A DNA stretch of 64,000 nt from an uncultured Sinobacteraceae bacterium (lineage in GTDB: Bacteria > Pseudomonadota > Gammaproteobacteria > Nevskiales > Nevskiaceae): NCBI GenBank assembly GCA_903822975.1, contig CAIJRD010000015.1, positions 1 to 64,000 on the forward strand, written 5' to 3'. A model generated the notes under the pieces. That model ran no database searches. It saw only the letters and a program-made list of their open reading frames with translations, and had not been told where the DNA came from. The translations under genes and the position numbers were made by a program. This document shows positions 1-64,000 of this stretch, piece by piece. Numbering within the stretch: the stretch's first letter is position 1; every line of letters starts with the position of its first letter.

Positions 1-1
1 C

Positions 2-130
2 AAGGGTGCATTGCCAGAACAGCTGCGCGCAGTCGGCTACGGCAAATCGCAGATGCTGATCAATCCCGAGAAGGATGATGCGGATCGCGAACTGAACCGT
101 CGCGTCGAATTCCGCGTCGTCGATAAATAA
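2..130 (+). CDS. OmpA-family outer membrane protein, C-terminal fragment (5' end outside window)
   Basis: The last 42 codons of an OmpA-like protein; the rest lies upstream of the window. The visible peptide ends with NRRVEFRVVDK, the typical end of the OmpA peptidoglycan-binding domain, which anchors the outer membrane to the cell wall. It differs at only a few positions from the end of the complete OmpA-family protein at 2204-3325 (GALPEQLRAVGYGKSQ is identical in both). The two are therefore tandem paralogues, each followed by a related lipoprotein gene. It ends 33 bases before the ATG chosen for that lipoprotein, so the pair is probably cotranscribed. Domain assignment rests on the fragment and the paralogue. 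Confidence 0.85.
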   Translation, partial: KGALPEQLRAVGYGKSQMLINPEKDDADRELNRRVEFRVVDK

Positions 131-163
131 GCGTCGTTGAGTAACGGACTACTGAGACTGAAC

Positions 164-1606
164 ATGAACAATCCAAGCACGCGGCGTTTGATGTCACGCA
201 CGCTCTCGCTGATTCTGCTCGGCAGTGCGGCGGCGCTTCTGGCCGGCTGCGCCGATGGACCTGGCAACGGCACCACCAGCTCGGGAACCACCAGCGGCGC
301 GAGCGGCGGTGTGACCAGCGGCGCCAGCGGCGGCGTGACCGGTGGTACGACCGGCAATACCACCGGCTCCTGCAGTTCGTCGACCAATTGCCCGGTCGTC
401 ACCGTACTGCTCGATGGCAAAACCGTCGATAACTTGGCCGACATCAGCGGACACGCGCTCGTCACTTGGACCTCGACCAACACCGACACCACGACCGGCA
501 CGACGCCTTGCACGCCGTCCGGCGGACTCGGCACACCAACCGATCCGTGGCAGGGTCCGTTGCCTTACCAGAGCACGCCGCCCGGCCTGACCGAACAGCC
601 CGTCGCGAACGGCGTCTATACCTTCGTGCTGACCTGTATCAACACGACCGGTGACGGCGCGTCGGCAGGCGCGGCAACGCTCACCGTCGGTCCGATTACG
701 GGCAACGAAAAATCGATCACCGTGACCGTGACCGCAGCTCCGACCTCGATCGCACTCGGCGACAGCTCGACGCTGACCTGGTCGGCGCTCAATACGGATG
801 GCAGCAGCGATTCGAGCATCACCTGCACGCATACGTCCTCGCCGGTGGATCCGGTTTGGAATGCCGCCGCCACGACGGCTTCCGGCATGGTCACGGTGAC
901 CCCAGCAACTGCAGTGGTCTACACCTATGTGCTGACTTGCACCAATGCCTCGGGCGGCAATGGCGCAGGCGCGGCAGCGGTGGCCGTCGGCGACAACAAC
1001 AATCCGCCACTGATCCAGTGCCCGGCCGGACAAACGTTCCAGAGCTTCCGCAACACCAGCAGCAGCGATAAGACCTACACCGCCAGCGCCGATACCGGCG
1101 GACTGTGCCTGCTGTGCTCGGTGACGCCGAACCCGCCGACGAATCTGGTCGCGCCGGTAACGGCCAACGATCTCGGCACGCCGGCGGTCATCTCGCTGCC
1201 GATCGGCCTGATCATCGATGGCGGCAACGTCACCGTGACCGACACCCTAGGCCCGATCACGCCAGCACCGGGCGGCAACGTCGTCGGGTTCGTGATCTCG
1301 GAGCCGGGTAATCCGATCCTGAGTCTCGAAGCGCTGCAGAACATTGCGATCTCGACGCTGGCCGCCGACGGCACCGTTGTCGAACGCGCCGGCAATCTGA
1401 CCGCGGTCAATCTCGATCTGCTGAGTCTGTTCACTGATCCCACTAAGCGCGCCGTGGTGATCAATGCCAAGTTGCCGTACAGCTCCGTCAAGCTGTCAGT
1501 CAGCGGGATTGCGCACCTGATCACCAACGTCAACGTCTATGAGGCGGGCGCATGCGTGGCGCCGGGAAGCACCGGCGGAACCTCGGGCGGTTCCAGCGGC
1601 GGCTGA
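164..1606 (+). CDS. Gly/Thr/Ser-rich lipoprotein with Ig-like repeats (copy 1)
   Basis: Predicted lipoprotein of 480 residues with no function I can name. The ATG at 164 gives a signal peptide ending in a lipobox (ALLAGC, Cys29); the ORF track's TTG at 137 and an ATG at 191 are alternatives. After the Cys comes a low-complexity SGTTSGASGG-type linker, then two beta-sandwich-like repeats of about 90-100 residues. These end in YTFVLTC or YTYVLTC and carry paired cysteines, as in bacterial Ig-like surface repeats. A C-terminal domain of about 190 residues contains CLLC, VGFVIS and a conserved NVYEAGAC end, followed by a Gly/Ser-rich tail. It is paralogous to 3352-4863 in architecture and C-terminal motifs. 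It follows an OmpA-family gene and is followed by an intrinsic terminator. A surface or periplasm-facing envelope role is inferred. Confidence 0.8.
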   Translation: MNNPSTRRLMSRTLSLILLGSAAALLAGCADGPGNGTTSSGTTSGASGGVTSGASGGVTGGTTGNTTGSCSSSTNCPVVTVLLDGKTVDNLADISGHALVTWTSTNTDTTTGTTPCTPSGGLGTPTDPWQGPLPYQSTPPGLTEQPVANGVYTFVLTCINTTGDGASAGAATLTVGPITGNEKSITVTVTAAPTSIALGDSSTLTWSALNTDGSSDSSITCTHTSSPVDPVWNAAATTASGMVTVTPATAVVYTYVLTCTNASGGNGAGAAAVAVGDNNNPPLIQCPAGQTFQSFRNTSSSDKTYTASADTGGLCLLCSVTPNPPTNLVAPVTANDLGTPAVISLPIGLIIDGGNVTVTDTLGPITPAPGGNVVGFVISEPGNPILSLEALQNIAISTLAADGTVVERAGNLTAVNLDLLSLFTDPTKRAVVINAKLPYSSVKLSVSGIAHLITNVNVYEAGACVAPGSTGGTSGGSSGG

Positions 1607-2203
1607 TCGCTTCACGAGCTGATTGCAGTATCCAACCGGCCCTCGAAAGAGGGTCGGTTTTTTTGTGCGCTCGATTTCGTCATTGGAGGATGCCGTCACT
1701 GACGACGGCAGTCGACGATTCGACGTTTTTTAGAAAACGGATTCGCGCGTTTTCGACTCCGGCGAAGGCGAAACGCCAACTCAAGTATGCCCTGGCCTGT
1801 TTTGACTACAGCCGCCAAGCTACTTCCAACAAACAAGTCGTTGCGGCCTGGACGGCAGCCAGGACCTGACAGACGGCACGCATTGCACACGCCTGCGGCG
1901 CCGAGCTCTCGTTGCGATCGGCTATGTAATTCGTAGCTGTAGAAACCGCAACGGACATCGCACGCAAATAATCGGCAGGCTCGTTGATGAAGCCACGCCA
2001 TGGCAATCCGCGTGCGCAAATGTCACCCACGGTTAATTCCGAGCCGATTCGCGTTGCTAGAGTTTTTTCACAACGCGGAAGTTGCCGTGCTTTGTTCGCA
2101 GTGCAGTCGTCATTTGACTGCTGCCGCGTCGCCCTTGCGGCGAACTGAACGGAACGTTGGCACTTGCGCAAGAAAACGGCAACAAAAACCTAAGGGGAAT
2201 CGC
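1607..2203. other. Intergenic region between the two OmpA-lipoprotein modules
   Basis: About 600 bases without a convincing gene. It holds the terminator at 1634-1664 and must hold the promoter for the second ompA-like gene. The ORFs listed here on both strands (for example 1806-2171 minus and 1696-2019 minus) overlap each other, lack family features and look like chance frames. The composition is more AT-rich around 1690-2100 than in the flanking genes. Confidence 0.6.
1634..1664 (+). terminator. Rho-independent terminator after lipoprotein copy 1
   Basis: An 11-base stem (AACCGGCCCTC pairing with GAGGGTCGGTT, one G-U) with a GAAA loop is followed by a run of seven T. It lies 28 bases after the lipoprotein stop and closes the first OmpA-lipoprotein unit. 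Confidence 0.9.
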
Positions 2204-3325
2204 ATGCGCAAGGGGTTATTCATTGGCGCGCTCGTCATGAGCGGTGCCGCCTATGCTCAAGACACGGCAGGAACCTTGCCGCCGAGCATGGAATCTGCGG
2301 GGCCCAGCTCCTCCGCCAGCGCCGAGACGCCAGATGGCGGAACCAATTACATCGCCGTACTCGGCAGCTACATCCGTGCCGACAAGGATCGTGGAACCAC
2401 GCACAACGGCTACGGTGCTTCGCTTGTTCTCGGGCATGTTTTGAACGAAAACCTGGCGCTGGAAGTGGCGCCCAGCTTTACGCTGTACGAGCACGGCAAG
2501 AACAAGGGTACCGACTACTATCAGGAAGGCGGTACGGTCGACCTTCGCGTGAATTTTCTGGGGCGCAACGAACCCATCAGCCCATTCCTATTGGGCGGAA
2601 TCGGCGGTGTCTATGACGACATGCTGCCGCGCAGCGAAAAGAAAGCGGCTTTCATCGTTGACGGTGGTGCAGGTTTTGTAACCCAGCCGTTCTACGGTGT
2701 CGCGCTGCGTGCAGAAGCGCGCTATTTGTACGACTTCCACAACGGACTTTCGAACGCCGGCTTCGGCGATATTCGTGGATCAATCGGATTCGAGATCCCG
2801 CTAGGCATCGTCAACAAGATTGTCGTCGCCGCGCCGGAACCGGTGACGATGGTCACCGCAAAAGAAGTCCCACGCCCTTGGATCGATACCGATGGCGACG
2901 GCGTGGACGATGAGCACGACAAGTGCCCAGGCACACCGAAGGGCCTGAAGGTCGATGCCGACGGCTGCGTGATTCCGGGCCAGGTGATCGTGCTGCGAGG
3001 CGTTACCTTCGAATTCAACAAAACGCGAATCCAGCCCAACGCAGCCGCAGTGCTCGACTCGATCTTGCCGGCGTTTACCGGTCAGGCCAATCTTCACGTC
3101 GAAATCGCCGGCCACACGGATTCCGTTGGCAAGCCGCAATACAACCAAAAGCTATCGCAGTCGCGTGCCGACGCCGTTCGCAATTATCTGATCGGCCTGG
3201 GCGCTCTGCCCGAACAGCTCCGCGCGGTCGGCTATGGCAAATCGCAGCTCCTTATTAATCCCGAAAAATCGGAAGCCGATCGCGAGCTGAATCGTCGCGT
3301 CGAATTCCGAGTCGTCGAGAAGTAA
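2204..3325 (+). CDS. OmpA-family outer membrane protein with TSP3-type repeat
   Basis: Outer membrane protein of 373 residues expected to link the outer membrane to peptidoglycan. The ATG at 2204 was chosen over the upstream in-frame start (2000) because it is preceded by AAGGGGA and begins a clear signal peptide (MRKGLFIGAL...AYA). Residues of about 35-205 form an N-terminal beta-barrel-like domain. Around residues 225-245 is an Asp-rich calcium-binding TSP3-like motif (DTDGDGVDDEHDKCPGTP). Residues of about 260-373 are the OmpA C-terminal domain, with EIAGHTDSVG and NRRVEFRV. The stop is 26 bases before the next lipoprotein gene, so the two probably form an operon. The end of its paralogue is at 2-130. 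The exact physiological role (structural or porin) cannot be read from sequence. Confidence 0.9.
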   Translation: MRKGLFIGALVMSGAAYAQDTAGTLPPSMESAGPSSSASAETPDGGTNYIAVLGSYIRADKDRGTTHNGYGASLVLGHVLNENLALEVAPSFTLYEHGKNKGTDYYQEGGTVDLRVNFLGRNEPISPFLLGGIGGVYDDMLPRSEKKAAFIVDGGAGFVTQPFYGVALRAEARYLYDFHNGLSNAGFGDIRGSIGFEIPLGIVNKIVVAAPEPVTMVTAKEVPRPWIDTDGDGVDDEHDKCPGTPKGLKVDADGCVIPGQVIVLRGVTFEFNKTRIQPNAAAVLDSILPAFTGQANLHVEIAGHTDSVGKPQYNQKLSQSRADAVRNYLIGLGALPEQLRAVGYGKSQLLINPEKSEADRELNRRVEFRVVEK

Positions 3326-3351
3326 GCCCAACTCCACGTCAGGAAATTGAT

Positions 3352-4863
3352 ATGACTTACGAACTGAATCTACGTCCGCTGGCCCGTTTGGCCTGCCTCA
3401 GTCTGATCGGCAGCGCATGCGTCTTGTTTGCAGGCTGCTCGAACGATAGCGGCGTCACCGATGGCGCCACCACCGGTGCGTCCACCGGCGGCAGCACGGG
3501 TGGCGCAACCGGCGGCAGCACGGGCGGCGCAACTGGTGGCAGCACAGGTGGTGCCACCGGCGGGAGTACGGGTGGAGCGACAGGCGGCAGTACGGGAGGC
3601 GCAACGGGCGGAAGCACGGGCGGCGCAACCGGCGGCGGCACGGGCGGTACGTGCAAGCCGGGCGACACCGCTGCGACTTGCCCATCGATCAGTGCCTACT
3701 ATCCTGTAGTCAACGTTCTGGTCGACGGTGTGCCCAGCGAAACGATTCCTGCGGGCCAAGCGTTCACGCTGAGCTGGTTGGCAGTCAATGGTCCTGCAGA
3801 TCCGGTTGCCAACGAACCGCTCACCTGTGTGGCATCGGGTGCTTGGAGCGGCGTCAAGGCCGCTTCGGGTTCCGTAGTGTTGCCGGGACAGCCAAACGGC
3901 GTTTACAACTTGGTTCTGACCTGTACCAACTCGTTCGGTCCGGGTGGCGGCTCCGCCACCTTGAACGTTGCGACGACGGCGGATCCCAGCAAGGCTCCGA
4001 CAGTGACGATCCAATTAGACGGCAAGCCCGCAGAAACCGTGGTGCCAGGTGCTCCGGCGACGCTGAGCTGGTCGGTCGATAACTCGGCCGATACGGTTCC
4101 CGGCGAAGTCGCCACCTGCGTGGCCTCGGGTGCATGGAGCGGATCGAAGGCGACCAGCGGCTCCGCGGCGGTATCGCAGACCGTGCCAGCCCTGTATTCG
4201 TACACGCTCCAGTGCAGCAATTCATTTGGCAGCTCGGCGCAGTCGGCGGTACTCAATGTTGCGAATGGCACGCTCGCGATCTGCGACCTCAACGACACGA
4301 AGTGCCTGACCTACTACGCCTACGTCAATTGCGCGGCAATCAAGCCGGGGACCGTGTTCAAGACGCTCGAGTCACCCAACGCTACGGAGTCGTTCGGAGT
4401 GAATCCGCCGGCCTTGTTCTGCAACAAATGCAGTGTTGATAATGCGGGGAACGTGATTCTCCCGACGGCCGTCACACCTGCCACCATCAAGGTTGGTAAT
4501 GCGGCGCTGCGCGGTGGGGAATACTTGATGGTCAAGGACCAGACGACGGTCTACCCGGCCGGCACACCGGTTGGTTTCGTCGTCTCGGCCACGCCGGATT
4601 CACCGATCTTCGCATTGGGATTGCTGCCGAGGCTCACGGTGACGTCTGTAAACAACGGCGTCGACAACAAAGGTGCGAGCAATGGGCTACTGCCGCAGCT
4701 GTTCGTGCTGGATATCTTCAAGCTGCTGAGCAACGACAACCTGTCGACCGCGATCTACACGCCGGACAAGCCGTTCGACGCCGTGAAGGTCACGCTCGGC
4801 GGACTGATCGAGCATGACTACAACCTCGATGTGTATGCAGCCGGCGTGTGCGTGCCCTACTGA
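3352..4863 (+). CDS. Repeat-rich lipoprotein with Ig-like domains (copy 2)
   Basis: Lipoprotein of 503 residues, paralogue of the gene at 164-1606. The ATG at 3352 follows AGGAAA at good spacing. The signal peptide ends in the lipobox LFAGC (Cys29). Residues of about 40-100 are a long STGGATGG tandem repeat encoded by 24-base units. Two Ig-like repeats follow, each with CVASGAWSG and a later Cys (LVLTCTN, YTLQCSN), a pattern common in bacterial surface repeats. The C-terminal domain of about 200 residues carries FCNKC, VGFVVSATPDSPIF and ends LDVYAAGVCVPY, matching the copy 1 domain. Unlike copy 1 there is no Gly/Ser tail. It lies in an operon with the OmpA-family gene upstream and ends before a strong terminator. 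Function unknown; a cell-envelope surface role is inferred. Confidence 0.85.
   Translation: MTYELNLRPLARLACLSLIGSACVLFAGCSNDSGVTDGATTGASTGGSTGGATGGSTGGATGGSTGGATGGSTGGATGGSTGGATGGSTGGATGGGTGGTCKPGDTAATCPSISAYYPVVNVLVDGVPSETIPAGQAFTLSWLAVNGPADPVANEPLTCVASGAWSGVKAASGSVVLPGQPNGVYNLVLTCTNSFGPGGGSATLNVATTADPSKAPTVTIQLDGKPAETVVPGAPATLSWSVDNSADTVPGEVATCVASGAWSGSKATSGSAAVSQTVPALYSYTLQCSNSFGSSAQSAVLNVANGTLAICDLNDTKCLTYYAYVNCAAIKPGTVFKTLESPNATESFGVNPPALFCNKCSVDNAGNVILPTAVTPATIKVGNAALRGGEYLMVKDQTTVYPAGTPVGFVVSATPDSPIFALGLLPRLTVTSVNNGVDNKGASNGLLPQLFVLDIFKLLSNDNLSTAIYTPDKPFDAVKVTLGGLIEHDYNLDVYAAGVCVPY
3493..3636 (+). repeat. Six 24-bp tandem repeats coding STGGATGG
   Basis: Six consecutive 24-base units each encode Ser-Thr-Gly-Gly-Ala-Thr-Gly-Gly inside the lipoprotein at 3352-4863. 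The units differ mainly at third codon positions, so the protein repeat is better conserved than the DNA. A partial unit follows. It forms the flexible linker between the lipid anchor and the folded domains. Confidence 0.95.
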
Positions 4864-5202
4864 TCTTGGCACGTCCAATTTGCCGGAGGGTCGTATGACT
4901 TAACGGCGCATAACTGGCCCGACTTGCCGCAAGGTAAGTCGGGCCTTTGTTATTTATGGATCGTCGACACGCCGAACCCAATCGTCGAGGCTCGCTCGGT
5001 ATGGCCGAAGCTTCAAAACGTTTCGACCTGTACCAAGTGATTGCGTCGAGGCCAAAGCGATGCGGAACTTTGAGACACTGCAGCGATAGGGACATCGGCC
5101 GCACCCGGGCGCGCACGTCAACCCGGCGCAGGATTCAATTGACTGATGCAGTAGAGGCTGCGAGCGAGTTCTTCAGTCGTTCGTTGAACGTTTGTCGAAC
5201 TG
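4864..5202. other. Convergent intergenic region, no gene seen
   Basis: This 339-base gap lies between the lipoprotein gene (plus) and trpE (minus). Apart from the terminator at 4916-4950 I see no gene. The ORF at 4947-5354 has no recognisable features and runs into the 3' end of trpE on the other strand. Confidence 0.6.
4916..4950 (+). terminator. Rho-independent terminator after lipoprotein copy 2
   Basis: A perfect 10-base stem GGCCCGACTT/AAGTCGGGCC encloses a 10-base loop and is followed by TTTGTTATTT. It lies about 50 bases after the lipoprotein stop and ends the second OmpA-lipoprotein unit. Confidence 0.88.
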
Positions 5203-6651
5203 TCAGGTGCTACGTGGCGCCGATGAGGCTTCGGCAATTGCAGCCGCATGCAGCATCGCCCTGGCCTTGTGCAAGGTCTCTTCCCATTCGGATTGCGGAT
5301 TCGAATCGGCAACGATGCCGGCCGAAGCCTGAACGTGGACCTGGCCGTCCTTGATCAGTGCCGTGCGGATCGCGATCGCCAGATCCATGTTGCCATCGAA
5401 GCCGATATACCCCACCGCACCGCCATAAAGTCCACGACGCACCGGCTCCAGCTCAGCAATCAATTCCATCGTGCGGACCTTGGGCGCGCCGGTGAGTGTG
5501 CCGGCCGGAAACGTTGCAGCCAGCACGTCGATCGGGTGCAGGCCTGCCTTGAGCCGACCTTTCACTTCGCTGACGATGTGCATCACGTGGCTGTAGCGTT
5601 CGACCACCATTTTCTCGGTGACGCGCACACCGGTTTCGCAGACGCGGCCGATGTCGTTGCGTCCGAGGTCGATCAGCATCACGTGCTCGGCAATTTCCTT
5701 GGGATCGGCGAGCAGTTCCGACTCGAGTGCGCGATCCAGCTCTGGCGTTGCCCCGCGCGGGCGCGTGCCGGCGATGGGCCGCACCGTCACTTCGCGATCG
5801 GTCGCGCGCACCAGAATTTCCGGACTGCTGCCGACCACGTGATGATCGCCGAGGTTGAGGCAGTACATGTACGGCGAAGGATTCAGCCGCCGGATCGCGC
5901 GATACAGTGCCGTCGGCGGCGCATCGAAGGGCGCGCTGAGTCGCTGGCCGAGTTGGATCTGGAAGGTGTCGCCGGCCGCAATGTAGTCCTTGGCCTTGGC
6001 CACCGCCGCAAGATAATCGTCTTGCTTGAAGGTGCTGACGAAGTCGAGCGCCCGTGGCTTGTCCACCAGCGGAGCGTGCGGCATGGCATGCGCGGCACTC
6101 AGCTCGGCTTCGATCGCGTCGAGCCGTGCGCTGGCACGCGCGTGATCAGCGGCGTCGTCGATGCGTGCATGAACCACCAGCGTCAGCGTTGCGCGGAGGT
6201 TGTCGAAGACCACCACTTCGTCCGCCAACATCAGTAGCACGTCGGGCACGTGCAAGGTGTCCGGCTGATCGAGCTTCAGCGTCGGCTCGAAGAAGCGCAC
6301 GCAGTCGTAGCCGAAGTAGCCGACGTAGCCACCGGTGAAACGAGGCAATCCCGGCGCGGGTGCAACACGCATGCCGTCGATGTAACGACGCAACCAGGTC
6401 AACGGATCGGACGAGTGGCTGCGTTCAACGGTGACGCCATTTCGAACCAGCTCGATGTCGTTGCCGCGAACGCTCAGCCATTCGCGCGCCGGCAGGCCGA
6501 TGAATGAGTAGCGGCCCCATTGGTCACCGCCGACAACGGATTCGAACAGAAACGTGTGCGGGGCGTCAGCAAGTTTGAAGTAGGCGCCAACCGGTGTGTC
6601 GAGGTCGGCAGGCAGTTCGCGCGTCAGCGCGACGTGGGTGTAGGCGGTCAT
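5203..6651 (-). CDS. trpE: Anthranilate synthase component I
   Basis: Large subunit of anthranilate synthase, 482 residues. It converts chorismate to anthranilate in the first committed step of tryptophan synthesis, using ammonia delivered by a TrpG partner not present in this window. The N-terminal regulatory part contains FLFESVVGG, corresponding to the LLES tryptophan-feedback site. The chorismate-binding domain has GTRPRGATPELD, HVMLIDLGRNDIGRV, TFPAGTLTGAPKVR and the C-terminal ASAGIVADSNPQSE. The ATG at 6651 gives a family-like N-terminus; the track start at 6693 adds 14 residues and has no better ribosome-binding site. rpe lies 198 bases upstream on the same strand. The rpe-trpE order is common in proteobacteria, often with gph between, which is absent here. 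Confidence 0.95.
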   Translation of the reverse strand: MTAYTHVALTRELPADLDTPVGAYFKLADAPHTFLFESVVGGDQWGRYSFIGLPAREWLSVRGNDIELVRNGVTVERSHSSDPLTWLRRYIDGMRVAPAPGLPRFTGGYVGYFGYDCVRFFEPTLKLDQPDTLHVPDVLLMLADEVVVFDNLRATLTLVVHARIDDAADHARASARLDAIEAELSAAHAMPHAPLVDKPRALDFVSTFKQDDYLAAVAKAKDYIAAGDTFQIQLGQRLSAPFDAPPTALYRAIRRLNPSPYMYCLNLGDHHVVGSSPEILVRATDREVTVRPIAGTRPRGATPELDRALESELLADPKEIAEHVMLIDLGRNDIGRVCETGVRVTEKMVVERYSHVMHIVSEVKGRLKAGLHPIDVLAATFPAGTLTGAPKVRTMELIAELEPVRRGLYGGAVGYIGFDGNMDLAIAIRTALIKDGQVHVQASAGIVADSNPQSEWEETLHKARAMLHAAAIAEASSAPRST

Positions 6652-6712
6652 GAGAGGGTTATTTTCAGATTTGGACAGCGATGAAGGTCGCATCGGCGGC
6701 GCAAGGACTGCA

Positions 6713-6775
6713 TCAGCGCAGCCATCGCCAACTGATTCCGGTGGCTAAAGTCATCATCAAATCCGAAAACACCAT
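6713..6775 (-). CDS. Possible trp leader peptide (short ORF before trpE)
   Basis: A 20-codon ORF on the minus strand, in the 198-base gap upstream of trpE, begins ATGGTG and ends with the residues ISWRWLR before TGA. It thus has two Trp codons separated by one codon close to its stop, the arrangement used by trp attenuator leader peptides. A weak GAAGG lies 12 bases upstream. I do not see an obvious terminator hairpin with a T-run between this ORF and trpE, so classical transcription attenuation is not demonstrated. It may be a chance ORF. Confidence 0.25.
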   Translation of the reverse strand: MVFSDLMMTLATGISWRWLR

Positions 6776-6849
6776 TTTCTGTGTCGCCTTCTGTCGTAGC
6801 TGCAGCTGCCCGCAAAGTTAGATCGAACACAGGTTCGGGCGATTGCGCA

Positions 6850-7566
6850 TTAGCGAATAGCCGTGGCGATTGCGCTACGCATGGCGTTGATCGTCGATGC
6901 GTAGTCCTTGGCGCCGAAGATCGCCGAGCCGGCGACAAACGTATCCGCGCCCGCCGCTGCGATGCTGCCGATATTGTCGGTCTTGACGCCTCCGTCGATC
7001 TCGAGCCGGATCGAACGTCCGCTGCGCGACTGGTACTCGTCGAGCAGTGCCCGTGTCTCGCGCAGCTTGGCGAGCGCCGAGGGAATAAAACTCTGGCCAC
7101 CGAAACCGGGGTTCACCGACATCAACAGCACGATGTCGACCTTGTCGAGCACATAACGCAGTGCATCGAGCGGCGTGGCGGGATTGAATACCAGGCCGGC
7201 CTGACAGCCTGCATCGCGAATCGCCTGCAGGCTGCGATCGATGTGACGGGTTGCTTCCGGATGGAAGGTGATGCTGGTGGCACCGGCCTTGGCGAAGTTC
7301 TGCGCCAGGGCGTCGACCGGCTCGACCATCAAATGCACATCGATTGGCGCCTTGACGCCGTGCTTGCGCAGGGCTTCGCAGATCATCGGCCCGATCGTCA
7401 GATTCGGAACGTAATGGTTGTCCATCACGTCGAAATGAATCCAGTCGGCGCCGGCCGCCAGGACGTTGACCACCTCCTCGCCGAGTCTCGCAAAGTCTGC
7501 GGACAGAATGCTGGGAGCGATCAGGGCTGGTAGGCGACTTGGCAGAGGGTCCACAGGTCTTCGCAT
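6850..7566 (-). CDS. rpe: Ribulose-phosphate 3-epimerase
   Basis: Interconverts ribulose 5-phosphate and xylulose 5-phosphate in the pentose phosphate pathway; about 238 residues from the ATG at 7566, within the family norm. Visible motifs are [14 protein letters not shown] near the start, [13 protein letters not shown] with metal-binding residues, [20 protein letters not shown] and the C-terminal phosphate-binding DGGVKTDNI...[13 protein letters not shown]. The ORF-track start at 7689 adds 41 residues that do not fit the family. The ATG at 7566 lacks a good ribosome-binding site, so a nearby GTG or TTG is possible. It is followed on the same strand by trpE and is divergent from the catalase gene. 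Confidence 0.95.
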
Positions 7567-7781
7567 GGGTGAAATGAAAGAGCGCGCATTATTCCAGATG
7601 CATCGGCGACCTGATCTCGGCGCAAAGGAGGGTATTGGGTCCGAAGCCGGTATGGAGATAGAAAATAAGCATGATATCGATTCATACAATTGTCTGTACT
7701 AATCAACTCGAATCGCGCGATAGTCCGTACATGCCGATGCATCAAACGCATCGGCGGCCATCAACGAAGAGGATCTGACTC

Positions 7782-9257
7782 ATGACGAAAACGCCCGAGA
7801 AGCCGCTGACCCTGACCACTGGCAACGGTGCACCGGTTGCCGATAACCAGAACTCATTGTCGGCGGGGCCGCGCGGCCCGCTGTTGCTGCAAGATTTCCA
7901 CTTGATCGAAAAGCTCGCGCAGTTCAATCGCGAGCGCGTGCCCGAACGCGTGGTTCATGCGAAGGGCTCCGGCGCGTACGGCGAGTTCACCGTCACGCAG
8001 GACATCAGCCGGTACACCAAGGCCAAGTTGTTCGACAGCATTGGCAAGAAGACCGAAGTTTTTTTGCGCTTCTCCACCGTTGGCGGTGAACTGGGCTCGG
8101 CCGATACCGAACGCGATCCGCGCGGTTTCGCCGTAAAGTTCTATACGGAAGAGGGCAATTGGGATCTGGTCGGCAACAACACGCCGGTATTTTTCTTGCG
8201 CGATCCGTCGAAGTTTCCGGACTTTATCCACACGCAGAAGCGCAGTCCGCAGACGCATCTGAAATCGGCGGACATGCAGTGGGATTTCTGGTCGGCATCG
8301 CCGGAGTCGCTGCATCAGGTGACGATTCTGTTTTCCGATCGCGGCACGCCCGACGGTTATCGCTTCATGCACGGCTTCGGAAGCCACACCTTCAGCCTGA
8401 TCAATGCGCGCAATGAACGCGTCTGGGTGAAATGGCACTTCAAGTCGAAACAGGGTGTGAAGAATCTCAGCCCGGCGGATGCCACACGCCTGAAGGGCGA
8501 AGACCCGGATTACGCACAGCGCGATCTTTTCAACGCCATCGCGCGAGGCGACTTTCCGAAGTGGCGCGTCTGCATTCAGGTGATGCCGGAAGCCGATGCG
8601 TCGACCTACCCCATCAATCCGTTCGACCTGACCAAAGTCTGGCCGCACAAGGATTACCCGCTGATCGAAGTCGGCGAGCTGACCCTCAATCGCAATCCGG
8701 TGAATTACTTCGCCGAAGTCGAACAGTCGGCGTTCTCGCCATCCAACATCGTGCCCGGCCTGGGCTTCTCGCCCGACAAGATGCTGCAAGGTCGCCTGTT
8801 CGCATACGCGGACGCGCACCGCTATCGCGTCGGCACCAATCACCAGCAGTTGCCGGTGAATGCGCCGAAATGCCCTTACCACACCAATTATCGCGACGGC
8901 TCCATGCGGTTCGATGCCAACGGCGGCGCGGGTCCGAACTATGAACCGACGATCTTTGGTGCACCGACGCAGGATCCGGCGTATCGAGAGCCGCCACTGG
9001 CGCTTTCGGGTGCGGCCGATCGCTACGATCATCGCGTCGACAGTGACTATTACAGCCAGGTTGGCGACCTGTTCCGCCTGATGAGTCCGGCACAGCAGAA
9101 GTTGCTGATCGACAACATCGTCGGTGCGATGAAGGGAGTTACGCGTCGCGAAATCGTGCTGAAACAGATCGCTCACTTCCGCAAGGCCGATCCGGCCTAC
9201 GGGGCTGGCGTGGCCAAGGGGCTTGGCATCGAAGTCGAGGCGGCGGTCGAGGCTTGA
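7782..9257 (+). CDS. katA: Monofunctional haem catalase
   Basis: Catalase of 491 residues that dismutates hydrogen peroxide to water and oxygen, the small-subunit (clade III-like) size. The catalytic His is in [14 protein letters not shown] (His59), the distal Asn in [13 protein letters not shown] (Asn132/133), and the proximal haem-ligand Tyr in [14 protein letters not shown]. The ATG at 7782 follows AAGAGGA. No signal peptide is seen, so it is cytoplasmic. It is transcribed divergently from rpe across a relatively AT-rich gap, and ends before an intrinsic terminator, suggesting a single-gene unit. Peroxide-responsive control (OxyR-type) would be usual, but I could not identify a convincing operator. 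The symbol katA is by convention for this class. Confidence 0.95.
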
Positions 9258-9303
9258 TCGGCGGTTGATCAAAGCTTCGCGCGAGGATTTCCGATCGATT
9301 CGA

Positions 9304-9327
9304 GGGCGGCTGCGGCCGCCCTTTTTT
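9304..9327 (+). terminator. Rho-independent terminator after catalase
   Basis: A 7-base GC stem GGGCGGC/GCCGCCC with a TGCG loop is followed by six T, about 46 bases after the catalase stop. Confidence 0.88.
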
Positions 9328-9406
9328 CGTCGCCGTTCGAGTCCCGCGCTTTGCGCTCGGCGACGCGTTTGCATAGAGTGAGCGCATCTCCACTCTTGAA
9401 CTCGCC

Positions 9407-9862
9407 ATGGGCATTGCGTTCGGCCTGCATATCCTCTTTGCCGTCCTCTGGGTCGGCGGAATGTTCTTCGCTTACGTCTGCCTGCGGCCTGCCGCCAGCG
9501 CACTCGACGCGGCAACCCGCACCCAGCTGTGGGCGGCGACCTTGGGTCGATTCTTTCCGGTGGTCTTGCTGGCGGTACCGGTAATGCTCGCGAGCGGCTT
9601 GTATATGGTGTCGGTCGAGGGCGGCATGGCCGATGCCGGCCTGCGGATTCATTTGATGCTCGGCATTGGCGTGCTGATGATGCTGCTGTTCCTGCATGTA
9701 TTTTTTGCGCCGTTCCAGAAACTCAAGCGCGCGGTTGCTGCCAACAACACCGCGCAGGCCGTGGCTTCGATTGCGCAGATCCGCAAGCTCGTTGCGGTGA
9801 ACCTGTCACTTGGCATCCTCGTCGTGCTGATTGCCAGCGGCGGCAAATATCTGATCGGCTGA
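9407..9862 (+). CDS. Small four-helix integral membrane protein (CopD-like)
   Basis: A 151-residue protein that is almost entirely hydrophobic, with four predicted transmembrane helices (about residues 1-22, 48-70, 80-103 and 128-148). The first includes [14 protein letters not shown], the His/Trp/Gly pattern typical of CopD-like or related COG-type membrane proteins. It would sit in the inner membrane; substrate or role cannot be read from sequence. Its TGA shares one base with the ATG of purC, so the two are translationally coupled. No strong ribosome-binding site is visible before the ATG. The CopD label is a fold-level resemblance and should not be taken as evidence of copper transport. 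Confidence 0.75.
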
Positions 9863-10752
9863 TGGACGCGGGTTTGCTGGAATCGCATATCGCCAGCCTG
9901 CCGCTGATTCATCGCGGCAAGGTGCGCGATCTCTACGCGCTGGGCGAGCAGCACTTGCTGATCGTCACGTCCGATCGGCTGTCGGCGTTCGATGTCGTGC
10001 TGCCACAACCCATCCCCGGCAAGGGCGGCGTGTTGAACGCGCTGACCGCCTTCTGGATGCAGCGTTTTTCTGCGCGGATTCCGAATCACTTCGCGCGCGA
10101 AGCAATCGATCTCTCACGCTATCTGACGCCGCAGGAAATACAGCAATGCGCTGGGCGCGCGGTCGTCGTGCGCAAGCTACAGGCGCTTCCGATCGAGGCG
10201 GTTGCCCGCGGCTATTTGATCGGTTCGGGTTGGAAGGACTATCAAGCCAGCGGCGCGGTCTGCGGCATTCCGCTGCCTGCCGGATTGAAGCTCGCCGAGA
10301 AACTGCCGGAGCCGATTTTCACGCCCGCATTTAAGGCGCCGAAAGGCGAACACGACGCCAATATTTCGTACGCCGAAGTCGAGCGCCTGATCGGAGCAGA
10401 ACGCGCTGCCGAGGTCCGCGAAGTTACCTTGGGTCTGTATCGCGAGGCGGCCGAATACGCCGCAGCGCGCGGCATTCTGATTGCCGACACAAAGTTCGAG
10501 TTCGGCGTCGACGCCGACGGCAAGCTACATTTGATCGACGAAGTGCTGACACCCGATTCCTCACGATTCTGGCCGGCCGACGCCTATCGGGTCGGCATCA
10601 GTCCGCCGAGTTTCGACAAGCAGTACGTGCGCGATTACTTGGAAACGCTGGATTGGAATAAGACCGCGCCGGGCCCTGAGTTGCCGGACGACGTGATTGC
10701 CAAGACCGCCGCGAACTATCGCGAGGCGCAGCGCCGATTGACCGGCGGGTAG
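9862..10752 (+). CDS. purC: Phosphoribosylaminoimidazole-succinocarboxamide synthase
   Basis: SAICAR synthase, 296 residues, joins aspartate to CAIR with ATP in purine biosynthesis. The N-terminal [31 protein letters not shown] and [16 protein letters not shown] motifs and the signature [18 protein letters not shown] are all present. The length matches the longer proteobacterial/yeast-like form rather than the E. coli form of about 237 residues. The ATG at 9862 overlaps the stop of the upstream membrane-protein gene by one base; the track ORF start at 9529 is an out-of-register extension through that gene. No terminator is obvious before the next gene. Confidence 0.96.
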
Positions 10753-10869
10753 TCATCCCCCGACGAGGCGGCGTGAGCGGAAACGTGACACTCTTTCGGG
10801 CGGCTGGTCGTGCTGGCCGCAGCGATACAACCACCGTTTGGGCCCTGCCTGTTACGCCGGAGAGACGCC

Positions 10870-11217
10870 ATGCAGATTCGAATCGAGATCGACGTCAAGC
10901 CTGAGGAGTTGCGGCGATTCCTGGGATTGCCGGATGTCGCCGGTCTGCAGGAAGACGTGATTCAATTTTTGCGCGAGAAAGTCGGTGCGGCCAGCGAAAG
11001 CTTCGACCCGGCAACCTTCGTGCGCGACAACTTCGAGTCGCTGAAACGCAGTGCGGCCTGGCGCAAGATTGTCGCCAGTACAAAAATCGCGCGACCGCCG
11101 ACCGTGGAAGAGTCCGCCCCGAGTGCCGCGCCGAAGCCGCGGCGCAAGTCCGCACCCAAACGCAACAACGCGACGACGCGTGCCAAGCGAGCGGCATCGC
11201 CCGACATCCTGGAATAG
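10870..11217 (+). CDS. Small DUF6489-like protein
   Basis: A 115-residue protein starting at the ATG at 10870. The N-terminus (MQIRIEIDVKPEELRRFLGL, then PDVAGLQEDVIQFL) resembles the small DUF6489 family of unknown function. The C-terminal third is basic and rich in Ala, Pro and Lys (KPRRKSAPKRNNATTRAKRA) and likely disordered, which is unlike a minimal family member. It lies downstream of purC and converges on two phasin-type genes whose products also end in Ala/Lys tails, so an association with polyester granules or nucleic acid is conceivable but unproven. The family link is from memory of the N-terminal pattern. Confidence 0.7.
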   Translation: MQIRIEIDVKPEELRRFLGLPDVAGLQEDVIQFLREKVGAASESFDPATFVRDNFESLKRSAAWRKIVASTKIARPPTVEESAPSAAPKPRRKSAPKRNNATTRAKRAASPDILE

Positions 11218-11363
11218 GGTGTCGATCAGCGGTAGTTCGTAATTGCGATTGGCGCGAGGCATGCGTCCAGCCGTTAAGACCTTAGCGTGCACTGCGAAAA
11301 GTGATGAGGAGCCGGAGGCGCCCGCAGCCGACGTTACGAATGCGCCGGCGCATCGCCAGCGCG

Positions 11364-11660
11364 TTAACCGACGGTACTGCCCGGCGATCCGGTAAGGCCT
11401 TTTCCGATGCGACGCCAGAGCGCAACACGCTTGCGATGGTTGCGCAGCAGCCGAGCCTGTGTCGCCGGCATCAGATCAAATTGATTGCGGATCAGTTCGC
11501 CGACATCACGCGCTTTGCGCGCAACCGCGATGCGCTCCTGCAGCGCGTACCAGTGACCATCGAGCAAGCCCGCTTCGTGTACCGCCAGCTCACCGAAACC
11601 ATCGACGGCGCGCCCTAGAATTTGCCGCATGCGCTTGACTCCGGACCCAGGCGATTTCAT
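11364..11660 (-). CDS. Small helical phasin-like protein
   Basis: A 98-residue protein. The ATG at 11660 is chosen because GAGGTGATC lies just upstream with good spacing; the GTG at 11669 is part of that site. The sequence is mostly alpha-helical: an amphipathic stretch with GELAVHEAGLLDGHWYALQERI and RNQFDLMPATQARLLRNHRKRVALW, resembling short uncharacterised phasin-like proteins. There is no signal peptide or membrane segment. It is downstream of the phasin gene at 11768-12256 on the same strand but separated from it by a terminator, so it may have its own promoter. A polyhydroxyalkanoate-granule role is inferred only from helix pattern and neighbour. Confidence 0.6.
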   Translation of the reverse strand: MKSPGSGVKRMRQILGRAVDGFGELAVHEAGLLDGHWYALQERIAVARKARDVGELIRNQFDLMPATQARLLRNHRKRVALWRRIGKGLTGSPGSTVG

Positions 11661-11715
11661 TGCGATCACCTCGAAAAACGCCGGGTCTGTTGAGCGGACT
11701 CGTGACCCGGTTGGA

Positions 11716-11757
11716 GCAAAAATGGTGTCGCGAACACCCGTATCCGCGACACCATTT
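11716..11757 (-). terminator. Rho-independent terminator downstream of the phasin gene
   Basis: A perfect 13-base stem, AAATGGTGTCGCG and its complement, with a 12-base loop. On the minus strand it ends in a T-run (ATTTTTGC), just past the phasin stop at 11768. Confidence 0.85.
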
Positions 11758-11767
11758 CTAAACTGCT

Positions 11768-12256
11768 TTAGAGCGACTTGGCAGCCGCTTTGACCTGCTT
11801 CTTGGCGCCGGTCGCAGCCTTCTTGACGCTCTTGGCCGCGGACTTCGCAGCAGCGGTCGCCTTCTTCACCACCACCGGCTTGCCGGTCAGCTGGCTCTGC
11901 ACGCTTTCGAAGCCGCTCTTGACGGTTTTCAGCAGCTCGTCGCCGGTCTTGCTGAAGGTCGAGACCGTACCGTTGAGGGCGTCGATGAGCTTGTCGGTCG
12001 ACGGCAGATAGGCGATCGGATCGGTGACCACGGCCTTGAAACCATCGGCCTTGGCCTTCTCGAAGCCCGACTTGGCGGAGCTGTAGATGTCCTTGGCGGT
12101 GGCGCTGTGGTCCTTCAGCAGTGCGTGAAAGCTGTCGACGACCAGCGTATTGGCCTGCTTCAGGGTCTCAACCGAAATCTTGACGACTTCCTGACCGTGC
12201 GCGCCAATCGCTTCGACGCGGCCTTTCACATCATCAACGACGCTCTGCAGACTCAT
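11768..12256 (-). CDS. Phasin family protein (PHA granule-associated)
   Basis: A 162-residue phasin-like protein expected to coat polyhydroxyalkanoate granules in the cytoplasm. The ATG at 12256 is preceded by GGGGTATCAGG; the longer track ORF adds residues unlike the family. The body is an amphipathic helical phasin domain (VEAIGAHGQEVVKISVETLK, SFHALLKDHSATAKDIYSSA) followed by a repetitive Ala/Lys tail (AAAKSAAKSVKKAATGAKK) that resembles the histone-like tails of PhaF/PhaI-type phasins and could bind DNA. An inverted repeat lies 38 bases upstream of the start. No polyester synthase gene is in the window, so polymer production depends on genes elsewhere. Confidence 0.85.
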   Translation of the reverse strand: MSLQSVVDDVKGRVEAIGAHGQEVVKISVETLKQANTLVVDSFHALLKDHSATAKDIYSSAKSGFEKAKADGFKAVVTDPIAYLPSTDKLIDALNGTVSTFSKTGDELLKTVKSGFESVQSQLTGKPVVVKKATAAAKSAAKSVKKAATGAKKQVKAAAKSL

Positions 12257-12293
12257 CCTGATACCCCGACTGTTTGTTGGAAAATGAAATTCA

Positions 12294-12322
12294 GTGCAAT
12301 TGCTGCATCGCAACAATTGCAC
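12294..12322. promoter_or_regulatory. 29-bp inverted repeat upstream of phasin gene, possible operator
   Basis: Perfect 9-base arms GTGCAATTG and CAATTGCAC flank 11 bases, and pairing extends inward with one mismatch. On the phasin strand it contains TTGTTGCGATGCAGCAA, a TGC-rich dyad of the type bound by PhaR-like polyester regulators. Assignment to PhaR is inference. Confidence 0.45.
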
Positions 12323-12418
12323 CCAGAATAGCAGTGGCAGAGGGTCTGTCAAGCCCCGCGCACCGAAACAGTGCCGATAGCGAATGGTTTCGCCGGCGCC
12401 CTCTATGGGTCATTTGAA

Positions 12419-14368
12419 CTACTCGTGTTGCGCGCGAAAAGCCCGGATTTCCTGGGTAAAAGCGGCGCTGTACCGCTCGAGCTTGTGACTGCCGACGCCT
12501 GGAATTTCGGCAAATTCGGCGCGGTTGGTGGGCCGACGAGCGGCCATCGCGCGCAGTGCGGCATCGGCGAACACCACATACGGGGGCAGTTTCTGCTCGT
12601 CGGCGAGCTGTTTTCGCAGCGCTCGCAGGCGCTCGAATAACTCGACTTCCAGCGGCGTGCCTTCGCTCGCCGCCGCGCCCGGCTTGCGGGCGCGACCGCC
12701 ACGACCGTTCACCCGCTCGCGTTTGGGCGGTACGGCGATCAGCAGGCGTCGCTCCGCTTTCAGTAGCGCTCGGCTCGATTCGGTGAGCCGCAGAACCGGA
12801 TAGCCGTCGTTGGTCTCTTCGAGCAAGCCCTGATGCAACAGCGCGCGCACCAGCACACGCCACTCGTCCTGCGTGCGTGCCTTGCCAATGCCGTAGACAC
12901 TGAGTTGCTGATGGCCGCGGTCGATCAACTTCTGACTTTCGGCCCCGCGAAGGATCTCGATCAGGTAAGCCGCACCGAAGCGTTGACCACGCTGCGCCAA
13001 ACGCGCGACGCAGGACAAGAACTGTTGGGCTTCGAGTGTCCAATCCTCGACCGGTTTCGGATCCGTGCAGTTGTCGCAGGCGCCGCAAGGTCCGAAGAAT
13101 GCTTCGCCGAAGTAGCCGAGCTGGATCTCGCGTCTACAGGCGCTCGATTCAGCGTAATCGAGCACCTTGCGCAGTTGCTGACGCGCGATTCTCTGTTCCT
13201 GCTCCAGCGCATCGCCTGTCGCGGGATCGATTTTCTGCGCGATCAGGAATTCGGCGGTGCGAATATCGCCGACGCCGAAGTACAGCGTGCAGCGCGCCGG
13301 CTCGCCGTCGCGGCCGGCACGGCCGGCTTCCTGGTAGTAGCCTTCCATCGTCTTCGGCAACTCGTAATGAACGACCCAGCGCACATCGGGTTTATTGATG
13401 CCCATGCCGAAGGCGATCGTCGCGACGATTACTTGTGCGTCGTCACGGATGAAGGCGTCCTGATTGTTGCGGCGCGTCTCGGCGTCGAGTCCAGCGTGAT
13501 AGGGCAGCGCGCGCACGCCATCCTCGGCCAGTTTCGCCGCGAGTTCGTCGACACGTCGCCGCGACAGGCAATAAACAATGCCGGCATCCTGTCCATCGCC
13601 GTTGCCTCCGCGCGCGAGGTCGAGCAACTCGCCGTAAGTCTTCGATGACTTCGGCTTCACTGCGTAGAACAGGTTGGGGCGATTGAAACTGGCGACGTGC
13701 AGGGCCGGCTCGTGCAAGCGCAACTGCGCGGCAATATCGTCACGCACGCGACCGGTGGCAGTGGCGGTGAATGCAAACACCGGAATCTCGGGGAACCGCA
13801 GGCGCAGTTGCCCCATCTGTCGATATTCAGGACGGAAGTCGTGTCCCCATTCGGAAACGCAATGCGCTTCGTCGACTGTGAACGCTGAAATGCCCTGGCG
13901 CGCAATCAGCTGCGGCAGGAAGCCGTCGAGATAGTCCGCCGTCATCAGGCGCTCCGGCGCCAGGTACAACAGCTTGAACTCGCCGCGCAGCACGGCCGAG
14001 GTGCGCTCGAACGCGGTGCGCCCGTCGAGACTTGAATTCAGATACGTCGCGGCAATGCCGTTGTCGGTGAGCAAGCGCACTTGATCCTGCATCAGCGCGA
14101 TCAGCGGCGATACCACGATCATCACGCCAGGGCGCAACAGCGCCGGCAGCTGGAAACACAAGGACTTGCCGCCGCCGGTCGGCATGATCGCAAGCAGATC
14201 GCGACCCGCCAGCGCATCGCGTACCACGGCTTCCTGTCCCGGGCGGAAGGCGTCGAAGCCGAAGTGAAGTTTGAGTGCCTGCTGCAGTCCGGACGAGTCG
14301 GCGCGGTCCGCAGAATGCTGCAGGGATGGACTCGACTCGGGTAACTCAGGCAGATCGGTATGCGGCAC
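12419..14368 (-). CDS. recQ: ATP-dependent DNA helicase RecQ
   Basis: A 3'-5' DNA helicase of superfamily 2 acting in recombination and repair. Helicase motifs: FRPGQEAVV (motif 0), MPTGGGKSLCFQ (Walker A), FTVDEAHCVSEWGHDFRPEY (DEAH box and aromatic loop), FGMGINKPDVRWVVHYELP and QEAGRAGRDG (motif VI). The RQC zinc site is visible as cysteines in SACRREIQLGYFGE and CGACDNCTDP. An HRDC domain closes the protein (LFERLRALRKQLADEQ...IPGVGSHKLERY). I use the GTG at 14368, giving 649 residues; the track start at 14503 would add 45 residues of low family likeness. RecQ is usually about 600-610 residues, so a still later start is possible. It is divergent from the YihY-type gene. Confidence 0.94.
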   Translation of the reverse strand: MPHTDLPELPESSPSLQHSADRADSSGLQQALKLHFGFDAFRPGQEAVVRDALAGRDLLAIMPTGGGKSLCFQLPALLRPGVMIVVSPLIALMQDQVRLLTDNGIAATYLNSSLDGRTAFERTSAVLRGEFKLLYLAPERLMTADYLDGFLPQLIARQGISAFTVDEAHCVSEWGHDFRPEYRQMGQLRLRFPEIPVFAFTATATGRVRDDIAAQLRLHEPALHVASFNRPNLFYAVKPKSSKTYGELLDLARGGNGDGQDAGIVYCLSRRRVDELAAKLAEDGVRALPYHAGLDAETRRNNQDAFIRDDAQVIVATIAFGMGINKPDVRWVVHYELPKTMEGYYQEAGRAGRDGEPARCTLYFGVGDIRTAEFLIAQKIDPATGDALEQEQRIARQQLRKVLDYAESSACRREIQLGYFGEAFFGPCGACDNCTDPKPVEDWTLEAQQFLSCVARLAQRGQRFGAAYLIEILRGAESQKLIDRGHQQLSVYGIGKARTQDEWRVLVRALLHQGLLEETNDGYPVLRLTESSRALLKAERRLLIAVPPKRERVNGRGGRARKPGAAASEGTPLEVELFERLRALRKQLADEQKLPPYVVFADAALRAMAARRPTNRAEFAEIPGVGSHKLERYSAAFTQEIRAFRAQHE

Positions 14369-14554
14369 GCGCCTTTTTAAAGGGCTGTCGTGCCGAAGGC
14401 AAATCGACGCGTTGAAAATCCGTGCGAAAGACCGCGCCGCATCGCACTGAATTGCCGCCGCAATGCGCGGTCGGATAGACGTGGGGTGAATGTGCCGCGA
14501 CAATCAAGGGCGTCGACCGCCGCTCGACCGCCATCTTGAAACCGAGAGTTTTAG

Positions 14555-15889
14555 GTGATTCCAGACCAGTACCGACGCTTGCATGATTGGCTGTGGACGC
14601 GCGAACCGGGTTCGCCGGCACAGCGACGCCTGCTGCACACGGCGCGCTACGTAATCGCGCTGGCGCGCGATTTGATCGAAGGCGAAATCAGCCTGCGCGC
14701 GATGAGCTTGGTCTACACCACACTTTTGTCACTGGTGCCGTTCCTGGCCTTGGCGTTCTCGGTGCTCAAGGCCTTGGGCGTGCACGACAGCCTGCAACCG
14801 GTGTTGCAACAGCTGCTGCAATCGCTGGGTGATCAGGCCACCGCGGTGAGCAACAACATCATCGGTTTCGTCGACAACATCAAGGTCGGCGTACTCGGCT
14901 TCGTCGGCGTGATCACGCTGCTGTACACCGCCGTATCGATGATTTCCAAGATCGAAGGTAGCTTCAATTTCATCTGGAATATCCAGCGTACGCGCGGCCT
15001 CACGCGCCGCTTCAGTGAGTATCTGACCGTACTGCTGGTCGGCCCAATCCTGATCTTTGCCGCACTCGGACTCACCGCCTCGGTGCGCAACAGCAACATC
15101 GTGACGCGCCTCGCATCGATCGAGCCCTTCGGCACGGCGATTCTGCTGCTGACGAAAGCCGCACCGTATGTGCTGATCATCGCGGCCTTCACGTTCCTGT
15201 ACGGCTTCATTCCGAACACGCGCGTGCGTTTGAAGGCGGCGGCCACCGGCGGCGTATTCGCCGGCCTCGCCTGGGAGAGTGCCAGCGCGGGCTTCGCGAC
15301 CTTCGTCTCGGGTTCCACCCAGTACAGCGCGATTTATTCGGGCTTTGCCATCGTCATCGTCTTGCTGATCTGGCTGTACGTCGGCTGGCTCATCATCCTG
15401 TTCGGTTGTCGCCTGTCGTTCTATGTGCAGAACCCGCGCTTTTTAAGAATCACCACGGACCCACCGCCGCCGGGCAGTCGCGAGATCGAACTGGTGTCGC
15501 TGCGCGTGATGGCGGCGATCGCCGAAGGGTATGTCGAGGCCAACGCGCCGACGCTGGAACAGCTGACAAAACGGCTGGGTGTCCCGGTGGAGCGCGTCGA
15601 GCGCAGTATCGATTTGCTGAGTCGTGCAGGTCTGGTGGCCGAGACACTCCCTGAACGACGCTGGTTGCCGCTGCGCGACCCGGCGACCTTGTCCGTCAAC
15701 CAGATCTGGTGTCTGCTGCGCGGACGCACCGAAGATCTGGATCGCAGCGACGCGCAGGCCGTGCACGCCGCTGCGTTTATCAACGACCTTGAAGCCCGTG
15801 TGATGACACAGGCCGCGCCGAGTCTGCGAGATTGGGTTGACGACGCTGCGTCCCCTGCGAAGTCGAGCAAAGACCCGAGCAAAGCCTAG
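14555..15889 (+). CDS. YihY/UPF0761-type inner membrane protein
   Basis: A 444-residue inner membrane protein of the YihY family (historically mislabelled ribonuclease BN). About six transmembrane helices lie between residues 60 and 300, including ISLRAMSLVYTTLLSLVPFL and a conserved GFIPNTRVRLKAAATGGVFA segment. The C-terminal 130 residues are soluble and include a winged-helix-like stretch (LEQLTKRLGVPVERVERSI). The start is GTG at 14555; no strong ribosome-binding site is seen. It is divergent from recQ and precedes fadD by about 100 bases. The biochemical function of the family is not settled. Confidence 0.88.
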   Translation: MIPDQYRRLHDWLWTREPGSPAQRRLLHTARYVIALARDLIEGEISLRAMSLVYTTLLSLVPFLALAFSVLKALGVHDSLQPVLQQLLQSLGDQATAVSNNIIGFVDNIKVGVLGFVGVITLLYTAVSMISKIEGSFNFIWNIQRTRGLTRRFSEYLTVLLVGPILIFAALGLTASVRNSNIVTRLASIEPFGTAILLLTKAAPYVLIIAAFTFLYGFIPNTRVRLKAAATGGVFAGLAWESASAGFATFVSGSTQYSAIYSGFAIVIVLLIWLYVGWLIILFGCRLSFYVQNPRFLRITTDPPPPGSREIELVSLRVMAAIAEGYVEANAPTLEQLTKRLGVPVERVERSIDLLSRAGLVAETLPERRWLPLRDPATLSVNQIWCLLRGRTEDLDRSDAQAVHAAAFINDLEARVMTQAAPSLRDWVDDAASPAKSSKDPSKA

Positions 15890-15908
15890 CCGGGTGGGCA
15901 AATTTCCC

Positions 15909-15914
15909 TATAAT
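15909..15914 (+). promoter_or_regulatory. Possible -10 element upstream of fadD
   Basis: TATAAT lies 82 bases before the fadD ATG, directly after the YihY stop. No good -35 hexamer is seen 16-18 bases upstream, so this is a weak candidate. Confidence 0.3.
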
Positions 15915-15996
15915 CGCGTCGTGCGTAGCGGCGATTCCAGGGTGATTCGGCGTTTTGCGCAACTAATAACGACCTATAAATCTGGCACGGAGACTG

Positions 15997-17673
15997 ATGG
16001 CCATGCGAGGAGCGAGCACGCCAGTGTGGCTGGCCGAATACATGTCCGGTGTGCCGGCACAGATCGAACCCGAAGCCTACCGATCCCTCGCTGAAGTCAT
16101 CGAACGCAGCTGCGATCAATTTCGCGATGCGATTGCCTACGAAAACATGGGCGTGCGGCTGAGCTACGACGACGTCGATCGGCTGTCGCAGGATTTCGCA
16201 TCCTACCTGCAGAATGTCCTTGGGCTGCAGCGTGGCGATCGCGTCGCCGTGATGATGCCAAATCTGCTGCAATACCCGGTTGCCGTGTTCGGCATCCTTC
16301 GGGCCGGTATGGTGGTGGTCAACGTCAATCCGCTATACACGCCAAGAGAACTGGAGCATCAACTCAAGGATTCCGGCGCGCGCGCTATCGTCATCATCGA
16401 GAACTTCGCGAGCACGCTGCAGCAGGTGGTGAAGGCCACACCGCTCGAGGCGGTCATTACCACGCAGGTCGGCGACCTTGCGCCTTTCCCGAAAAGCCTG
16501 ATCACGAATTTCGTCGTCAAGCGCGTAAAGAAGATGGTGCCGGAGTGGCATATCGCCGATAGCGTGCAGTTCCGCACGGCGCTGGCACGCGGCAAGGCGC
16601 AGCCCTATCACCGCGCCGCGCTGGATCACGACGATGTCGCGTTCCTGCAGTACACCGGCGGCACCACTGGCTTATCGAAAGGCGCAACGCTGACGCATGG
16701 CAACCTCGTTTCGAACCTGCTGCAGATGCATGCCTGGATCGGGCCGCGCTTGTCGCAGGGCAGCGACATCGTCATCACGGCGCTGCCGCTGTATCACATC
16801 TTTGCGTTGACGGTGAACTGCCTGCTGTTCTTGCACGTTGGCGGCAAGAATGTGTTGATCACCAACCCACGTGACATGCCCGGATTCGTCGCGGAACTGG
16901 GTCGTCATCGCTTCACCGCATTTACCGGAGTCAATACTTTGTTCGGCGGCCTGCTCAATACGCCGGGCTTCGATCAACTCGATTTCAGCGCGCTCAAGTT
17001 CACCGTCGGCGGAGGAACTGCGGTTCAACAAGTGGTCGGACAGAAGTGGCAGAAAGTCACCGGCGTGGGTCTGACCGAAGGCTACGGACTGACCGAAACT
17101 TCACCCGGCGTTTGCTTCTCGCCGCTCGACAAACCCGAGTGGAACGGCACCATTGGTGTGCCATTGCCGTCGACCGACGTCATTTTATTGGACGACGACA
17201 ACCGACCCGCGGAACTTGGCGCCGCCGGGGAACTCTGTGTGAAAGGCCCGCAAGTGATGCGCGGCTATTGGCAGAAACCGGAAGAAAACGAAAAAGTGTT
17301 CACGGCAGACGGCTATCTCCGCACAGGCGACGTCGCAACGATGGACGCGCGCGGCTATTTCAAGATTGTCGATCGCAAGAAAGACATGATCCTCGTCTCC
17401 GGTTTCAACGTGTATCCCAATGAGATTGAGAATGTCGTCGCACTGCACCCGGGCGTGCTCGAAGTGGCGTGCATCGGCGTGCCCGACGACAAGAGCGGTG
17501 AAGCCGTGAAAGTCTTTGTCGTACGCAAGGACCCGGAGTTGACCGCGGCAACGCTGCGCGAGCACTGCAAGCAAAATCTCACCGGCTACAAGGTTCCAAA
17601 AGCCATCGAGTTTCGCGACGCGCTGCCAAAATCCAACGTCGGAAAAATATTACGTAAGGAGTTGCGTGCGTGA
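15997..17673 (+). CDS. fadD: Long-chain fatty acid-CoA ligase
   Basis: Acyl-CoA synthetase of 558 residues that activates fatty acids with ATP and CoA for beta-oxidation or lipid synthesis; cytoplasmic or membrane-peripheral. The AMP-binding P-loop is LQYTGGTTGLSKGATLTHGN. Further motifs are ITALPLYHIFALTVN, GYGLTETSPG, YLRTGDVATMDARGYFKIVDRKKDMI and the C-terminal lysine motif LPKSNVGKILRKELR. The ATG at 15997 follows CGGAGACTG; a second ATG is two codons on. The length is close to E. coli FadD (561). fadE and a TetR regulator lie 12 kb downstream, so fatty-acid oxidation genes are dispersed here. Confidence 0.95.
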   Translation: MAMRGASTPVWLAEYMSGVPAQIEPEAYRSLAEVIERSCDQFRDAIAYENMGVRLSYDDVDRLSQDFASYLQNVLGLQRGDRVAVMMPNLLQYPVAVFGILRAGMVVVNVNPLYTPRELEHQLKDSGARAIVIIENFASTLQQVVKATPLEAVITTQVGDLAPFPKSLITNFVVKRVKKMVPEWHIADSVQFRTALARGKAQPYHRAALDHDDVAFLQYTGGTTGLSKGATLTHGNLVSNLLQMHAWIGPRLSQGSDIVITALPLYHIFALTVNCLLFLHVGGKNVLITNPRDMPGFVAELGRHRFTAFTGVNTLFGGLLNTPGFDQLDFSALKFTVGGGTAVQQVVGQKWQKVTGVGLTEGYGLTETSPGVCFSPLDKPEWNGTIGVPLPSTDVILLDDDNRPAELGAAGELCVKGPQVMRGYWQKPEENEKVFTADGYLRTGDVATMDARGYFKIVDRKKDMILVSGFNVYPNEIENVVALHPGVLEVACIGVPDDKSGEAVKVFVVRKDPELTAATLREHCKQNLTGYKVPKAIEFRDALPKSNVGKILRKELRA

Positions 17674-17908
17674 TTTGCGCGGCTTCGGAGTAGTTGGCAG
17701 AAGTAGTCCAGTTAAACCAAAGATCTGGCGTAGATAAGCGGGTTTCGGGTATAAAGGCTGGGTAAAAGCGGTAATTTAGAATTCACGGCAACGATGGCGG
17801 CACGGTGAAACTCAGTGGGCAAGACGTCGTTCAGGATGAAGTCGTCTTGTGAGTCACAGTAACGCGGTTCGTTTGATCAAATAGTCAGACGCTGAACAAG
17901 GAGAAGCT

Positions 17909-19087
17909 ATGAAACGTCTCGCTCTCGCTGCATTGCTGGGAGCCATCGCATTGCCCGCCGTCTCGGCGGCCAATGAAGTGGGTGATGTATATGGTGCGGT
18001 TTTGGGAAGTTACGAGTTCGCCGATAAGGACCGCGATGAAGTTCGTGGTGGCATCGGCGGAATGTCCATTCTGGGCCTTCCAGTCAACAAGAATCTCAGC
18101 TTCGAGCCAAATTTCTGGGCTGAGTCCGTTCGCCGTCGTAGCGATGGCGGCAATGACGCGCAGTACGGCGGTGGTCTCGATCTCAACATTCATCAATCGA
18201 ATGGCAAGACGGAAGGTTTCGTCGTCCTCGGTGGTGGTGCTGAACGTGATTACCTCGCCTACGCGCCGAAGGACAATGCGTTCAAGGGCTATGCCGACGC
18301 GGGCGCAGGTTTGATTTTCCGCCTGAGCCAGCATTTTGCGGTTCGTGCTGAAGGTCGTTACTACCTCAGCTTCGACCGCAGCGACTCGTATCCCGGCACG
18401 CACACGATTGGCGATGCAAAAGTCAATCTGGGTCTGCAGTATTCGCTCGGCGACGTGATTCCGACGCCGAATCCGCCGCCACCGCCGCCGCCGCCGGTTG
18501 CACCGCCGCCACCGCCACCGCCGCCGCCGCCGCCACCTCCGGCGCCGTGCACGGATAGCGATGGTGATGGTGTCTGCGACGCAGTCGACAAGTGCCCGGG
18601 CACTCCGCATGGCTTCAAGGTCGACGCGAGCGGTTGCATCATCGAGCAGACCGTCATCCTGCGTACCGTCAACTTCGAGTTCAACAAGGCAACGTTGACG
18701 TCGGATTCGAAGGTTGCGCTGGACGAAGTCGCTGCGGGTCTGATCGGTCAGCCGACGCTGCAGGTTGAAGTTTCGGGGCACACCGATTCGATCGGTTCGG
18801 CGCCGTACAACCTGAAGCTGTCGCAGCGTCGTGCTCAGTCGGTCGTGGCTTACTTGGTCAGCAAGGGTGTGCCGAAGGCGCGCTTGAGCGGCAAGGGCTA
18901 CGGCAAGACCAAGCCGATCGCGGACAACAAGACCGCAGAAGGTCGCGCCGAGAACCGTCGCGTCGAATTCAAGGTGATCGCTGGCGAAGCGATCGTCGAG
19001 AAGAAGACGCCGGGCGGCAAGACCGTGGTCAAGGTGCCGCAGCGCAAGCACCACCGCATGAAGACCGCGCCGACGACGACGCCGTAA
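17909..19087 (+). CDS. OmpA-family protein with long polyproline linker
   Basis: A 392-residue outer membrane protein. The ATG follows AAGGAGAAGC; the signal peptide ends in PAVSA. Residues of about 22-185 are a beta-barrel-like domain (GDVYGAVLGSYEFADKDRDE and later NLGLQYSLGD). Residues of about 188-212 are almost all proline, followed by a TSP3-type calcium motif (DSDGDGVCDAVDKCPG) and the OmpA peptidoglycan-binding domain (EVSGHTDSIG, AENRRVEFKV). A basic tail of about 35 residues follows (KVPQRKHHRMK). It shares architecture with the OmpA proteins at 2-130 and 2204-3325 but is clearly diverged and stands alone, with its own terminator. The polyproline run would need elongation factor P for efficient translation. 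Confidence 0.92.
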   Translation: MKRLALAALLGAIALPAVSAANEVGDVYGAVLGSYEFADKDRDEVRGGIGGMSILGLPVNKNLSFEPNFWAESVRRRSDGGNDAQYGGGLDLNIHQSNGKTEGFVVLGGGAERDYLAYAPKDNAFKGYADAGAGLIFRLSQHFAVRAEGRYYLSFDRSDSYPGTHTIGDAKVNLGLQYSLGDVIPTPNPPPPPPPPVAPPPPPPPPPPPPPAPCTDSDGDGVCDAVDKCPGTPHGFKVDASGCIIEQTVILRTVNFEFNKATLTSDSKVALDEVAAGLIGQPTLQVEVSGHTDSIGSAPYNLKLSQRRAQSVVAYLVSKGVPKARLSGKGYGKTKPIADNKTAEGRAENRRVEFKVIAGEAIVEKKTPGGKTVVKVPQRKHHRMKTAPTTTP

Positions 19088-19110
19088 TCGTCTGAAGTCG
19101 CAGTAGCATC

Positions 19111-19142
19111 AACCGGGGCCGAGTTTCGGCCCCGGTTTTTTT
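19111..19142 (+). terminator. Rho-independent terminator after OmpA-family gene
   Basis: A 10-base stem AACCGGGGCC/GGCCCCGGTT with a GAGTTTC loop is followed by eight T, 24 bases after the stop. Confidence 0.92.
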
Positions 19143-19381
19143 GTGCCCGCGATTATTGCGACGCAAGTTGCCGCACGACTTGATCGAATCCCCGCGATGA
19201 GCGCATCGCATCGAGCGGCGGGCGAGCATTTCGCCCGCCTGTCCAACGACGGGACGAATGCGGTTGAGCGGTCACGGCACGACGCGTGCGCGTACTGCGC
19301 CGACACAAGCCTTGGCGCGACGCACTAAGGGCTGCCGAGGGCGGCGCTTGATCTCGCCGATTATTGCCTCGGTGCTGCGGC

Positions 19382-21175
19382 CTATGGCTTTGGTGCTGTC
19401 AGGAAATCGAGCCCGCTGTTCTGCAGGCGCTCCATCGCGAAGGCGTAGCCGCGCTCGACGGCTGCATCCATGCGTTTCCAGTCGAACAATCGGAAGTCGG
19501 CGACCGGCATCCGCAAGTACAGATCCGCGCGCTCGGCGCGCATGCGTACACCGCTCTCGCTGGTCAGCGACATGCCGCCGAACAGGATATCGATCAGCGT
19601 GACATTGCCGGGCCGTCCGCGCTGGTCCAGCAGGGCCTCTGGATCGGGTTCGGGGCTATCGATGCCCGGCGCGCGCAGGCTGCCTTCGGTACTGACATCC
19701 GAGGCGATGATCGGACCGCGGCCCAAGGCATGCATGACGTCGGTCGGCAAACTGTTGGTGACCGCGCCGTCGACCAGCAGATCCCCGTGCCAGGCCACCG
19801 GTGGCACCACGCCAGGCACCGCCATGCTGGTTCCGACCCAGGTGGCCAATGTGCCGCTGTCGTGCACCATCGTGGTTGCACGACTGAGGTTGGTGCTGAC
19901 CGCGAAGTAGGGCGTACGCAGATCTTCGATCCGCGTTTCGCCAAACAGTGCACGCAGGTGCTGCAGGAACTTGCGGCCACGCAGCAGTGAGACGCGTGGC
20001 AGTACGTAATCGTTGAGATAATTGTGATCGACGAAAGTTGCTCGCGCGACGCGCTGCGCCTCGCGGCTGTCGAGGCCCCAGGCGCGCAAGGCCGCGAAGA
20101 ATGCGCCCATGCTGGTGCCGCCAGTCAGATCAATCGGGATCTTCAATTCTTCGAGAGCGCGCAGCAGGCCGATATGCGCGAAGCCGCGCGCGCCGCCGCC
20201 ACCGAGCACCAGACCGATGCCGTGGCCGGACAGTTGACGCGCGAGGCTGGCGTAGTCGGCGCTACTTCCGGGCCGCACGTGATAGTGCGCGCCGGCGCCC
20301 GTCTTCAAGCGCCAGCCGGCGATATCGCCCGCCGCGGCTTGATCCGGTCGCAACAACAACAGGTCGATCGGCACGCGCAGTTCGAGCGCGCGGATCGTCG
20401 CCAACAAGGCTGTATCGCCCGGACCGCTCGGCGCGGCCAACACCAACAACACACGATCGCATTGACGCAGACAGCGCTCGCTCCAGGCATCGTCGTCCGG
20501 GCCGGCGCTGTAGACCAAGTGTTGCTCGGCGCGTTCGCGTGCATCGAGCCAGGCCATCAGCGACCGATGCGCCGCGGTGTCGCCGAGCGGCGTCTGTGCC
20601 ACGCCAGTTCCGAAGGTCGCGTCGACTGTGGCCGCACTAATGCGCTCGCAGTTGGCACCACAGTTTCGCAGGGCCGCACAGAGTTGATCGGCGACGTGTT
20701 CGACATCGACATCCGGCAGCAGTGAAACCACCGCGATCGAATGCTCGCGGCGTGCCGCATCGAGCAAGGTCTGCCGCAAATTGCGGCGCATGCGCTGCAC
20801 GATGATGCGCGTCATCGCCAGCAGTGCGGTTGGATAGGTCAGCACGAACGACATCAGCGCCGGCCCGTCGATATCGAGCAGCAGGCTGTCGCGCAGCGCG
20901 TAGGCGTCACCGCTGCGATGATCGCCCGAGAGCAAACTGATCTCGCCGATCGGCTCGTAACGCGCGACATCGCCCACCAGTTTGCCGTCGCCGGTGCGGA
21001 TTCGGATACGGCCGCTGGCGACGATGTGCAGATGTTCGGCGACGTCGCCAGAACGGAACAGCAACTCGCCACCGCGCAGTGAGCGCAGCCGGCACAGTCC
21101 TGCGAGCCGATCCAGCGCAGCGTCTGGCAGATCGGTAAACAGCGCGCAACGCGCGAGGATTTCCCGACTGTCCAA
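19382..21175 (-). CDS. Patatin-like phospholipase with cyclic nucleotide-binding domain (NTE type)
   Basis: A 597-residue protein of the neuropathy-target-esterase class, probably a membrane-associated lysophospholipase. Residues of about 10-125 form a cNMP-binding domain (GELLFRSGDVAEHLHIVASG, EPIGEISLL). A middle region of about 150-300 is typical of NTE-like bacterial proteins. The patatin domain begins with the oxyanion motif GLVLGGGGARGFAHIG, the nucleophile is Ser355 in GGTSMG, and the catalytic Asp is in LVDGAVTNSLP (Asp469). The start is TTG at 21175, the only start fitting the N-terminal helix. It is divergent from the methyltransferase gene. Whether it binds cAMP cannot be told from sequence. 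Confidence 0.9.
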   Translation of the reverse strand: MDSREILARCALFTDLPDAALDRLAGLCRLRSLRGGELLFRSGDVAEHLHIVASGRIRIRTGDGKLVGDVARYEPIGEISLLSGDHRSGDAYALRDSLLLDIDGPALMSFVLTYPTALLAMTRIIVQRMRRNLRQTLLDAARREHSIAVVSLLPDVDVEHVADQLCAALRNCGANCERISAATVDATFGTGVAQTPLGDTAAHRSLMAWLDARERAEQHLVYSAGPDDDAWSERCLRQCDRVLLVLAAPSGPGDTALLATIRALELRVPIDLLLLRPDQAAAGDIAGWRLKTGAGAHYHVRPGSSADYASLARQLSGHGIGLVLGGGGARGFAHIGLLRALEELKIPIDLTGGTSMGAFFAALRAWGLDSREAQRVARATFVDHNYLNDYVLPRVSLLRGRKFLQHLRALFGETRIEDLRTPYFAVSTNLSRATTMVHDSGTLATWVGTSMAVPGVVPPVAWHGDLLVDGAVTNSLPTDVMHALGRGPIIASDVSTEGSLRAPGIDSPEPDPEALLDQRGRPGNVTLIDILFGGMSLTSESGVRMRAERADLYLRMPVADFRLFDWKRMDAAVERGYAFAMERLQNSGLDFLTAPKP

Positions 21176-21319
21176 GGCCCTAGAGACTCTTCTGGATCAT
21201 GTGCCGCAAAGCTTAACATCGCATCCGACAGCCAAGGCCCCGCGTAAGCCGCAGCCGGTGTACAACACCCGCACCGAAGGCATTGCGAGCCGCGCAACAC
21301 TGAATCGAGGATCACTGGT

Positions 21320-22108
21320 ATGCCTGTCCCGACATCCGCATCGAGCGAGCGCTATGCGCCTACGCAACGCTTCAGCAACCGTGTCGACGACTACGAACGC
21401 TGGCGTCCGGGTTATCCGGCTGCGCTGACGCAGTGGCTGGTCGCGCACGCCGAATTGTCGCCGGGCGATGCTGTGGCGGACATCGGCAGCGGCACCGGGC
21501 TATTCACACGCGATCTGCTGGCCGCCGGTCTGCACGTCTATGGCATCGAGCCGAACGCGCCGATGCGCGCAGCAGCAGAGCGCAACTTTGCCGACAACGC
21601 AGCCTTCGAGAGTATCGACGGTCGTGCCGAAAGCACCGCATTGCCCCCCGCGAGCGTGCGCTTGATCACCGCAGCGCAGGCCTTTCATTGGTTCGATGTC
21701 GAACGCGCGCGCGCCGAGGCGCAGCGCATTCTGATGCCGGGCGGGCAGGTTGCGCTCATCTGGAACGTACGCCGCATCGATACGCCATTCCTGGTCGAAT
21801 ACGAAAACATGCTGCTGCGGCTCGCACCCGAATATGGCCAGCTCGGTATGCCGGAGCAAGCCTCACCTTCACAGATGGAAACTTTCTTCGGTCACCGCGA
21901 CTGGCAGCAACAGCGATTCGACTACGTGCAGCGTTTCGATCGAGCGGGCCTGCGCGGTCGCCTGTTGTCGTCATCGTACGTACCGGCACCTGGCAGCGCA
22001 GGACACGCAGCGATCGTCGCTGCCTGCGATGCGCTGTTCGAGCAGCATGCCTGTGACGGCCGCGTGGAATTCCCCTACGACACGCGCGTTTTTCTCGCGC
22101 CGATCTGA
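21320..22108 (+). CDS. Class I SAM-dependent methyltransferase
   Basis: A 262-residue cytoplasmic methyltransferase. The SAM-binding motif I is VADIGSGTGLFTRDLL, followed by an acidic residue in GIEPNAPM (motif II) and a motif IV-like region ITAAQAFHWFDVERA, which resembles the UbiE/trans-aconitate methyltransferase group of methyltransferase-11 enzymes. The ATG follows GAGGATCACT. It converges with the M2 peptidase gene across a bidirectional terminator. The substrate is unknown, and no neighbour gives a pathway. Confidence 0.85.
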   Translation: MPVPTSASSERYAPTQRFSNRVDDYERWRPGYPAALTQWLVAHAELSPGDAVADIGSGTGLFTRDLLAAGLHVYGIEPNAPMRAAAERNFADNAAFESIDGRAESTALPPASVRLITAAQAFHWFDVERARAEAQRILMPGGQVALIWNVRRIDTPFLVEYENMLLRLAPEYGQLGMPEQASPSQMETFFGHRDWQQQRFDYVQRFDRAGLRGRLLSSSYVPAPGSAGHAAIVAACDALFEQHACDGRVEFPYDTRVFLAPI

Positions 22109-22238
22109 TGCAATCATCGTGGCGGCGCTGAGTGGAAGGCGTGCTAACGGTGATGCAAGCGTCCAAAAGATGACGCGCGCGACTGCTGCGATCGATCCGA
22201 GATCGGTTGCGATGTTTGGATCGTGTTCAACCGGTGCT

Positions 22239-22272
22239 TAAAAAAGCCGCTACCTCATCGGTAGCGGCTTTC
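22239..22272. terminator. Bidirectional intrinsic terminator
   Basis: A perfect 12-base stem AAAGCCGCTACC/GGTAGCGGCTTT with a TCATC loop. An A-run precedes it and T follows, so it can serve both the methyltransferase (plus) and the M2 peptidase (minus). Confidence 0.88.
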
Positions 22273-22355
22273 GTTTGCCGGTTGCCTAAGCATCGGGTCG
22301 ACCGCGCAGGCCTAATTCCTGAGATCGAACCTGCGCGGATCGCGCGCGTCGGGTC

Positions 22356-24386
22356 TCACGTCTGTGGCATCGCCGGAGCTGGCGAACTTGGGCCGGCGAG
22401 CGGATCGTCCGGCAGCTGCCAGCCGCAGGTCTTGCCCTGGTTCTGCTGCTTCAGGTACTCCATCAGCGGCGCGAAGTATTCGATGATCGCACTGCCATCC
22501 ATCTTCCGCGTGCCGGTGAGCTTCTCCAGTGTGTCTGGCCAGGGCTCGGATGCGCCCTGCTTGAGCATCGCCATGAACTTGGCGCCGGCGTCCTTGTTGC
22601 CATAGATATCGCAGGCATACAGCGGTCCCTTGAAGCCGGCCGCATCGCACAGCGCCTTGTGGAACTGGAACTGGATGACGAAGCTCAGGAAGTAACGCGT
22701 GTACGGCGTATTGCCCGGCACGTGGTACTTCGCACCAGGATCGAAATCGTCCTCGCTGCGCGTGACCGGCGGCGCGATCCCCTGATATTGCTCGCGCAGC
22801 GTCCACCAGCCCTTGTTGTAGTCGGCCGGGGAAATCTCGCCGGAGAATACTTTCCAGCGCCACTGGTCGATCAACTTGCCGAACGGCAGGAACGCGATCT
22901 TGTCGAGCGCGCGTTTCATCTGCGCATTGATCAGCGCTTTCTGGTCGTCGCTGACCTTAGGCACCAGGCCGATTTTCTGCAGATGCTGCGGCGTCAGTGA
23001 CAGCGTGATGGTGTCGCCGATGGCTTCATGGAAGCCATCATGCGCGCCCTGCTGGTAAAGGAACGGCTGACCGTTGTACATCGTGAAGTAATAGATGTGT
23101 CCCATCTCGTGATGGATCGTCTCGAGACTTTCCTCGTCGGGACGGATACACATCTTGATGCGGACATCGCCGTTCTGGTCCATGTCCCAGGCGCTGGCGT
23201 GGCACACCACGTCGCGATCGCGCGGACGCGTCAACAGCGAGCGTTCGTAGAAGCTCGCCGGCAATGCCGGAAAACCGATTGACGTGTAGAAGTCTTCGGC
23301 AATCTTCGCGGTTTGAATCGAGAACTGCGTGTCGACCTTCTGCTCCACGCCGTCGAGATCGCCGACGCTCGGCTTCTTGCCCGGATGGGCCTTCGCGTAG
23401 GCCTGCATGAAGTCGGCGACTTCCTTCTTGTCCATCGCGTCGCGCCGCGCCTGCAGCACGGATGAAACATCGAGGCTGCCGGCATCCTTGTACGGCACCA
23501 CCAGGTCGTAGATGTTGCCCCACTGCTGCGCCCACATGTTGCCGAGCAGATCGGCCGGAATCAGGCCATTGGCCGGTACGGCATCGCCGTACTTGTCGTG
23601 CAATTTGCCGCGCACGTAGCAATGCAGTTGCTCATACAGCGGCTGCACCTGCGTCCACAGACGCTCGGTCTCGTTGGCGAAATCCGCCGGGCTCATGTCG
23701 TAGCCTGCGCGCCACATTTCACCGACATCGTGATAGCCGAGTTCCTTCGCGCCTTCGTTCATCAGGCTGGCGAACTTCGTGTAATCCTCGCGCATCGGTT
23801 TGCCGATGCTGTGCCAGCCCGCCCAGGCTTCCGCCAGCGCTTTCGGATCGCGCGAGTGATCGATGATCTGCTCGAGCTGATCGAGATTCATGCAGTCCGC
23901 ACCGCTTTTGCCGGGCGGGCAATACTTGCCGGCGCCGTATTCGCCGTCGAGTTTGGTGGCGAGGGCCGCAAGCTCCGCGCGTTTGGCGGCATCGCTCGGC
24001 GGCGGCACCGGACTGGAGATCTTGATCAAGGTCAGCTGACGCGCGACATCGGGAGCCAGATCGGCCAGTCCAACGAACGCCTTGGCCTGCTCGATCTGCT
24101 GCGCCTGCAGGCTCAGCGCGCGCTCGCCGGTCTTGGCGTTGAGCAGCTGCGTATCCTGCGTGATGAAATTCTCGGCGACCCAATTCGCAGCGGTCTGTTC
24201 GGGATACAGCGCCTTGTCGTCGGCATTGACCTTGGCGACGAATGCGGCGGCATCGGCGGCAGTCGCCTTCGGCTGCGCGGTCTCGCTGGCGGCGGGTGCA
24301 GCGGTGCTGGATTTTTGCGTGCCGCAGGCGACCAGCATTACGACCAGACAACTGGCCCCAAGGCCAGCGACGAACTTGTAAGGCAT
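22356..24386 (-). CDS. M2 family (ACE-like) zinc peptidyl-dipeptidase, lipoprotein
   Basis: A 676-residue metallopeptidase related to animal angiotensin-converting enzyme, expected to remove C-terminal dipeptides in the periplasm. The N-terminus is a lipoprotein signal (VVMLVACGTQ) followed by an Ala/Ser/Thr-rich linker. The zinc site is HHEMGH (His426, Glu427, His430), with the third ligand Glu454 in GFHEAIGD. Other family motifs are CHASAWDM and TRYFLSFVIQFQFHKALC. The ATG follows AGGGAGT. It is divergent from plsB. Similar bacterial enzymes are known in Xanthomonas and Shewanella, which supports the suggested lineage. Substrates in bacteria are not established. Confidence 0.93.
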   Translation of the reverse strand: MPYKFVAGLGASCLVVMLVACGTQKSSTAAPAASETAQPKATAADAAAFVAKVNADDKALYPEQTAANWVAENFITQDTQLLNAKTGERALSLQAQQIEQAKAFVGLADLAPDVARQLTLIKISSPVPPPSDAAKRAELAALATKLDGEYGAGKYCPPGKSGADCMNLDQLEQIIDHSRDPKALAEAWAGWHSIGKPMREDYTKFASLMNEGAKELGYHDVGEMWRAGYDMSPADFANETERLWTQVQPLYEQLHCYVRGKLHDKYGDAVPANGLIPADLLGNMWAQQWGNIYDLVVPYKDAGSLDVSSVLQARRDAMDKKEVADFMQAYAKAHPGKKPSVGDLDGVEQKVDTQFSIQTAKIAEDFYTSIGFPALPASFYERSLLTRPRDRDVVCHASAWDMDQNGDVRIKMCIRPDEESLETIHHEMGHIYYFTMYNGQPFLYQQGAHDGFHEAIGDTITLSLTPQHLQKIGLVPKVSDDQKALINAQMKRALDKIAFLPFGKLIDQWRWKVFSGEISPADYNKGWWTLREQYQGIAPPVTRSEDDFDPGAKYHVPGNTPYTRYFLSFVIQFQFHKALCDAAGFKGPLYACDIYGNKDAGAKFMAMLKQGASEPWPDTLEKLTGTRKMDGSAIIEYFAPLMEYLKQQNQGKTCGWQLPDDPLAGPSSPAPAMPQT

Positions 24387-24693
24387 CGACGAGTACTCCC
24401 TGATTTTGAGCCGCGGTGCTTCGCGAGCCGGGCATCACGGGTACGACCCGCAACGCAGCGGCCGAACTTCAGGTCAAGCGAAACGGTGCGGCGATATGAT
24501 CCGACTATCGCCGTCGTGGCGCCTCGGGTCAATCCCGGCCGGCGCATTGCTGACGCACTGAAAACGAGGTGCGCGGCGCCATTCGACGCGTGTTCGTCAC
24601 GGCAACGACGCCGACTGCCTATACTTTTGTGCAAACAGGGTCGAGCCCAAACAATATGATGCGATGTAATCGCCCCGCGGGAGTGCCGGGCAG
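24387..24693. promoter_or_regulatory. Divergent promoter region between M2 peptidase gene and plsB
   Basis: About 300 bases between two divergent genes, with no plausible gene of its own. It contains a perfect inverted repeat CGGCGATA-N9-TATCGCCG at 24489-24513, which could be an operator. No clear sigma-70 hexamers stand out. Confidence 0.5.
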
Positions 24694-27186
24694 ATGAATG
24701 CTCTGGTCGGACTGGCCTTCGCGATTTCGCGTCTGTTGCTGCGTCCGTTTATCGGCGCAATGAAGTACAAGACGGTGCCGTTGAGCGCGGCCAGCGGGCT
24801 GCTCCTCGATCCATCGCGACCGGTCTGCTACGTGTTGCCGGTGCGCAGCTGGATCGATTTGTTCGCGCTCGATCGCATCTGCCTCGAACAAGGCTTGCCA
24901 CGACCGCAACGCGCCGCGGCGCATCTGCCGCAGCCGGGCAAGGCCGGCTACCTGTATCTGCCGGCCTTGCTGGAAACGCGCTTGCGCAAGACCGGGCTCA
25001 GCACGGTGCTGGCCGATGCCGCCGCAACGCAGGGTTACGACGTGCAGATCGTGCCGGTCTCGATTTTCTGGGGGCGCGATCCGGGTCAAGAGACCTCGCT
25101 GTTCCGATTGATCTTTGCCGACAGCGTGCAAGCCGGCGCGATCCGAAAGTTTCTCATCCTCATCGCCAACGGCCGCAACGTGCTGGCGAATTTCGGTGTG
25201 CCGCTGTCGTATCGCAGCTATTTGCAATCGGTGGTCGACCCGGTGCGTGGCGAGAAGAAGCTCACGCGCGCACTACATTTCCATTTCCTGCGCGCGCGAA
25301 CCGCAACACTTGGACCGACGCTGCTACGCCGTTCGGTGGTGATTCGCGGCGTGCTTGCGCATCCGGGCGTGCGCCGCGCGGTCGAGCAGGAAGCCAAGGA
25401 GAAGGGTCACACGCTGGCGCAGGCCGAGGCGCGCGCGCGTGCCTGCAGCACCGAGATCGCCGCGGACTATTCGGCGGCGTCGATCCGCGTGTTCGAACGC
25501 ATCCTGTCGCGCGTGTGGAATCGCGTGTTCAAAGGTGTCGATGTGCACGGCCTCGAACGCTTGCGCGAAATCGCGCAGTCGCACGAGATCCTCTACATGC
25601 CTTCGCACCGCAGCCATGCGGACTATCTGCTGCTGAGTTACACGCTCTACAACGCCGGCCTGGTGCCGCCGCATATTGCCGCTGGCATCAACCTGAACTT
25701 CTGGCCGGTCGGCGGTTTCCTCAGACGTTGTGGTGCGTTCTACATGCGGCGCAAGTTCTCCGGCGACGCGCTCTACACCGCTGTGTTCCGCGCCTATGTG
25801 GACGGTCTGATCCGGCGCGGCTATTCGATCGAGTTCTTTCCGGAAGGCGGGCGTTCGCGGACCGGTCGGCTGCTGCCGCCGAAGACCGGACTGCTGGCCA
25901 TGGTTGCCGAATCGGCGCTGCGTCAACGCGTGCGCAAGGTGGCGATGGTGCCGGTGTTCATCGGCTACGACAAAGTCTGGGAGGTCGGCAGCTACTTCAA
26001 GGAACTGCGCGGCGGCGGCAAGGAGCGCGAATCGGCCGAAGGCTTGCTCAAGGCCACCAAGATTCTTGGTCGCTCCTACGGCAAGGCTTACGTTTCCTTC
26101 GGTGAACCGCTGATCCTGCAGGACGCCGCCGACGCCAGCTTGCCCGGCTGGCGCGAAGCCTTCGTCGACGCGCGCGATGAGCGACCGCCCGGCTTCGCCG
26201 AATGGGTGCGCCAACTGGCGATTGACCACATGCGTCGCATCAACGCAGTCGCCGTGGTCAATCCGGTGGGACTGACGGCCTGCGCCTTGCTCGCTGCACC
26301 GATGCGCGCGACCGCCGAAGACGAACTGGTCGATCAAGTGCGTCACTTGCTGCACCTGCTGGGACCTTGGCCCGACAGTGCGCGCCTGCGCGTGCCCGAA
26401 CGCGATGCCAAAGCGATTCTGTCCTGGGCCGTGCCGATCGCGCGTATCCAGCGCATGGCGCATCCCTGGGGCGATCTGCTCGCCGCTGCCGGACGCGATG
26501 GCGTGCTGCTGACTTACAACCGCAACAGCATCCAGCATCTGTTCGCGATGCCGGCGCTGATCGCGCGTTTATTCCGCACGCGCGGCGTGCTTTCCGAGGA
26601 TGCAATCCTCACCGGCTGCCGCGCGCTGTACCCCTTTCTGCGCACGGAATTCTTCCTGCCCTGGGAGGCCGCCGAGTGTGAAGGCGCGGCGCGCGCCTAT
26701 CTGCAATGCATGCTCGACAACGGCCTGCTGACACGCGACGACGACGGTCGCGTACTGCGTCCGCAAGTCGGCAGCCCCGCGTTCGCGAGCTTCGCCGCAC
26801 TCGGCCGTGTACTCGGCGAAACGCTCGAGCGTCACGCCATGGCCGTGCTGCTGTTGGCCGAAGAACACCGCTCGGGCTTGCCCTTGCCGCGCGCCAAGTT
26901 CGAGGACGACTGCCGGCTGCTGGCCGAACGCATCGCCGTGTTGACCGGACGCGAGGCGCCGGAATTGTTCGATCGCGCACTGTTCGCCGGCTACCTCGAT
27001 ACCTTGATCAAAATCGGTGTCGTCGCCGAGAGCCCGGATCATGTGTTGCAGATGACCGAGCGGGTGGAACGAATCGCCGAACGATCGATCGAACTGTTGT
27101 CCGACGAGACGCGGCAGATGCTGTTGCAACTGCTGGCGCGTCGCGCCCCGGCGCTGTCCCAAAGTGCCAATATGCCTGGGCTATAA
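24694..27186 (+). CDS. plsB: Glycerol-3-phosphate 1-O-acyltransferase
   Basis: An 830-residue membrane-associated enzyme that acylates sn-glycerol 3-phosphate at position 1, the first step of phospholipid synthesis. The acyltransferase catalytic block is YMPSHRSHADYLLLSYTLY (HX4D motif), followed by GAFYMRRKFSGD, the glycerol-phosphate-binding FFPEGGRSRTGRLLPPKTG and VPVFIGYDKVWE. The length is similar to E. coli PlsB (807). The ATG follows GGGAG. The gene is divergent from the M2 peptidase gene; the FKBP-type isomerase gene follows 87 bases downstream. Confidence 0.95.
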   Translation: MNALVGLAFAISRLLLRPFIGAMKYKTVPLSAASGLLLDPSRPVCYVLPVRSWIDLFALDRICLEQGLPRPQRAAAHLPQPGKAGYLYLPALLETRLRKTGLSTVLADAAATQGYDVQIVPVSIFWGRDPGQETSLFRLIFADSVQAGAIRKFLILIANGRNVLANFGVPLSYRSYLQSVVDPVRGEKKLTRALHFHFLRARTATLGPTLLRRSVVIRGVLAHPGVRRAVEQEAKEKGHTLAQAEARARACSTEIAADYSAASIRVFERILSRVWNRVFKGVDVHGLERLREIAQSHEILYMPSHRSHADYLLLSYTLYNAGLVPPHIAAGINLNFWPVGGFLRRCGAFYMRRKFSGDALYTAVFRAYVDGLIRRGYSIEFFPEGGRSRTGRLLPPKTGLLAMVAESALRQRVRKVAMVPVFIGYDKVWEVGSYFKELRGGGKERESAEGLLKATKILGRSYGKAYVSFGEPLILQDAADASLPGWREAFVDARDERPPGFAEWVRQLAIDHMRRINAVAVVNPVGLTACALLAAPMRATAEDELVDQVRHLLHLLGPWPDSARLRVPERDAKAILSWAVPIARIQRMAHPWGDLLAAAGRDGVLLTYNRNSIQHLFAMPALIARLFRTRGVLSEDAILTGCRALYPFLRTEFFLPWEAAECEGAARAYLQCMLDNGLLTRDDDGRVLRPQVGSPAFASFAALGRVLGETLERHAMAVLLLAEEHRSGLPLPRAKFEDDCRLLAERIAVLTGREAPELFDRALFAGYLDTLIKIGVVAESPDHVLQMTERVERIAERSIELLSDETRQMLLQLLARRAPALSQSANMPGL

Positions 27187-27187
27187 T
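27182..27187 (+). promoter_or_regulatory. Possible -10 element for the FKBP isomerase gene
   Basis: TATAAT overlaps the plsB stop codon, 86 bases before the isomerase ATG. The -35 region does not match TTGACA well. Confidence 0.35.
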
Positions 27188-27273
27188 CGGCCGCGTTTCA
27201 TTCCTGACCGTGCATGCGGCCGCTGTATCCAGGCCGCCCACATTCCCGTTTCATTCCAAAAGAGGTTGCTTCC

Positions 27274-28059
27274 ATGTTCAAGCATACCCGTGCGCTCGCC
27301 GCACTCGCCGGCATCGCGCTGCTCGCCGCTTGCGCCAAGCCCGGTGAAGGCGACGCCAACAAGGCCGACGCCGCCACGCCGTCCGACCTCGCCACCGATG
27401 CGCAGAAGTTCGGTTACGCGATCGGTATCGATCTCGGCCACTCGCTCGGCCCGGTCAAAGACGATGTCGACATCAAGGCGCTCGAAGCCGGCCTCGAAGA
27501 GTCGGCCGCCGGCAAGACGCCGCGTCTGGACGACAAGACCCGCGACGAAATCAAGAAGACCGTTTCGGTCAAGATTCAGCAGAAGCAGATGGAAGAGCAC
27601 AAGGTCAAAGCCGAGAAGGCCAAGGCCGACGGCGAGAAGTTCCTCGCCGACAACGGCAAGAAGGATGGCGTCAAGACCACCGCGTCGGGCCTGCAGTACG
27701 AAGTGCTCACCGAAGGCAAGGGCGATCATCCGGGCAAGGACGACAAGGTCACCGTGAACTACAAGGGCACGCTGATCGACGGCACCGTGTTCGACAGCTC
27801 CTACGATCGCGGCGAGCCGGTCAGCTTCCCGCTGGCCAATGTCATCCCCGGCTGGACCGAAGGACTGCAGCTGATGACGGTGGGTTCGAAGTACAAGTTC
27901 TACATTCCGGCCGAACTGGCCTATGGCGAACGCGGCGCCGGCGTCAAGATCGGTCCGAACGAAACGCTGATCTTCGAAGTCGAGCTGCTCAGCATCGACA
28001 AGACGCCTGCGGCGGATGCCGCTCCGGCAGCTCCGGCAGCGAAGCCGGCAAAGAAGTAA
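27274..28059 (+). CDS. FKBP-type peptidyl-prolyl isomerase, lipoprotein (FkpA/Mip type)
   Basis: A 261-residue envelope folding factor that isomerises X-Pro bonds. The ATG at 27274 follows AAGAGG; the lipobox is ALLAAC. Residues of about 35-130 are the helical Mip/FkpA-type dimerisation domain (AQKFGYAIGIDLG, VKIQQKQMEEHKVKAE). The C-terminal FKBP domain has VTVNYKGTLIDGTVFDSSYDRG, VIPGWTEGLQLM, IPAELAYGERG and IGPNETLIFEVELLSI. An Ala/Pro/Lys tail follows. The upstream in-frame start at 27214 would destroy the signal peptide. It is probably transcribed on its own, given the TATAAT upstream and the strong terminator downstream. Confidence 0.93.
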   Translation: MFKHTRALAALAGIALLAACAKPGEGDANKADAATPSDLATDAQKFGYAIGIDLGHSLGPVKDDVDIKALEAGLEESAAGKTPRLDDKTRDEIKKTVSVKIQQKQMEEHKVKAEKAKADGEKFLADNGKKDGVKTTASGLQYEVLTEGKGDHPGKDDKVTVNYKGTLIDGTVFDSSYDRGEPVSFPLANVIPGWTEGLQLMTVGSKYKFYIPAELAYGERGAGVKIGPNETLIFEVELLSIDKTPAADAAPAAPAAKPAKK

Positions 28060-28096
28060 GCGTCTCGCATCCCCAGACGCCTAAACGCGTCTAACG

Positions 28097-28127
28097 AAAA
28101 GGCCCGGCATTGCCGGGCCTTTTTTTG
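28097..28127. terminator. Intrinsic terminator, likely bidirectional
   Basis: The stem AAAAGGCCCGGCA/TGCCGGGCCTTTT with a very short loop is followed by TTTTTT. The preceding A-run lets it also serve the DUF4124 gene on the other strand. Confidence 0.9.
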
Positions 28128-28214
28128 TCTGGCTGATCGAAGGCGGACGCAAGCCGCGAGCAACCGACGCGATGTCTCAGGGCCGAGTAGCTCGGTGGCT
28201 CCTAGAAAGCGGTC

Positions 28215-28631
28215 CTAACTGCAGTACTTCGTACCGGCGGCCTTGGCGTCGTTGAGCTGTTCGTCGAATTCCTGCTGCGTCAGCGGTGCCGGCTGGCCGT
28301 CTTCCCCTGTTTTGAACAGGCGCTGCGCGGTTTTCTGTTCGAGGAAACTGATGCGTTCGCGCGCCTTCGCACAACGCTCCGCGTTGTCCGCGCGAACCTT
28401 CAACGGCTGCGCCTGCGTCTCGCCATTACCCGTTCCACTGCGCGTGCGACCACCTGCGGCCGAACTGCGGCTATCGAGCGGGGTCACATCCTTGTAGCTG
28501 CCGCTGGCTGGCGGGTTCTGGCTGAAATGCACTTGACCGGTCGCATCCACCCAGCGGTAGATCTGTGCTTCGGCGAGCAGCGGCAGACAGCACAGCAGCA
28601 CGACTGAAATCGACTGGAAGCGGGTACGCAT
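28215..28631 (-). CDS. DUF4124 domain-containing periplasmic protein
   Basis: A 138-residue exported protein. The ATG at 28631 starts a clear signal peptide (VVLLCCLPLLAEAQ); the track ORF start at 28898 adds residues without features. The N-terminal DUF4124 motif is IYRWVDATGQVHFSQNPP, a small domain common in proteobacterial periplasmic proteins. The C-terminal half is charged and helical (ERCAKARERISFLEQKTAQR) and ends in a Cys. No catalytic residues are evident. It converges with the FKBP isomerase and is divergent from the TetR gene. Role unknown. Confidence 0.85.
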   Translation of the reverse strand: MRTRFQSISVVLLCCLPLLAEAQIYRWVDATGQVHFSQNPPASGSYKDVTPLDSRSSAAGGRTRSGTGNGETQAQPLKVRADNAERCAKARERISFLEQKTAQRLFKTGEDGQPAPLTQQEFDEQLNDAKAAGTKYCS

Positions 28632-29005
28632 GCGGGCAGTGTAACAAGGCAAATCCGAGTCTCGAACGATGCCGAGCGCCGATTGCGCTGGACGGCAGCG
28701 AATCGCCGGTCGAAACGCCGGTCGAATCATCATGCGCAGACGATCGTTCGCCGTCGGAGTCCGTCTCGCGTCTTGTCGGGCCTGCCCCGGCACCGTAACA
28801 TACGGTAGCGTACTGAAAGGCGGTTCCGCTGGTTTTCGATGGCATCGCCATCGGCACGCCATCGCGCCTCCATTACGTTTATCTCGCCACATTTGCATCG
28901 TCTGCTTCGTCTGCCGCTTCGTCTGATTCGTCAGCCTTGTCCGCCGCTTTTAGCAGTGCTGCGCCCCGCTCATCTGCCGCGCCCGCTCGCCGTTCCAACG
29001 ATTCC
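28632..29005. promoter_or_regulatory. Divergent region upstream of TetR gene; operator-like palindromes
   Basis: A 374-base gap between the DUF4124 gene and the TetR start. It contains overlapping palindromes ACCGTA-ACA-TACGGT and TACGGTAGCGTA at 28792-28812, plausible TetR-family operators. From about 28898 the frame of the TetR gene is open and Ser/Ala-rich (repeats of TCGTCTGC), so the TetR protein may start further upstream than annotated. Confidence 0.45.
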
Positions 29006-29662
29006 ATGCCCGATTCCATCGCCAAGCAAAGTCTGAGTGCCGAACAGTGGGCTGAAGCCGCGCTCGATGCGATGGCGAGCGGCGGACTGGAAGCCGTTTC
29101 GGTCGAGCCGCTGGCGCGCCGCCTGGGTGTGACCAAGGGCAGCTTCTACTGGCATTTTTCCAATCGCGATGCGCTGGTGCGCGCAGCGCTGGAGCTGTGG
29201 GAGCGGCACGAAACGATCGACGCGATCGTCAACGTGCGCGACGAGCCCGACCCATACGAGCGCATCGTCAAGCTGTTCAAGCGCGCCAATACCTCCCATC
29301 GTGCAGGACGCCTGTACCTCGCCCTGGCGGCGGCATCCGACGATCCAGCGGTCGGTGCGGTGGTGCAGCGGGTATCGGCGCAGCGGCTCGACTATCTGCG
29401 TCAGAGCTATGAGGCGCTGGGCATGGACCAACACGATGCGCGCCTGTGGTCGACCTTCGCGTATGCCACCTTCATCGGCAATCAGCAGGTGCACCGCGAT
29501 GCACCCGAGCAGTTTCCGTCGGGCGTTGAGTTCCGCGAGTATTTCAAGCTGATGCTGCGCACGCTGATTCCGCGCACGCCGCTATCCGCGGCGAACGCAG
29601 AGCCCGTATCCGTGGTCCATCTGCACGAGCGCGCCCGGCCGGATCCCAGACAGGATCCCTGA
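29006..29662 (+). CDS. TetR-family transcriptional regulator
   Basis: A 218-residue repressor-type protein from the ATG at 29006. The N-terminal helix-turn-helix is ALDAMASGGLEAVSVEPLAR followed by RLGVTKGSFYWHFSNRDALV, the standard TetR DNA-binding signature. The remaining residues form a helical ligand-binding domain that I cannot assign. fadE starts 68 bases downstream on the same strand, so the pair is probably one transcript, and control of fatty-acid oxidation is a reasonable inference. A TTG at 28937 would add a Ser/Ala-rich N-terminus. Candidate operators lie at 28792-28812. Confidence 0.9.
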   Translation: MPDSIAKQSLSAEQWAEAALDAMASGGLEAVSVEPLARRLGVTKGSFYWHFSNRDALVRAALELWERHETIDAIVNVRDEPDPYERIVKLFKRANTSHRAGRLYLALAAASDDPAVGAVVQRVSAQRLDYLRQSYEALGMDQHDARLWSTFAYATFIGNQQVHRDAPEQFPSGVEFREYFKLMLRTLIPRTPLSAANAEPVSVVHLHERARPDPRQDP

Positions 29663-29730
29663 CAGGACTCCTGAACTGCAGGCTGCGGTTCACCTGTCTC
29701 CCGGCGCTGCCCGCACATGGAGAGGTGGAT

Positions 29731-32223
29731 ATGACTGCGCTACTGATCACCCTGGCCGCACTCGCTCTGGCTTGGATCCTGGCTTACATCGGCGCGCCGC
29801 TGCTGCTGTGGACTGTGCTCGCGGCGGCGGGAACCGCGGCCTTGCTGTTGACGAAGGCAATCGGAACGGTGGGTGCTGCGATCCTCGGCGTCGTACTGGC
29901 CGTGCTGGTGCTGCTCAATCTGGTCCCGCTGCGGCGGGCGCTGCTGTCCAAACCCTTGCTCGGCGTGTTCCGCAAAGTGCTGCCGGAGATGTCCGATACC
30001 GAGCGCGAGGCGATCGAGGCCGGTGAAACCTGGTGGGAGGGCGAGTTGTTCCGCGGTCGTCCGCAATGGCGCCAGCTGCTCGACTTCAACTACACCGAAC
30101 TGACGGCCGAAGAGCGCCGTTTCCTCGATGTGGAGTGCGAGGAAGTCTGCAAACTGATGGACGACTGGAAGGCCGAATTCGAGGACAAGGATCTGCCGCC
30201 GGCCGTCTGGAAATACATTCGCGAGAAGCGCTTCTTCGCGATGTTGATCGGCAAGGAATTCGGCGGCCTCGGTTTCTCGGCACGCGCGCAGTCGGAAGTG
30301 GTGACCAAGCTGGCAACCAAATCGATCGCACTGGCGGTGACGGTGATGGTGCCGAACTCACTCGGCCCTGGTGAGCTGCTGGTCAAGTACGGTACCGACG
30401 CACAGCGCAAGCAGTGGCTGCCGGGATTGATCGATGGCAGCGAGATTCCCTGCTTCGGCCTCACCGGTCCCGAGGTCGGCTCGGATGCAACCGCGATGCC
30501 GGACACGGGCGTGGTCGAGTATGCCGACTACGAAGGCAGTAAGACGCTGGGCTTGCGGCTCAACTTTTCCAAGCGCTGGATCACGCTCGCGCCGGTTGCC
30601 ACGGTGGTGGGTCTGGCATTCAAGCTGCGCGATCCGCAAGGCCTGCTGAAGCAGCAGATGGGCGAGCACGCGCGTGACGATGGCGACTACGGCATCACCT
30701 GTGCGCTGGTGCCGGCCAAGCATCCGGGTGTGTCGATCGGACGCCGGCACTATCCCGGCTCTGCGTTCATGAATGGTCCGATCTTCGGTCATGAGGTTTT
30801 CATTCCGATCGACTGGATCATCGGTGGCCCGAAGATGGCGGGACACGGCTGGCGCATGCTGGTCGAATGCCTCAGTGCCGGCCGCGGCATTTCGCTGCCG
30901 GCCTTGGCGACTGCAGCCGGTCAGGCGTCGTATCGCATGACCGGCGCGTTCAGCCGTATTCGGCGTCAGTTCAAGGTCGCCGTCGGCAAGTTCGAAGGCG
31001 TGCAGGAGGCGACCGGACGCATCGCCGGCTACACCTACACGCTGGAGGCAATGCGCTTGTTGACCGCATCGGCGGTGGATCACTGCACGCCGTCGGTGGT
31101 GACCGCGCTGGCCAAATACCACATGACCGAGCTGATGCGGAAAGTGGTGATCGACGCAATGGACGTCTTCAGCGGACGCGGCGTGCAGCAGGGCCCACGC
31201 AATCCGCTGGCACAGGCTTACAAGGCGGTGCCGATCGCGATCACCGTCGAAGGCGCCAACATCCTCACGCGCAATCTGATGATCTTCGGCCAGGGTGCAA
31301 TCCGCTGCCACGGCTTTGTGCTCGGCGAAATGGAAGCTGCGCACGGCAACGATCTGCCGAAGTTCGACCAGCTGCTGTTCGGCCACATCGGCTCTGCGAT
31401 CAATCGCGCGGTGCGCGCCTTCACGCTGGGGCTCACCGGTGCTGCACTTGCGCGTAGTCCGAAGCCGGGCGTCACCGCGCCGTACTTCCGGCGTATCGAA
31501 CATCTGAGTGCCTCGCTGTCGTTCCTGGCCGACATGACGATGGGCGCGCTCGGCGGCGAGCTGAAGCGCAAGGAACGTTTATCTGCGCGCCTTGGCGACG
31601 TGCTGAGCCAGCTCTACATCGCGTCCTGCGTGCTGCGCTTCTATATCGCCAACGGCGAGAAGGCGGAGGAGACGATCTACATGCGCTGGGCGGCCGACAA
31701 CGCCTTGGCCGAGGCCGGCAAGGCGCTGGAAGAATTCCTGCGTAACTTCCCGCTGCGCCCGGTCGCGTGGCTGATGCGACTGGTCACGTTGCCGCTGGGC
31801 AACCCGTATCGCACGGTCAGCGATGTTCTGAACGGCGAAGTGGCCGACGACATGCTCGAGCCCAGCGCGCTGCGCGACCGGCTCAGCCATCTGGTCTTCC
31901 GGAATGGCGGCAAGGACGATCCGATCGTGCGCCTAGAGCATGCCTACGCGCTGTTGATCGACGCCGAGGCGCCCTATGTGAAGTACTTCAAGGCGACGTC
32001 GCAGCAGCACCTAGAGGGCGATACCGTCGCCGAGCGCCTTGCCGACGCTGTCGCGCAAAAATTGATCAGCGCCGACGAAGCGCGCCTGGTCGAGGCCTAC
32101 GATGCGGCGCGCTACGACGCGATCCTGACCGACGATTTCAGCAAGGAATACCTTGCCGGTGATTTCAGCGCTGAGCAGCGTGCCGAGGCCGTCGCCTTCG
32201 GTCAGCGGCAACGGGTTGCATGA
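29731..32223 (+). CDS. fadE: Acyl-CoA dehydrogenase FadE
   Basis: An 830-residue acyl-CoA dehydrogenase for the first oxidation step of fatty-acid beta-oxidation, close in length to E. coli FadE (814). The ATG at 29731 follows GGAGAGG; the GTG two codons upstream is less likely. Residues of about 1-70 hold two hydrophobic segments that would anchor it to the membrane. The flavin and substrate regions include NSLGPGELLVKYGTDAQRKQ and CFGLTGPEVGSDA. GRGVQQGPRNPLAQAY and GANILTRNLMIFGQGAIR mark the C-terminal half of the dehydrogenase. The last 280 residues form the FadE-specific C-terminal extension (DUF1974 type). It is preceded by a TetR gene. Confidence 0.95.
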   Translation: MTALLITLAALALAWILAYIGAPLLLWTVLAAAGTAALLLTKAIGTVGAAILGVVLAVLVLLNLVPLRRALLSKPLLGVFRKVLPEMSDTEREAIEAGETWWEGELFRGRPQWRQLLDFNYTELTAEERRFLDVECEEVCKLMDDWKAEFEDKDLPPAVWKYIREKRFFAMLIGKEFGGLGFSARAQSEVVTKLATKSIALAVTVMVPNSLGPGELLVKYGTDAQRKQWLPGLIDGSEIPCFGLTGPEVGSDATAMPDTGVVEYADYEGSKTLGLRLNFSKRWITLAPVATVVGLAFKLRDPQGLLKQQMGEHARDDGDYGITCALVPAKHPGVSIGRRHYPGSAFMNGPIFGHEVFIPIDWIIGGPKMAGHGWRMLVECLSAGRGISLPALATAAGQASYRMTGAFSRIRRQFKVAVGKFEGVQEATGRIAGYTYTLEAMRLLTASAVDHCTPSVVTALAKYHMTELMRKVVIDAMDVFSGRGVQQGPRNPLAQAYKAVPIAITVEGANILTRNLMIFGQGAIRCHGFVLGEMEAAHGNDLPKFDQLLFGHIGSAINRAVRAFTLGLTGAALARSPKPGVTAPYFRRIEHLSASLSFLADMTMGALGGELKRKERLSARLGDVLSQLYIASCVLRFYIANGEKAEETIYMRWAADNALAEAGKALEEFLRNFPLRPVAWLMRLVTLPLGNPYRTVSDVLNGEVADDMLEPSALRDRLSHLVFRNGGKDDPIVRLEHAYALLIDAEAPYVKYFKATSQQHLEGDTVAERLADAVAQKLISADEARLVEAYDAARYDAILTDDFSKEYLAGDFSAEQRAEAVAFGQRQRVA

Positions 32224-32514
32224 GTGCCGATGCCGGCCTCGGCGATCAAAGTCTGGCGCGATCGGACCCGGATTCGGTGCCCGAGCCGTAGGTGGTCCTA
32301 GGCGGATGTTGCGTTAAGTGCCAGATTCGTCGCCTAAAAGGCAGAAATTGCTATTGGCTAAAACAAACTAATGCGGCAGAATGGCTTTCCGGATCAGAGC
32401 GCGGCACTTAATTGCAGCTGCGCCGACCGGGGGCAAGGTGCGGGAAGCTTGGGACAAAGATACCAAGGCTCAGGGAATTCTAAGGGGAAAGCAGTTGTTG
32501 CAAGCCGTATGTTG

Positions 32515-32540
32515 AAGGCCGCCCAAGGGCGGCCTTTTTT
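32515..32540 (+). terminator. Rho-independent terminator 290 bases after fadE
   Basis: The stem AAGGCCGCCC/GGGCGGCCTT closes over an AA loop and runs into six T. Its distance from fadE suggests either a long 3' untranslated region or an independent transcript. Confidence 0.88.
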
Positions 32541-32663
32541 ATGCGCGTGACCCTCTGCCGTCTGTCCTGCATCAGCCAAATCTTGGAGCGAGCCGCGAGC
32601 CGCGATCTGATTGAGCCGATTCGCGATGCATCATCGCTTCAATTGCGAGGCCGGGCCGGGCAG

Positions 32664-32685
32664 GGACAGGACAGGACAGGACAGG
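32664..32685. repeat. GGACA tandem repeat, four copies
   Basis: Four perfect copies of GGACA lie in noncoding DNA between the fadE terminator and the 3' end of glgA. A simple-sequence tract with no visible role. Confidence 0.9.
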
Positions 32686-32771
32686 CCTTTCGCGGCAGGC
32701 CCTTCCAGCAGGCCGTTCGGTGCAGACCGGCTCCGCCCCGGAACCAACCGGGCGAAGTGTCGCCGGTTGGA

Positions 32772-34226
32772 TCAGCCGGCGTCGATGAGCTCGCCGTACA
32801 AGTCGAGATAGCGCTGTGCTGAACGCGTCCAGGCGAAATCGCGACGCATACCGGTTACACGCAATTGGGCCGTGATCGTCGGGTCGGCCAGCAATTCCAG
32901 GCCGCGCCGCACACCGTAAGTGACGCCTCCGACATCGGCGTCGTTGAACAGCACGCCCGTGGCACTGCCGTCGGCGAGCGTTGCCGCGGTCGTGTCGACC
33001 ACGGTATCTGCCAACCCGCCGGTGCGATGCACGACCGGTAGCGTGCCGTAGCGCTGGGCATACATCTGGTTGAGTCCGCAAGGCTCGAAGCGCGAGGGCA
33101 TCAGCAGCAGGTCGGCCGCCGCAGTCAGCCGATGCGCCAGGCTCTCGTCGTGCGCGATGTGTACGGCGATGCGGCCTTCAGGCGCGTTGTAGGCCAGGCT
33201 GCGAAACGCGTTCTGCAATTGCGCATCGCCCGCCGCCAGAATCGCGTACTGCGCCGGCAGCGCGAGCAGCGCCTCGCGCGCATTGAGAATCAGGTCCGCG
33301 CCTTTTTGTTCGGCGAGTCGACCGATGAACGCGACCAGCGGAATGTCGGCGTCCACCTCCAGCGCCAGCGCCTGCTGCAGCGCTTCCTTGTTGGCGCGCT
33401 TGCCGGCGGTGACACTGGCGTCGTCGTAGTTGAACGGCAGCAGCTTATCGGTGGCCGGATTCCACAGCTGCTGGTCGATGCCATTCGCAATGCCGTGCAG
33501 AATGCCGGCGCGCTGCCGCAGCACGCCATCGAGTGCGCAGCCGAACGCTGCTGTCTGTATTTCCTCGGCGTAGGTCGGGCTGACCGTGGTGATCGCGTCA
33601 CTGAAGTTGAGCCCGCCCTTCATGAACGAGAAGCCGCCCCAGAACTCCAGGAAGTCCGGTTGCCACCACGCGGCCGGCAGGCCGAGTGCATCGAATTCGC
33701 GTCGACCGAACTGGCCCTGGTAGGCGAGATTGTGAATCGTGAAGACGATGCGCGGTCGTGGCGTCTGCGTGCTGAGTCGTGGCGCAGCGAGTGCCGATTG
33801 CCAATCGTGCAGATTGACGACATCCGGCTTGAAGATGCCGAGCGCACCGCTGGCAATTTGCGCAACCGCTTCGCCGAAACAACCGAAACGCCAGGCGTTG
33901 TCCTCGAATGGGTGGCCGCTCAGATCTTCGTAAGGGTTGCCCGGGCGATCGAACAGCGCCGGAATGTCGACCAGCAGGACCGGCAGACCTTGGTTGCCGG
34001 ACACCAGTTCGCCGCCGAGTACGTTACAGGTCGTGCCGCGCAACTGTAGCGTTCCGAGGATTGTCGTCGGTCCTAATTTTTGCTGCACGCCGCGATACGC
34101 GGGCAAGATCACACGGGCATCGGCACCCAATTTGCGTTGTGCGAATGGCAAAGCACCGAGCACGTCGCCCAGGCCACCGGTTTTGGCCAGCGGGAAACAT
34201 TCGGCGGCGGCGTGCAGAATCTTCAT
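32772..34226 (-). CDS. glgA: Glycogen synthase (ADP-glucose), GT5
   Basis: Transfers glucose from ADP-glucose to alpha-1,4-glucan; 484 residues, normal for bacterial GlgA. The N-terminal ECFPLAKTGGLGDVLGALP holds the ADP-glucose-binding KTGGL motif. Others are VNLHDWQSALA, FTIHNLAYQGQF, HGIANGIDQQLWNP, FIGRLAEQKGADLI and the C-terminal MPSRFEPCGLNQMYAQRYGTLPVV. The ATG at 34226 has no strong ribosome-binding site. It is divergent from glgC, whose product supplies its substrate. In some bacteria GlgA makes maltose 1-phosphate as well as elongating glucan; that would feed GlgE here, but this is inference. Confidence 0.95.
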   Translation of the reverse strand: MKILHAAAECFPLAKTGGLGDVLGALPFAQRKLGADARVILPAYRGVQQKLGPTTILGTLQLRGTTCNVLGGELVSGNQGLPVLLVDIPALFDRPGNPYEDLSGHPFEDNAWRFGCFGEAVAQIASGALGIFKPDVVNLHDWQSALAAPRLSTQTPRPRIVFTIHNLAYQGQFGRREFDALGLPAAWWQPDFLEFWGGFSFMKGGLNFSDAITTVSPTYAEEIQTAAFGCALDGVLRQRAGILHGIANGIDQQLWNPATDKLLPFNYDDASVTAGKRANKEALQQALALEVDADIPLVAFIGRLAEQKGADLILNAREALLALPAQYAILAAGDAQLQNAFRSLAYNAPEGRIAVHIAHDESLAHRLTAAADLLLMPSRFEPCGLNQMYAQRYGTLPVVHRTGGLADTVVDTTAATLADGSATGVLFNDADVGGVTYGVRRGLELLADPTITAQLRVTGMRRDFAWTRSAQRYLDLYGELIDAG

Positions 34227-34472
34227 GCGGTATGCAGGTTGGATACGAATAACATCATCTTAGGGGAGGAAACTTTTGCATAGTCCGCGGTCGAAGCCTG
34301 CGAGTAGCAATTGCTTGCGCAGATCCGCAAGCCTTCACCCCATCGCTGATTGGACCGGCCATCGTGCCGCGCGCAGACTGCGCAATCATAACGGTGCGCG
34401 CGACGGGAGCCTTTACCGATGAACGCAAAATCCAGCCCGACCCGCTCGGCAAGTCACGACGAGGAGACCCGC
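34227..34472. promoter_or_regulatory. Divergent glgA-glgC control region
   Basis: A gap of about 190-250 bases that must carry promoters for both arms of the glycogen/trehalose island. It contains an inverted repeat GCTTGCG-N6-CGCAAGC at 34313-34332, a possible operator. No convincing -10/-35 pair was identified by eye. Confidence 0.45.
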
Positions 34473-35729
34473 ATGAGCGGCACCCGCGACACGCGCTTCG
34501 TCAGTCGCCTGACCCGCGAAACCTTGGCGCTGGTGATGGCCGGCGGTCGCGGTTCGCGTCTGATGCAGCTGACTTCCACGCGTGCGAAACCTGCGGTGCC
34601 GTTCGGCGGCAAATTCCGCATCATCGATTTCACGTTGTCGAACTGCATCAACAGCGGAATCCGCCGCGTCGGCGTCCTCACGCAGTACAAAAGCCATTCG
34701 CTGATTCGCCACCTGCAGCAAGGCTGGGGATTCATGCGCGGCCAGTTCGGCGAGTTCGTCGAACTGTTGCCGGCGGAGCAGCGCACCGAAATCGCGTCGT
34801 GGTACGCCGGCACGGCCGATGCGGTTTTTCAGAACATCGAATTCATCCGTCAGCATCAGCCGGCCCAGGTGCTGATCCTCGCGGGTGATCACATCTACAA
34901 GATGGACTACGGCCGCATGCTCGCGCACCACGCGCGAACCGGCGCCAAGGTCACGGTCGGTTGCCTGGAAGTGCCGCTCGACGAAGCGCGCAGCTTCGGC
35001 GTGATGGAGATGAACGAAGACACCCGCATCGTCCGCTTCGATGAAAAGCCTTCGCAGCCGCGACCGATGCCGGGCAAGCCGGATGTGGCACTCGCGAGCA
35101 TGGGCATCTACGTGTTCGATGCGCTGTTCCTGCTCGACTGGTTGACGCGCGACGCGGGTGTCAGCGAATCCAGCCACGACTTCGGCAAGGATGTGGTGCC
35201 CGCCGCGATTCTCGGCGGCGAAGTCTATGCGTACCCGTTCACCGAACTCGACAATCCGCAAAAGCAGGGCTACTGGCGCGACGTCGGAACGGTGGACGCC
35301 TACTGGAAAGCCAATCTCGAATTGATCGGCGTGGTGCCGGAGCTGAATCTGTACGATCAGGACTGGCCGATCTGGACGCACCAGGAGCAAGTGCCGCCCG
35401 CCAAGTTCGTGTTCGACGAACCGCATCGTCGCGGTAACGCGATCGATTCGCTGGTCAGCGGTGGCTGCATCGTTTCTGGCGCGCAGGTGCGCTGCAGCGT
35501 GCTGTTCTCCAATGTGCGCGTCGAGTCCGGTAGCGTGATCGACAACTCGCTGCTGCTGCCGAACGTCAGCGTCGGTCGCGACTGCCGCATTACCAAGGCC
35601 ATCATCGACGAGGACTGCCGCATTCCAGACGGCAGCGTGATCGGCGAAGACCTGGTGCAGGATCGCAAGCTCTATCACGTCAGCGAAGGCGGCGTGACGC
35701 TGGTGACGCGCGAGATGCTGTTGAGCTAG
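34473..35729 (+). CDS. glgC: Glucose-1-phosphate adenylyltransferase
   Basis: Makes ADP-glucose from glucose 1-phosphate and ATP, the controlled step of bacterial glycogen synthesis; about 418 residues. The nucleotide-binding motif is [12 protein letters not shown], followed by [15 protein letters not shown] and [42 protein letters not shown]-like [11 protein letters not shown] and [12 protein letters not shown] are also family-typical, and the C-terminus is a left-handed beta-helix ([16 protein letters not shown]). I chose the ATG at 34473 because GAGGAGA lies at ideal spacing; the ATG at 34419, also with a GGGAGC upstream, would add 18 residues. It is the first gene of the rightward glucan/trehalose array. 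Confidence 0.95.
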
Positions 35730-35898
35730 CGCGGCTGTTGAACTGCGCCGCTGGGAACCATCGGGCGCCACAGGGATCAGACCTTGCAGGGCCGCAAGGT
35801 CCATCTGCGGCAACCGTAGAAACTTCGCCGCTCGTGCGCATCGCCCATCGACGGCTCGCAGCGCACCCAATCGCAATTGCTAGGGAGGCATCGGATCC

Positions 35899-38800
35899 AT
35901 GGTCGGCAGTCGCGCAGCGCGAATCTATTACCTGCATCCGCTGCTCGCGGGCACGCCACCCTGGGACGATCACCTGGATCGCTGTGCCGAGCTGGGCTTC
36001 ACCGATGTACTGATCGCGCCGCCATTCGCCAGCGGTCGCAGCCGCAATGTATTTCTGGTTGCCGACCACGACCGTTGCAACGACGCACTCGGCGGCGCCG
36101 ACGAGGCGAACCAGATGCTCGTCGCGCTCGCTGCGGCCTGCAAATCGCGGCGGCTGTCGCTGTTGCTGGATCTCAATATCGACCGGGTCGCCGCAGACGG
36201 CGTGCTGGCGCGGACGCATCCGGCCTGGTTTCGCGACGATTCGAGGCTCGCGATCGATCCGCGCCGCAGTACGCTGGAGCGCGGTGCTGCGACCTTCCGC
36301 TATGTAAACGATAGCGGATCGCCTTATACCGAGCGTGCCGAACCCGCGGCAGTCGAATGGTGGCAACAGCGCATCGGCAGCTGGATCGACGCGGGTGTTT
36401 CAGGCTTCCGCTGCATCGGGCTGCAACAGACATCACCGGAACTCTGGCAGACCTTGATCACGACGGCACGCAGGCGCGAGCCGACCACGCGCTTCCTGGC
36501 GTGGACCGCCGGCCTGCGGCCCGCGCAATTGGCAGCGCTAGAGGACTGCGGCTTCGATGCGACCTCGTCGTCGGCGGCCTGGTGGGATTATCGCGCCGGC
36601 TGGTTCAGCGACGAATGGCGGCGTCTTGCGCGCATCGCGCCACCGCTGAGTTTTCCGGAAGCGCCGTTCGATCTGCGCATTGTCAGCCATTACGGTGATG
36701 TCGCCATGCGCCAGCGCGCCGCGCGTCGCGCGCTGTGGTTCTGCGCCTCGATTGGTCAGCACTGGATGATGCCGATGGGCTTCGAGTTCGGCGCGCGCGC
36801 AAGCCTCGATGCGAGTCGCGCCAACGCCGAGGACTTCGCCGCGCTCTGCGCGCAGCCGTCGTACGATCTCAGCGCCGATATCGTCGCGGCCAATGCCTAT
36901 CTGGCCGAACAGTCGCCGGCAGCCGGCAGCTTGCTGCGCCTGTCGGCGGCAGACGCGCCGCTCGCCGTCTTCCTGCGCGCCAGCCTGTCCGATCCGCGGG
37001 CATCGACCACCGCGCAGCTGATCGTGGTCAACGCCGATCTCGAGCGTGCGCGCGGACTCGATGCGGGCGATGTATTGCCGTATGCCGGCGGCCGCCTCGG
37101 CTTGCTGTCGACTACTGCGTCGTCGGCCGTCGCCGAACTCGCCGAAGACACCGAGCCGCTGCACCTCGCGGCCGGCGAAACGCGCGTGCTGCTGGCCGAG
37201 CAAACGCCAGCGGTGCTGATGCCGAGTGCCGCGCGCGGCAAGCGTGCCGTTGAGGCAGCACTCCGCGCACCGCGCATCGCCATCGAAAATCTCAATCCCA
37301 GTGTCGATGGGGGTCGGTTTGCATTGCGCCGCATCGCCGGCGAGACCATCGAAGTCGACGTGGACGTCTTCACCGACGGCCACGAAACGATTGCGGCGGC
37401 GCTGCTCTGGCGCCCCTGCGATCAGCGCGACTGGCACGAGGTGCCGTTGCAAGCGCTCGGCAACGATCGCTGGTGTGCGCGCTTCACGCCGACGCGTATC
37501 GGCCGTCACGAATTCACCGTGCTCGCCTGGGACGACCCGTTTGCCTCACTGCAATCCGGTCTTTCGAAGAAGCATCTGGCCGGTATTGATGTCACGCTGG
37601 AACTCGAAGAAGGTCGGCTGTTGTTGCAGCGGATTGCCGAGGCAAGCAGCACTGAAGGCGATGAGGGCGTCGGCGCCATTGCGCGCAAGCTCGCCAAGGC
37701 GAAGGCGCCTGAACGCCTGGAAATACTGCTATCGACCGCCACGGCTGCCGCAGTCGCAGCAGCGCGTTACCGGCCGTTTTCGGTGCAGCAGGAGCCGGCG
37801 ATCGCGTTGGAAGTTGAGCGTACCGCCGCGCGGTTTGCGAGCTGGTACGAACTGTTCCCGCGTTCTCAGACCGACGATGCGCAGCGGCACGGCGGTTTCG
37901 TCGATGTGATCGAGCGTCTGCCCGCAATCCGCGAAATGGGCTTCGACGTGCTGTACTTTCCGCCGATCCATCCGATCGGCAAGACCCATCGAAAGGGTCC
38001 CAACAATACCTTGACCGCCGGCCCCGACGATCCCGGCAGTCCGTATGCGATCGGCAGCCCCGAGGGCGGTCACGATGCGATTCACCCCGCACTCGGTACG
38101 CGCGAAGATTTCCGTGCATTGGTTGCCGCCGCGCGCGTGCAGGGCATCGAGCTGGCGCTCGACTTTGCGATTCAGTGTTCGCCGGATCACCCCTGGCTGG
38201 AGCAGCATCCCGGCTGGTTCTCGTGGCGACCCGATGGCTCTATGAAGTACGCCGAGAACCCGCCGAAAAAATATCAGGACATCGTCAACGTCGATTTCTA
38301 CGCCGACGATGCGAAACCGGATTTGTGGATCGCGCTGCGCGACATCGTGCTCGGCTGGGTCGCCGAAGGCGTCAAGATTTTTCGTGTCGACAATCCGCAT
38401 ACCAAGCCGCTGCCATTTTGGGAATGGTTGATCGCCGACGTGCGCGGCCGTTACCCGGACGTGATGTTCCTGGCAGAAGCCTTCACGCGGCCGGCGATGA
38501 TGTATCGACTCGGCAAGATCGGCTTTTCGCAGAGCTACACCTATTTCACCTGGCGCAATACCAAGCAGGAACTCGGCGAATACCTGACCGAACTCAACAC
38601 GCCGCCGGTTGCCGAGTTCTACCGTCCGCATTTCTTCGTCAACACGCCAGATATCAATCCGGTGTTCCTGCAGAGCGCGGGGCGTGCAGGGTTCCTGATC
38701 CGCGCTGCTCTGGCGACGATGGGGTCGGGCCTTTGGGGCATGTACTCCGGCTTCGAACGCTGCGATGCCACGCCGCTGCCGGGCAAGGAGGAATATCTCG

Positions 38801-39222
38801 ACTCCGAAAAATTCGAGATTCGCCCGCAGACGCTCGAACATTTCAAGCCGGCGCCACACAACATCATCGGCGAGATCGCGCAGCTCAATCGAATCCGTCG
38901 CGAGAATCCGGCGCTGCAAACGCATCTCGGCTTTCAGCTGTACAACGCCTGGAACGATCGCATTCTGTATTTCGGCAAGCGCACGGCCGATCTGCGCAAT
39001 TTTGTCCTGGTCGCGGTCAGTCTCGATCCGCACAACGCGCAGGAAGCGCATTTCGAGTTGCCGCTGTGGGAACTCGGCCTGCCCGACGATGCCTCTATCG
39101 AGGGCGAAGATTTGATGAACGGCCACCGCTGGTGGTGGCACGGTAAAACCCAATTCATGCGTATAGAGCCGTGGAGTCTGCCTTTCGGCATCTGGCGGCT
39201 GCGCGTACCGCAACAAGGATGA
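35899..39222 (+). CDS. glgE: GlgE maltosyltransferase with N-terminal pseudo-amylase domain
   Basis: Alpha-1,4-glucan:maltose-1-phosphate maltosyltransferase, which extends glucan with maltose from maltose 1-phosphate. The ATG at 35899 follows GGGAGG. The GlgE part runs from about residue 455: an N domain (APRIAIENLNPSVDGGRF), then the GH13 barrel with DVLYFPPIHPIGKTHRKGPNN, nucleophile Asp831 in KIFRVDNPHTKPLPFWEW, acid/base Glu860 in FLAEAFTRP and FVNTPDINP. Residues of about 1-430 are an additional GH13-like domain. Its region II reads GVSGFRCIG, with Ile173 where the nucleophile Asp would be, so it is probably catalytically dead. Actinobacterial GlgE lacks this domain; longer proteobacterial forms exist. 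The treS-mak gene follows after 7 bases. Confidence 0.93.
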   Translation: MVGSRAARIYYLHPLLAGTPPWDDHLDRCAELGFTDVLIAPPFASGRSRNVFLVADHDRCNDALGGADEANQMLVALAAACKSRRLSLLLDLNIDRVAADGVLARTHPAWFRDDSRLAIDPRRSTLERGAATFRYVNDSGSPYTERAEPAAVEWWQQRIGSWIDAGVSGFRCIGLQQTSPELWQTLITTARRREPTTRFLAWTAGLRPAQLAALEDCGFDATSSSAAWWDYRAGWFSDEWRRLARIAPPLSFPEAPFDLRIVSHYGDVAMRQRAARRALWFCASIGQHWMMPMGFEFGARASLDASRANAEDFAALCAQPSYDLSADIVAANAYLAEQSPAAGSLLRLSAADAPLAVFLRASLSDPRASTTAQLIVVNADLERARGLDAGDVLPYAGGRLGLLSTTASSAVAELAEDTEPLHLAAGETRVLLAEQTPAVLMPSAARGKRAVEAALRAPRIAIENLNPSVDGGRFALRRIAGETIEVDVDVFTDGHETIAAALLWRPCDQRDWHEVPLQALGNDRWCARFTPTRIGRHEFTVLAWDDPFASLQSGLSKKHLAGIDVTLELEEGRLLLQRIAEASSTEGDEGVGAIARKLAKAKAPERLEILLSTATAAAVAAARYRPFSVQQEPAIALEVERTAARFASWYELFPRSQTDDAQRHGGFVDVIERLPAIREMGFDVLYFPPIHPIGKTHRKGPNNTLTAGPDDPGSPYAIGSPEGGHDAIHPALGTREDFRALVAAARVQGIELALDFAIQCSPDHPWLEQHPGWFSWRPDGSMKYAENPPKKYQDIVNVDFYADDAKPDLWIALRDIVLGWVAEGVKIFRVDNPHTKPLPFWEWLIADVRGRYPDVMFLAEAFTRPAMMYRLGKIGFSQSYTYFTWRNTKQELGEYLTELNTPPVAEFYRPHFFVNTPDINPVFLQSAGRAGFLIRAALATMGSGLWGMYSGFERCDATPLPGKEEYLDSEKFEIRPQTLEHFKPAPHNIIGEIAQLNRIRRENPALQTHLGFQLYNAWNDRILYFGKRTADLRNFVLVAVSLDPHNAQEAHFELPLWELGLPDDASIEGEDLMNGHRWWWHGKTQFMRIEPWSLPFGIWRLRVPQQG

Positions 39223-39229
39223 ACCTCGC

Positions 39230-42200
39230 ATGATCATGGAAGCAACGCAGACCGCGCGCGGCAAGAAGCGCACACCTAAGGCAAAGCCGCAGGAAACCTT
39301 TATCAACGACCCGCTCTGGTACAAGGACGCGGTGATCTACCAGGTGCATGTGAAGTCGTACTTCGATGCCAACAACGACGGCATCGGCGATTTCGAAGGC
39401 CTGATCGAGAAGCTCGACTACATCGCCGGCCTCGGCGTCAACACGATCTGGCTGCTGCCGTTCTATCCGAGTCCGCGGCGTGACGATGGCTACGACATCG
39501 CGCGCTACGAAGGTGTGCACGAAGACTACGGCACCATGGCCGATGCCAAGCGCTTCATCCGCGAAGCGCACGCGCGCGGCTTGCGCGTGATTACCGAGCT
39601 GGTGATCAATCACACCTCCGATCAGCACCCTTGGTTCCAGCGTGCGCGGCAGGCCAAGCCCGGCAGCAAGTGGCGCGATTTCTATGTCTGGTCAGATAAC
39701 GATCAGAAATACTCCGGCACGCGCATCATCTTTCTCGATACCGAGAAATCCAACTGGACCTGGGACCCGGTCGCCAATGCCTACTTCTGGCATCGCTTCT
39801 ATTCGCATCAGCCGGATCTCAACTTCGACAACCCGCAGGTGCTGGAAGCGGTTCTGAGCGTGATGCGCTTCTGGCTCGATCTCGGCGTCGATGGCCTGCG
39901 TCTCGATGCGGTGCCGTACCTGATCGAACGCGACGGTACCAGCAACGAGAACCTGCCGGAGACGCACGCGCTGCTGAAGAAATTCCGCGCGGTGATCGAT
40001 CAGCATTACCCGGATCGCATGCTGCTGGCCGAGGCCAACATGTGGCCGGAAGATGTGCAGCAGTATTTCGGCGACGTCAACGACAAGGGCGAAGCCGACG
40101 AATGCCATATGGCGTTCCACTTCCCCTTGATGCCGCGCATGTACATGGCGCTGGCACAGGAAGATCGTTTTCCGATCACCGATATTCTGCGGCAGACGCC
40201 GGACATTCCGTCGAACTGCCAGTGGGCGATTTTCCTGCGCAACCACGATGAGCTGACGCTCGAAATGGTCACCGATCGCGAGCGCGACTATTTGTGGAAT
40301 TACTACGCCTCCGACAAGCGCGCGCGCATCAACCTCGGTATTCGCCGTCGCCTGGCGCCGCTGCTGGAACGCGACCGCCGCCGCGTCGAACTGTTGAACT
40401 CGCTGCTGTTGTCGATGCCCGGTACACCAGTGCTGTACTACGGCGACGAAATCGGCATGGGCGACAACATCCATCTCGGTGATCGCGACGGTGTGCGCAC
40501 GCCGATGCAGTGGTCGATCGATCGCAATGGCGGCTTCTCACGTGCCGATACTTCGAGTCTGGTGCTGCCGCCGATTCAGGATCCGCTCTATGGCTACTTG
40601 TCGGTCAACGTCGAAACGCAGGCGCGCGATCCGCACAGCCTGCTGAACTGGACGCGCCGCATGCTGGCGATCCGCAAGCAGCAGAAAGCATTCGGCCGCG
40701 GCACTTTGAAGATTCTCTATCCGAGCAATCGCCGCATCCTCGCCTACCTGCGCGAATTCACCAACGACAAGGGCGAGAGCGAAACCATTCTGTGCATCGC
40801 CAATGTGTCGCGCGCCGCACAGGCAGTCGAACTCGATCTGGTGCAGTTCGCCGGACGCGTACCGGTGGAAATGCTCGGCGGCACGGCGTTTCCGCCGATC
40901 GGCCAGCTACCGTACTTGCTCACGGTGCAGCCGTATGGCTTTTACTGGTTCGTGCTCGCGGTGCAGGCGCAGCTGCCGGCCTGGCATTCGCCGGCACCGG
41001 AGCCGATGCCGGAGTTCGCCACGTTCGTGCTGCGTCACGGTGTGGATGATCTGATGCGCGTGCCGGTGCGCACCGTGCTCGAAAAAGAAGTTTTGCCGAC
41101 CTACCTGAGCAAGCGTCGCTGGTTCGGCTCGAAGGACGAAAAGATTCTCGACGTGCGCATCGCCTGCGCCACCTCGCTGTCGTCGGCCAATGCCACGCGG
41201 CCGATGTTGCTGGCCGAAATCGAAGTGCGCAACGCCAAGGCGACCGAGCGCTATCTGTTGCCGCTCGGCTTCATTCCGGAAGACGAAGCGACGACGGTGT
41301 CGGCGTTGCCACAGCAGTTGGCACTTGCGCGCGTGCGCCAGGGTCGCCTGGTCGGTTATCTGACCGATGCGTTCACGCTGGAACCGTTTGCGCGCTGCCT
41401 GATTCATCACCTGCGCAATGCCGACGTGTTGCCGGCCGGCGGCGGTGAAGGCGAGCTGCGCTTCCTGCCGACTTCGCGCATGCACGAACTGCCTTCGCTG
41501 GCGGAGGCCGGTGTGCGCTGGTTGTCGGCCGAGCAGTCCAACAGTTCGCTGGTGGTCGGTGATGCGGCCATCATCAAAGTGATTCGCCGCGTCTCCGCCG
41601 GCATTCATCCGGAAGCCGAGATGGGGCGCTACCTGACCGAACGCGGCTACGCCAATGCCGCGGCAATGCTCGGCGAGCTGACGCGCGTCGAGCCCGACGG
41701 CAGCGTACATGTGCTCGCAGTCGTGCAGGCTTTCAAGCACAACCAGGGCGATGCCTGGGTTTGGACGCTGAATACGCTGGAACGCGCGATTCGCGACGCA
41801 ACCACCGCGGGTGCTTCCGAAATCGAAAACGAACAGGACGCGTTCGCCGAACTCGAAGTGTTCGCGCGCCTGCTCGGAAGCCGGCTCGGCGAACTGCACG
41901 CGGTGCTGGCGCAGCCGAGCGACGACGCAGCCTTCGCACCCGAAGCCGCGAACAAGGCCGACGTCGCAACTTGGGCAGAAGCCGTATCCGCCAAGCTGGG
42001 TGAAGCACTCGATATCCTCGCCGCGCGCAGCGAATGGCCACAGCCGAGCGATCAGGTGCAGGCCAGCTACTTGTTGAAGCATCGCGCCGCCTTGCTCAAG
42101 GCGGTGAAGACGCTCGCGCAGCGCGGCATCGGCTCGCTGCGCACGCGCATCCACGGCGATTTTCATCTGGGCCAGGTGCTGGTGGCGCAGGGCGATGTGT

Positions 42201-42641
42201 TCATCATCGACTTCGAAGGCGAGCCGGCGCGTCCGCTGGCCGAGCGTCGCGCGAAAACCAGCCCGCTCAAAGACGTCGCGGGCCAGCTGCGCTCGTTCGA
42301 CTATGCCGCGGCGATGGCCTTGAATTCCGCAGCGAACGCGAGCGGCACCGGTGCTGCCGACAACGAGTCCGAGCGTCGGCGTATCGCCTTGACCACGCGC
42401 TTCCGCGAGCAATCGGAAGCCGTGTTCCTCGAAGCGTATCGCGCGGCCACGCGCGATATCGGCCACGCCTGGAGTGATGATGGCGCCGAGGCGGCGCTAA
42501 TCGATCTGTTCACGCTCGAGAAGGCCGCATACGAAGTGCGCTACGAAGCGGCCAATCGACCGACCTGGGTCGGCGTGCCGCTGCGCGGCCTGGCAACGAT
42601 CGCCGAACACCTGTTGAAGACCTCGGTCATGGATCCCCGTA

Positions 42642-42652
<11 letters not shown>
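39230..42652 (+). CDS. treS: Trehalose synthase-maltokinase fusion
   Basis: A bifunctional 1140-residue protein. Residues of about 20-570 are TreS, a GH13 mutase interconverting maltose and trehalose: [17 protein letters not shown], nucleophile Asp226 in [13 protein letters not shown], acid/base Glu268 in [11 protein letters not shown], and [12 protein letters not shown]. Residues of about 600-1140 are maltokinase (Mak/Pep2), which phosphorylates maltose to maltose 1-phosphate with [17 protein letters not shown], the catalytic loop [11 protein letters not shown] (Asp977) and FIIDFEGEP. The fusion channels trehalose into maltose 1-phosphate for GlgE, encoded 7 bases upstream. The ATG at 39230 has AAGGA upstream; a second ATG is at 39236. 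The 3' end overlaps the glgB start by 11 bases. Confidence 0.96.
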
Positions 42653-44858
<2,206 letters not shown>

Positions 44859-44865
44859 GCGCCGC

Positions 44866-46974
44866 ATGAGCAATTTTCCAAGTCGCCTGCAGGCAGGCGC
44901 ACCGTATCCGCTGGGTGCGAGCTGGGACGGACAGGGCACCAACTTCGCCGTATTTTCCGAAAATGCCGGCCGCATGCAGCTATGCCTGTTCGACGATTCC
45001 GGCAAGCACGAGACCCGCTTCGAATTGCCGGAATGCACCAACGGCATCTGGCATGGCTACTTGCCGAACGCACGGCCCGGGCAGCTCTACGGCTATCGCG
45101 CGTTCGGCGCCTACAAGCCGGAGGAAGGTCACCGCTTCAACCCGCATAAATTACTGTTCGATCCGTATGCGAAGAAAGTTGCCGGCGAAGTGAAATGGTC
45201 GGACGCGCTGCACGGCTATCGACTGGTGTCGCCGAAGGCGGATCTGTCGCTGGATCGTCGCGACAGTGCCTTCGCGATGCCGAAGGCGGTCGTCACCGAC
45301 GAACACTTCGACTGGGGCGACGATCGCCCGCCGCGCGTGCCCTGGTCCGACACGGTGATTTACGAAGCCCACCTGCGAGGCTTCACCAAGCTGCGCGACG
45401 ATCTGCCGGAAAAGGATCGCGGTACGTTCAGCGCGCTGGGCCACATCCGCACAGTCGAATATCTGAAGCGCCTCGGCGTCACCGCCGTCGAACTGTTGCC
45501 GATCCACTCCTACGTCAACGATCGTCGGCTGGTCGAAGCCGGCCTGAGCAATTACTGGGGCTACAACACGCTCGGCTTCTTCGCGATCGAGCCGAAGTAT
45601 TTGTCCGACGGCACGCTGGGTCAGATGAAGTGGGCGGTCAAGCAGCTACATGCCGCCGGCATCGAAGTGATACTCGATGTGGTCTACAACCACAGCTGCG
45701 AAGGCAGCGAACTCGGCACCACGATGTCGTTCCGCGGCCTCGACAACGCCAGCTACTACCGGCTGATGCCGGATCAGCCGCGCTACTGCATCAACGACAC
45801 CGGTTGCGGCAACACCGTCAACCTGACGCATCCGCGCGTGATCCAGATGGTGATGGACTCGCTGCGGTATTGGGTGCAGGAGTTTCATGTCGACGGCTTC
45901 CGCTTCGATCTCGGCGTCACGCTCGGGCGCGAACTCACCGGGTTCGATCCGGGTGCGGGCTTCTTCGACGCGCTGATGCAGGATCCGGTGCTGGCGCGGA
46001 CCAAGTTGATCTCGGAGCCTTGGGACATCGGCATGGGCGGCTACCAGATCGGCAACCATCCGGCCGGCATGGGCGAGTGGAACGGCAAGTATCGCGACGA
46101 CGTGCGCAAATTCTGGAAAGGCGAGGCCGGCATGCGCGGCGCGCTGGCTGCGCGTCTGCAGGGCTCGGCGGAGATGTTCGATCACCACAAGCGCCGGCCT
46201 TGGGCGTCGGTCAACTTCATCACGGCGCACGACGGCTTCACGCTGCGCGATCTGGTGAGCTACAACGACAAGCACAACGAGTCCAACGGCGAGGACAACA
46301 AGGACGGCGGCAACGACAACGAAAGCAACAACTGGGGCGCCGAAGGGCCGACCGACGATGCCGCCATCAACCTCACGCGTGGTCGCGTGCAGCGTGCACA
46401 GCTGGCGACGCTGATGTTCTCGCACGGTACGCCGATGCTGCTCGGCGGCGACGAATTCGGTCGCTCGCAAAACGGCAACAACAATGCTTACTGCCACGAC
46501 GACGAACTCGCATGGTTCGACTGGACGCAAATCGAATCCGACGAGGGACAGGCGCTGCGCGCCTACGTTGCGCGGCTGATCGCCATCCGGCGCGATCACG
46601 CAAGCCTGCGCGGACTCGCGTTCATGCATGGTCGCGAGGAAGTCGCACCGGGCCTGTTCGATGTCGAATGGTTCGACGAGAGCGGCGACGGCATGGACGA
46701 TAGCCGCTGGGGCTATTACGAGGGGCGACTGCTGGCGGTGCGACGCATGACGCGCGACCGACAGACGAAGATCGAAGCCACCTTGCTGCTGGTCAACAAC
46801 ACAAGTGAGGATCGCGAGTTTCACCTGCCGCAGCCGCAGATGCCGTGGCGACTGCTGCTCGATAGTTCTACGCCGCAAGGCGCCGACCGAGAGATTGGCG
46901 AAGCCGAGACAACGCAGGTCGCGGCACACAGCGTTGTGCTGCTGGCCGTGCGCAATCTTGAGTTGCGCGCGTGA
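44866..46974 (+). CDS. glgX: Glycogen debranching enzyme
   Basis: An isoamylase-type GH13 enzyme that hydrolyses alpha-1,6 branches of limit dextrin; 702 residues. The N-terminal CBM48 is YPLGASWDGQGTNFAVFSEN. The barrel has ELLPIHSYVNDRRLVEAGLSNYWGYN, DVVYNHSCEGSE, nucleophile Asp348 in HVDGFRFDLGVTLGRE, the acid/base in ISEPWDIGMGGYQIG and NFITAHDGFTLRDLVSYNDK. A ribosome-binding site is not obvious in the 7-base gap after glgB, consistent with coupling. It releases linear maltodextrins that TreY and MalQ can use. Its stop overlaps the GTG start of treZ by four bases. Confidence 0.95.
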   Translation: MSNFPSRLQAGAPYPLGASWDGQGTNFAVFSENAGRMQLCLFDDSGKHETRFELPECTNGIWHGYLPNARPGQLYGYRAFGAYKPEEGHRFNPHKLLFDPYAKKVAGEVKWSDALHGYRLVSPKADLSLDRRDSAFAMPKAVVTDEHFDWGDDRPPRVPWSDTVIYEAHLRGFTKLRDDLPEKDRGTFSALGHIRTVEYLKRLGVTAVELLPIHSYVNDRRLVEAGLSNYWGYNTLGFFAIEPKYLSDGTLGQMKWAVKQLHAAGIEVILDVVYNHSCEGSELGTTMSFRGLDNASYYRLMPDQPRYCINDTGCGNTVNLTHPRVIQMVMDSLRYWVQEFHVDGFRFDLGVTLGRELTGFDPGAGFFDALMQDPVLARTKLISEPWDIGMGGYQIGNHPAGMGEWNGKYRDDVRKFWKGEAGMRGALAARLQGSAEMFDHHKRRPWASVNFITAHDGFTLRDLVSYNDKHNESNGEDNKDGGNDNESNNWGAEGPTDDAAINLTRGRVQRAQLATLMFSHGTPMLLGGDEFGRSQNGNNNAYCHDDELAWFDWTQIESDEGQALRAYVARLIAIRRDHASLRGLAFMHGREEVAPGLFDVEWFDESGDGMDDSRWGYYEGRLLAVRRMTRDRQTKIEATLLLVNNTSEDREFHLPQPQMPWRLLLDSSTPQGADREIGEAETTQVAAHSVVLLAVRNLELRA

Positions 46975-48782
46975 CTCAGGGCTTTGCCCAGGCGCTGCCG
47001 TTCGGCGCCAGCGTGCTCGACAACGGCCGCACGCGTTTCCGACTGTGGGCGCCGGCGGCGAGCGAAGTCGCCGTGGAAATCGACGGCGCGGCCGTGCAGC
47101 CGATGCTGCCCGCCGGCGACGGCTGGTTCGAGCTCGACGCCGCGTGCGGTGCCGGTGCGCGTTATCGCTACCGGATCGGTAGCGATTTGCTGGTGCCGGA
47201 CCCGGCCTCGCGCTTTCAGCCGGACGATGTGCACGGCGCCAGCGTGGTGGTCGATCCGCGCAGCTATGTCTGGCAGCATCCGGACTGGCTGGGCCGCCCC
47301 TGGGCCGAAGCGGTGATCTACGAATTGCATGTCGGCGCCTGCGGCGGTTACGCCGGGGTTGTCGAGCGCTTGCCGGCGCTGGCCGAACTCGGCGTCACCG
47401 CAATCGAACTGATGCCGATTGCCGATTTTCCAGGCACGCGCAACTGGGGCTACGACGGCGTGCTGCCCTTCGCACCCGATTCCGCCTACGGAACGCCGGA
47501 CGAGTTGAAGGCCTTGATCGATGCGGCGCATGGCCACGGACTGATGGTCTATCTCGACGTGGTCTACAACCACTTTGGCCCCGACGGAAATTATCTGCAC
47601 GCCTATGCGCCGCAGTTTTTCGACGAAGCCCTGCACACGCCCTGGGGCGCGGCGATCGATTTCCACAAGCCCGAAGTGCGAGAGTTCTTCACGCAGAACG
47701 CGCTGTACTGGTTGATGGAGTATCGCTTCGACGGCCTGCGCTTCGACGCCGTGCATGCGATCTGCGACCCCGATTGGCTCGACGAGATGGCCGAGATCAT
47801 TCGACACGCCGTTGAGCTCGAATCCAGCGGTCACCGCTACGTGCATCTGGTACTGGAGAACGAGCGCAACGCCGCCGAGCATCTGCAGGGCGCGGCCGCC
47901 GACAAGTTCAACGCGCAGTGGAACGACGATGGTCACAACGTGCTGCACGTGCTGCTGACCGGAGAAACCGAAAGCTACTACGCCAACTATGCGGAGGCGC
48001 CGGCGCAGAAGCTCGCGCGCGTGCTCGGTGAAGGCTTCGCCTACCAGGGCGAGCCGATGCCGAGCCACGACAACAAGCCGCGCGGCACGCCGAGCGTGCA
48101 CCTGCCGCCGAGCGCCTTCGTGCTGTTCCTGCAGAACCACGACCAGATCGGCAACCGTGCGCTGGGCGAACGTCTGCGCGTGCTGGCACCGCCAGCGGCA
48201 CTGCGTGCGGCAACGGTGCTGCAGCTGCTGTGTCCGCAAATTCCGCTGCTGTTCATGGGCGAGGAGTGGGGGTGCGAGCGGCCGTTTCTGTTCTTCACCG
48301 ATTTTCACGACGAGCTGGCCGACGCGGTGCGCGAAGGGCGGCGCAAGGAATTCGCGGCCTTTGCGGCCTTCGCCAACGCCGAATCGCGCGCGAAGATTCC
48401 AGACCCCAATGCCGAATCCACGTTTCTTCAGTCCTGCGTCGATCCGATGGAAGCGGCGCAGTCAGCGCCTGCGCAGGTACGCAGCGAATATCGCGAGCTG
48501 CTGCGCCTGCGACACCGCGAGATCGCTCCGCGCATTGCCGGTGCGATGGCGCTCGGCGCCGTGGAAATCGCTACAGCGGCCGTCATCGCCGCCTGGCAAC
48601 TGGCGGCTGGGGCACGCCTGACGATTGCAATCAATCTGGCAAACGAGCCAGTCTTGTTCGACACAAGCGACTACGCCTTCGGTAGCAGAGTGATATTTGC
48701 AACCGACCACGCCGTCGAAGAGATGCGAGCCGGCCGCATGCCGGGCTACAGCTGCTACGTCTTCATCGAGGAACCTGCTTGA
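46971..48782 (+). CDS. treZ: Malto-oligosyltrehalose trehalohydrolase
   Basis: Releases trehalose from the end of maltooligosyl trehalose made by TreY; 603 residues, GH13. The N-terminal CBM48-like domain includes GRTRFRLWAPAASEVAVEID. The barrel carries YELHVGACGGYAGVVERLPA, NWGYDGVLPFAPDSAYG, DVVYNHFGPDGNYL, nucleophile Asp259 in RFDGLRFDAVHAICD, VLENERNAAEHL and FLQNHDQIGNRALGERL. The GTG start overlaps the glgX stop (GTGA) and its own stop overlaps the TTG start of malQ (TTGA), so glgX, treZ and malQ are translationally coupled. Confidence 0.95.
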   Translation: MTQGFAQALPFGASVLDNGRTRFRLWAPAASEVAVEIDGAAVQPMLPAGDGWFELDAACGAGARYRYRIGSDLLVPDPASRFQPDDVHGASVVVDPRSYVWQHPDWLGRPWAEAVIYELHVGACGGYAGVVERLPALAELGVTAIELMPIADFPGTRNWGYDGVLPFAPDSAYGTPDELKALIDAAHGHGLMVYLDVVYNHFGPDGNYLHAYAPQFFDEALHTPWGAAIDFHKPEVREFFTQNALYWLMEYRFDGLRFDAVHAICDPDWLDEMAEIIRHAVELESSGHRYVHLVLENERNAAEHLQGAAADKFNAQWNDDGHNVLHVLLTGETESYYANYAEAPAQKLARVLGEGFAYQGEPMPSHDNKPRGTPSVHLPPSAFVLFLQNHDQIGNRALGERLRVLAPPAALRAATVLQLLCPQIPLLFMGEEWGCERPFLFFTDFHDELADAVREGRRKEFAAFAAFANAESRAKIPDPNAESTFLQSCVDPMEAAQSAPAQVRSEYRELLRLRHREIAPRIAGAMALGAVEIATAAVIAAWQLAAGARLTIAINLANEPVLFDTSDYAFGSRVIFATDHAVEEMRAGRMPGYSCYVFIEEPA

Positions 48783-50890
48783 GCGATCAACAGCTGTATC
48801 AACTCGCCGCAGGTGCCGGCATTTCGGTCGATTGGAATGACTATCGCGGGCAGCCGCAACGCGTGGGTATCGATAGTCTGCGTCGCATCCTCACCGCACT
48901 CGATCTGCCCTGTACTACCGATGCGCAGATCAGCGAGAGCCTCGCGCGCGTCGACGCCGAACGCGCCGATCCGCAACTGCCACCGTTGATCACCGCCATT
49001 GCCGGTGAGCCGACGCTGGCGCCGGACAGTATCGGCAGCCGGCTGCGTCTGCGATTGGAAGACGGCAGCAAGCGTGATCTCGTTACCGTGCCGGCCGATC
49101 ATGGTCATGCATTCATTCCGGCGATTGCCGAGACCGGCTATCACCAGCTGCATCTGCAGGACCGCGACATCACCATCGCCGTTGCCCCTCGGCGTGCGTT
49201 CGGCGTGGCCGATATTGCAAACGATTCCGGCAGCGCGGCGCCGCCACGACTCTGGGGCCTCGCTGCACAGCTGTATTCGCTGCGCCGCACGGGCGATGGC
49301 GGCATCGGCGACTTCAGCGCATTGGCAGATTTGAGCAGGCGCGCGGCGGCCAGCGGTGCCGCGGCGGTCGCGGTGAGTCCGGTGCATGCGCTGTTCGCCG
49401 CAGACCTGCAGCGCTTCGGCCCTTATGCGCCCTCGAGTCGATTGTTCGTCAACGCACTGCATGTCGATCCCGCTGCGGTATTCGGCGCAGCCGATGTGCA
49501 GGCAGCGATTGCGGCAACCGGCGTCGCCGCAGAGCTGGCCCGACTCGAAGGCTTGCATCTGATCGATTGGCCGGCTGCAGCGGCGGTGCGCTATCGCCTG
49601 CTGCGCCACCTGTTCGCTCAGCACAGGGACGAGCTGCTGGCCGCCACGCCGCAAACGCCACTCGCGCGCGAGTTCGCCGCGTTCTGCACGGACGGCGGTA
49701 CGGCGTTGGAGGATCACGCGCGCTTCGAAGCGCTGCACGCGGCACGCTTCGGCGCCGACACGACGCAATGGAACTGGCGCAGCTGGCCGAGTGCGCTGCG
49801 CGATCCGCGCAGTGCGGAAGTCGCCGCGTTCGCGAAGACGCATGCCGATGAAATCGCGTTTCATCGTTTCCTGCAGTGGCTCGCCGATCGTGGCCTCGCC
49901 GACGCGCAAGCCGCGGCGCGCACCGCCGGCATGCCGATCGGCCTGATCGGCGATCTCGCGGTCGGCACCGACGGCGGCGGCAGCCACAGCTGGAGCCATC
50001 AGGACGACATGCTGGTGGGGCTGTCGGTCGGCGCGCCGCCGGATCTGCTGAACGGCCTCGGGCAAAACTGGGGCCTCACCGCGTTCTCGCCGCGTGGCCT
50101 GCGTGCGCACGGCTACGCACCCTTCATCGAACTGTTGCGCGCAAATCTGCGTCACGCCGGTGGTCTGCGCATCGATCACGTGCTCGGTCTCGGCCGACTG
50201 TGGTTGGTGCCGGATGGTGCGACGGCCAACGAAGGCGCCTACCTGCAATATCCGCTGCGCGATCTGCTGCGTCTGATCGCGCTCGAATCCTGGCGTCACC
50301 GTGCGGTGATCGTCGGCGAGGATCTCGGCACGGTGCCGGACGGCTTCCGCGATCAGCTCGACGCGACCGGTCTGATGGGCATGCGCGTGCTGTGGTTCGA
50401 ACGCGCCTTCGAGCTGTTCGTCGAGCCGGCGCGCTGGTCGGCCACGGCGATGGCGACACCGACTACGCACGACCTGCCAACGGTCGCCGGTTGGTGGCTT
50501 GGCCGCGATATCGACTGGCGCGTGAAGCTCGGGCAACTGCCGCCGGAATCGAACGAAGCCGCGGAACGCGAGCTGCGCGAGCGCGAACGCCGCGCACTGT
50601 GGGACGCGTTCCGCTATGCCGAAGTCGCCGGCGGCGAACGCCCGTCGCCGGAGCAGAGCGCAGCGGTGATCGACGCCGCGCTGCGCTTCGTCGCGCGCAC
50701 ACCGGCGCCGTTGGCGATCGTGCCGATCGAAGACATTGTCGGTCTCGACGAGCAGCCGAATCTGCCGGGGACCACCGACGAACATCCGAACTGGCGTCGG
50801 CGCTTGCCCGACACGGCCGAAGTCCTGCTGGCGGCACCCGCGGCGGTTTCGCGGCTACGCAGCTTGCGCGAGGAGCGTGAAGTGAAATGA
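48779..50890 (+). CDS. malQ: 4-alpha-glucanotransferase
   Basis: Amylomaltase-type GH77 enzyme of 703 residues that disproportionates maltodextrins, exchanging short chains for longer ones plus glucose. An N-terminal region of about 140 residues precedes the GH77 domain, as in E. coli-type MalQ. GH77 motifs: PRLWGLAAQLYSLRRTGDGG, IGLIGDLAVGTDGGGSHSW, GAPPDLLNGLGQNWGLTAFS, GGLRIDHVLGLGRLW with the nucleophile Asp, VIVGEDLGTVPDG with the acid/base Glu, and TTHDLPTVAGWW. The start is TTG at 48779, overlapping the treZ stop by four bases. Its stop overlaps the treY ATG (ATGA). Confidence 0.94.
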   Translation: MSDQQLYQLAAGAGISVDWNDYRGQPQRVGIDSLRRILTALDLPCTTDAQISESLARVDAERADPQLPPLITAIAGEPTLAPDSIGSRLRLRLEDGSKRDLVTVPADHGHAFIPAIAETGYHQLHLQDRDITIAVAPRRAFGVADIANDSGSAAPPRLWGLAAQLYSLRRTGDGGIGDFSALADLSRRAAASGAAAVAVSPVHALFAADLQRFGPYAPSSRLFVNALHVDPAAVFGAADVQAAIAATGVAAELARLEGLHLIDWPAAAAVRYRLLRHLFAQHRDELLAATPQTPLAREFAAFCTDGGTALEDHARFEALHAARFGADTTQWNWRSWPSALRDPRSAEVAAFAKTHADEIAFHRFLQWLADRGLADAQAAARTAGMPIGLIGDLAVGTDGGGSHSWSHQDDMLVGLSVGAPPDLLNGLGQNWGLTAFSPRGLRAHGYAPFIELLRANLRHAGGLRIDHVLGLGRLWLVPDGATANEGAYLQYPLRDLLRLIALESWRHRAVIVGEDLGTVPDGFRDQLDATGLMGMRVLWFERAFELFVEPARWSATAMATPTTHDLPTVAGWWLGRDIDWRVKLGQLPPESNEAAERELRERERRALWDAFRYAEVAGGERPSPEQSAAVIDAALRFVARTPAPLAIVPIEDIVGLDEQPNLPGTTDEHPNWRRRLPDTAEVLLAAPAAVSRLRSLREEREVK

Positions 50891-53709
50891 ATGTCGTGAT
50901 CCCGGCCAGGAAGGCCGTGCCGAGCACCACCGCCCGGCTGCAATTGCACAAGGACTTCACGCTGCGCGACGCTGCCGACCAGGTCGGTTACTACGCCAGT
51001 CTCGGCATCAGCGATCTGTACGTCTCGCCGATTCTCACCGCGCGCGCAGGCTCGATGCACGGCTACGACGTGGTCGATCACAGCGCGGTCAATCCCGAGC
51101 TCGGCGGCGAAGCCGCCTTGCGCGAGTTGGTGGCGAAGCTGCGCGCGCACGACATGGGCTTGATCGTCGACATCGTGCCGAACCACATGGCGGTCGGCCG
51201 CGCCGACAACGCCTGGTGGCTCGACGTGCTCGAATGGGGCCGCGACAGTCCCTATGCCGGCTTCTTCGATATCGACTGGGATGTGCCGGACCCGCAGCTG
51301 CACCATCGCGTGCTGGCACCGTTTCTCGGCAAGCCTTACGGCGAGGCACTGGCCGAAGGCGAGATCAAGCTCGAGTTCGATGCCGCCGCCGGAAAGTTTT
51401 CCGCGATGTATTACGAGCATCGCTTCCCGATTGCGCCGACCGACTATGGCCCGCTGCTGCGCGCCAGCGGCGAAGCACTCGGCGAATTCGCCAGACTTTT
51501 TCGCGATGCCACCTCGCATCGCAAAGGCCGCGCGCAGCGGCGCCATGCCTTCGCCGATGCCTGCGCGGCACTGGCGCTTGCCGCGGCCGAACGCAGTGAA
51601 GTCGCTGCGGCGATCGCGCGCCTGCTGCAGCAGATGTCGCCGGCCGCCGAAGACAGCCGTGCGCATCTGCACAGCTTGCTGGAACGGCAGCATTACCGGC
51701 TGGCGTGGTGGCGTACCGCGCCCGACGAGATCAACTGGCGCCGCTTCTTCGACGTGATCGATCTGGCCGGTCTGCGCATCCAGGAGAGCGCGGTGTTCGA
51801 GGCGGTTCACGCCACCACGTTCCGGCTCTATGTCGAAGGACTGATCGATGGCCTGCGTGTCGATCATGTCGATGGCCTCGCCGATCCGCGCGCGTATTGC
51901 CGCAAGCTGCGTGCGCGCCTGCAAACGCTGGCGCGTCAGCGTCCCGACCATCTTGCCAGCGGCACGACCTATTTCGTTGTCGAAAAAATTCTTGCACCCG
52001 GTGAACTGCTGGCGCGCGACTGGCGCACCGACGGCACCTCCGGCTATGTCTTCATGAACGAAGTCGGCGCGTTGCTGCACGACCCGCAGGGCGAACCGGC
52101 ACTGACCAAGCTGTGGGCGGAGCGCTCCGGCAGCAGCGGTGATTTCGAAGACGAAGAACGCCGCGCGCGACGCCGAATTCCGCAAGAGCTGCTCGCTGCC
52201 GATTTCAATGCCTGCGCGCATGCATTGCACGCGATCGCGCGCAGCGACCCGCAAACGCGCGACTGGACCGCCGGTGCGATACGTCGTGTGCTGGCGGAAA
52301 TGCTGCTGTACTTTCCGGTGTATCGCACCTACGCCGATATCCGCGGACGCAGCGCCGCCGATGCCGCGATCATGGCGCAGGTGGTCGCCGATGCGCAGCG
52401 CAGCTGTCGCGCCGGCGAACGCACGCTGGTGAGTCTGGTCGATCGCTGGCTCGGTGGAGAAGCACCGCAGGATGTTGCCGGTGCGGCCGCGATACGCCTG
52501 CGCCTGCGCGCGCTTGCGCGCTTCCAGCAGCTCACTTCGCCGGTCGCGGCGAAGTCGGTCGAAGACACCGCGTTCTATCGTCACGGGCGCCTGCTGTCGC
52601 GCAACGAAGTCGGTGCCAATCCAGGGCAGTTCTCGCTTGCGGTGGACGATTTTCATACCGTGTGCGGCGCGCGCCTGAAGCGCTATCCGCTGGCGATGCT
52701 GGCCACCGCCACGCACGATCACAAGCGCGGCGAAGACCTGCGCGCGCGTCTCGCCGTGCTCAGCGAAATTCCCGAGGAATGGGCAGCCGCAGCGCGTGGC
52801 TGGAGCGATCGCAATGCCGCGCTCAAGCCGACGCACGACGGCATAAGCGGTCCGGATGCGACCGACGAATACATCCTCTACCAGATGCTGGTCGGCGCCT
52901 GGCCGCTGACGCTCGAAGTCGACGATCGCCCCGGGCTGACCTCGCTATGCGAACGCCTCGCCGCGTGGCAGGAAAAAGCCGTGCGCGAAGCCAAGCGCCA
53001 ATCCGGCTGGATCGAACCGAACCTGCCCTACGAACAGGCCTGCAAGGAATTCCTGCAGGCGCTGCTCGATCCGGCGCGTTCGTCGAACTTCTTGCTTGAA
53101 CTGAAAGCCTTTGTCGAGCGCATCGCAGTGGCCGGTGCGATCAACAGTTTCACGCAGACGCTGCTGCGTCTGACCACGCCGGGCGTGCCGGATCTGTACC
53201 AAGGCACCGAGTTCTGGGATTTCAGCCTGGTCGATCCGGACAATCGCAGGCCGGTGGATTTTGCCGCGCGCGTGGCCGCACTCGCCGAAGACGCGGAGCT
53301 TGCGCAGCTGCTCGCGCAGTGGCGCGATGGTCGCATCAAGCAGCGGCTGATTGCGCGCACGCTCGCACTGCGTCGCGCCACCGTCGATGTGTTCGCGCAG
53401 GGCGCGTATCTGCCGCTGAAAGTGCAGGGCAGCGCGGCGCGCCATGTGATTGCGTTCGTACGCGAGAACGCCAACGGCAGCGTGCTGGTCGCTACGAGTT
53501 TGTATCCAGCCAAACTGCTCGGGCGAGCCTCGCACCCGATGATCGATCCCGCGCAGTGGGGCGATACCGCGCTCGTCATGCCCGCACATCTGCGTCAGCG
53601 CCAGTGGCGTGATGTGCTCGACGAGCGCGCACTGCCAGCGCTCGGTGCGCTGCCGCGTGCCGCGCACCTGTTCGCCGGTCTGCCGATGACGGTGCTGGTC
53701 GCGCGCTAG
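50887..53709 (+). CDS. treY: Maltooligosyl trehalose synthase
   Basis: A GH13 enzyme of 940 residues that turns the reducing end of maltodextrins into an alpha,alpha-1,1 linkage, the substrate of TreZ. The N-terminal TARLQLHKDFTLRDAADQVG and LYVSPILTARAGSMHGYDVV are family signatures. DIVPNHMAV, nucleophile Asp326 in LIDGLRVDHVDGLADP, YFVVEKILAPGE with the acid/base, and TATHDHKRGEDLRAR follow; the C-terminal LTTPGVPDLYQGTEFWDFSLVDPDNRRPVDF is highly typical. The ATG overlaps the malQ stop. Last gene of the array; no clear terminator was seen in the 200 bases downstream. Confidence 0.96.
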   Translation: MNVVIPARKAVPSTTARLQLHKDFTLRDAADQVGYYASLGISDLYVSPILTARAGSMHGYDVVDHSAVNPELGGEAALRELVAKLRAHDMGLIVDIVPNHMAVGRADNAWWLDVLEWGRDSPYAGFFDIDWDVPDPQLHHRVLAPFLGKPYGEALAEGEIKLEFDAAAGKFSAMYYEHRFPIAPTDYGPLLRASGEALGEFARLFRDATSHRKGRAQRRHAFADACAALALAAAERSEVAAAIARLLQQMSPAAEDSRAHLHSLLERQHYRLAWWRTAPDEINWRRFFDVIDLAGLRIQESAVFEAVHATTFRLYVEGLIDGLRVDHVDGLADPRAYCRKLRARLQTLARQRPDHLASGTTYFVVEKILAPGELLARDWRTDGTSGYVFMNEVGALLHDPQGEPALTKLWAERSGSSGDFEDEERRARRRIPQELLAADFNACAHALHAIARSDPQTRDWTAGAIRRVLAEMLLYFPVYRTYADIRGRSAADAAIMAQVVADAQRSCRAGERTLVSLVDRWLGGEAPQDVAGAAAIRLRLRALARFQQLTSPVAAKSVEDTAFYRHGRLLSRNEVGANPGQFSLAVDDFHTVCGARLKRYPLAMLATATHDHKRGEDLRARLAVLSEIPEEWAAAARGWSDRNAALKPTHDGISGPDATDEYILYQMLVGAWPLTLEVDDRPGLTSLCERLAAWQEKAVREAKRQSGWIEPNLPYEQACKEFLQALLDPARSSNFLLELKAFVERIAVAGAINSFTQTLLRLTTPGVPDLYQGTEFWDFSLVDPDNRRPVDFAARVAALAEDAELAQLLAQWRDGRIKQRLIARTLALRRATVDVFAQGAYLPLKVQGSAARHVIAFVRENANGSVLVATSLYPAKLLGRASHPMIDPAQWGDTALVMPAHLRQRQWRDVLDERALPALGALPRAAHLFAGLPMTVLVAR

Positions 53710-53909
53710 CGCTGCGACGACTCGCGCGGCATTTCTGCGGCCATCGAGTGCCGCAAGCGGCACCTGCGAGTGCCGAGAATAGGATCGCATTCGCGAGGTC
53801 GCGAACGCACCGATAACCGTGCTGCCACTGCGGTGCCACGGCCGCTGCCGGCCGAGGGACTCGATTTCGCGTTAACGTAGGGCGCGATCCATGGACAAGG
53901 AAACCGTCG

Positions 53910-55343
53910 ATGTGGCCGGATCATCGGATTCAAAAACTGCTCGGCATCGAACTGCCGATCATCCAGGCGCCGATGGCGGGTGCGCAGCGCGCCGAGCTGG
54001 CGATTGCCGTGGCCAACGCCGGCGGTCTCGGTTCCTTGCCCTGCGCGATGTTGAGTCCGGAGCAACTGCGTGAACAGGTCGCGCAATTTCGCAGTGCAGC
54101 GCCCGGTCGATCGCTCAATCTGAATTTTTTCTGCCACCGCACGCCGCTGCCCGATCCTGCGCGCGAAGCGCAGTGGAAGCAGCGGCTCGCAGCGTATTAC
54201 CGCGAATTCGGTGTCGACCCGGATGCGCCGGTCACGTCGGCGAGTCGTGCGCCGTTCGACAACCGCTTCTGCGATCTGGTCGAGCAACTGCGTCCCGAAG
54301 TCCTCAGCTTCCATTTCGGCTTGCCGGACGCGCCCCTGCTCGACCGCGTGCGTGCCTGCGGCGCGAAGATATTGTCGTCCGCCACTACGGTTGCCGAAGC
54401 ACGATGGCTGGCCGCGCGAGGATGCGACGCGGTGATCGCGCAAGGTGCCGAAGCCGGTGGCCATCGCGGCATGTTCCTGACCGACGACATTGCCACACAG
54501 ATCGGCACCTTCGCGCTGTTGCCGCAGATCGTCGATGCCGTGCGCGTGCCGGTGATCGCATCCGGCGGCATTGGCGATGCGCGTGGCATCGTTGCCGCGT
54601 TCGCGCTGGGTGCCTCGGCCGTGCAGCTTGGTACCGCGTATCTGCTGTGCCCCGAGACGCGTCTGGCGCCGCTGTATCGCGCCGCACTGCTGCGCGCGAT
54701 TGCGGCGGATGTCGAAGCCGAGGCCGAGCTCAAGGTCGATCTCAATGTCGATTTCAAGGCTGAGTCCAAGGTCAAGGCCAACGCCAACGCCAACGCCAAC
54801 GCTGAGACCAACGCCGACACCAACAGCGAATCGCGAACGGCGTCGTTCAACGCGACGAACGAATCCACGCAGCCTGCGTCCTCCCATCGCTCGGTCGTTG
54901 CGGCGGTCGCCGCACCCGGCGTCGCGCCCGGCGTCGCGCCCGTCGATGCACCGATCGACGGCACCATCGATCCCTTGCGTGCTGCATCATTTATCAATGT
55001 GTCGCCAGAGCAGTCGATCGAAGTATCGGACCAAATGTCGAGCAACCCATCGGCGGCTGATGCCACCGCACTGACCAATCTGTTCAGCGGCCGGCCGGCG
55101 CGCGGACTGATCAACCGCCTGATGCGCGAGCAAGGTCCGATGAATCCTGCGGTTCCGGCGTTTCCGCAGGCGGCTGCTGCACTCGCCGGGCTGCGCGCAA
55201 AAGCCGAAGCGGCCGGCGACGACGGCTTCATGTCGCTGTGGGCGGGCCAGGCGGTCGCGATGGCGCGCAGCGTGTCCGCAGCCGAACTCACGCGCCAGCT
55301 TGCCACCGACGCGCTCGCGCACCTCGGGCGTTTCGTTCGGTGA
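53910..55343 (+). CDS. Nitronate monooxygenase-like FMN protein with low-complexity insertion
   Basis: A flavoprotein of the nitronate monooxygenase (2-nitropropane dioxygenase) family, 477 residues. The N-terminal half is standard: LGIELPIIQAPMAG, NFFCHR, EVLSFHFGLPD, IAQGAEAGGHRGMF and VPVIASGGIGDARG-type FMN phosphate motifs. At about residue 268 the fold is interrupted by some 115 residues of low complexity (KANANANANAETNADTN, GVAPGVAPVDAP). The family then resumes at DATALTNLFSGRPARGLINR. Without the insertion the protein would be about 360 residues, the normal length. The frame is intact throughout. The ATG at 53910 follows AAGGAAA. Whether the insertion is tolerated or removes activity is unknown. 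Confidence 0.88.
   Translation: MWPDHRIQKLLGIELPIIQAPMAGAQRAELAIAVANAGGLGSLPCAMLSPEQLREQVAQFRSAAPGRSLNLNFFCHRTPLPDPAREAQWKQRLAAYYREFGVDPDAPVTSASRAPFDNRFCDLVEQLRPEVLSFHFGLPDAPLLDRVRACGAKILSSATTVAEARWLAARGCDAVIAQGAEAGGHRGMFLTDDIATQIGTFALLPQIVDAVRVPVIASGGIGDARGIVAAFALGASAVQLGTAYLLCPETRLAPLYRAALLRAIAADVEAEAELKVDLNVDFKAESKVKANANANANAETNADTNSESRTASFNATNESTQPASSHRSVVAAVAAPGVAPGVAPVDAPIDGTIDPLRAASFINVSPEQSIEVSDQMSSNPSAADATALTNLFSGRPARGLINRLMREQGPMNPAVPAFPQAAAALAGLRAKAEAAGDDGFMSLWAGQAVAMARSVSAAELTRQLATDALAHLGRFVR
54778..54801 (+). repeat. GCCAAC hexamer tandem repeat inside the NMO gene
   Basis: Four perfect copies of GCCAAC code for Ala-Asn dipeptides within the low-complexity insertion. Nearby, GGCGTCGCGCCC is duplicated at about 54919-54942. 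Both look like products of replication slippage. Confidence 0.9.
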
Positions 55344-55439
55344 ATCCTTAGCGCCGCATCCTCACCATTGCCGCGGGCGCGGCGACTGGTCGAAGATAAG
55401 CCCCGCGCCGATCCCGGCAAACGACCCGCAAGAACTCCC

Positions 55440-57002
55440 ATGGACAACGCGCTGCTGATCGGCAAAGGCCCCAATGCGAACGACCCGCAGCAGTGGCTGC
55501 TGGCGCAGTACGCGAACCGCCATGGGCTGGTCGCGGGTGCCACCGGCACCGGCAAAACGGTGACGCTGCAAGCGCTCGCCGAAGGTTTTTCCGATCTCGG
55601 CGTGCCGGTGTTCGCAGCCGACGTGAAGGGCGATCTCTCCGGCATTTCGCAGAGCGGCAGCTTGAAGCCCAAGCTCAGCGAGCGCGCGCAGACGGTCGGC
55701 CTCGAGGGCTATTCGGTGCAGGCGTATCCGGTGGTGTTCTGGGACGTGTTCGGAACCTCGGGTCATCCGATCCGCGCGACGATTTCGGAAATGGGTCCGC
55801 TGCTGATCGCGCGCCTGCTCGACGTCTCCGACGTGCAGGAAGCGGTGCTGTCGCTGGTGTTCAAGTACTGCGACGACAATGGCCTGCTGCTGCTCGATCT
55901 GAAGGATTTGAAGAGCGCACTGAGTTACGTGGCGCAGAACGCGAAGTCGCTCGGTGCCGACTACGGGCTCGTCACCAGTGCGTCGGTCGGTGCAATTCAG
56001 CGCGCGCTGATTCAGCTCGAAGCCGATGGCGCCGAGCATTTCTTCGGCGAGCCCGCGCTCGATCTGAACGATCTGATGCGCACCGATCTCAGCGGCAAGG
56101 GTGTGGTCAACGTGCTGGCTGCCGACGTGCTGTATCAAAAGCCGCAGCTGTACGCGACCTTCCTGTTGTGGCTGTTGTCCGAGTTGTTCGAGAAGCTGCC
56201 CGAGGCCGGCGATCTCGACAAGCCCAAGCTGGTGTTCTTCTTCGACGAAGCGCATCTGCTGTTCAACGACGCGCCGAAAGCGCTGGTGCAGAAAGTCGAG
56301 CAGGTGGTGCGCCTGATCCGCTCGAAGGGCGTGGGCATCTACTTCGTCACGCAGAATCCGCTCGATGTGCCCGACAGCGTGCTCGGCCAACTCGGCAATC
56401 GCGTGCAGCACGCGCTGCGCGCATTTACGCCGCGCGATCAGAAAGCTGTCAACGCCGCCGCCGAAACCTTCCGCGCGAATCCCAAGCTCAATGTTTCGGA
56501 AGCGATCCAGCAACTCGGCGTCGGCGAAGCGCTGGTGTCCACGCTTGGCGACGGCGGCGTGCCCAACATCGTCGAACGCGTGCTGGTGCGTCCGCCGCGT
56601 TCGCGCATCGGCGCCATCACGCCGGAAGAGCGCAAGACCGTGATGAGCCGTAGCCCGGTCGCCGGCAAATACGAGCAAATGGTCGATCGCGAATCGGCTT
56701 ACGAAAAGCTCAATGGCCGCGCGCAAGCTTCGGCCAGCAGCAACGCAGCACCGCCGGCCGCCGGCAACGCGCCGGCCGACGCGGATTCGCTCTGGCATCA
56801 ACAAGCCGAAGCCGCCTGGGGTCACGGCAGCGCGCAGCCCGCACCGGCACCCGCACCTGCACGCGAAGCCCCACGCGGGCGTCAGCAGCAGACCGTGCTG
56901 GATGCCGCACTGAAATCCGCCGCGCGCAGTGTGGCCTCGACGGTCGGGCGTCAGCTCGGCCAGCAACTGCTGCGCGGGCTGCTGGGGTCGATCAAGCGCT
57001 GA
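55440..57002 (+). CDS. HerA-like / DUF853 family ATPase
   Basis: A 520-residue ATPase of the DUF853 (YjgR) group of HerA/FtsK-related proteins. Walker A is [18 protein letters not shown] near the start; Walker B is [12 protein letters not shown]; a sensor-like [23 protein letters not shown] follows. The ATG at 55440 was preferred to the upstream GTG/TTG at 55368 because it fits the family N-terminus (LLIGKGPN). The C-terminal 90 residues are Ala/Pro-rich and probably disordered, then end in a basic helix ([18 protein letters not shown]). No partner such as NurA or a defence nuclease is adjacent, so I do not call it a defence gene. Cellular role unknown. Confidence 0.88.
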
Positions 57003-57156
57003 GCCTGAGCGGTTTGCTGCCGTCTCCGATTTTGCGGAGTCAATCGCCGCAATAGCGCCAGATCGCCAGATTCCTGTGGCGCACGCGGCAGCATGGCGCC
57101 ACCGCCGGCGCCGCCGAATTCGGGACGTTATCCGGCGCTGCCTGTCGCACTGCTAC

Positions 57157-58797
57157 TTATTTGATATCGGTGCAACCCGCACGAATATCGTCGCAGACAT
57201 GCTTGCCGCCGGCGCGATCGGGGAAGCTGCGCGCGGAGCGGAAGTAGAAGCTCATTTTCGCGCGGCCTTGTGTGCCGCTGTCGTCGAGCAGTCGCGCGTC
57301 GGCGTCGGCATAGCCGGGCTCGCCGGATTTTTTCAGCCAGCGGTCCAGCCAGGCGAGCGTGTAGTGCTGCACCATCGGCAGGCCCCAGCCGCCGATGCAG
57401 GCGCCGCTGCTGCTGTCGGGGCACCATGACGTGGTTGGAAACGCCGGCACCAGGCTGAATTCGTAATGCGTGCTGCCCTGAATAGTGAAGTCGAATACCG
57501 GCACGTCGGCCTTGACCCAGACCTGCTCGACCTTGCGGTGCTCCTCCGGATCGACCGGCGACAGGTACGGCGTCGGCGCCAGTCCGTATTCGGAATCTGC
57601 GCTCAGCACCGGCACGCGTGGTGCGAATTTCGGCAGGCCGCGTTCGAACACGAGTTCGATGATCGGCGCGGCGACGGGCAATTGACGCAGTTGGTAGATC
57701 AGCCAGCCATCAGCCGCGCCGCCGGCATTGGTGGCGCCGCCCGGTGGCAGCAGGCCGTCCCAGGTGATGCCGACTTTCACCGGATTGCTGCTGTCCAGCT
57801 TGCCCGGCCAGGGATCGGCACCCGCAGCGCCGTAGCCTTGCACCACCGACACCGCGATGGCGCCGAGCGAGTGGCCGGCGATGCCGAGCCGCGCCGGATC
57901 GACCGCCGCGTAGTACGGGTTGTAAGCGGCGACTTTGGTCGGGTACGCGCGTGCGCAGCTGGCGTTGTTCGGGTACGGCGTCGACCGGCTCGAACGGAAG
58001 AAGTCGATCGCATCGACCAGGCCGGTCCAGAAAATCGAAGGATTGAGATTGGTGCCCTGTGCGCCGCTCGGGGTCTGCTGGTCGGAGCGGCCCTGACCGC
58101 GAGGATCGAATGTCAGCACCACGTAGCCGTTGCGCACCAGCAGTTGCGCGGCCCACCAGTACGCCGTCTGCGGCGCTTCGATCGAGCCGTTCTGAATCAC
58201 CACGCCCGGCAGTCGTGCGCCGGGCGCAACCGATTTCGGACGCCACACCTGGCCGACCAGTCGCGCGCATTGCGAGTCGTAGAACACCACCGGCGTGACG
58301 CTGGCTTCGTTGTTGTAGAAGCCGCTGCCATCGGCGCCCTTGGCTTGCGGGAAGCGATACGGATCGCCGTCGCAGACCAGCGCGTACATCGCGCAAGGCG
58401 GCGTCAGCGGCGAGTCGAGCGACAGCGATACCGCAGCTGCCGGATCGGACACTGCTTGTGCGAGTACCTGCCGCAGCGTGCTGCTCAGCAGCACCGGATT
58501 GGTGAGCGACTGGATCAAGCGATCGAGCGGTGTGGATGAGGCCAACAGCCAGCTCGGGTCGGCGAGGTCGCGCGCAATTAGTGCGCTGCCGTTGGCCAGG
58601 CTCTGCGTGGTCATCCGCGCGAGGAACGCAGGATTGCGCGTCTGTTCCAGCGGCGCTTCGGTGACCTTTTCGAAATTCTGCAGTTCGCGCGCGGTCCACG
58701 CCGCGGACGGATAGCTCGGTCCTTCCGGAATGGCCAGCACCGCACCGATCCACAACGCGCCAAACAAACCTGCGATAAACGCGATCGTCCGCATCAT
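57157..58797 (-). CDS. Secreted alpha/beta hydrolase
   Basis: A 546-residue exported hydrolase. The N-terminus MMRTIAFIAGLFGALWIGAV is a signal peptide or anchor. The hydrolase core includes VVLTFDPRGQGRSD and the nucleophile elbow LGIAGHSLGAIAV (Ser310), with a late His likely in GSTHYEFSL. Several Cys residues (CAMYALVC, CPDSSSGAC, CDDIRAGC) suggest disulphides outside the cytoplasm. The ATG at 58797 follows AGGAGG. The precise substrate is not evident; the length and large lid-like N-terminal region are longer than a minimal esterase. It converges with the DUF853 gene, and a long gene-free stretch lies upstream. Confidence 0.82.
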   Translation of the reverse strand: MMRTIAFIAGLFGALWIGAVLAIPEGPSYPSAAWTARELQNFEKVTEAPLEQTRNPAFLARMTTQSLANGSALIARDLADPSWLLASSTPLDRLIQSLTNPVLLSSTLRQVLAQAVSDPAAAVSLSLDSPLTPPCAMYALVCDGDPYRFPQAKGADGSGFYNNEASVTPVVFYDSQCARLVGQVWRPKSVAPGARLPGVVIQNGSIEAPQTAYWWAAQLLVRNGYVVLTFDPRGQGRSDQQTPSGAQGTNLNPSIFWTGLVDAIDFFRSSRSTPYPNNASCARAYPTKVAAYNPYYAAVDPARLGIAGHSLGAIAVSVVQGYGAAGADPWPGKLDSSNPVKVGITWDGLLPPGGATNAGGAADGWLIYQLRQLPVAAPIIELVFERGLPKFAPRVPVLSADSEYGLAPTPYLSPVDPEEHRKVEQVWVKADVPVFDFTIQGSTHYEFSLVPAFPTTSWCPDSSSGACIGGWGLPMVQHYTLAWLDRWLKKSGEPGYADADARLLDDSGTQGRAKMSFYFRSARSFPDRAGGKHVCDDIRAGCTDIK

Positions 58798-59337
58798 GTC
58801 CTAAAGCCTCCTCTCGATGACTGGGCGCCAATGCTTGCGACCGGCCGTGCGACTGTTCGTCGTCTTACTGTTCGCCACGATACTTACGATCGTGGCGCCT
58901 CGCCATCTTAGAAGAGAACGCGACGGCGTGCGCCGGTCGCGCAACTGTCAGGCTTTCAAAAGGGGTTGCGCGGTTTGCCTGCGCGCCGCTGACGAGCACG
59001 GAGAAGCAAGGGAACCACGCGGGGATCGCATCGGCCTTATGGTGGAGATCGATCGAAAAGTCCGCATCGAGGTTATGCATCGCGCCGACGGCCACGAATG
59101 AATGTGCGGTAGCTGAGCAACACGCGCTGGGTCGCTCGCCTGCTCGGGCTTGAGTCGGTGTCGCGTCGTCGCCTGTCGCCAGCTGGTTGATCCAGCGCCC
59201 ACAACGCAAGACACGAATGCCGGCGGCAAGCGTCGTCGCCAAGCGCAGTGCGACTTCAAGTCTTTCCTAGCGTCGTCTGCGAAGACGGCGCAGGTCAGCC
59301 GTTTTCGAGCAATCGAACCGTTGTGCGACTGAAGTCC
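58798..59337. other. Gene-free region between hydrolase gene and ogt
   Basis: About 540 bases with no convincing gene. ORFs at 58817-59101 (plus) and 58865-59242 (minus) overlap antiparallel, and neither shows a family motif or good ribosome-binding site. A hairpin at 59270-59291 (GCGTCGTCT/AGACGGCGC, GCGA loop) downstream of ogt lacks a T-run. The region must also contain the promoter of the hydrolase gene. Confidence 0.55.
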
Positions 59338-60090
59338 TCAGCCGCGCAGTTCGAATGGCTGTGCAGAAGTTTCGATCTCGGTTCCGGCTGGCGATGCCGT
59401 TCCCGACGCCATCTCCATCCCCATTCCCAGTTCCAGCGCCAGCATGCGTTGCTTGCGCGGCAGGCCGCCGGCGTAACCGGTGAGGCTGCCGTCGGCGCCG
59501 ACGATGCGGTGGCAGGGCACGATGATGCTGATCGGATTACGGCCGGTCGCCGTACCGGCGGCGCGCACGCTGCCGGCGCGACCCGCGCGCCGAGCGAGTT
59601 CGCCGTAGCTGATGCGCTCGCCGTAGCCGACGCTGGCGATTGCGTTCCACACCGACTGCTGAAACGCGGTGCCGACCGCGGCCAGCGGAACATCGAAGCG
59701 TTTCAGCGCGCCGGCGAAATACGCGCGCAGTTGCGCAGCGGCGGCATTCAGCAGTGCGTCGTCGTCGCGCTCGCGCCAGTGGGCGGCAATCGCGGGCACG
59801 TATTTCTGATCGACGAAGTAAGCGCCGCACAAACCTTCCGCGGAGGCCACCAGCAGCATGGTGCCGAGCGGCGTATCCAGATGCGTATAGCCGCACTCCA
59901 TCGTGCGCGTCGCTCGTCTCTTGGCGGCACGCGTGGATGTATTCGTGGCTGCATTCGTGGCGAGATTCGTTGCGACATTCGTAACGGTCTTTACAACGGA
60001 GTTCGGTTCGGCGTTCAGTTCGGCGTTCATATCGGGGCTCGTCTCGATTTCCGGATCGATCGTTGGGGCGTCGCTCATTTCAGTTTTCAT
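59338..60090 (-). CDS. ogt: Methylated-DNA-protein-cysteine methyltransferase with low-complexity N-terminus
   Basis: Suicide repair protein that takes methyl groups from O6-methylguanine onto its own Cys. The catalytic motif IIVPCHRIVGADG is intact, as are YGERISYGELARRAG and LTGYAGGLPRKQRML. From the ATG at 60090 the product is 250 residues; the family norm is about 165-180. The extra length is an Asn/Ala/Thr-rich N-terminus of about 63 residues (TNVATNLATNAATN) and a short Met/Gly-rich C-terminal tail. An ATG at 59901 just before CGYTHLDTPLGTML would give a normal-sized protein, so the N-terminal segment may be untranslated. It lies 29 bases after the Ada-AlkA fusion gene, probably in one operon. 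Confidence 0.9.
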   Translation of the reverse strand: MKTEMSDAPTIDPEIETSPDMNAELNAEPNSVVKTVTNVATNLATNAATNTSTRAAKRRATRTMECGYTHLDTPLGTMLLVASAEGLCGAYFVDQKYVPAIAAHWRERDDDALLNAAAAQLRAYFAGALKRFDVPLAAVGTAFQQSVWNAIASVGYGERISYGELARRAGRAGSVRAAGTATGRNPISIIVPCHRIVGADGSLTGYAGGLPRKQRMLALELGMGMEMASGTASPAGTEIETSAQPFELRG

Positions 60091-60119
60091 GGCAAGGGCT
60101 CTGCACGCTCGTGTCGGTC

Positions 60120-61640
60120 TCAGGGTTTCTGTGTTGCAGGTTCGCGATGCCACAGGTGCATCACCGCATACGCGCGCCAGGGGCGCCAGCTTTCCGCGGC
60201 GGCGAGTGCGCGCTTGGGCGTGGTGCCGGCGCCGAGCGCGCGCAGCACGCCGAGATCGCTATGTGGAAAGGCATCCGGCCAGGCCAGTGCGCGCATCGCG
60301 ATGTACTGCGCGGTCCACTCGCCGATGCCGGGCAGTGCGCGCAGTTTCGCAAGCGTGCTGGGCACGTCCACGCCGGGCGACAACACCAGCTCGCCGCTGG
60401 CGAGCGCCGCTGCGAGTGCCAGGATCGAGCGCGCGCGTGAGGCGATGATGCCGAGCCTGGCGATGTCGTCGACCGTGCATTCGGTGATGCGCTGGGGCGT
60501 CGGGAACGTCGTCGTCAGATCGGCGAAAGGCGTTTGCAGCGGCGTGCCGAAGGCGGCGGCGAAACGTCCGGCCAGCGTGCGTGCGGCAACCACGGTGATC
60601 TGCTGGCCGAGCACGGCACGCACGGTCATCTCGAAGCTGTCGAACGCACCCGGCACGCGCAGACCGGGGTTCGTCGCCAGCGTGCCGAGTGCCGCGGCAA
60701 TCTGGTCCGGATGCGCGGCCAGGTCCATCAGATGCTTGACCCGCGCCAGCACCGCCGCGGTGACATGCGCAAGGCTATCCGACAGGCGCACGCGCAACGC
60801 GTGCTTGCGCGGCATCGCGGTGACTTCGATCCAGCCGCTGTGCTGCTTGCCGTCGCGTTCGATTCGCACGATGCGGCGGTAGGCGCCATCTGCGACCGCT
60901 TCGACACCGAGTACACAGCGCGAACCCAGGAAGCGCAGCAACATGGCCCAGTCGTAGGGCGGCCGATAGCTCAGTTCAAAAGTCATTGCCTGTGTATCGC
61001 GCGCGGCATTTTCCGCCAAGCCCGCGCCAGCCGACGCATCGGTGTTCTTACGAGTGGCTGCGCGCGCAGAAGTGCCGGTGCGCTGCGTTTTACGTAGCTG
61101 CATCGGTTGCAGTCTATAGCGTGCGCTGAACAGCGCGTTGAAGCGCCGCAGACTGCCGAAGCCGCTGGCAAAGGCGACGTCGGTAACGGATAGCTGGGTG
61201 TCGGTCAGCAGACGTTTCGCCAACAGCAGGCGCTGGGTCTGCGCATACACGACCGGCGAGACGCCAAGCTCTTGCTGGAACACGCGGCGCAGATGGCGGT
61301 CGGTCACGCCGAGCCTTTGTGCCATCGCGGTAAGTCCGACCTCGCTCAGCGCGCCGTCGTCGATCAGGCTCGCGGCGGCCTGCGCCAGACGATGACTCGC
61401 ATCGACGCTGGCATTGCCGGGCGCGAGTTCCGGCCGGCAGCGCAGGCAGGGCCGGTAGCCGAGCGACTCGGCCGCGGCCGCACTCGGGAAGTAGCGGCAG
61501 TTTTGCGGCTTCGGCGTCTTTACGCTGCAGATCGGCCGGCAATAGATTCGCGTCGACGACACCGCGACGAAGAAGCGTCCGTCGAAGCGGGTGTCGTGCG
61601 ATTGCACCGCGCGATAGCAAGTGGTCGGGTCGAGTTGCAT
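60120..61640 (-). CDS. Ada-type regulator/AlkA DNA glycosylase fusion
   Basis: A 506-residue three-part alkylation-repair protein. Residues of about 1-75 are the Ada metal-binding domain, with Cys34 and Cys38 in IYCRPICSV and Cys65/Cys68 in RPCLRC; Cys34 corresponds to the methyl-phosphotriester acceptor. Residues of about 85-185 are an AraC-type DNA-binding domain (AMAQRLGVTDRHLRRVFQQE, VAFASGFGSLRRFNALF). Residues of about 215-500 are a 3-methyladenine glycosylase with ALPGIGEWTAQYIAMRAL (HhH-GPD) and the catalytic Asp in FPHSDLGV. The Ada O6-methylguanine domain is missing but supplied by the downstream ogt. Such fusions are known in proteobacteria. No strong ribosome-binding site is seen. 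Confidence 0.93.
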   Translation of the reverse strand: MQLDPTTCYRAVQSHDTRFDGRFFVAVSSTRIYCRPICSVKTPKPQNCRYFPSAAAAESLGYRPCLRCRPELAPGNASVDASHRLAQAAASLIDDGALSEVGLTAMAQRLGVTDRHLRRVFQQELGVSPVVYAQTQRLLLAKRLLTDTQLSVTDVAFASGFGSLRRFNALFSARYRLQPMQLRKTQRTGTSARAATRKNTDASAGAGLAENAARDTQAMTFELSYRPPYDWAMLLRFLGSRCVLGVEAVADGAYRRIVRIERDGKQHSGWIEVTAMPRKHALRVRLSDSLAHVTAAVLARVKHLMDLAAHPDQIAAALGTLATNPGLRVPGAFDSFEMTVRAVLGQQITVVAARTLAGRFAAAFGTPLQTPFADLTTTFPTPQRITECTVDDIARLGIIASRARSILALAAALASGELVLSPGVDVPSTLAKLRALPGIGEWTAQYIAMRALAWPDAFPHSDLGVLRALGAGTTPKRALAAAESWRPWRAYAVMHLWHREPATQKP

Positions 61641-61990
61641 GCGGCTATTAGACGCCGATCGCAGCCTCGCGTCTCGCCATTTTCGGACCTGATAATCGGC
61701 GGCCCGAAATCAGCCTCTAGCGGTTCATTCGCGCGTGCCGGGTAGGCGCTGGCCGAAGCAGCCACGGCGCCGGGCGCCGTGTAGGGATCAACGTCGACTG
61801 CGGTTCGAGTCTGTTCGTTTTGGGCGTCGTTCTGGGCTGGTCGTCAGCACATCGACAACATCCAGCGTGGGCCGGCTGATCGCTGCGCGACCCATTCGCG
61901 AGCGAGGCCAAGTGTTCCGACCATCGTACTTGCAGATTGCGCGCAGTCGCTACGAACCTGCGCGCAATCTTGTGGCAGGACTCAGCCGCT
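61641..61990. other. Intergenic region with a 13-bp perfect inverted repeat
   Basis: About 350 bases between the Ada-AlkA start and the acylase stop, with no convincing gene. It holds the promoter of the repair operon. A perfect inverted repeat AGATTGCGCGCAG-N11-CTGCGCGCAATCT at 61934-61970 lies just past the acylase stop. It lacks a T-run, so it is not a classical terminator. Confidence 0.5.
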
Positions 61991-64000
61991 TCAGGGCGAT
62001 GCCGGTGTGCCGATCAGCTCCATCACGCTTTCCTGCGCGGCGGCAATTTCAGCGTCGTGGAACGGGAAGCGGTACCAGTGCTTTTGCGAATAGGCCTGCG
62101 TGAAATCCTTGAAGTGCGGATTCGCCGGATCGGTCGACTGCGAGTACGTGAGAAAGCCTTCGGCGTGCACGCCGCCGCCATCCCAGGTCACGGTCTGGAT
62201 GTAACTGTTGCCGTAGTTCACGCCGTAGCCGCTGCTGCTCAGACCGTCGGTATCGGCGACGGTGAACGCACCGATCGCGCCGGCCGCACCGAAAATCGGA
62301 ATGCTGGTGTCGTTGACCGCCGAATGCTGCACGGCGCTGAATGGCGCATTGAAGTCGATGCCGGTGCCCTGCACCTTGGTCTGCGCATCGTGCAGCGCAT
62401 TGCGCACGCTGAGCAGCGCGGTGTTCAGATCGCGCGGCGTGTTGACCGGATCGCTGATGTCGAACGGCGTCTTCCAGTAATTGCCGGAAATGCCGTTGAC
62501 GTTGTTCCAGAACTCCTGCCACTCCGGCACGCCGATCGAGCTGAGGCTGGCGGTGTTGTCCCACTGCGCGAGTGCCGCACAGATCTGCGCGTTGTTGTAG
62601 ATCAGGCCTTTCGGGCAGAGATTTTCCTGCACCGCCTGATGCGCGAGTTCGCCGCTGTAGACCTGCGCGGACAGCACGATCTGCTGCAGCGTCGGCAGAT
62701 CGAAGGTGTTGCCGGCGAGGCCGTCGTTGCCGGCCAGACGACGCTCGACCTGCAGAATGCCCTGACGCGTTCGCAGCGAGCGCGCCGTGCCTTCGTCGCC
62801 GATGATGCGTGCATAGCCGGTCACCGGCTGACGCGGATTGGTCAGCCAGTAGCTGTCGTTCATGTTGGCGACGTAATCAGGTCGCTCCAGCGTCGGCAGA
62901 TGCGAAGGGCCGAAAATTCCGGGCACCGGCGCGTCGGCGTCGGTATCCCATTGGCAATCGGTGCGGCCGCCTTGCAGGATCGGCAGGCCTGGCATCAGCG
63001 CGTTGACCAGCGTGCCGTTGATCGGCGGCTTGCAGGCCGCGGCCTTGGCATCGCTGACGTTCGGCACGACGGTGATATCGCCGTAATACGCATCGCCACC
63101 CGGACCCGAGGCCACGGTGTTGACCCAGGGTGTACCGAGCACGCTCTTGTGCAGCGCTTTGAATTCGTCGAACGACTGCGCCTGATTCCAGCGGAAGTAC
63201 TGGTTGATCAGTCGATCGTTCTCAAGATTCGCATCGCGCAAGGTGAAGCCGATCGCATTGTTCCAGCCGAGCACCGGCACGCCATTGAGTTTGATCTCCA
63301 GCATCGGGCCGTACTGCGACTTGTACAGCGTGCGGGTTTGCGTCGTCACCGTCTTGCCATCGATGCCGAGCACGTCGACCGACAGCGGCACCGCCGTCAT
63401 GTCGGTGAGCGTGCCGTTGTACAGGTACTGCGTCGGCTTCGCCGGATTCAGCTGCAGCTGGTAGAGCGAGAAGCGATACGCGGTGGACACCGTATGGCTC
63501 CAGGCGAGCTTGTCGTTGAAGCCGATCAGCACCAGCGGCACGCCGTACAGCGACACGCCTTCGATATCCATCGTGCCGGGCATCGTCAGATGCGCAAGGT
63601 ACAGGCGCTCGGTGCCGGTCCACGGAAAGTGCGGATTGCCGTAAACGATCGGCTGCCCGCCGGTGGCCTGGGTGCCGAGCGCATACATATTGCTGCCGAA
63701 CTTCTTCGTGCGGATGCGCGCGAACGGCTGATCGTTCGGCGTCGCGCTGGCGAGTGCGGCCTGCTCGGCGGCAGGCGTGTCGGCGCTGCTCGCGCCGAGT
63801 GCCGGCGGTGCGGCGGTGGCAATCTCGGTTTCCAGCGCGGAGGAACTGGCGATCACCGCCAGGCGCACATAGCGGCGGTAGACATCGTTCTCGTCGATCG
63901 GCAACAGCCAGGCCGCATTCGCGCACGCGCTCTGGCGGCCCGGATGCTGGCCGGCTTTCAACTCGGCGATGTAGCGGTTGAAGCCGTCGCGATAACCCAG
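61991..64000 (-). CDS. Penicillin/AHL acylase family protein (N-terminus outside window)
   Basis: At least 669 residues of an N-terminal-nucleophile amidase; the 5' end lies beyond the right edge (the frame is open to base 64000). The autoprocessing site is visible as KKFGSNMYALG: cleavage before the Ser (codon 63692-63694) would create the beta chain with Ser as nucleophile. Downstream GNPHFPWTGTERLYLAHLTM and GFNDKLAWSHTVSTAYRFSLY closely resemble the PvdQ/AHL-acylase branch rather than penicillin G acylase. These enzymes are periplasmic or secreted and remove acyl chains from acyl-homoserine lactones or related amides. The substrate here is inferred from motif likeness only. The track start at 63961 is an internal TTG, not the true start. 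Confidence 0.9.
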   Translation of the reverse strand: MGYRDGFNRYIAELKAGQHPGRQSACANAAWLLPIDENDVYRRYVRLAVIASSSALETEIATAAPPALGASSADTPAAEQAALASATPNDQPFARIRTKKFGSNMYALGTQATGGQPIVYGNPHFPWTGTERLYLAHLTMPGTMDIEGVSLYGVPLVLIGFNDKLAWSHTVSTAYRFSLYQLQLNPAKPTQYLYNGTLTDMTAVPLSVDVLGIDGKTVTTQTRTLYKSQYGPMLEIKLNGVPVLGWNNAIGFTLRDANLENDRLINQYFRWNQAQSFDEFKALHKSVLGTPWVNTVASGPGGDAYYGDITVVPNVSDAKAAACKPPINGTLVNALMPGLPILQGGRTDCQWDTDADAPVPGIFGPSHLPTLERPDYVANMNDSYWLTNPRQPVTGYARIIGDEGTARSLRTRQGILQVERRLAGNDGLAGNTFDLPTLQQIVLSAQVYSGELAHQAVQENLCPKGLIYNNAQICAALAQWDNTASLSSIGVPEWQEFWNNVNGISGNYWKTPFDISDPVNTPRDLNTALLSVRNALHDAQTKVQGTGIDFNAPFSAVQHSAVNDTSIPIFGAAGAIGAFTVADTDGLSSSGYGVNYGNSYIQTVTWDGGGVHAEGFLTYSQSTDPANPHFKDFTQAYSQKHWYRFPFHDAEIAAAQESVMELIGTPASP

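Follow-up and report, generated by a model that had tools for sequence, protein, structure and literature searches.

The DNA analysed here, a stretch of 64,000 nucleotides from the genome of an uncultured Sinobacteraceae bacterium (the window), carries two neighbouring modules in which an OmpA-family gene is followed by the gene of a stalked lipoprotein. We propose that in the Nevskia family such pairs form a dedicated outer-membrane module of two components, with OmpA as the anchor and the lipoprotein as the binding arm, and assign this reading a probability of about 0.5. An OmpA of a special subclade would hold its eight-stranded barrel in the outer membrane and its peptidoglycan-binding domain in the periplasm. 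The lipoprotein would carry its lipid at the N-terminus, followed by a flexible Gly/Thr/Ser stalk, spacer domains, and, as its tip, a compact beta-sandwich, the C-terminal domain (CTD). OmpA would serve as the fixed anchor onto which the lipoprotein docks, and the lipoprotein would extend its CTD tip, probably at the cell surface, as a binding arm for adhesion or matrix-polymer retention. We infer a physical complex of OmpA with the lipoprotein, and the lipoprotein presumably binds a ligand or acts in adhesion.

Layout of the two modules

The first base of the window is the first base of contig C15 (genome of 4.46 Mb in 20 contigs). The features of the modules and the flanking gene are as follows.

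2-130, forward strand: OmpA1, C-terminal 42 aa (module 1), truncated by the contig end
164-1606, forward strand: LP1, lipoprotein of 480 aa, with lipobox LLAGC (Cys29), Gly/Thr/Ser linker, spacer region and C-terminal CTD
1013-1558, forward strand: CTD of LP1, from profile hits
1634-1659, forward strand: intrinsic terminator 3' of module 1 (-20.7 kcal/mol, z -4.6)
2204-3325, forward strand: OmpA2, 373 aa, with signal peptide, eight-stranded barrel, TSP3-like linker and OmpA peptidoglycan-binding domain
2348-2800, forward strand: predicted eight-stranded beta-barrel of OmpA2, residues 49-199 (AlphaFold2 model)
3002-3316, forward strand: C-terminal peptidoglycan-binding domain of OmpA2 with Asp306 and Arg321 (PF00691, E 1e-20)
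3352-4863, forward strand: LP2, lipoprotein of 503 aa, with lipobox FAGC (Cys29), GGSTGGAT repeat linker, two Ig-like-looking repeats and C-terminal CTD
3463-3648, forward strand: Gly/Thr/Ser repeat linker of LP2 (repeat family D1)
4324-4860, forward strand: CTD of LP2, predicted galactose-binding/discoidin-like jelly-roll (AlphaFold2 and Foldseek)
4916-4945, forward strand: intrinsic terminator 3' of module 2 (-30.1 kcal/mol, z -6.4)
5203-6693, reverse strand: trpE, flanking gene, with the modules on its trpG side

The initial annotation had placed the OmpA and lipoprotein genes at these coordinates with gaps of 26-33 bases, and this was borne out: the ATG of LP1 at 164 lies 33 nt past the OmpA1 stop, and the gap between the OmpA2 stop and LP2 is 26 nt. 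Its description of the two modules also stood. The OmpA C-termini are nearly identical, agreeing at 37/42 residues and 105/130 nt in a comparison that covers 42 residues only. LP1 and LP2 have the same architecture of lipobox, Gly/Thr/Ser linker, spacer region, and CTD, and have diverged far more than the OmpA ends (28% identity over the whole length, E 6e-17; 26% over the CTD). Because a strong intrinsic terminator stands behind each module, each looks like a transcription unit of its own, and its OmpA and lipoprotein genes are probably co-transcribed. No sigma-70-like promoter was found at the modules, which is a weak indicator in such a genome.

OmpA as a predicted peptidoglycan-anchored barrel

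The C-terminal domain of OmpA2 matched PF00691 with 74.3 bits against a cut-off of 27.2. Residues 49-199 formed eight strands in the AlphaFold2 prediction, and the Foldseek matches of this barrel model were E. coli OmpA, the OprF barrel (4rlc), and NspA (1p4t). OmpA2 also has the conserved Asp306/Arg321 pair; in Acinetobacter OmpA, an Asp and an Arg 15 residues apart bind diaminopimelate. The predicted eight-stranded barrel together with Asp306/Arg321 supports the earlier description of OmpA2 as a peptidoglycan-anchored barrel.

Other proteins with OmpA domains were also observed. At L150, L155, and L156, the first OmpA of OmpA-OmpA-CTD arrays has HSA, HVS or HAS in place of the peptidoglycan-binding HTD motif, and to judge by these residues it may no longer bind peptidoglycan. 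Small secreted proteins of ~130 aa are encoded behind two other OmpA genes of this genome (L221:3598-3984 and L227:4330-4743). A 1540-aa BcsC-like cellulose export protein with TPR repeats and a BCSC_C barrel (L216:1839-6461; G000:C9, about 69838-74460) carries an OmpA peptidoglycan-binding domain between these two parts.

The lipoproteins and their common tip domain

The CTD is a domain of ~150-170 aa common to the module lipoproteins. The lipoboxes are LLAG-C29 in LP1 and FAG-C29 in LP2, and the lipobox pattern matched in 67/79 family CTD genes. LP1 and LP2 had no Pfam or NCBIfam match. The CTD likewise had none in either collection and no significant PDB sequence match; influenza haemagglutinin, which appeared among the PDB sequence matches at E 0.4-1, was taken as a chance match.

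AlphaFold2 modelled the LP2 CTD with moderate confidence (mean pLDDT 73, pTM 0.74). The best Foldseek match of this model was CBM32 2v72 (E 1.1e-5, prob 1.00), and CBM29, XRCC1, and APC10 were also matched. The model suggests that the CTD folds as a galactose-binding-like/discoidin jelly-roll. It would share this predicted fold with the Discoidin/CBM32/galactose-binding-like domains, but it differs from them in having no Pfam or NCBIfam sequence match (no Discoidin/CBM32 match among 19 CTD sequences) and almost no Trp. The CTD conserves three Cys (a CxxC pair and one close to the end) as well as GF, LDLLG, and PFD-type motifs. Since Trp is nearly lacking and the conserved residues look structural, carbohydrate binding by the CTD is unsupported by its sequence.

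The spacers that precede the CTD in other lineages are Big_2 Ig-like or TSP3, and cadherin repeats occur together with the CTD in one distant homologue. A constant tip on a changing stalk is a usual pattern of surface proteins, and by analogy it may apply to the CTD lipoproteins. The adhesin-type spacers and the modelled discoidin-like tip fold are suggestive of surface exposure of the lipoprotein and of the adhesin display that the initial annotation put forward. A 1111-aa secreted protein (L055:2706-6041; G000:C18) has several Ig-like-looking repeats similar to the LP2 spacer, which Pfam does not recognize. The loci retrieved included no OmpA-CTD fusion, and no plasmid homologue was found.

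Distribution of the CTD and its linkage to OmpA

Profile searches detected the CTD in 50/58 genomes of the family and 67/85 genomes of the order; outside the order, 2 genomes matched in a class sample of 369. Linkage was counted for the 79 family CTD genes with enough context. Thirty-one lay directly 3' of an OmpA gene on the same strand, 8 lay further along an OmpA cluster, and 13 were divergent from an OmpA gene within 300 nt. OmpA thus adjoined or shared a cluster with 52/79 CTD genes, and these counts come from related, hence non-independent, genomes. By our estimate, chance adjacency of OmpA and CTD genes would be ~1% (21 OmpA domains in this genome of 4.46 Mb). According to the initial annotation, a pairing peculiar to this strain, or lipoproteins that lack a linked OmpA in most genomes, would speak against a module; the pairing proved to be conserved across the family, and the module is general, not local. 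The other 27 CTD genes, without OmpA alongside, were counted against the module reading. They encode mainly two-CTD proteins of ~1000 aa and proteins of 200-300 aa, some of which are secreted and not lipidated.

A dedicated OmpA subclade inherited with its partner

All 31 tandem OmpAs formed one clade in the OmpA tree, and its remaining members were only the upstream (first) OmpAs of OmpA-OmpA-CTD arrays. The 14 other OmpAs of this genome that were examined fell outside the clade, and a CTD gene stood behind none of them (0/14). The tandem subclade had 75 members by family profile search, delimited by a drop in score; 4 of these were at contig ends, and the 71 resolvable ones were counted by hand. 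A CTD gene adjoined 60/71, whether directly, with a second OmpA in between or, in one genus, in divergent orientation, while 10/71 adjoined an unrelated lipoprotein and 1/71 neither. With 70/71 resolvable members next to a lipoprotein gene, the idea of a functional module put forward in the initial annotation survived this count.

OmpA and CTD tree distances were correlated over 32 tandem pairs (r = 0.70) and within the genus (0.835). As good a congruence was reached in 0/2000 permutations, a value that overstates independence as the members compared are kin. When partners were swapped within a genome carrying several modules, the fit dropped in 9/10 cases, and random swaps reached the true value in 25/2000. 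Because such swaps lower the fit, the pairs appear to descend as units. This co-descent is compatible with a functional partnership but is no proof of contact between the products.

The main rival to an anchor with a surface arm is a lipoprotein turned towards the periplasm, where it would bind OmpA's periplasmic domain and serve as a sensor, a buffer or a cell-wall spacer; it holds this rank because RcsF binds that domain of OmpA in E. coli. Over the full pair set, the CTD tree was indeed tracked more closely by the C-terminal domain of OmpA than by its barrel (0.545 vs 0.357; partial 0.447 vs -0.081), but in Nevskia alone the two tracked it equally. The long low-complexity stalks and the Ig-like, TSP3, and cadherin spacers are also better suited to surface proteins, and no RcsF domain was recognized by Pfam or NCBIfam in LP1 or LP2. 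We regard a periplasmic lipoprotein as rather doubtful.

Nine of the 10 unrelated lipoproteins behind the subclade belong to a single repeat family, ALT, which matched neither the CTD nor Pfam or NCBIfam. The ALT lipoproteins (L230, L233-L235, L237, L238, L241-L243) have two leucine-rich repeated units and stand behind the OmpA subclade where the CTD lipoprotein would otherwise be. We tentatively propose that the dedicated subclade may be a standard peptidoglycan-gripping platform for unrelated, interchangeable lipoprotein binding arms encoded directly behind it. Non-homologous lipoproteins, of the CTD or the ALT family, behind the same OmpA subclade would also be expected of a generic carrier, in which case OmpA would mainly help assemble the lipoprotein or escort it to the surface and would be no lasting structural partner. 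The narrowness of an eight-stranded barrel argues against a carrier, as does the finding that E. coli OmpA is an unlikely vehicle for RcsF (PMC7553776), and we consider this role unlikely.

Slightly less probable still is that the linkage reflects history only, a duplicated OmpA-lipoprotein operon having been inherited without its products cooperating. Vertical inheritance of a linked block would by itself yield congruent trees, and the 27/79 CTD genes noted above manage without OmpA. However, because the pair is divergent instead of tandem in one genus, the OmpA-CTD link must have survived rearrangement, outlasting the change in orientation; the divergently linked OmpAs form a second, different clade; and a different lipoprotein occupies the same place where no CTD gene is present.

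Further copies, contig ends and the trp locus

The tandem duplication described in the initial annotation holds in that two modules stand in the window; it is not a simple duplication unique to this locus, and the modules belong to several old paralogous ones. Counting copies beyond the window added a third at the end of contig C2, where an OmpA C-terminus matches window positions 1-130 at 128/130 nt and is followed by two lipoproteins of the same family. A fourth OmpA-lipoprotein pair, of an older type, lies at C12:462596-464743. Contigs C5 and C7 both end in OmpA 5' parts, which agree at 168/169 nt. Given these identities at contig ends (128/130 and 168/169 nt), the assembly must have broken in two near-identical OmpA copies. 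The similarity of the two copies suggests a recent exchange between them. These near-identical OmpA stretches (window positions 1-130, L052, L053, and L054), at which the assembly breaks, are suggestive of gene conversion.

Contig C5 terminates with trpC, trpD, and trpG, and in the window trpE adjoins LP2; C5 and C15 probably join here. In three other Nevskia genomes (L199, L201, L202), trpE and trpD lie near enough for an unbroken trpE-G-D, and a lipoprotein gene stands at trpE both here and in two relatives (G021, G027). For these reasons, the modules probably split the trp operon. At L184 and L192, from a distant family of this order, trpD-trpC is directly followed by CTD genes with TSP3 repeats; the window modules adjoin the same operon. 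That the OmpA-lipoprotein tandem is an assembly artefact is highly improbable: four contig ends do break inside near-identical OmpA stretches, but window positions 131-4863 are a single unbroken stretch, many other assemblies show the same order of genes, and trpE of the two Nevskia relatives has a related lipoprotein gene next to it.

Comparison with known systems

TpgA and AtaA are linked in an operon. In Acinetobacter, TpgA, an OmpA-like peptidoglycan-binding periplasmic partner, strengthens the anchoring of the adhesin AtaA (PMC13082670). The modules resemble this system in pairing an OmpA-like peptidoglycan-binding protein with another protein. They differ in that OmpA brings an eight-stranded barrel of its own and is paired with a lipoprotein instead of a trimeric autotransporter; LP1 and LP2 fall outside the latter class, being lipoproteins without a Pfam match.

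The RcsF gene lies outside the OmpA operon. The E. coli outer-membrane lipoprotein RcsF forms complexes with OmpA (PMC7553776), so that here too an outer-membrane lipoprotein is paired with OmpA. RcsF, however, has another fold and signals stress, whereas the module lipoproteins often have long stalks and spacers.

With its TPR repeats, the Slam barrel functions as a translocon. PMC5449769 ties Slam-dependent surface lipoproteins of Neisseria to a specific outer-membrane barrel protein. The modules likewise connect lipoproteins with a specific outer-membrane barrel, but the partner is OmpA. PF04575, the Slam profile searched for, was unmatched in this genome and equally unmatched in control genomes. 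The initial annotation had not recognized the OmpA-lipoprotein unit as a described one, and in the literature searched we also found no description of it.

Significance

The CTD and ALT families, which are absent from Pfam and NCBIfam, can now be named. A natural, genetically paired system would let one ask how lipoproteins reach the surface or stay there, and would also address how the cell wall holds long surface proteins. Few outer-membrane proteins have been studied as thoroughly as OmpA, and an OmpA branch reserved for lipoproteins would give it the specific job of a docking platform.

Follow-up and report, generated by a model that had tools for sequence, protein, structure and literature searches.

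A nitronate monooxygenase (NMO) of an uncultured Sinobacteraceae bacterium carries an in-frame, low-complexity insert between two conserved parts of its catalytic domain and, judged by sequence comparison, this insert is specific to the lineage of one species. We consider it likely that a permissive surface loop grew here by slippage without loss of frame, and that the added segment is tolerated rather than functional. The gene lies in the window, i.e. the whole stretch of 64,000 nucleotides that was analysed, and its features are collected in Table 1. A first-pass annotation, made from the letters alone, had placed a low-complexity insertion at 54710-55058; the insertion is real, with an uninterrupted open reading frame, NMO homology on both sides and a net gain of ~118 residues, and these coordinates are right to within a few bases.

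Table 1. Features of the NMO gene and of a second gene with an in-frame insert
Feature	Coordinates	Strand	Remarks
Nitronate monooxygenase (2-nitropropane dioxygenase family, PF03060), 477 aa	53910..55343	+	closest solved structure SoNMO 5LSM
N-terminal enzyme part, residues 1-261	53910..54692	+	FMN TIM barrel including GGHRG segment (His185)
Inserted segment, net ~117-118 codons	54702..55061	+	in no homologue measured
Left copy of imperfect direct repeat bounding the insert, GCGGCGGATG	54702..54711	+	9/10 match
Diverged hexanucleotide array, ~20 units	54712..54831	+	dipeptide repeat
GCCAAC x4, perfect core of the hexamer array, ANANANAN	54777..54800	+	
12-bp tandem duplication, CGCGCCCGGCGT	54911..54942	+	2.7 copies, APGVAPGVAPV
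Right copy of direct repeat, GCGGCTGATG	55053..55062	+	exactly 351 bp (117 codons) downstream of left copy
C-terminal enzyme part, residues 386-477	55065..55343	+	from TALTNLFSGRPARG onward
Acyl-CoA synthetase (PF00501) with second in-frame insert	L156:10765-12711 (G000:C2:250765-252711)	+	

Identity and fold of the host enzyme

The NMO frame contains neither a stop nor a frame change. Its product matches the PF03060 profile with 242.2 bits (curated cut-off 28), and an identity as FabK enoyl-ACP reductase (TIGR03151) was rejected, the score of 153 bits lying below the equivalog cut-off of 453.1. Residues 6-261 and 381-464 align with 5LSM, the structure of SO_0471 from Shewanella oneidensis (E 5e-115), and no match is found between them. 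In an AlphaFold2 model based on 50 homologues, the core has a pLDDT mostly above 85 and the TIM-barrel fold is kept despite the insert; 5LSM is also the top PDB match of this predicted fold in Foldseek. The two enzymes resemble each other over the whole fold (TM 0.95, target-normalised; 41% identity over the aligned structure) and share the GGHRG and TALTNLFSGRPARG segments, but 5LSM has no insertion at residue 259-260, where the window enzyme has its additional residues. His185 is invariant across 51 aligned sequences, and the histidine of the GGHRG segment is the catalytic base in NMOs.

On the evidence of sequence and predicted model, the frame encodes an ordinary class I-type NMO, which is presumably active as such. 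The preservation of the frame and of both enzyme halves, described in the first-pass annotation, holds as far as no frameshift is seen and the predicted core is intact. The gene is preceded by treY (malto-oligosyltrehalose synthase, 50887-53709) and followed by a HerA-like ATPase gene (from ~55440).

Absence of the insert from homologues

The linker between 'AALL' (258-261) and 'TALT' (386-389) counts 124 residues in the window enzyme and 6 in its nearest ortholog (L005 in genome G006). The halves of that ortholog are 79% and 67% identical to those of the window enzyme and are joined as ...HRAALL-QAQDDQ-TALTNLFSGRPARG...; at its locus a HerA-like gene likewise follows NMO, and treY lies upstream, with ~0.9 kb of other sequence between. 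The comparison with NMO homologues that the first-pass annotation had proposed was extended to 102 sequences from whole genomes and the GTDB contig collection and to 11 more of the family, and a comparable insert was found in none of these ~113 homologues with both halves measured. Nor was one present in a class-wide draw of 369 genomes, wherever both halves were listed. For the minus-strand loci and the partial locus L120 of the first set, the absence is shown by match coordinates.

The largest other expansion at this site amounts to ~12 residues (L125 in genome G062) and another locus, L091, has four additional residues. These small additions indicate that the loop tolerates changes in length and is therefore permissive. 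The insertion in L125 (AAAPSQLKSQAPAGPRSD, ~738-787, minus strand) is that gene's own, at the same NMO loop and in another genus. A literature search on NMO loops found nothing relevant.

Repeat composition and origin of the insert

The hexamer array encodes dipeptide units in which a small or hydrophobic residue alternates with a polar or charged one, read as VE AE AE LK VD LN VD FK AE SK VK AN AN AN AN AE TN AD TN SE. Its self-identity is 0.64 at period 6 and 0.71 at period 12; the period-6 value was reached in 0 of 20,000 codon shuffles and, in 464 kb of this genome, is attained elsewhere at three places only. A further 12-bp array is present at 54721-54759. Altogether, tandem repeats cover 123 of the 351 bp, where ~6 bp would be expected from the window mean. 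The slippage signatures named in the first-pass annotation, four GCCAAC units and a duplicated 12-mer, are thus present and far exceed chance, but its picture of a slippage-marked insert fits only a part of the segment. The clear hexamer array makes up only about one third, and the rest consists of the 12-bp duplication and of non-repetitive sequence. No obvious repeats are seen in 54832-54910 and 54943-55050, which add up to approximately half of the insert.

Where the insert is repetitive, at the least, its origin is most simply explained by repeat growth. According to this scheme, a 6-bp unit would have grown to ~20 copies by replication slippage and a 12-bp unit would have been duplicated in the same loop, growth being at least partly due to slippage. 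The perfect GCCAAC core would be the youngest part of the array, and the diverged units would be older. The site of growth would be the exposed loop between the last barrel-region helix and the C-terminal part, in the lineage of this species, and because 6- and 12-bp units always keep the frame, such expansions would have escaped removal by selection.

Alternatively, a discrete piece of DNA, such as a mobile-element remnant or a gene fragment, may have entered in frame, generated the 10-bp direct repeat and gained its tandem repeats later. Rickettsia palindromic elements are comparable in-frame insertion elements. The junctions would agree with such an event: they carry the 9/10 direct repeat, and comparable matches arise by chance in 0.7-4.7% of controls, varying with the width of the search, so that the repeat is no more than suggestive. 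Few repeats are present in the second half of the insert, and foreign DNA could be the source of the non-repetitive sequence. Yet the insert has no second copy elsewhere in its own genome, where only its own locus matches, and no match in phages; in plasmids, only short stretches match, most of them within the hexamer array; it belongs to no Pfam or Rfam family and lacks a strong terminal inverted repeat. Entry as a discrete piece is accordingly considered quite improbable. A dispersed, RPE-like in-frame element was rejected on the single copy, the lack of phage matches and the short, repeat-array nature of the plasmid matches, and an RNA element within the insert was rejected for want of an Rfam match.

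GCCAAC-like matches in relatives were attributed to convergent simple arrays. On a plasmid of genome G019, a similar hexamer is read in another frame and gives the TPTPTP linkers of a secreted protein. At L037 (G019:C2:58268-61314), a secreted trypsin-like protein has a (TP)n linker, ~220 residues long, that is encoded by a long GTCGGC-type hexamer array.

Tandem repeats and a second insert in the same genome

Tandem repeats were surveyed in 1.66 Mb of this genome (G000), sampled in stretches (L139-L158, L199-L258 and the window). Their coverage is 2.32% in the first 400 kb and 1.85% over all 1.66 Mb, compared with 0.41%, 0.48%, 1.03%, 1.17% and 1.49% in five relatives, for which the samples were smaller. 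Their periods include multiples of three (12, 24, 6 and 18) as well as others (8, 13, 14, 16 and 35). MutS and MutL are full length in this genome; loss of these repair genes was therefore rejected as the cause of the repeats, and no simple or gross mismatch-repair defect explains them.

Beyond NMO, the sampled 1.66 Mb contain one further clear case of an enzyme with such an insert. An acyl-CoA synthetase has a species-specific insert in its AMP-binding domain, where near-perfect 12-bp GCGATCGACACG units encode an (IDTA)n segment of ~36 residues that is missing from the homologues of 19 relatives, including that of G006 (75-77% identity). The purer repeat suggests that this insert is younger than the one in NMO. 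It may be asked whether this is a lineage with unusually active repeat growth, which has repeatedly added long, disordered, frame-neutral loops to the catalytic domains of housekeeping-type enzymes (so far NMO and acyl-CoA synthetase), as a bacterial counterpart of the inserts of Plasmodium and possibly with selected tuning; we regard this broader proposal as speculative and rather doubtful.

Other arrays were encountered in the survey. At L251:2947-4189, near-identical units of 333 bp encode a series of acyl-carrier domains, marked by GIDSIKR motifs, within an open frame of 2251 residues, which looks like a polyunsaturated fatty acid or polyketide synthase. Long 8-bp tandem arrays of up to 32 copies at L146:328-504 and L153:8946-9220 are frame-breaking and are possibly intergenic VNTRs. 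In the window, a CCG-type array (18473-18547) is translated as a poly-proline linker (PPPPPPPPVAPPPP...). The frame around it has 400 residues and, on the analogy of L150:17432-18763, probably encodes an OmpA-like protein.

Coding signal, predicted structure and possible function

Within the insert, the NMO frame has a coding score of +0.25 bits per codon, and the other sense frames score -0.83 and -0.49. A gene in another frame was rejected, as lower scores were obtained for the remaining sense frames and for those on the antisense strand; long antisense open reading frames occur throughout this G+C-rich region. Synonymous codon bias is 0.005 in the insert, 0.307 in the N-terminal half and 0.172 in the C-terminal half. 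The nil value in the insert fits DNA that was recently made coding by repeat growth better than it would fit a domain of long standing.

A sequencing or assembly artefact, in the form of a misassembled or collapsed repeat, deserves mention for a low-complexity sequence known from a single assembly. We hold it to be extremely improbable: the frame is held over 351 bp, both junctions are clean, the composition is coding-like in one frame, and the acyl-CoA synthetase provides an independent second case. Furthermore, the insert is unique in the genome, so that there is no second copy with which it could have been cross-joined.

In the AlphaFold2 model, the insert extends a helix that starts at residue 254, with pLDDT values falling from 83 to 64, 54 and 50, and is then unstructured up to residue 381 (pLDDT 32-39). 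This confidence is lowered in part because the insert itself has no aligned relatives. The loop is thus predicted to be solvent-exposed, to start as a weak extension of the helix, to end in a disordered tail and to leave the fold intact. An inserted folded domain was rejected, as no Pfam family matches the insert at E 10 and pLDDT is 32-64 over most of its length; likewise, the segment did not prove to be a folded conserved domain in homologues, the outcome that the first-pass annotation had named as contrary to its claim.

The disordered loop might instead have been selected for a function; it could, for instance, tether a binding partner or serve in oligomerisation or localisation. This would be in keeping with a frame open across 117 codons, with an alternating charged and hydrophobic dipeptide segment that is predicted to extend a helix, and with a coding-like composition confined to the NMO frame. 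Against such a role, the loop occurs in no homologue, its synonymous codon choice is without adaptation, and the acyl-CoA synthetase, unrelated to NMO but encoded in the same genome, has a similar insert, which indicates a mutational rather than an enzyme-specific cause. A selected function is therefore considered unlikely. Of the two possibilities in the first-pass annotation, a tolerated or a functional disordered loop, disorder is predicted and tolerance fits better with the nil synonymous bias and the second enzyme insert. We infer that slippage was the process and that the loop is neutral; most likely it is near-neutral padding.

Significance and known parallels

The NMO insert constitutes a natural experiment in the capacity of a compact TIM-barrel flavoenzyme to accommodate unstructured sequence. 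The two inserts and the raised repeat density jointly make this genome suited to studying tandem repeats as a source of new bacterial protein sequence. In addition, the case cautions that an annotated enzyme of aberrant length may be genuine.

Low-complexity inserts derived from slippage are of a known kind, and it is the size of this one that is unusually large for a bacterial enzyme. In prokaryotic low-complexity regions, Ala-rich segments are thought to be slippage-derived, Ala is most often encoded by GCC and Asn is heavily under-represented among the regions surveyed (PMC6821194). The NMO insert is similarly Ala-rich and of slippage type but, in contrast to these regions, it is also Asn-rich and interrupts a catalytic domain, with conserved sequence on both sides. 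In mutL of Salmonella, 6-bp tandem repeats vary in copy number by slipped-strand mispairing (PMC2955026). Both genes thus have small tandem repeats inside the sequence of an enzyme, but mutL has few copies and a switch phenotype, whereas the copies in NMO are diverged, number ~20 and are linked to no known phenotype. Finally, the asparaginyl-tRNA synthetase (AsnRS) of P. falciparum has a low-complexity insert of 76 residues (PMC10831071). As in Plasmodium enzymes, the NMO insert is a lineage-specific, low-complexity addition to a conserved enzyme; Plasmodium is eukaryotic and AT-rich, whereas the host of this insert is a bacterium with 63% G+C.
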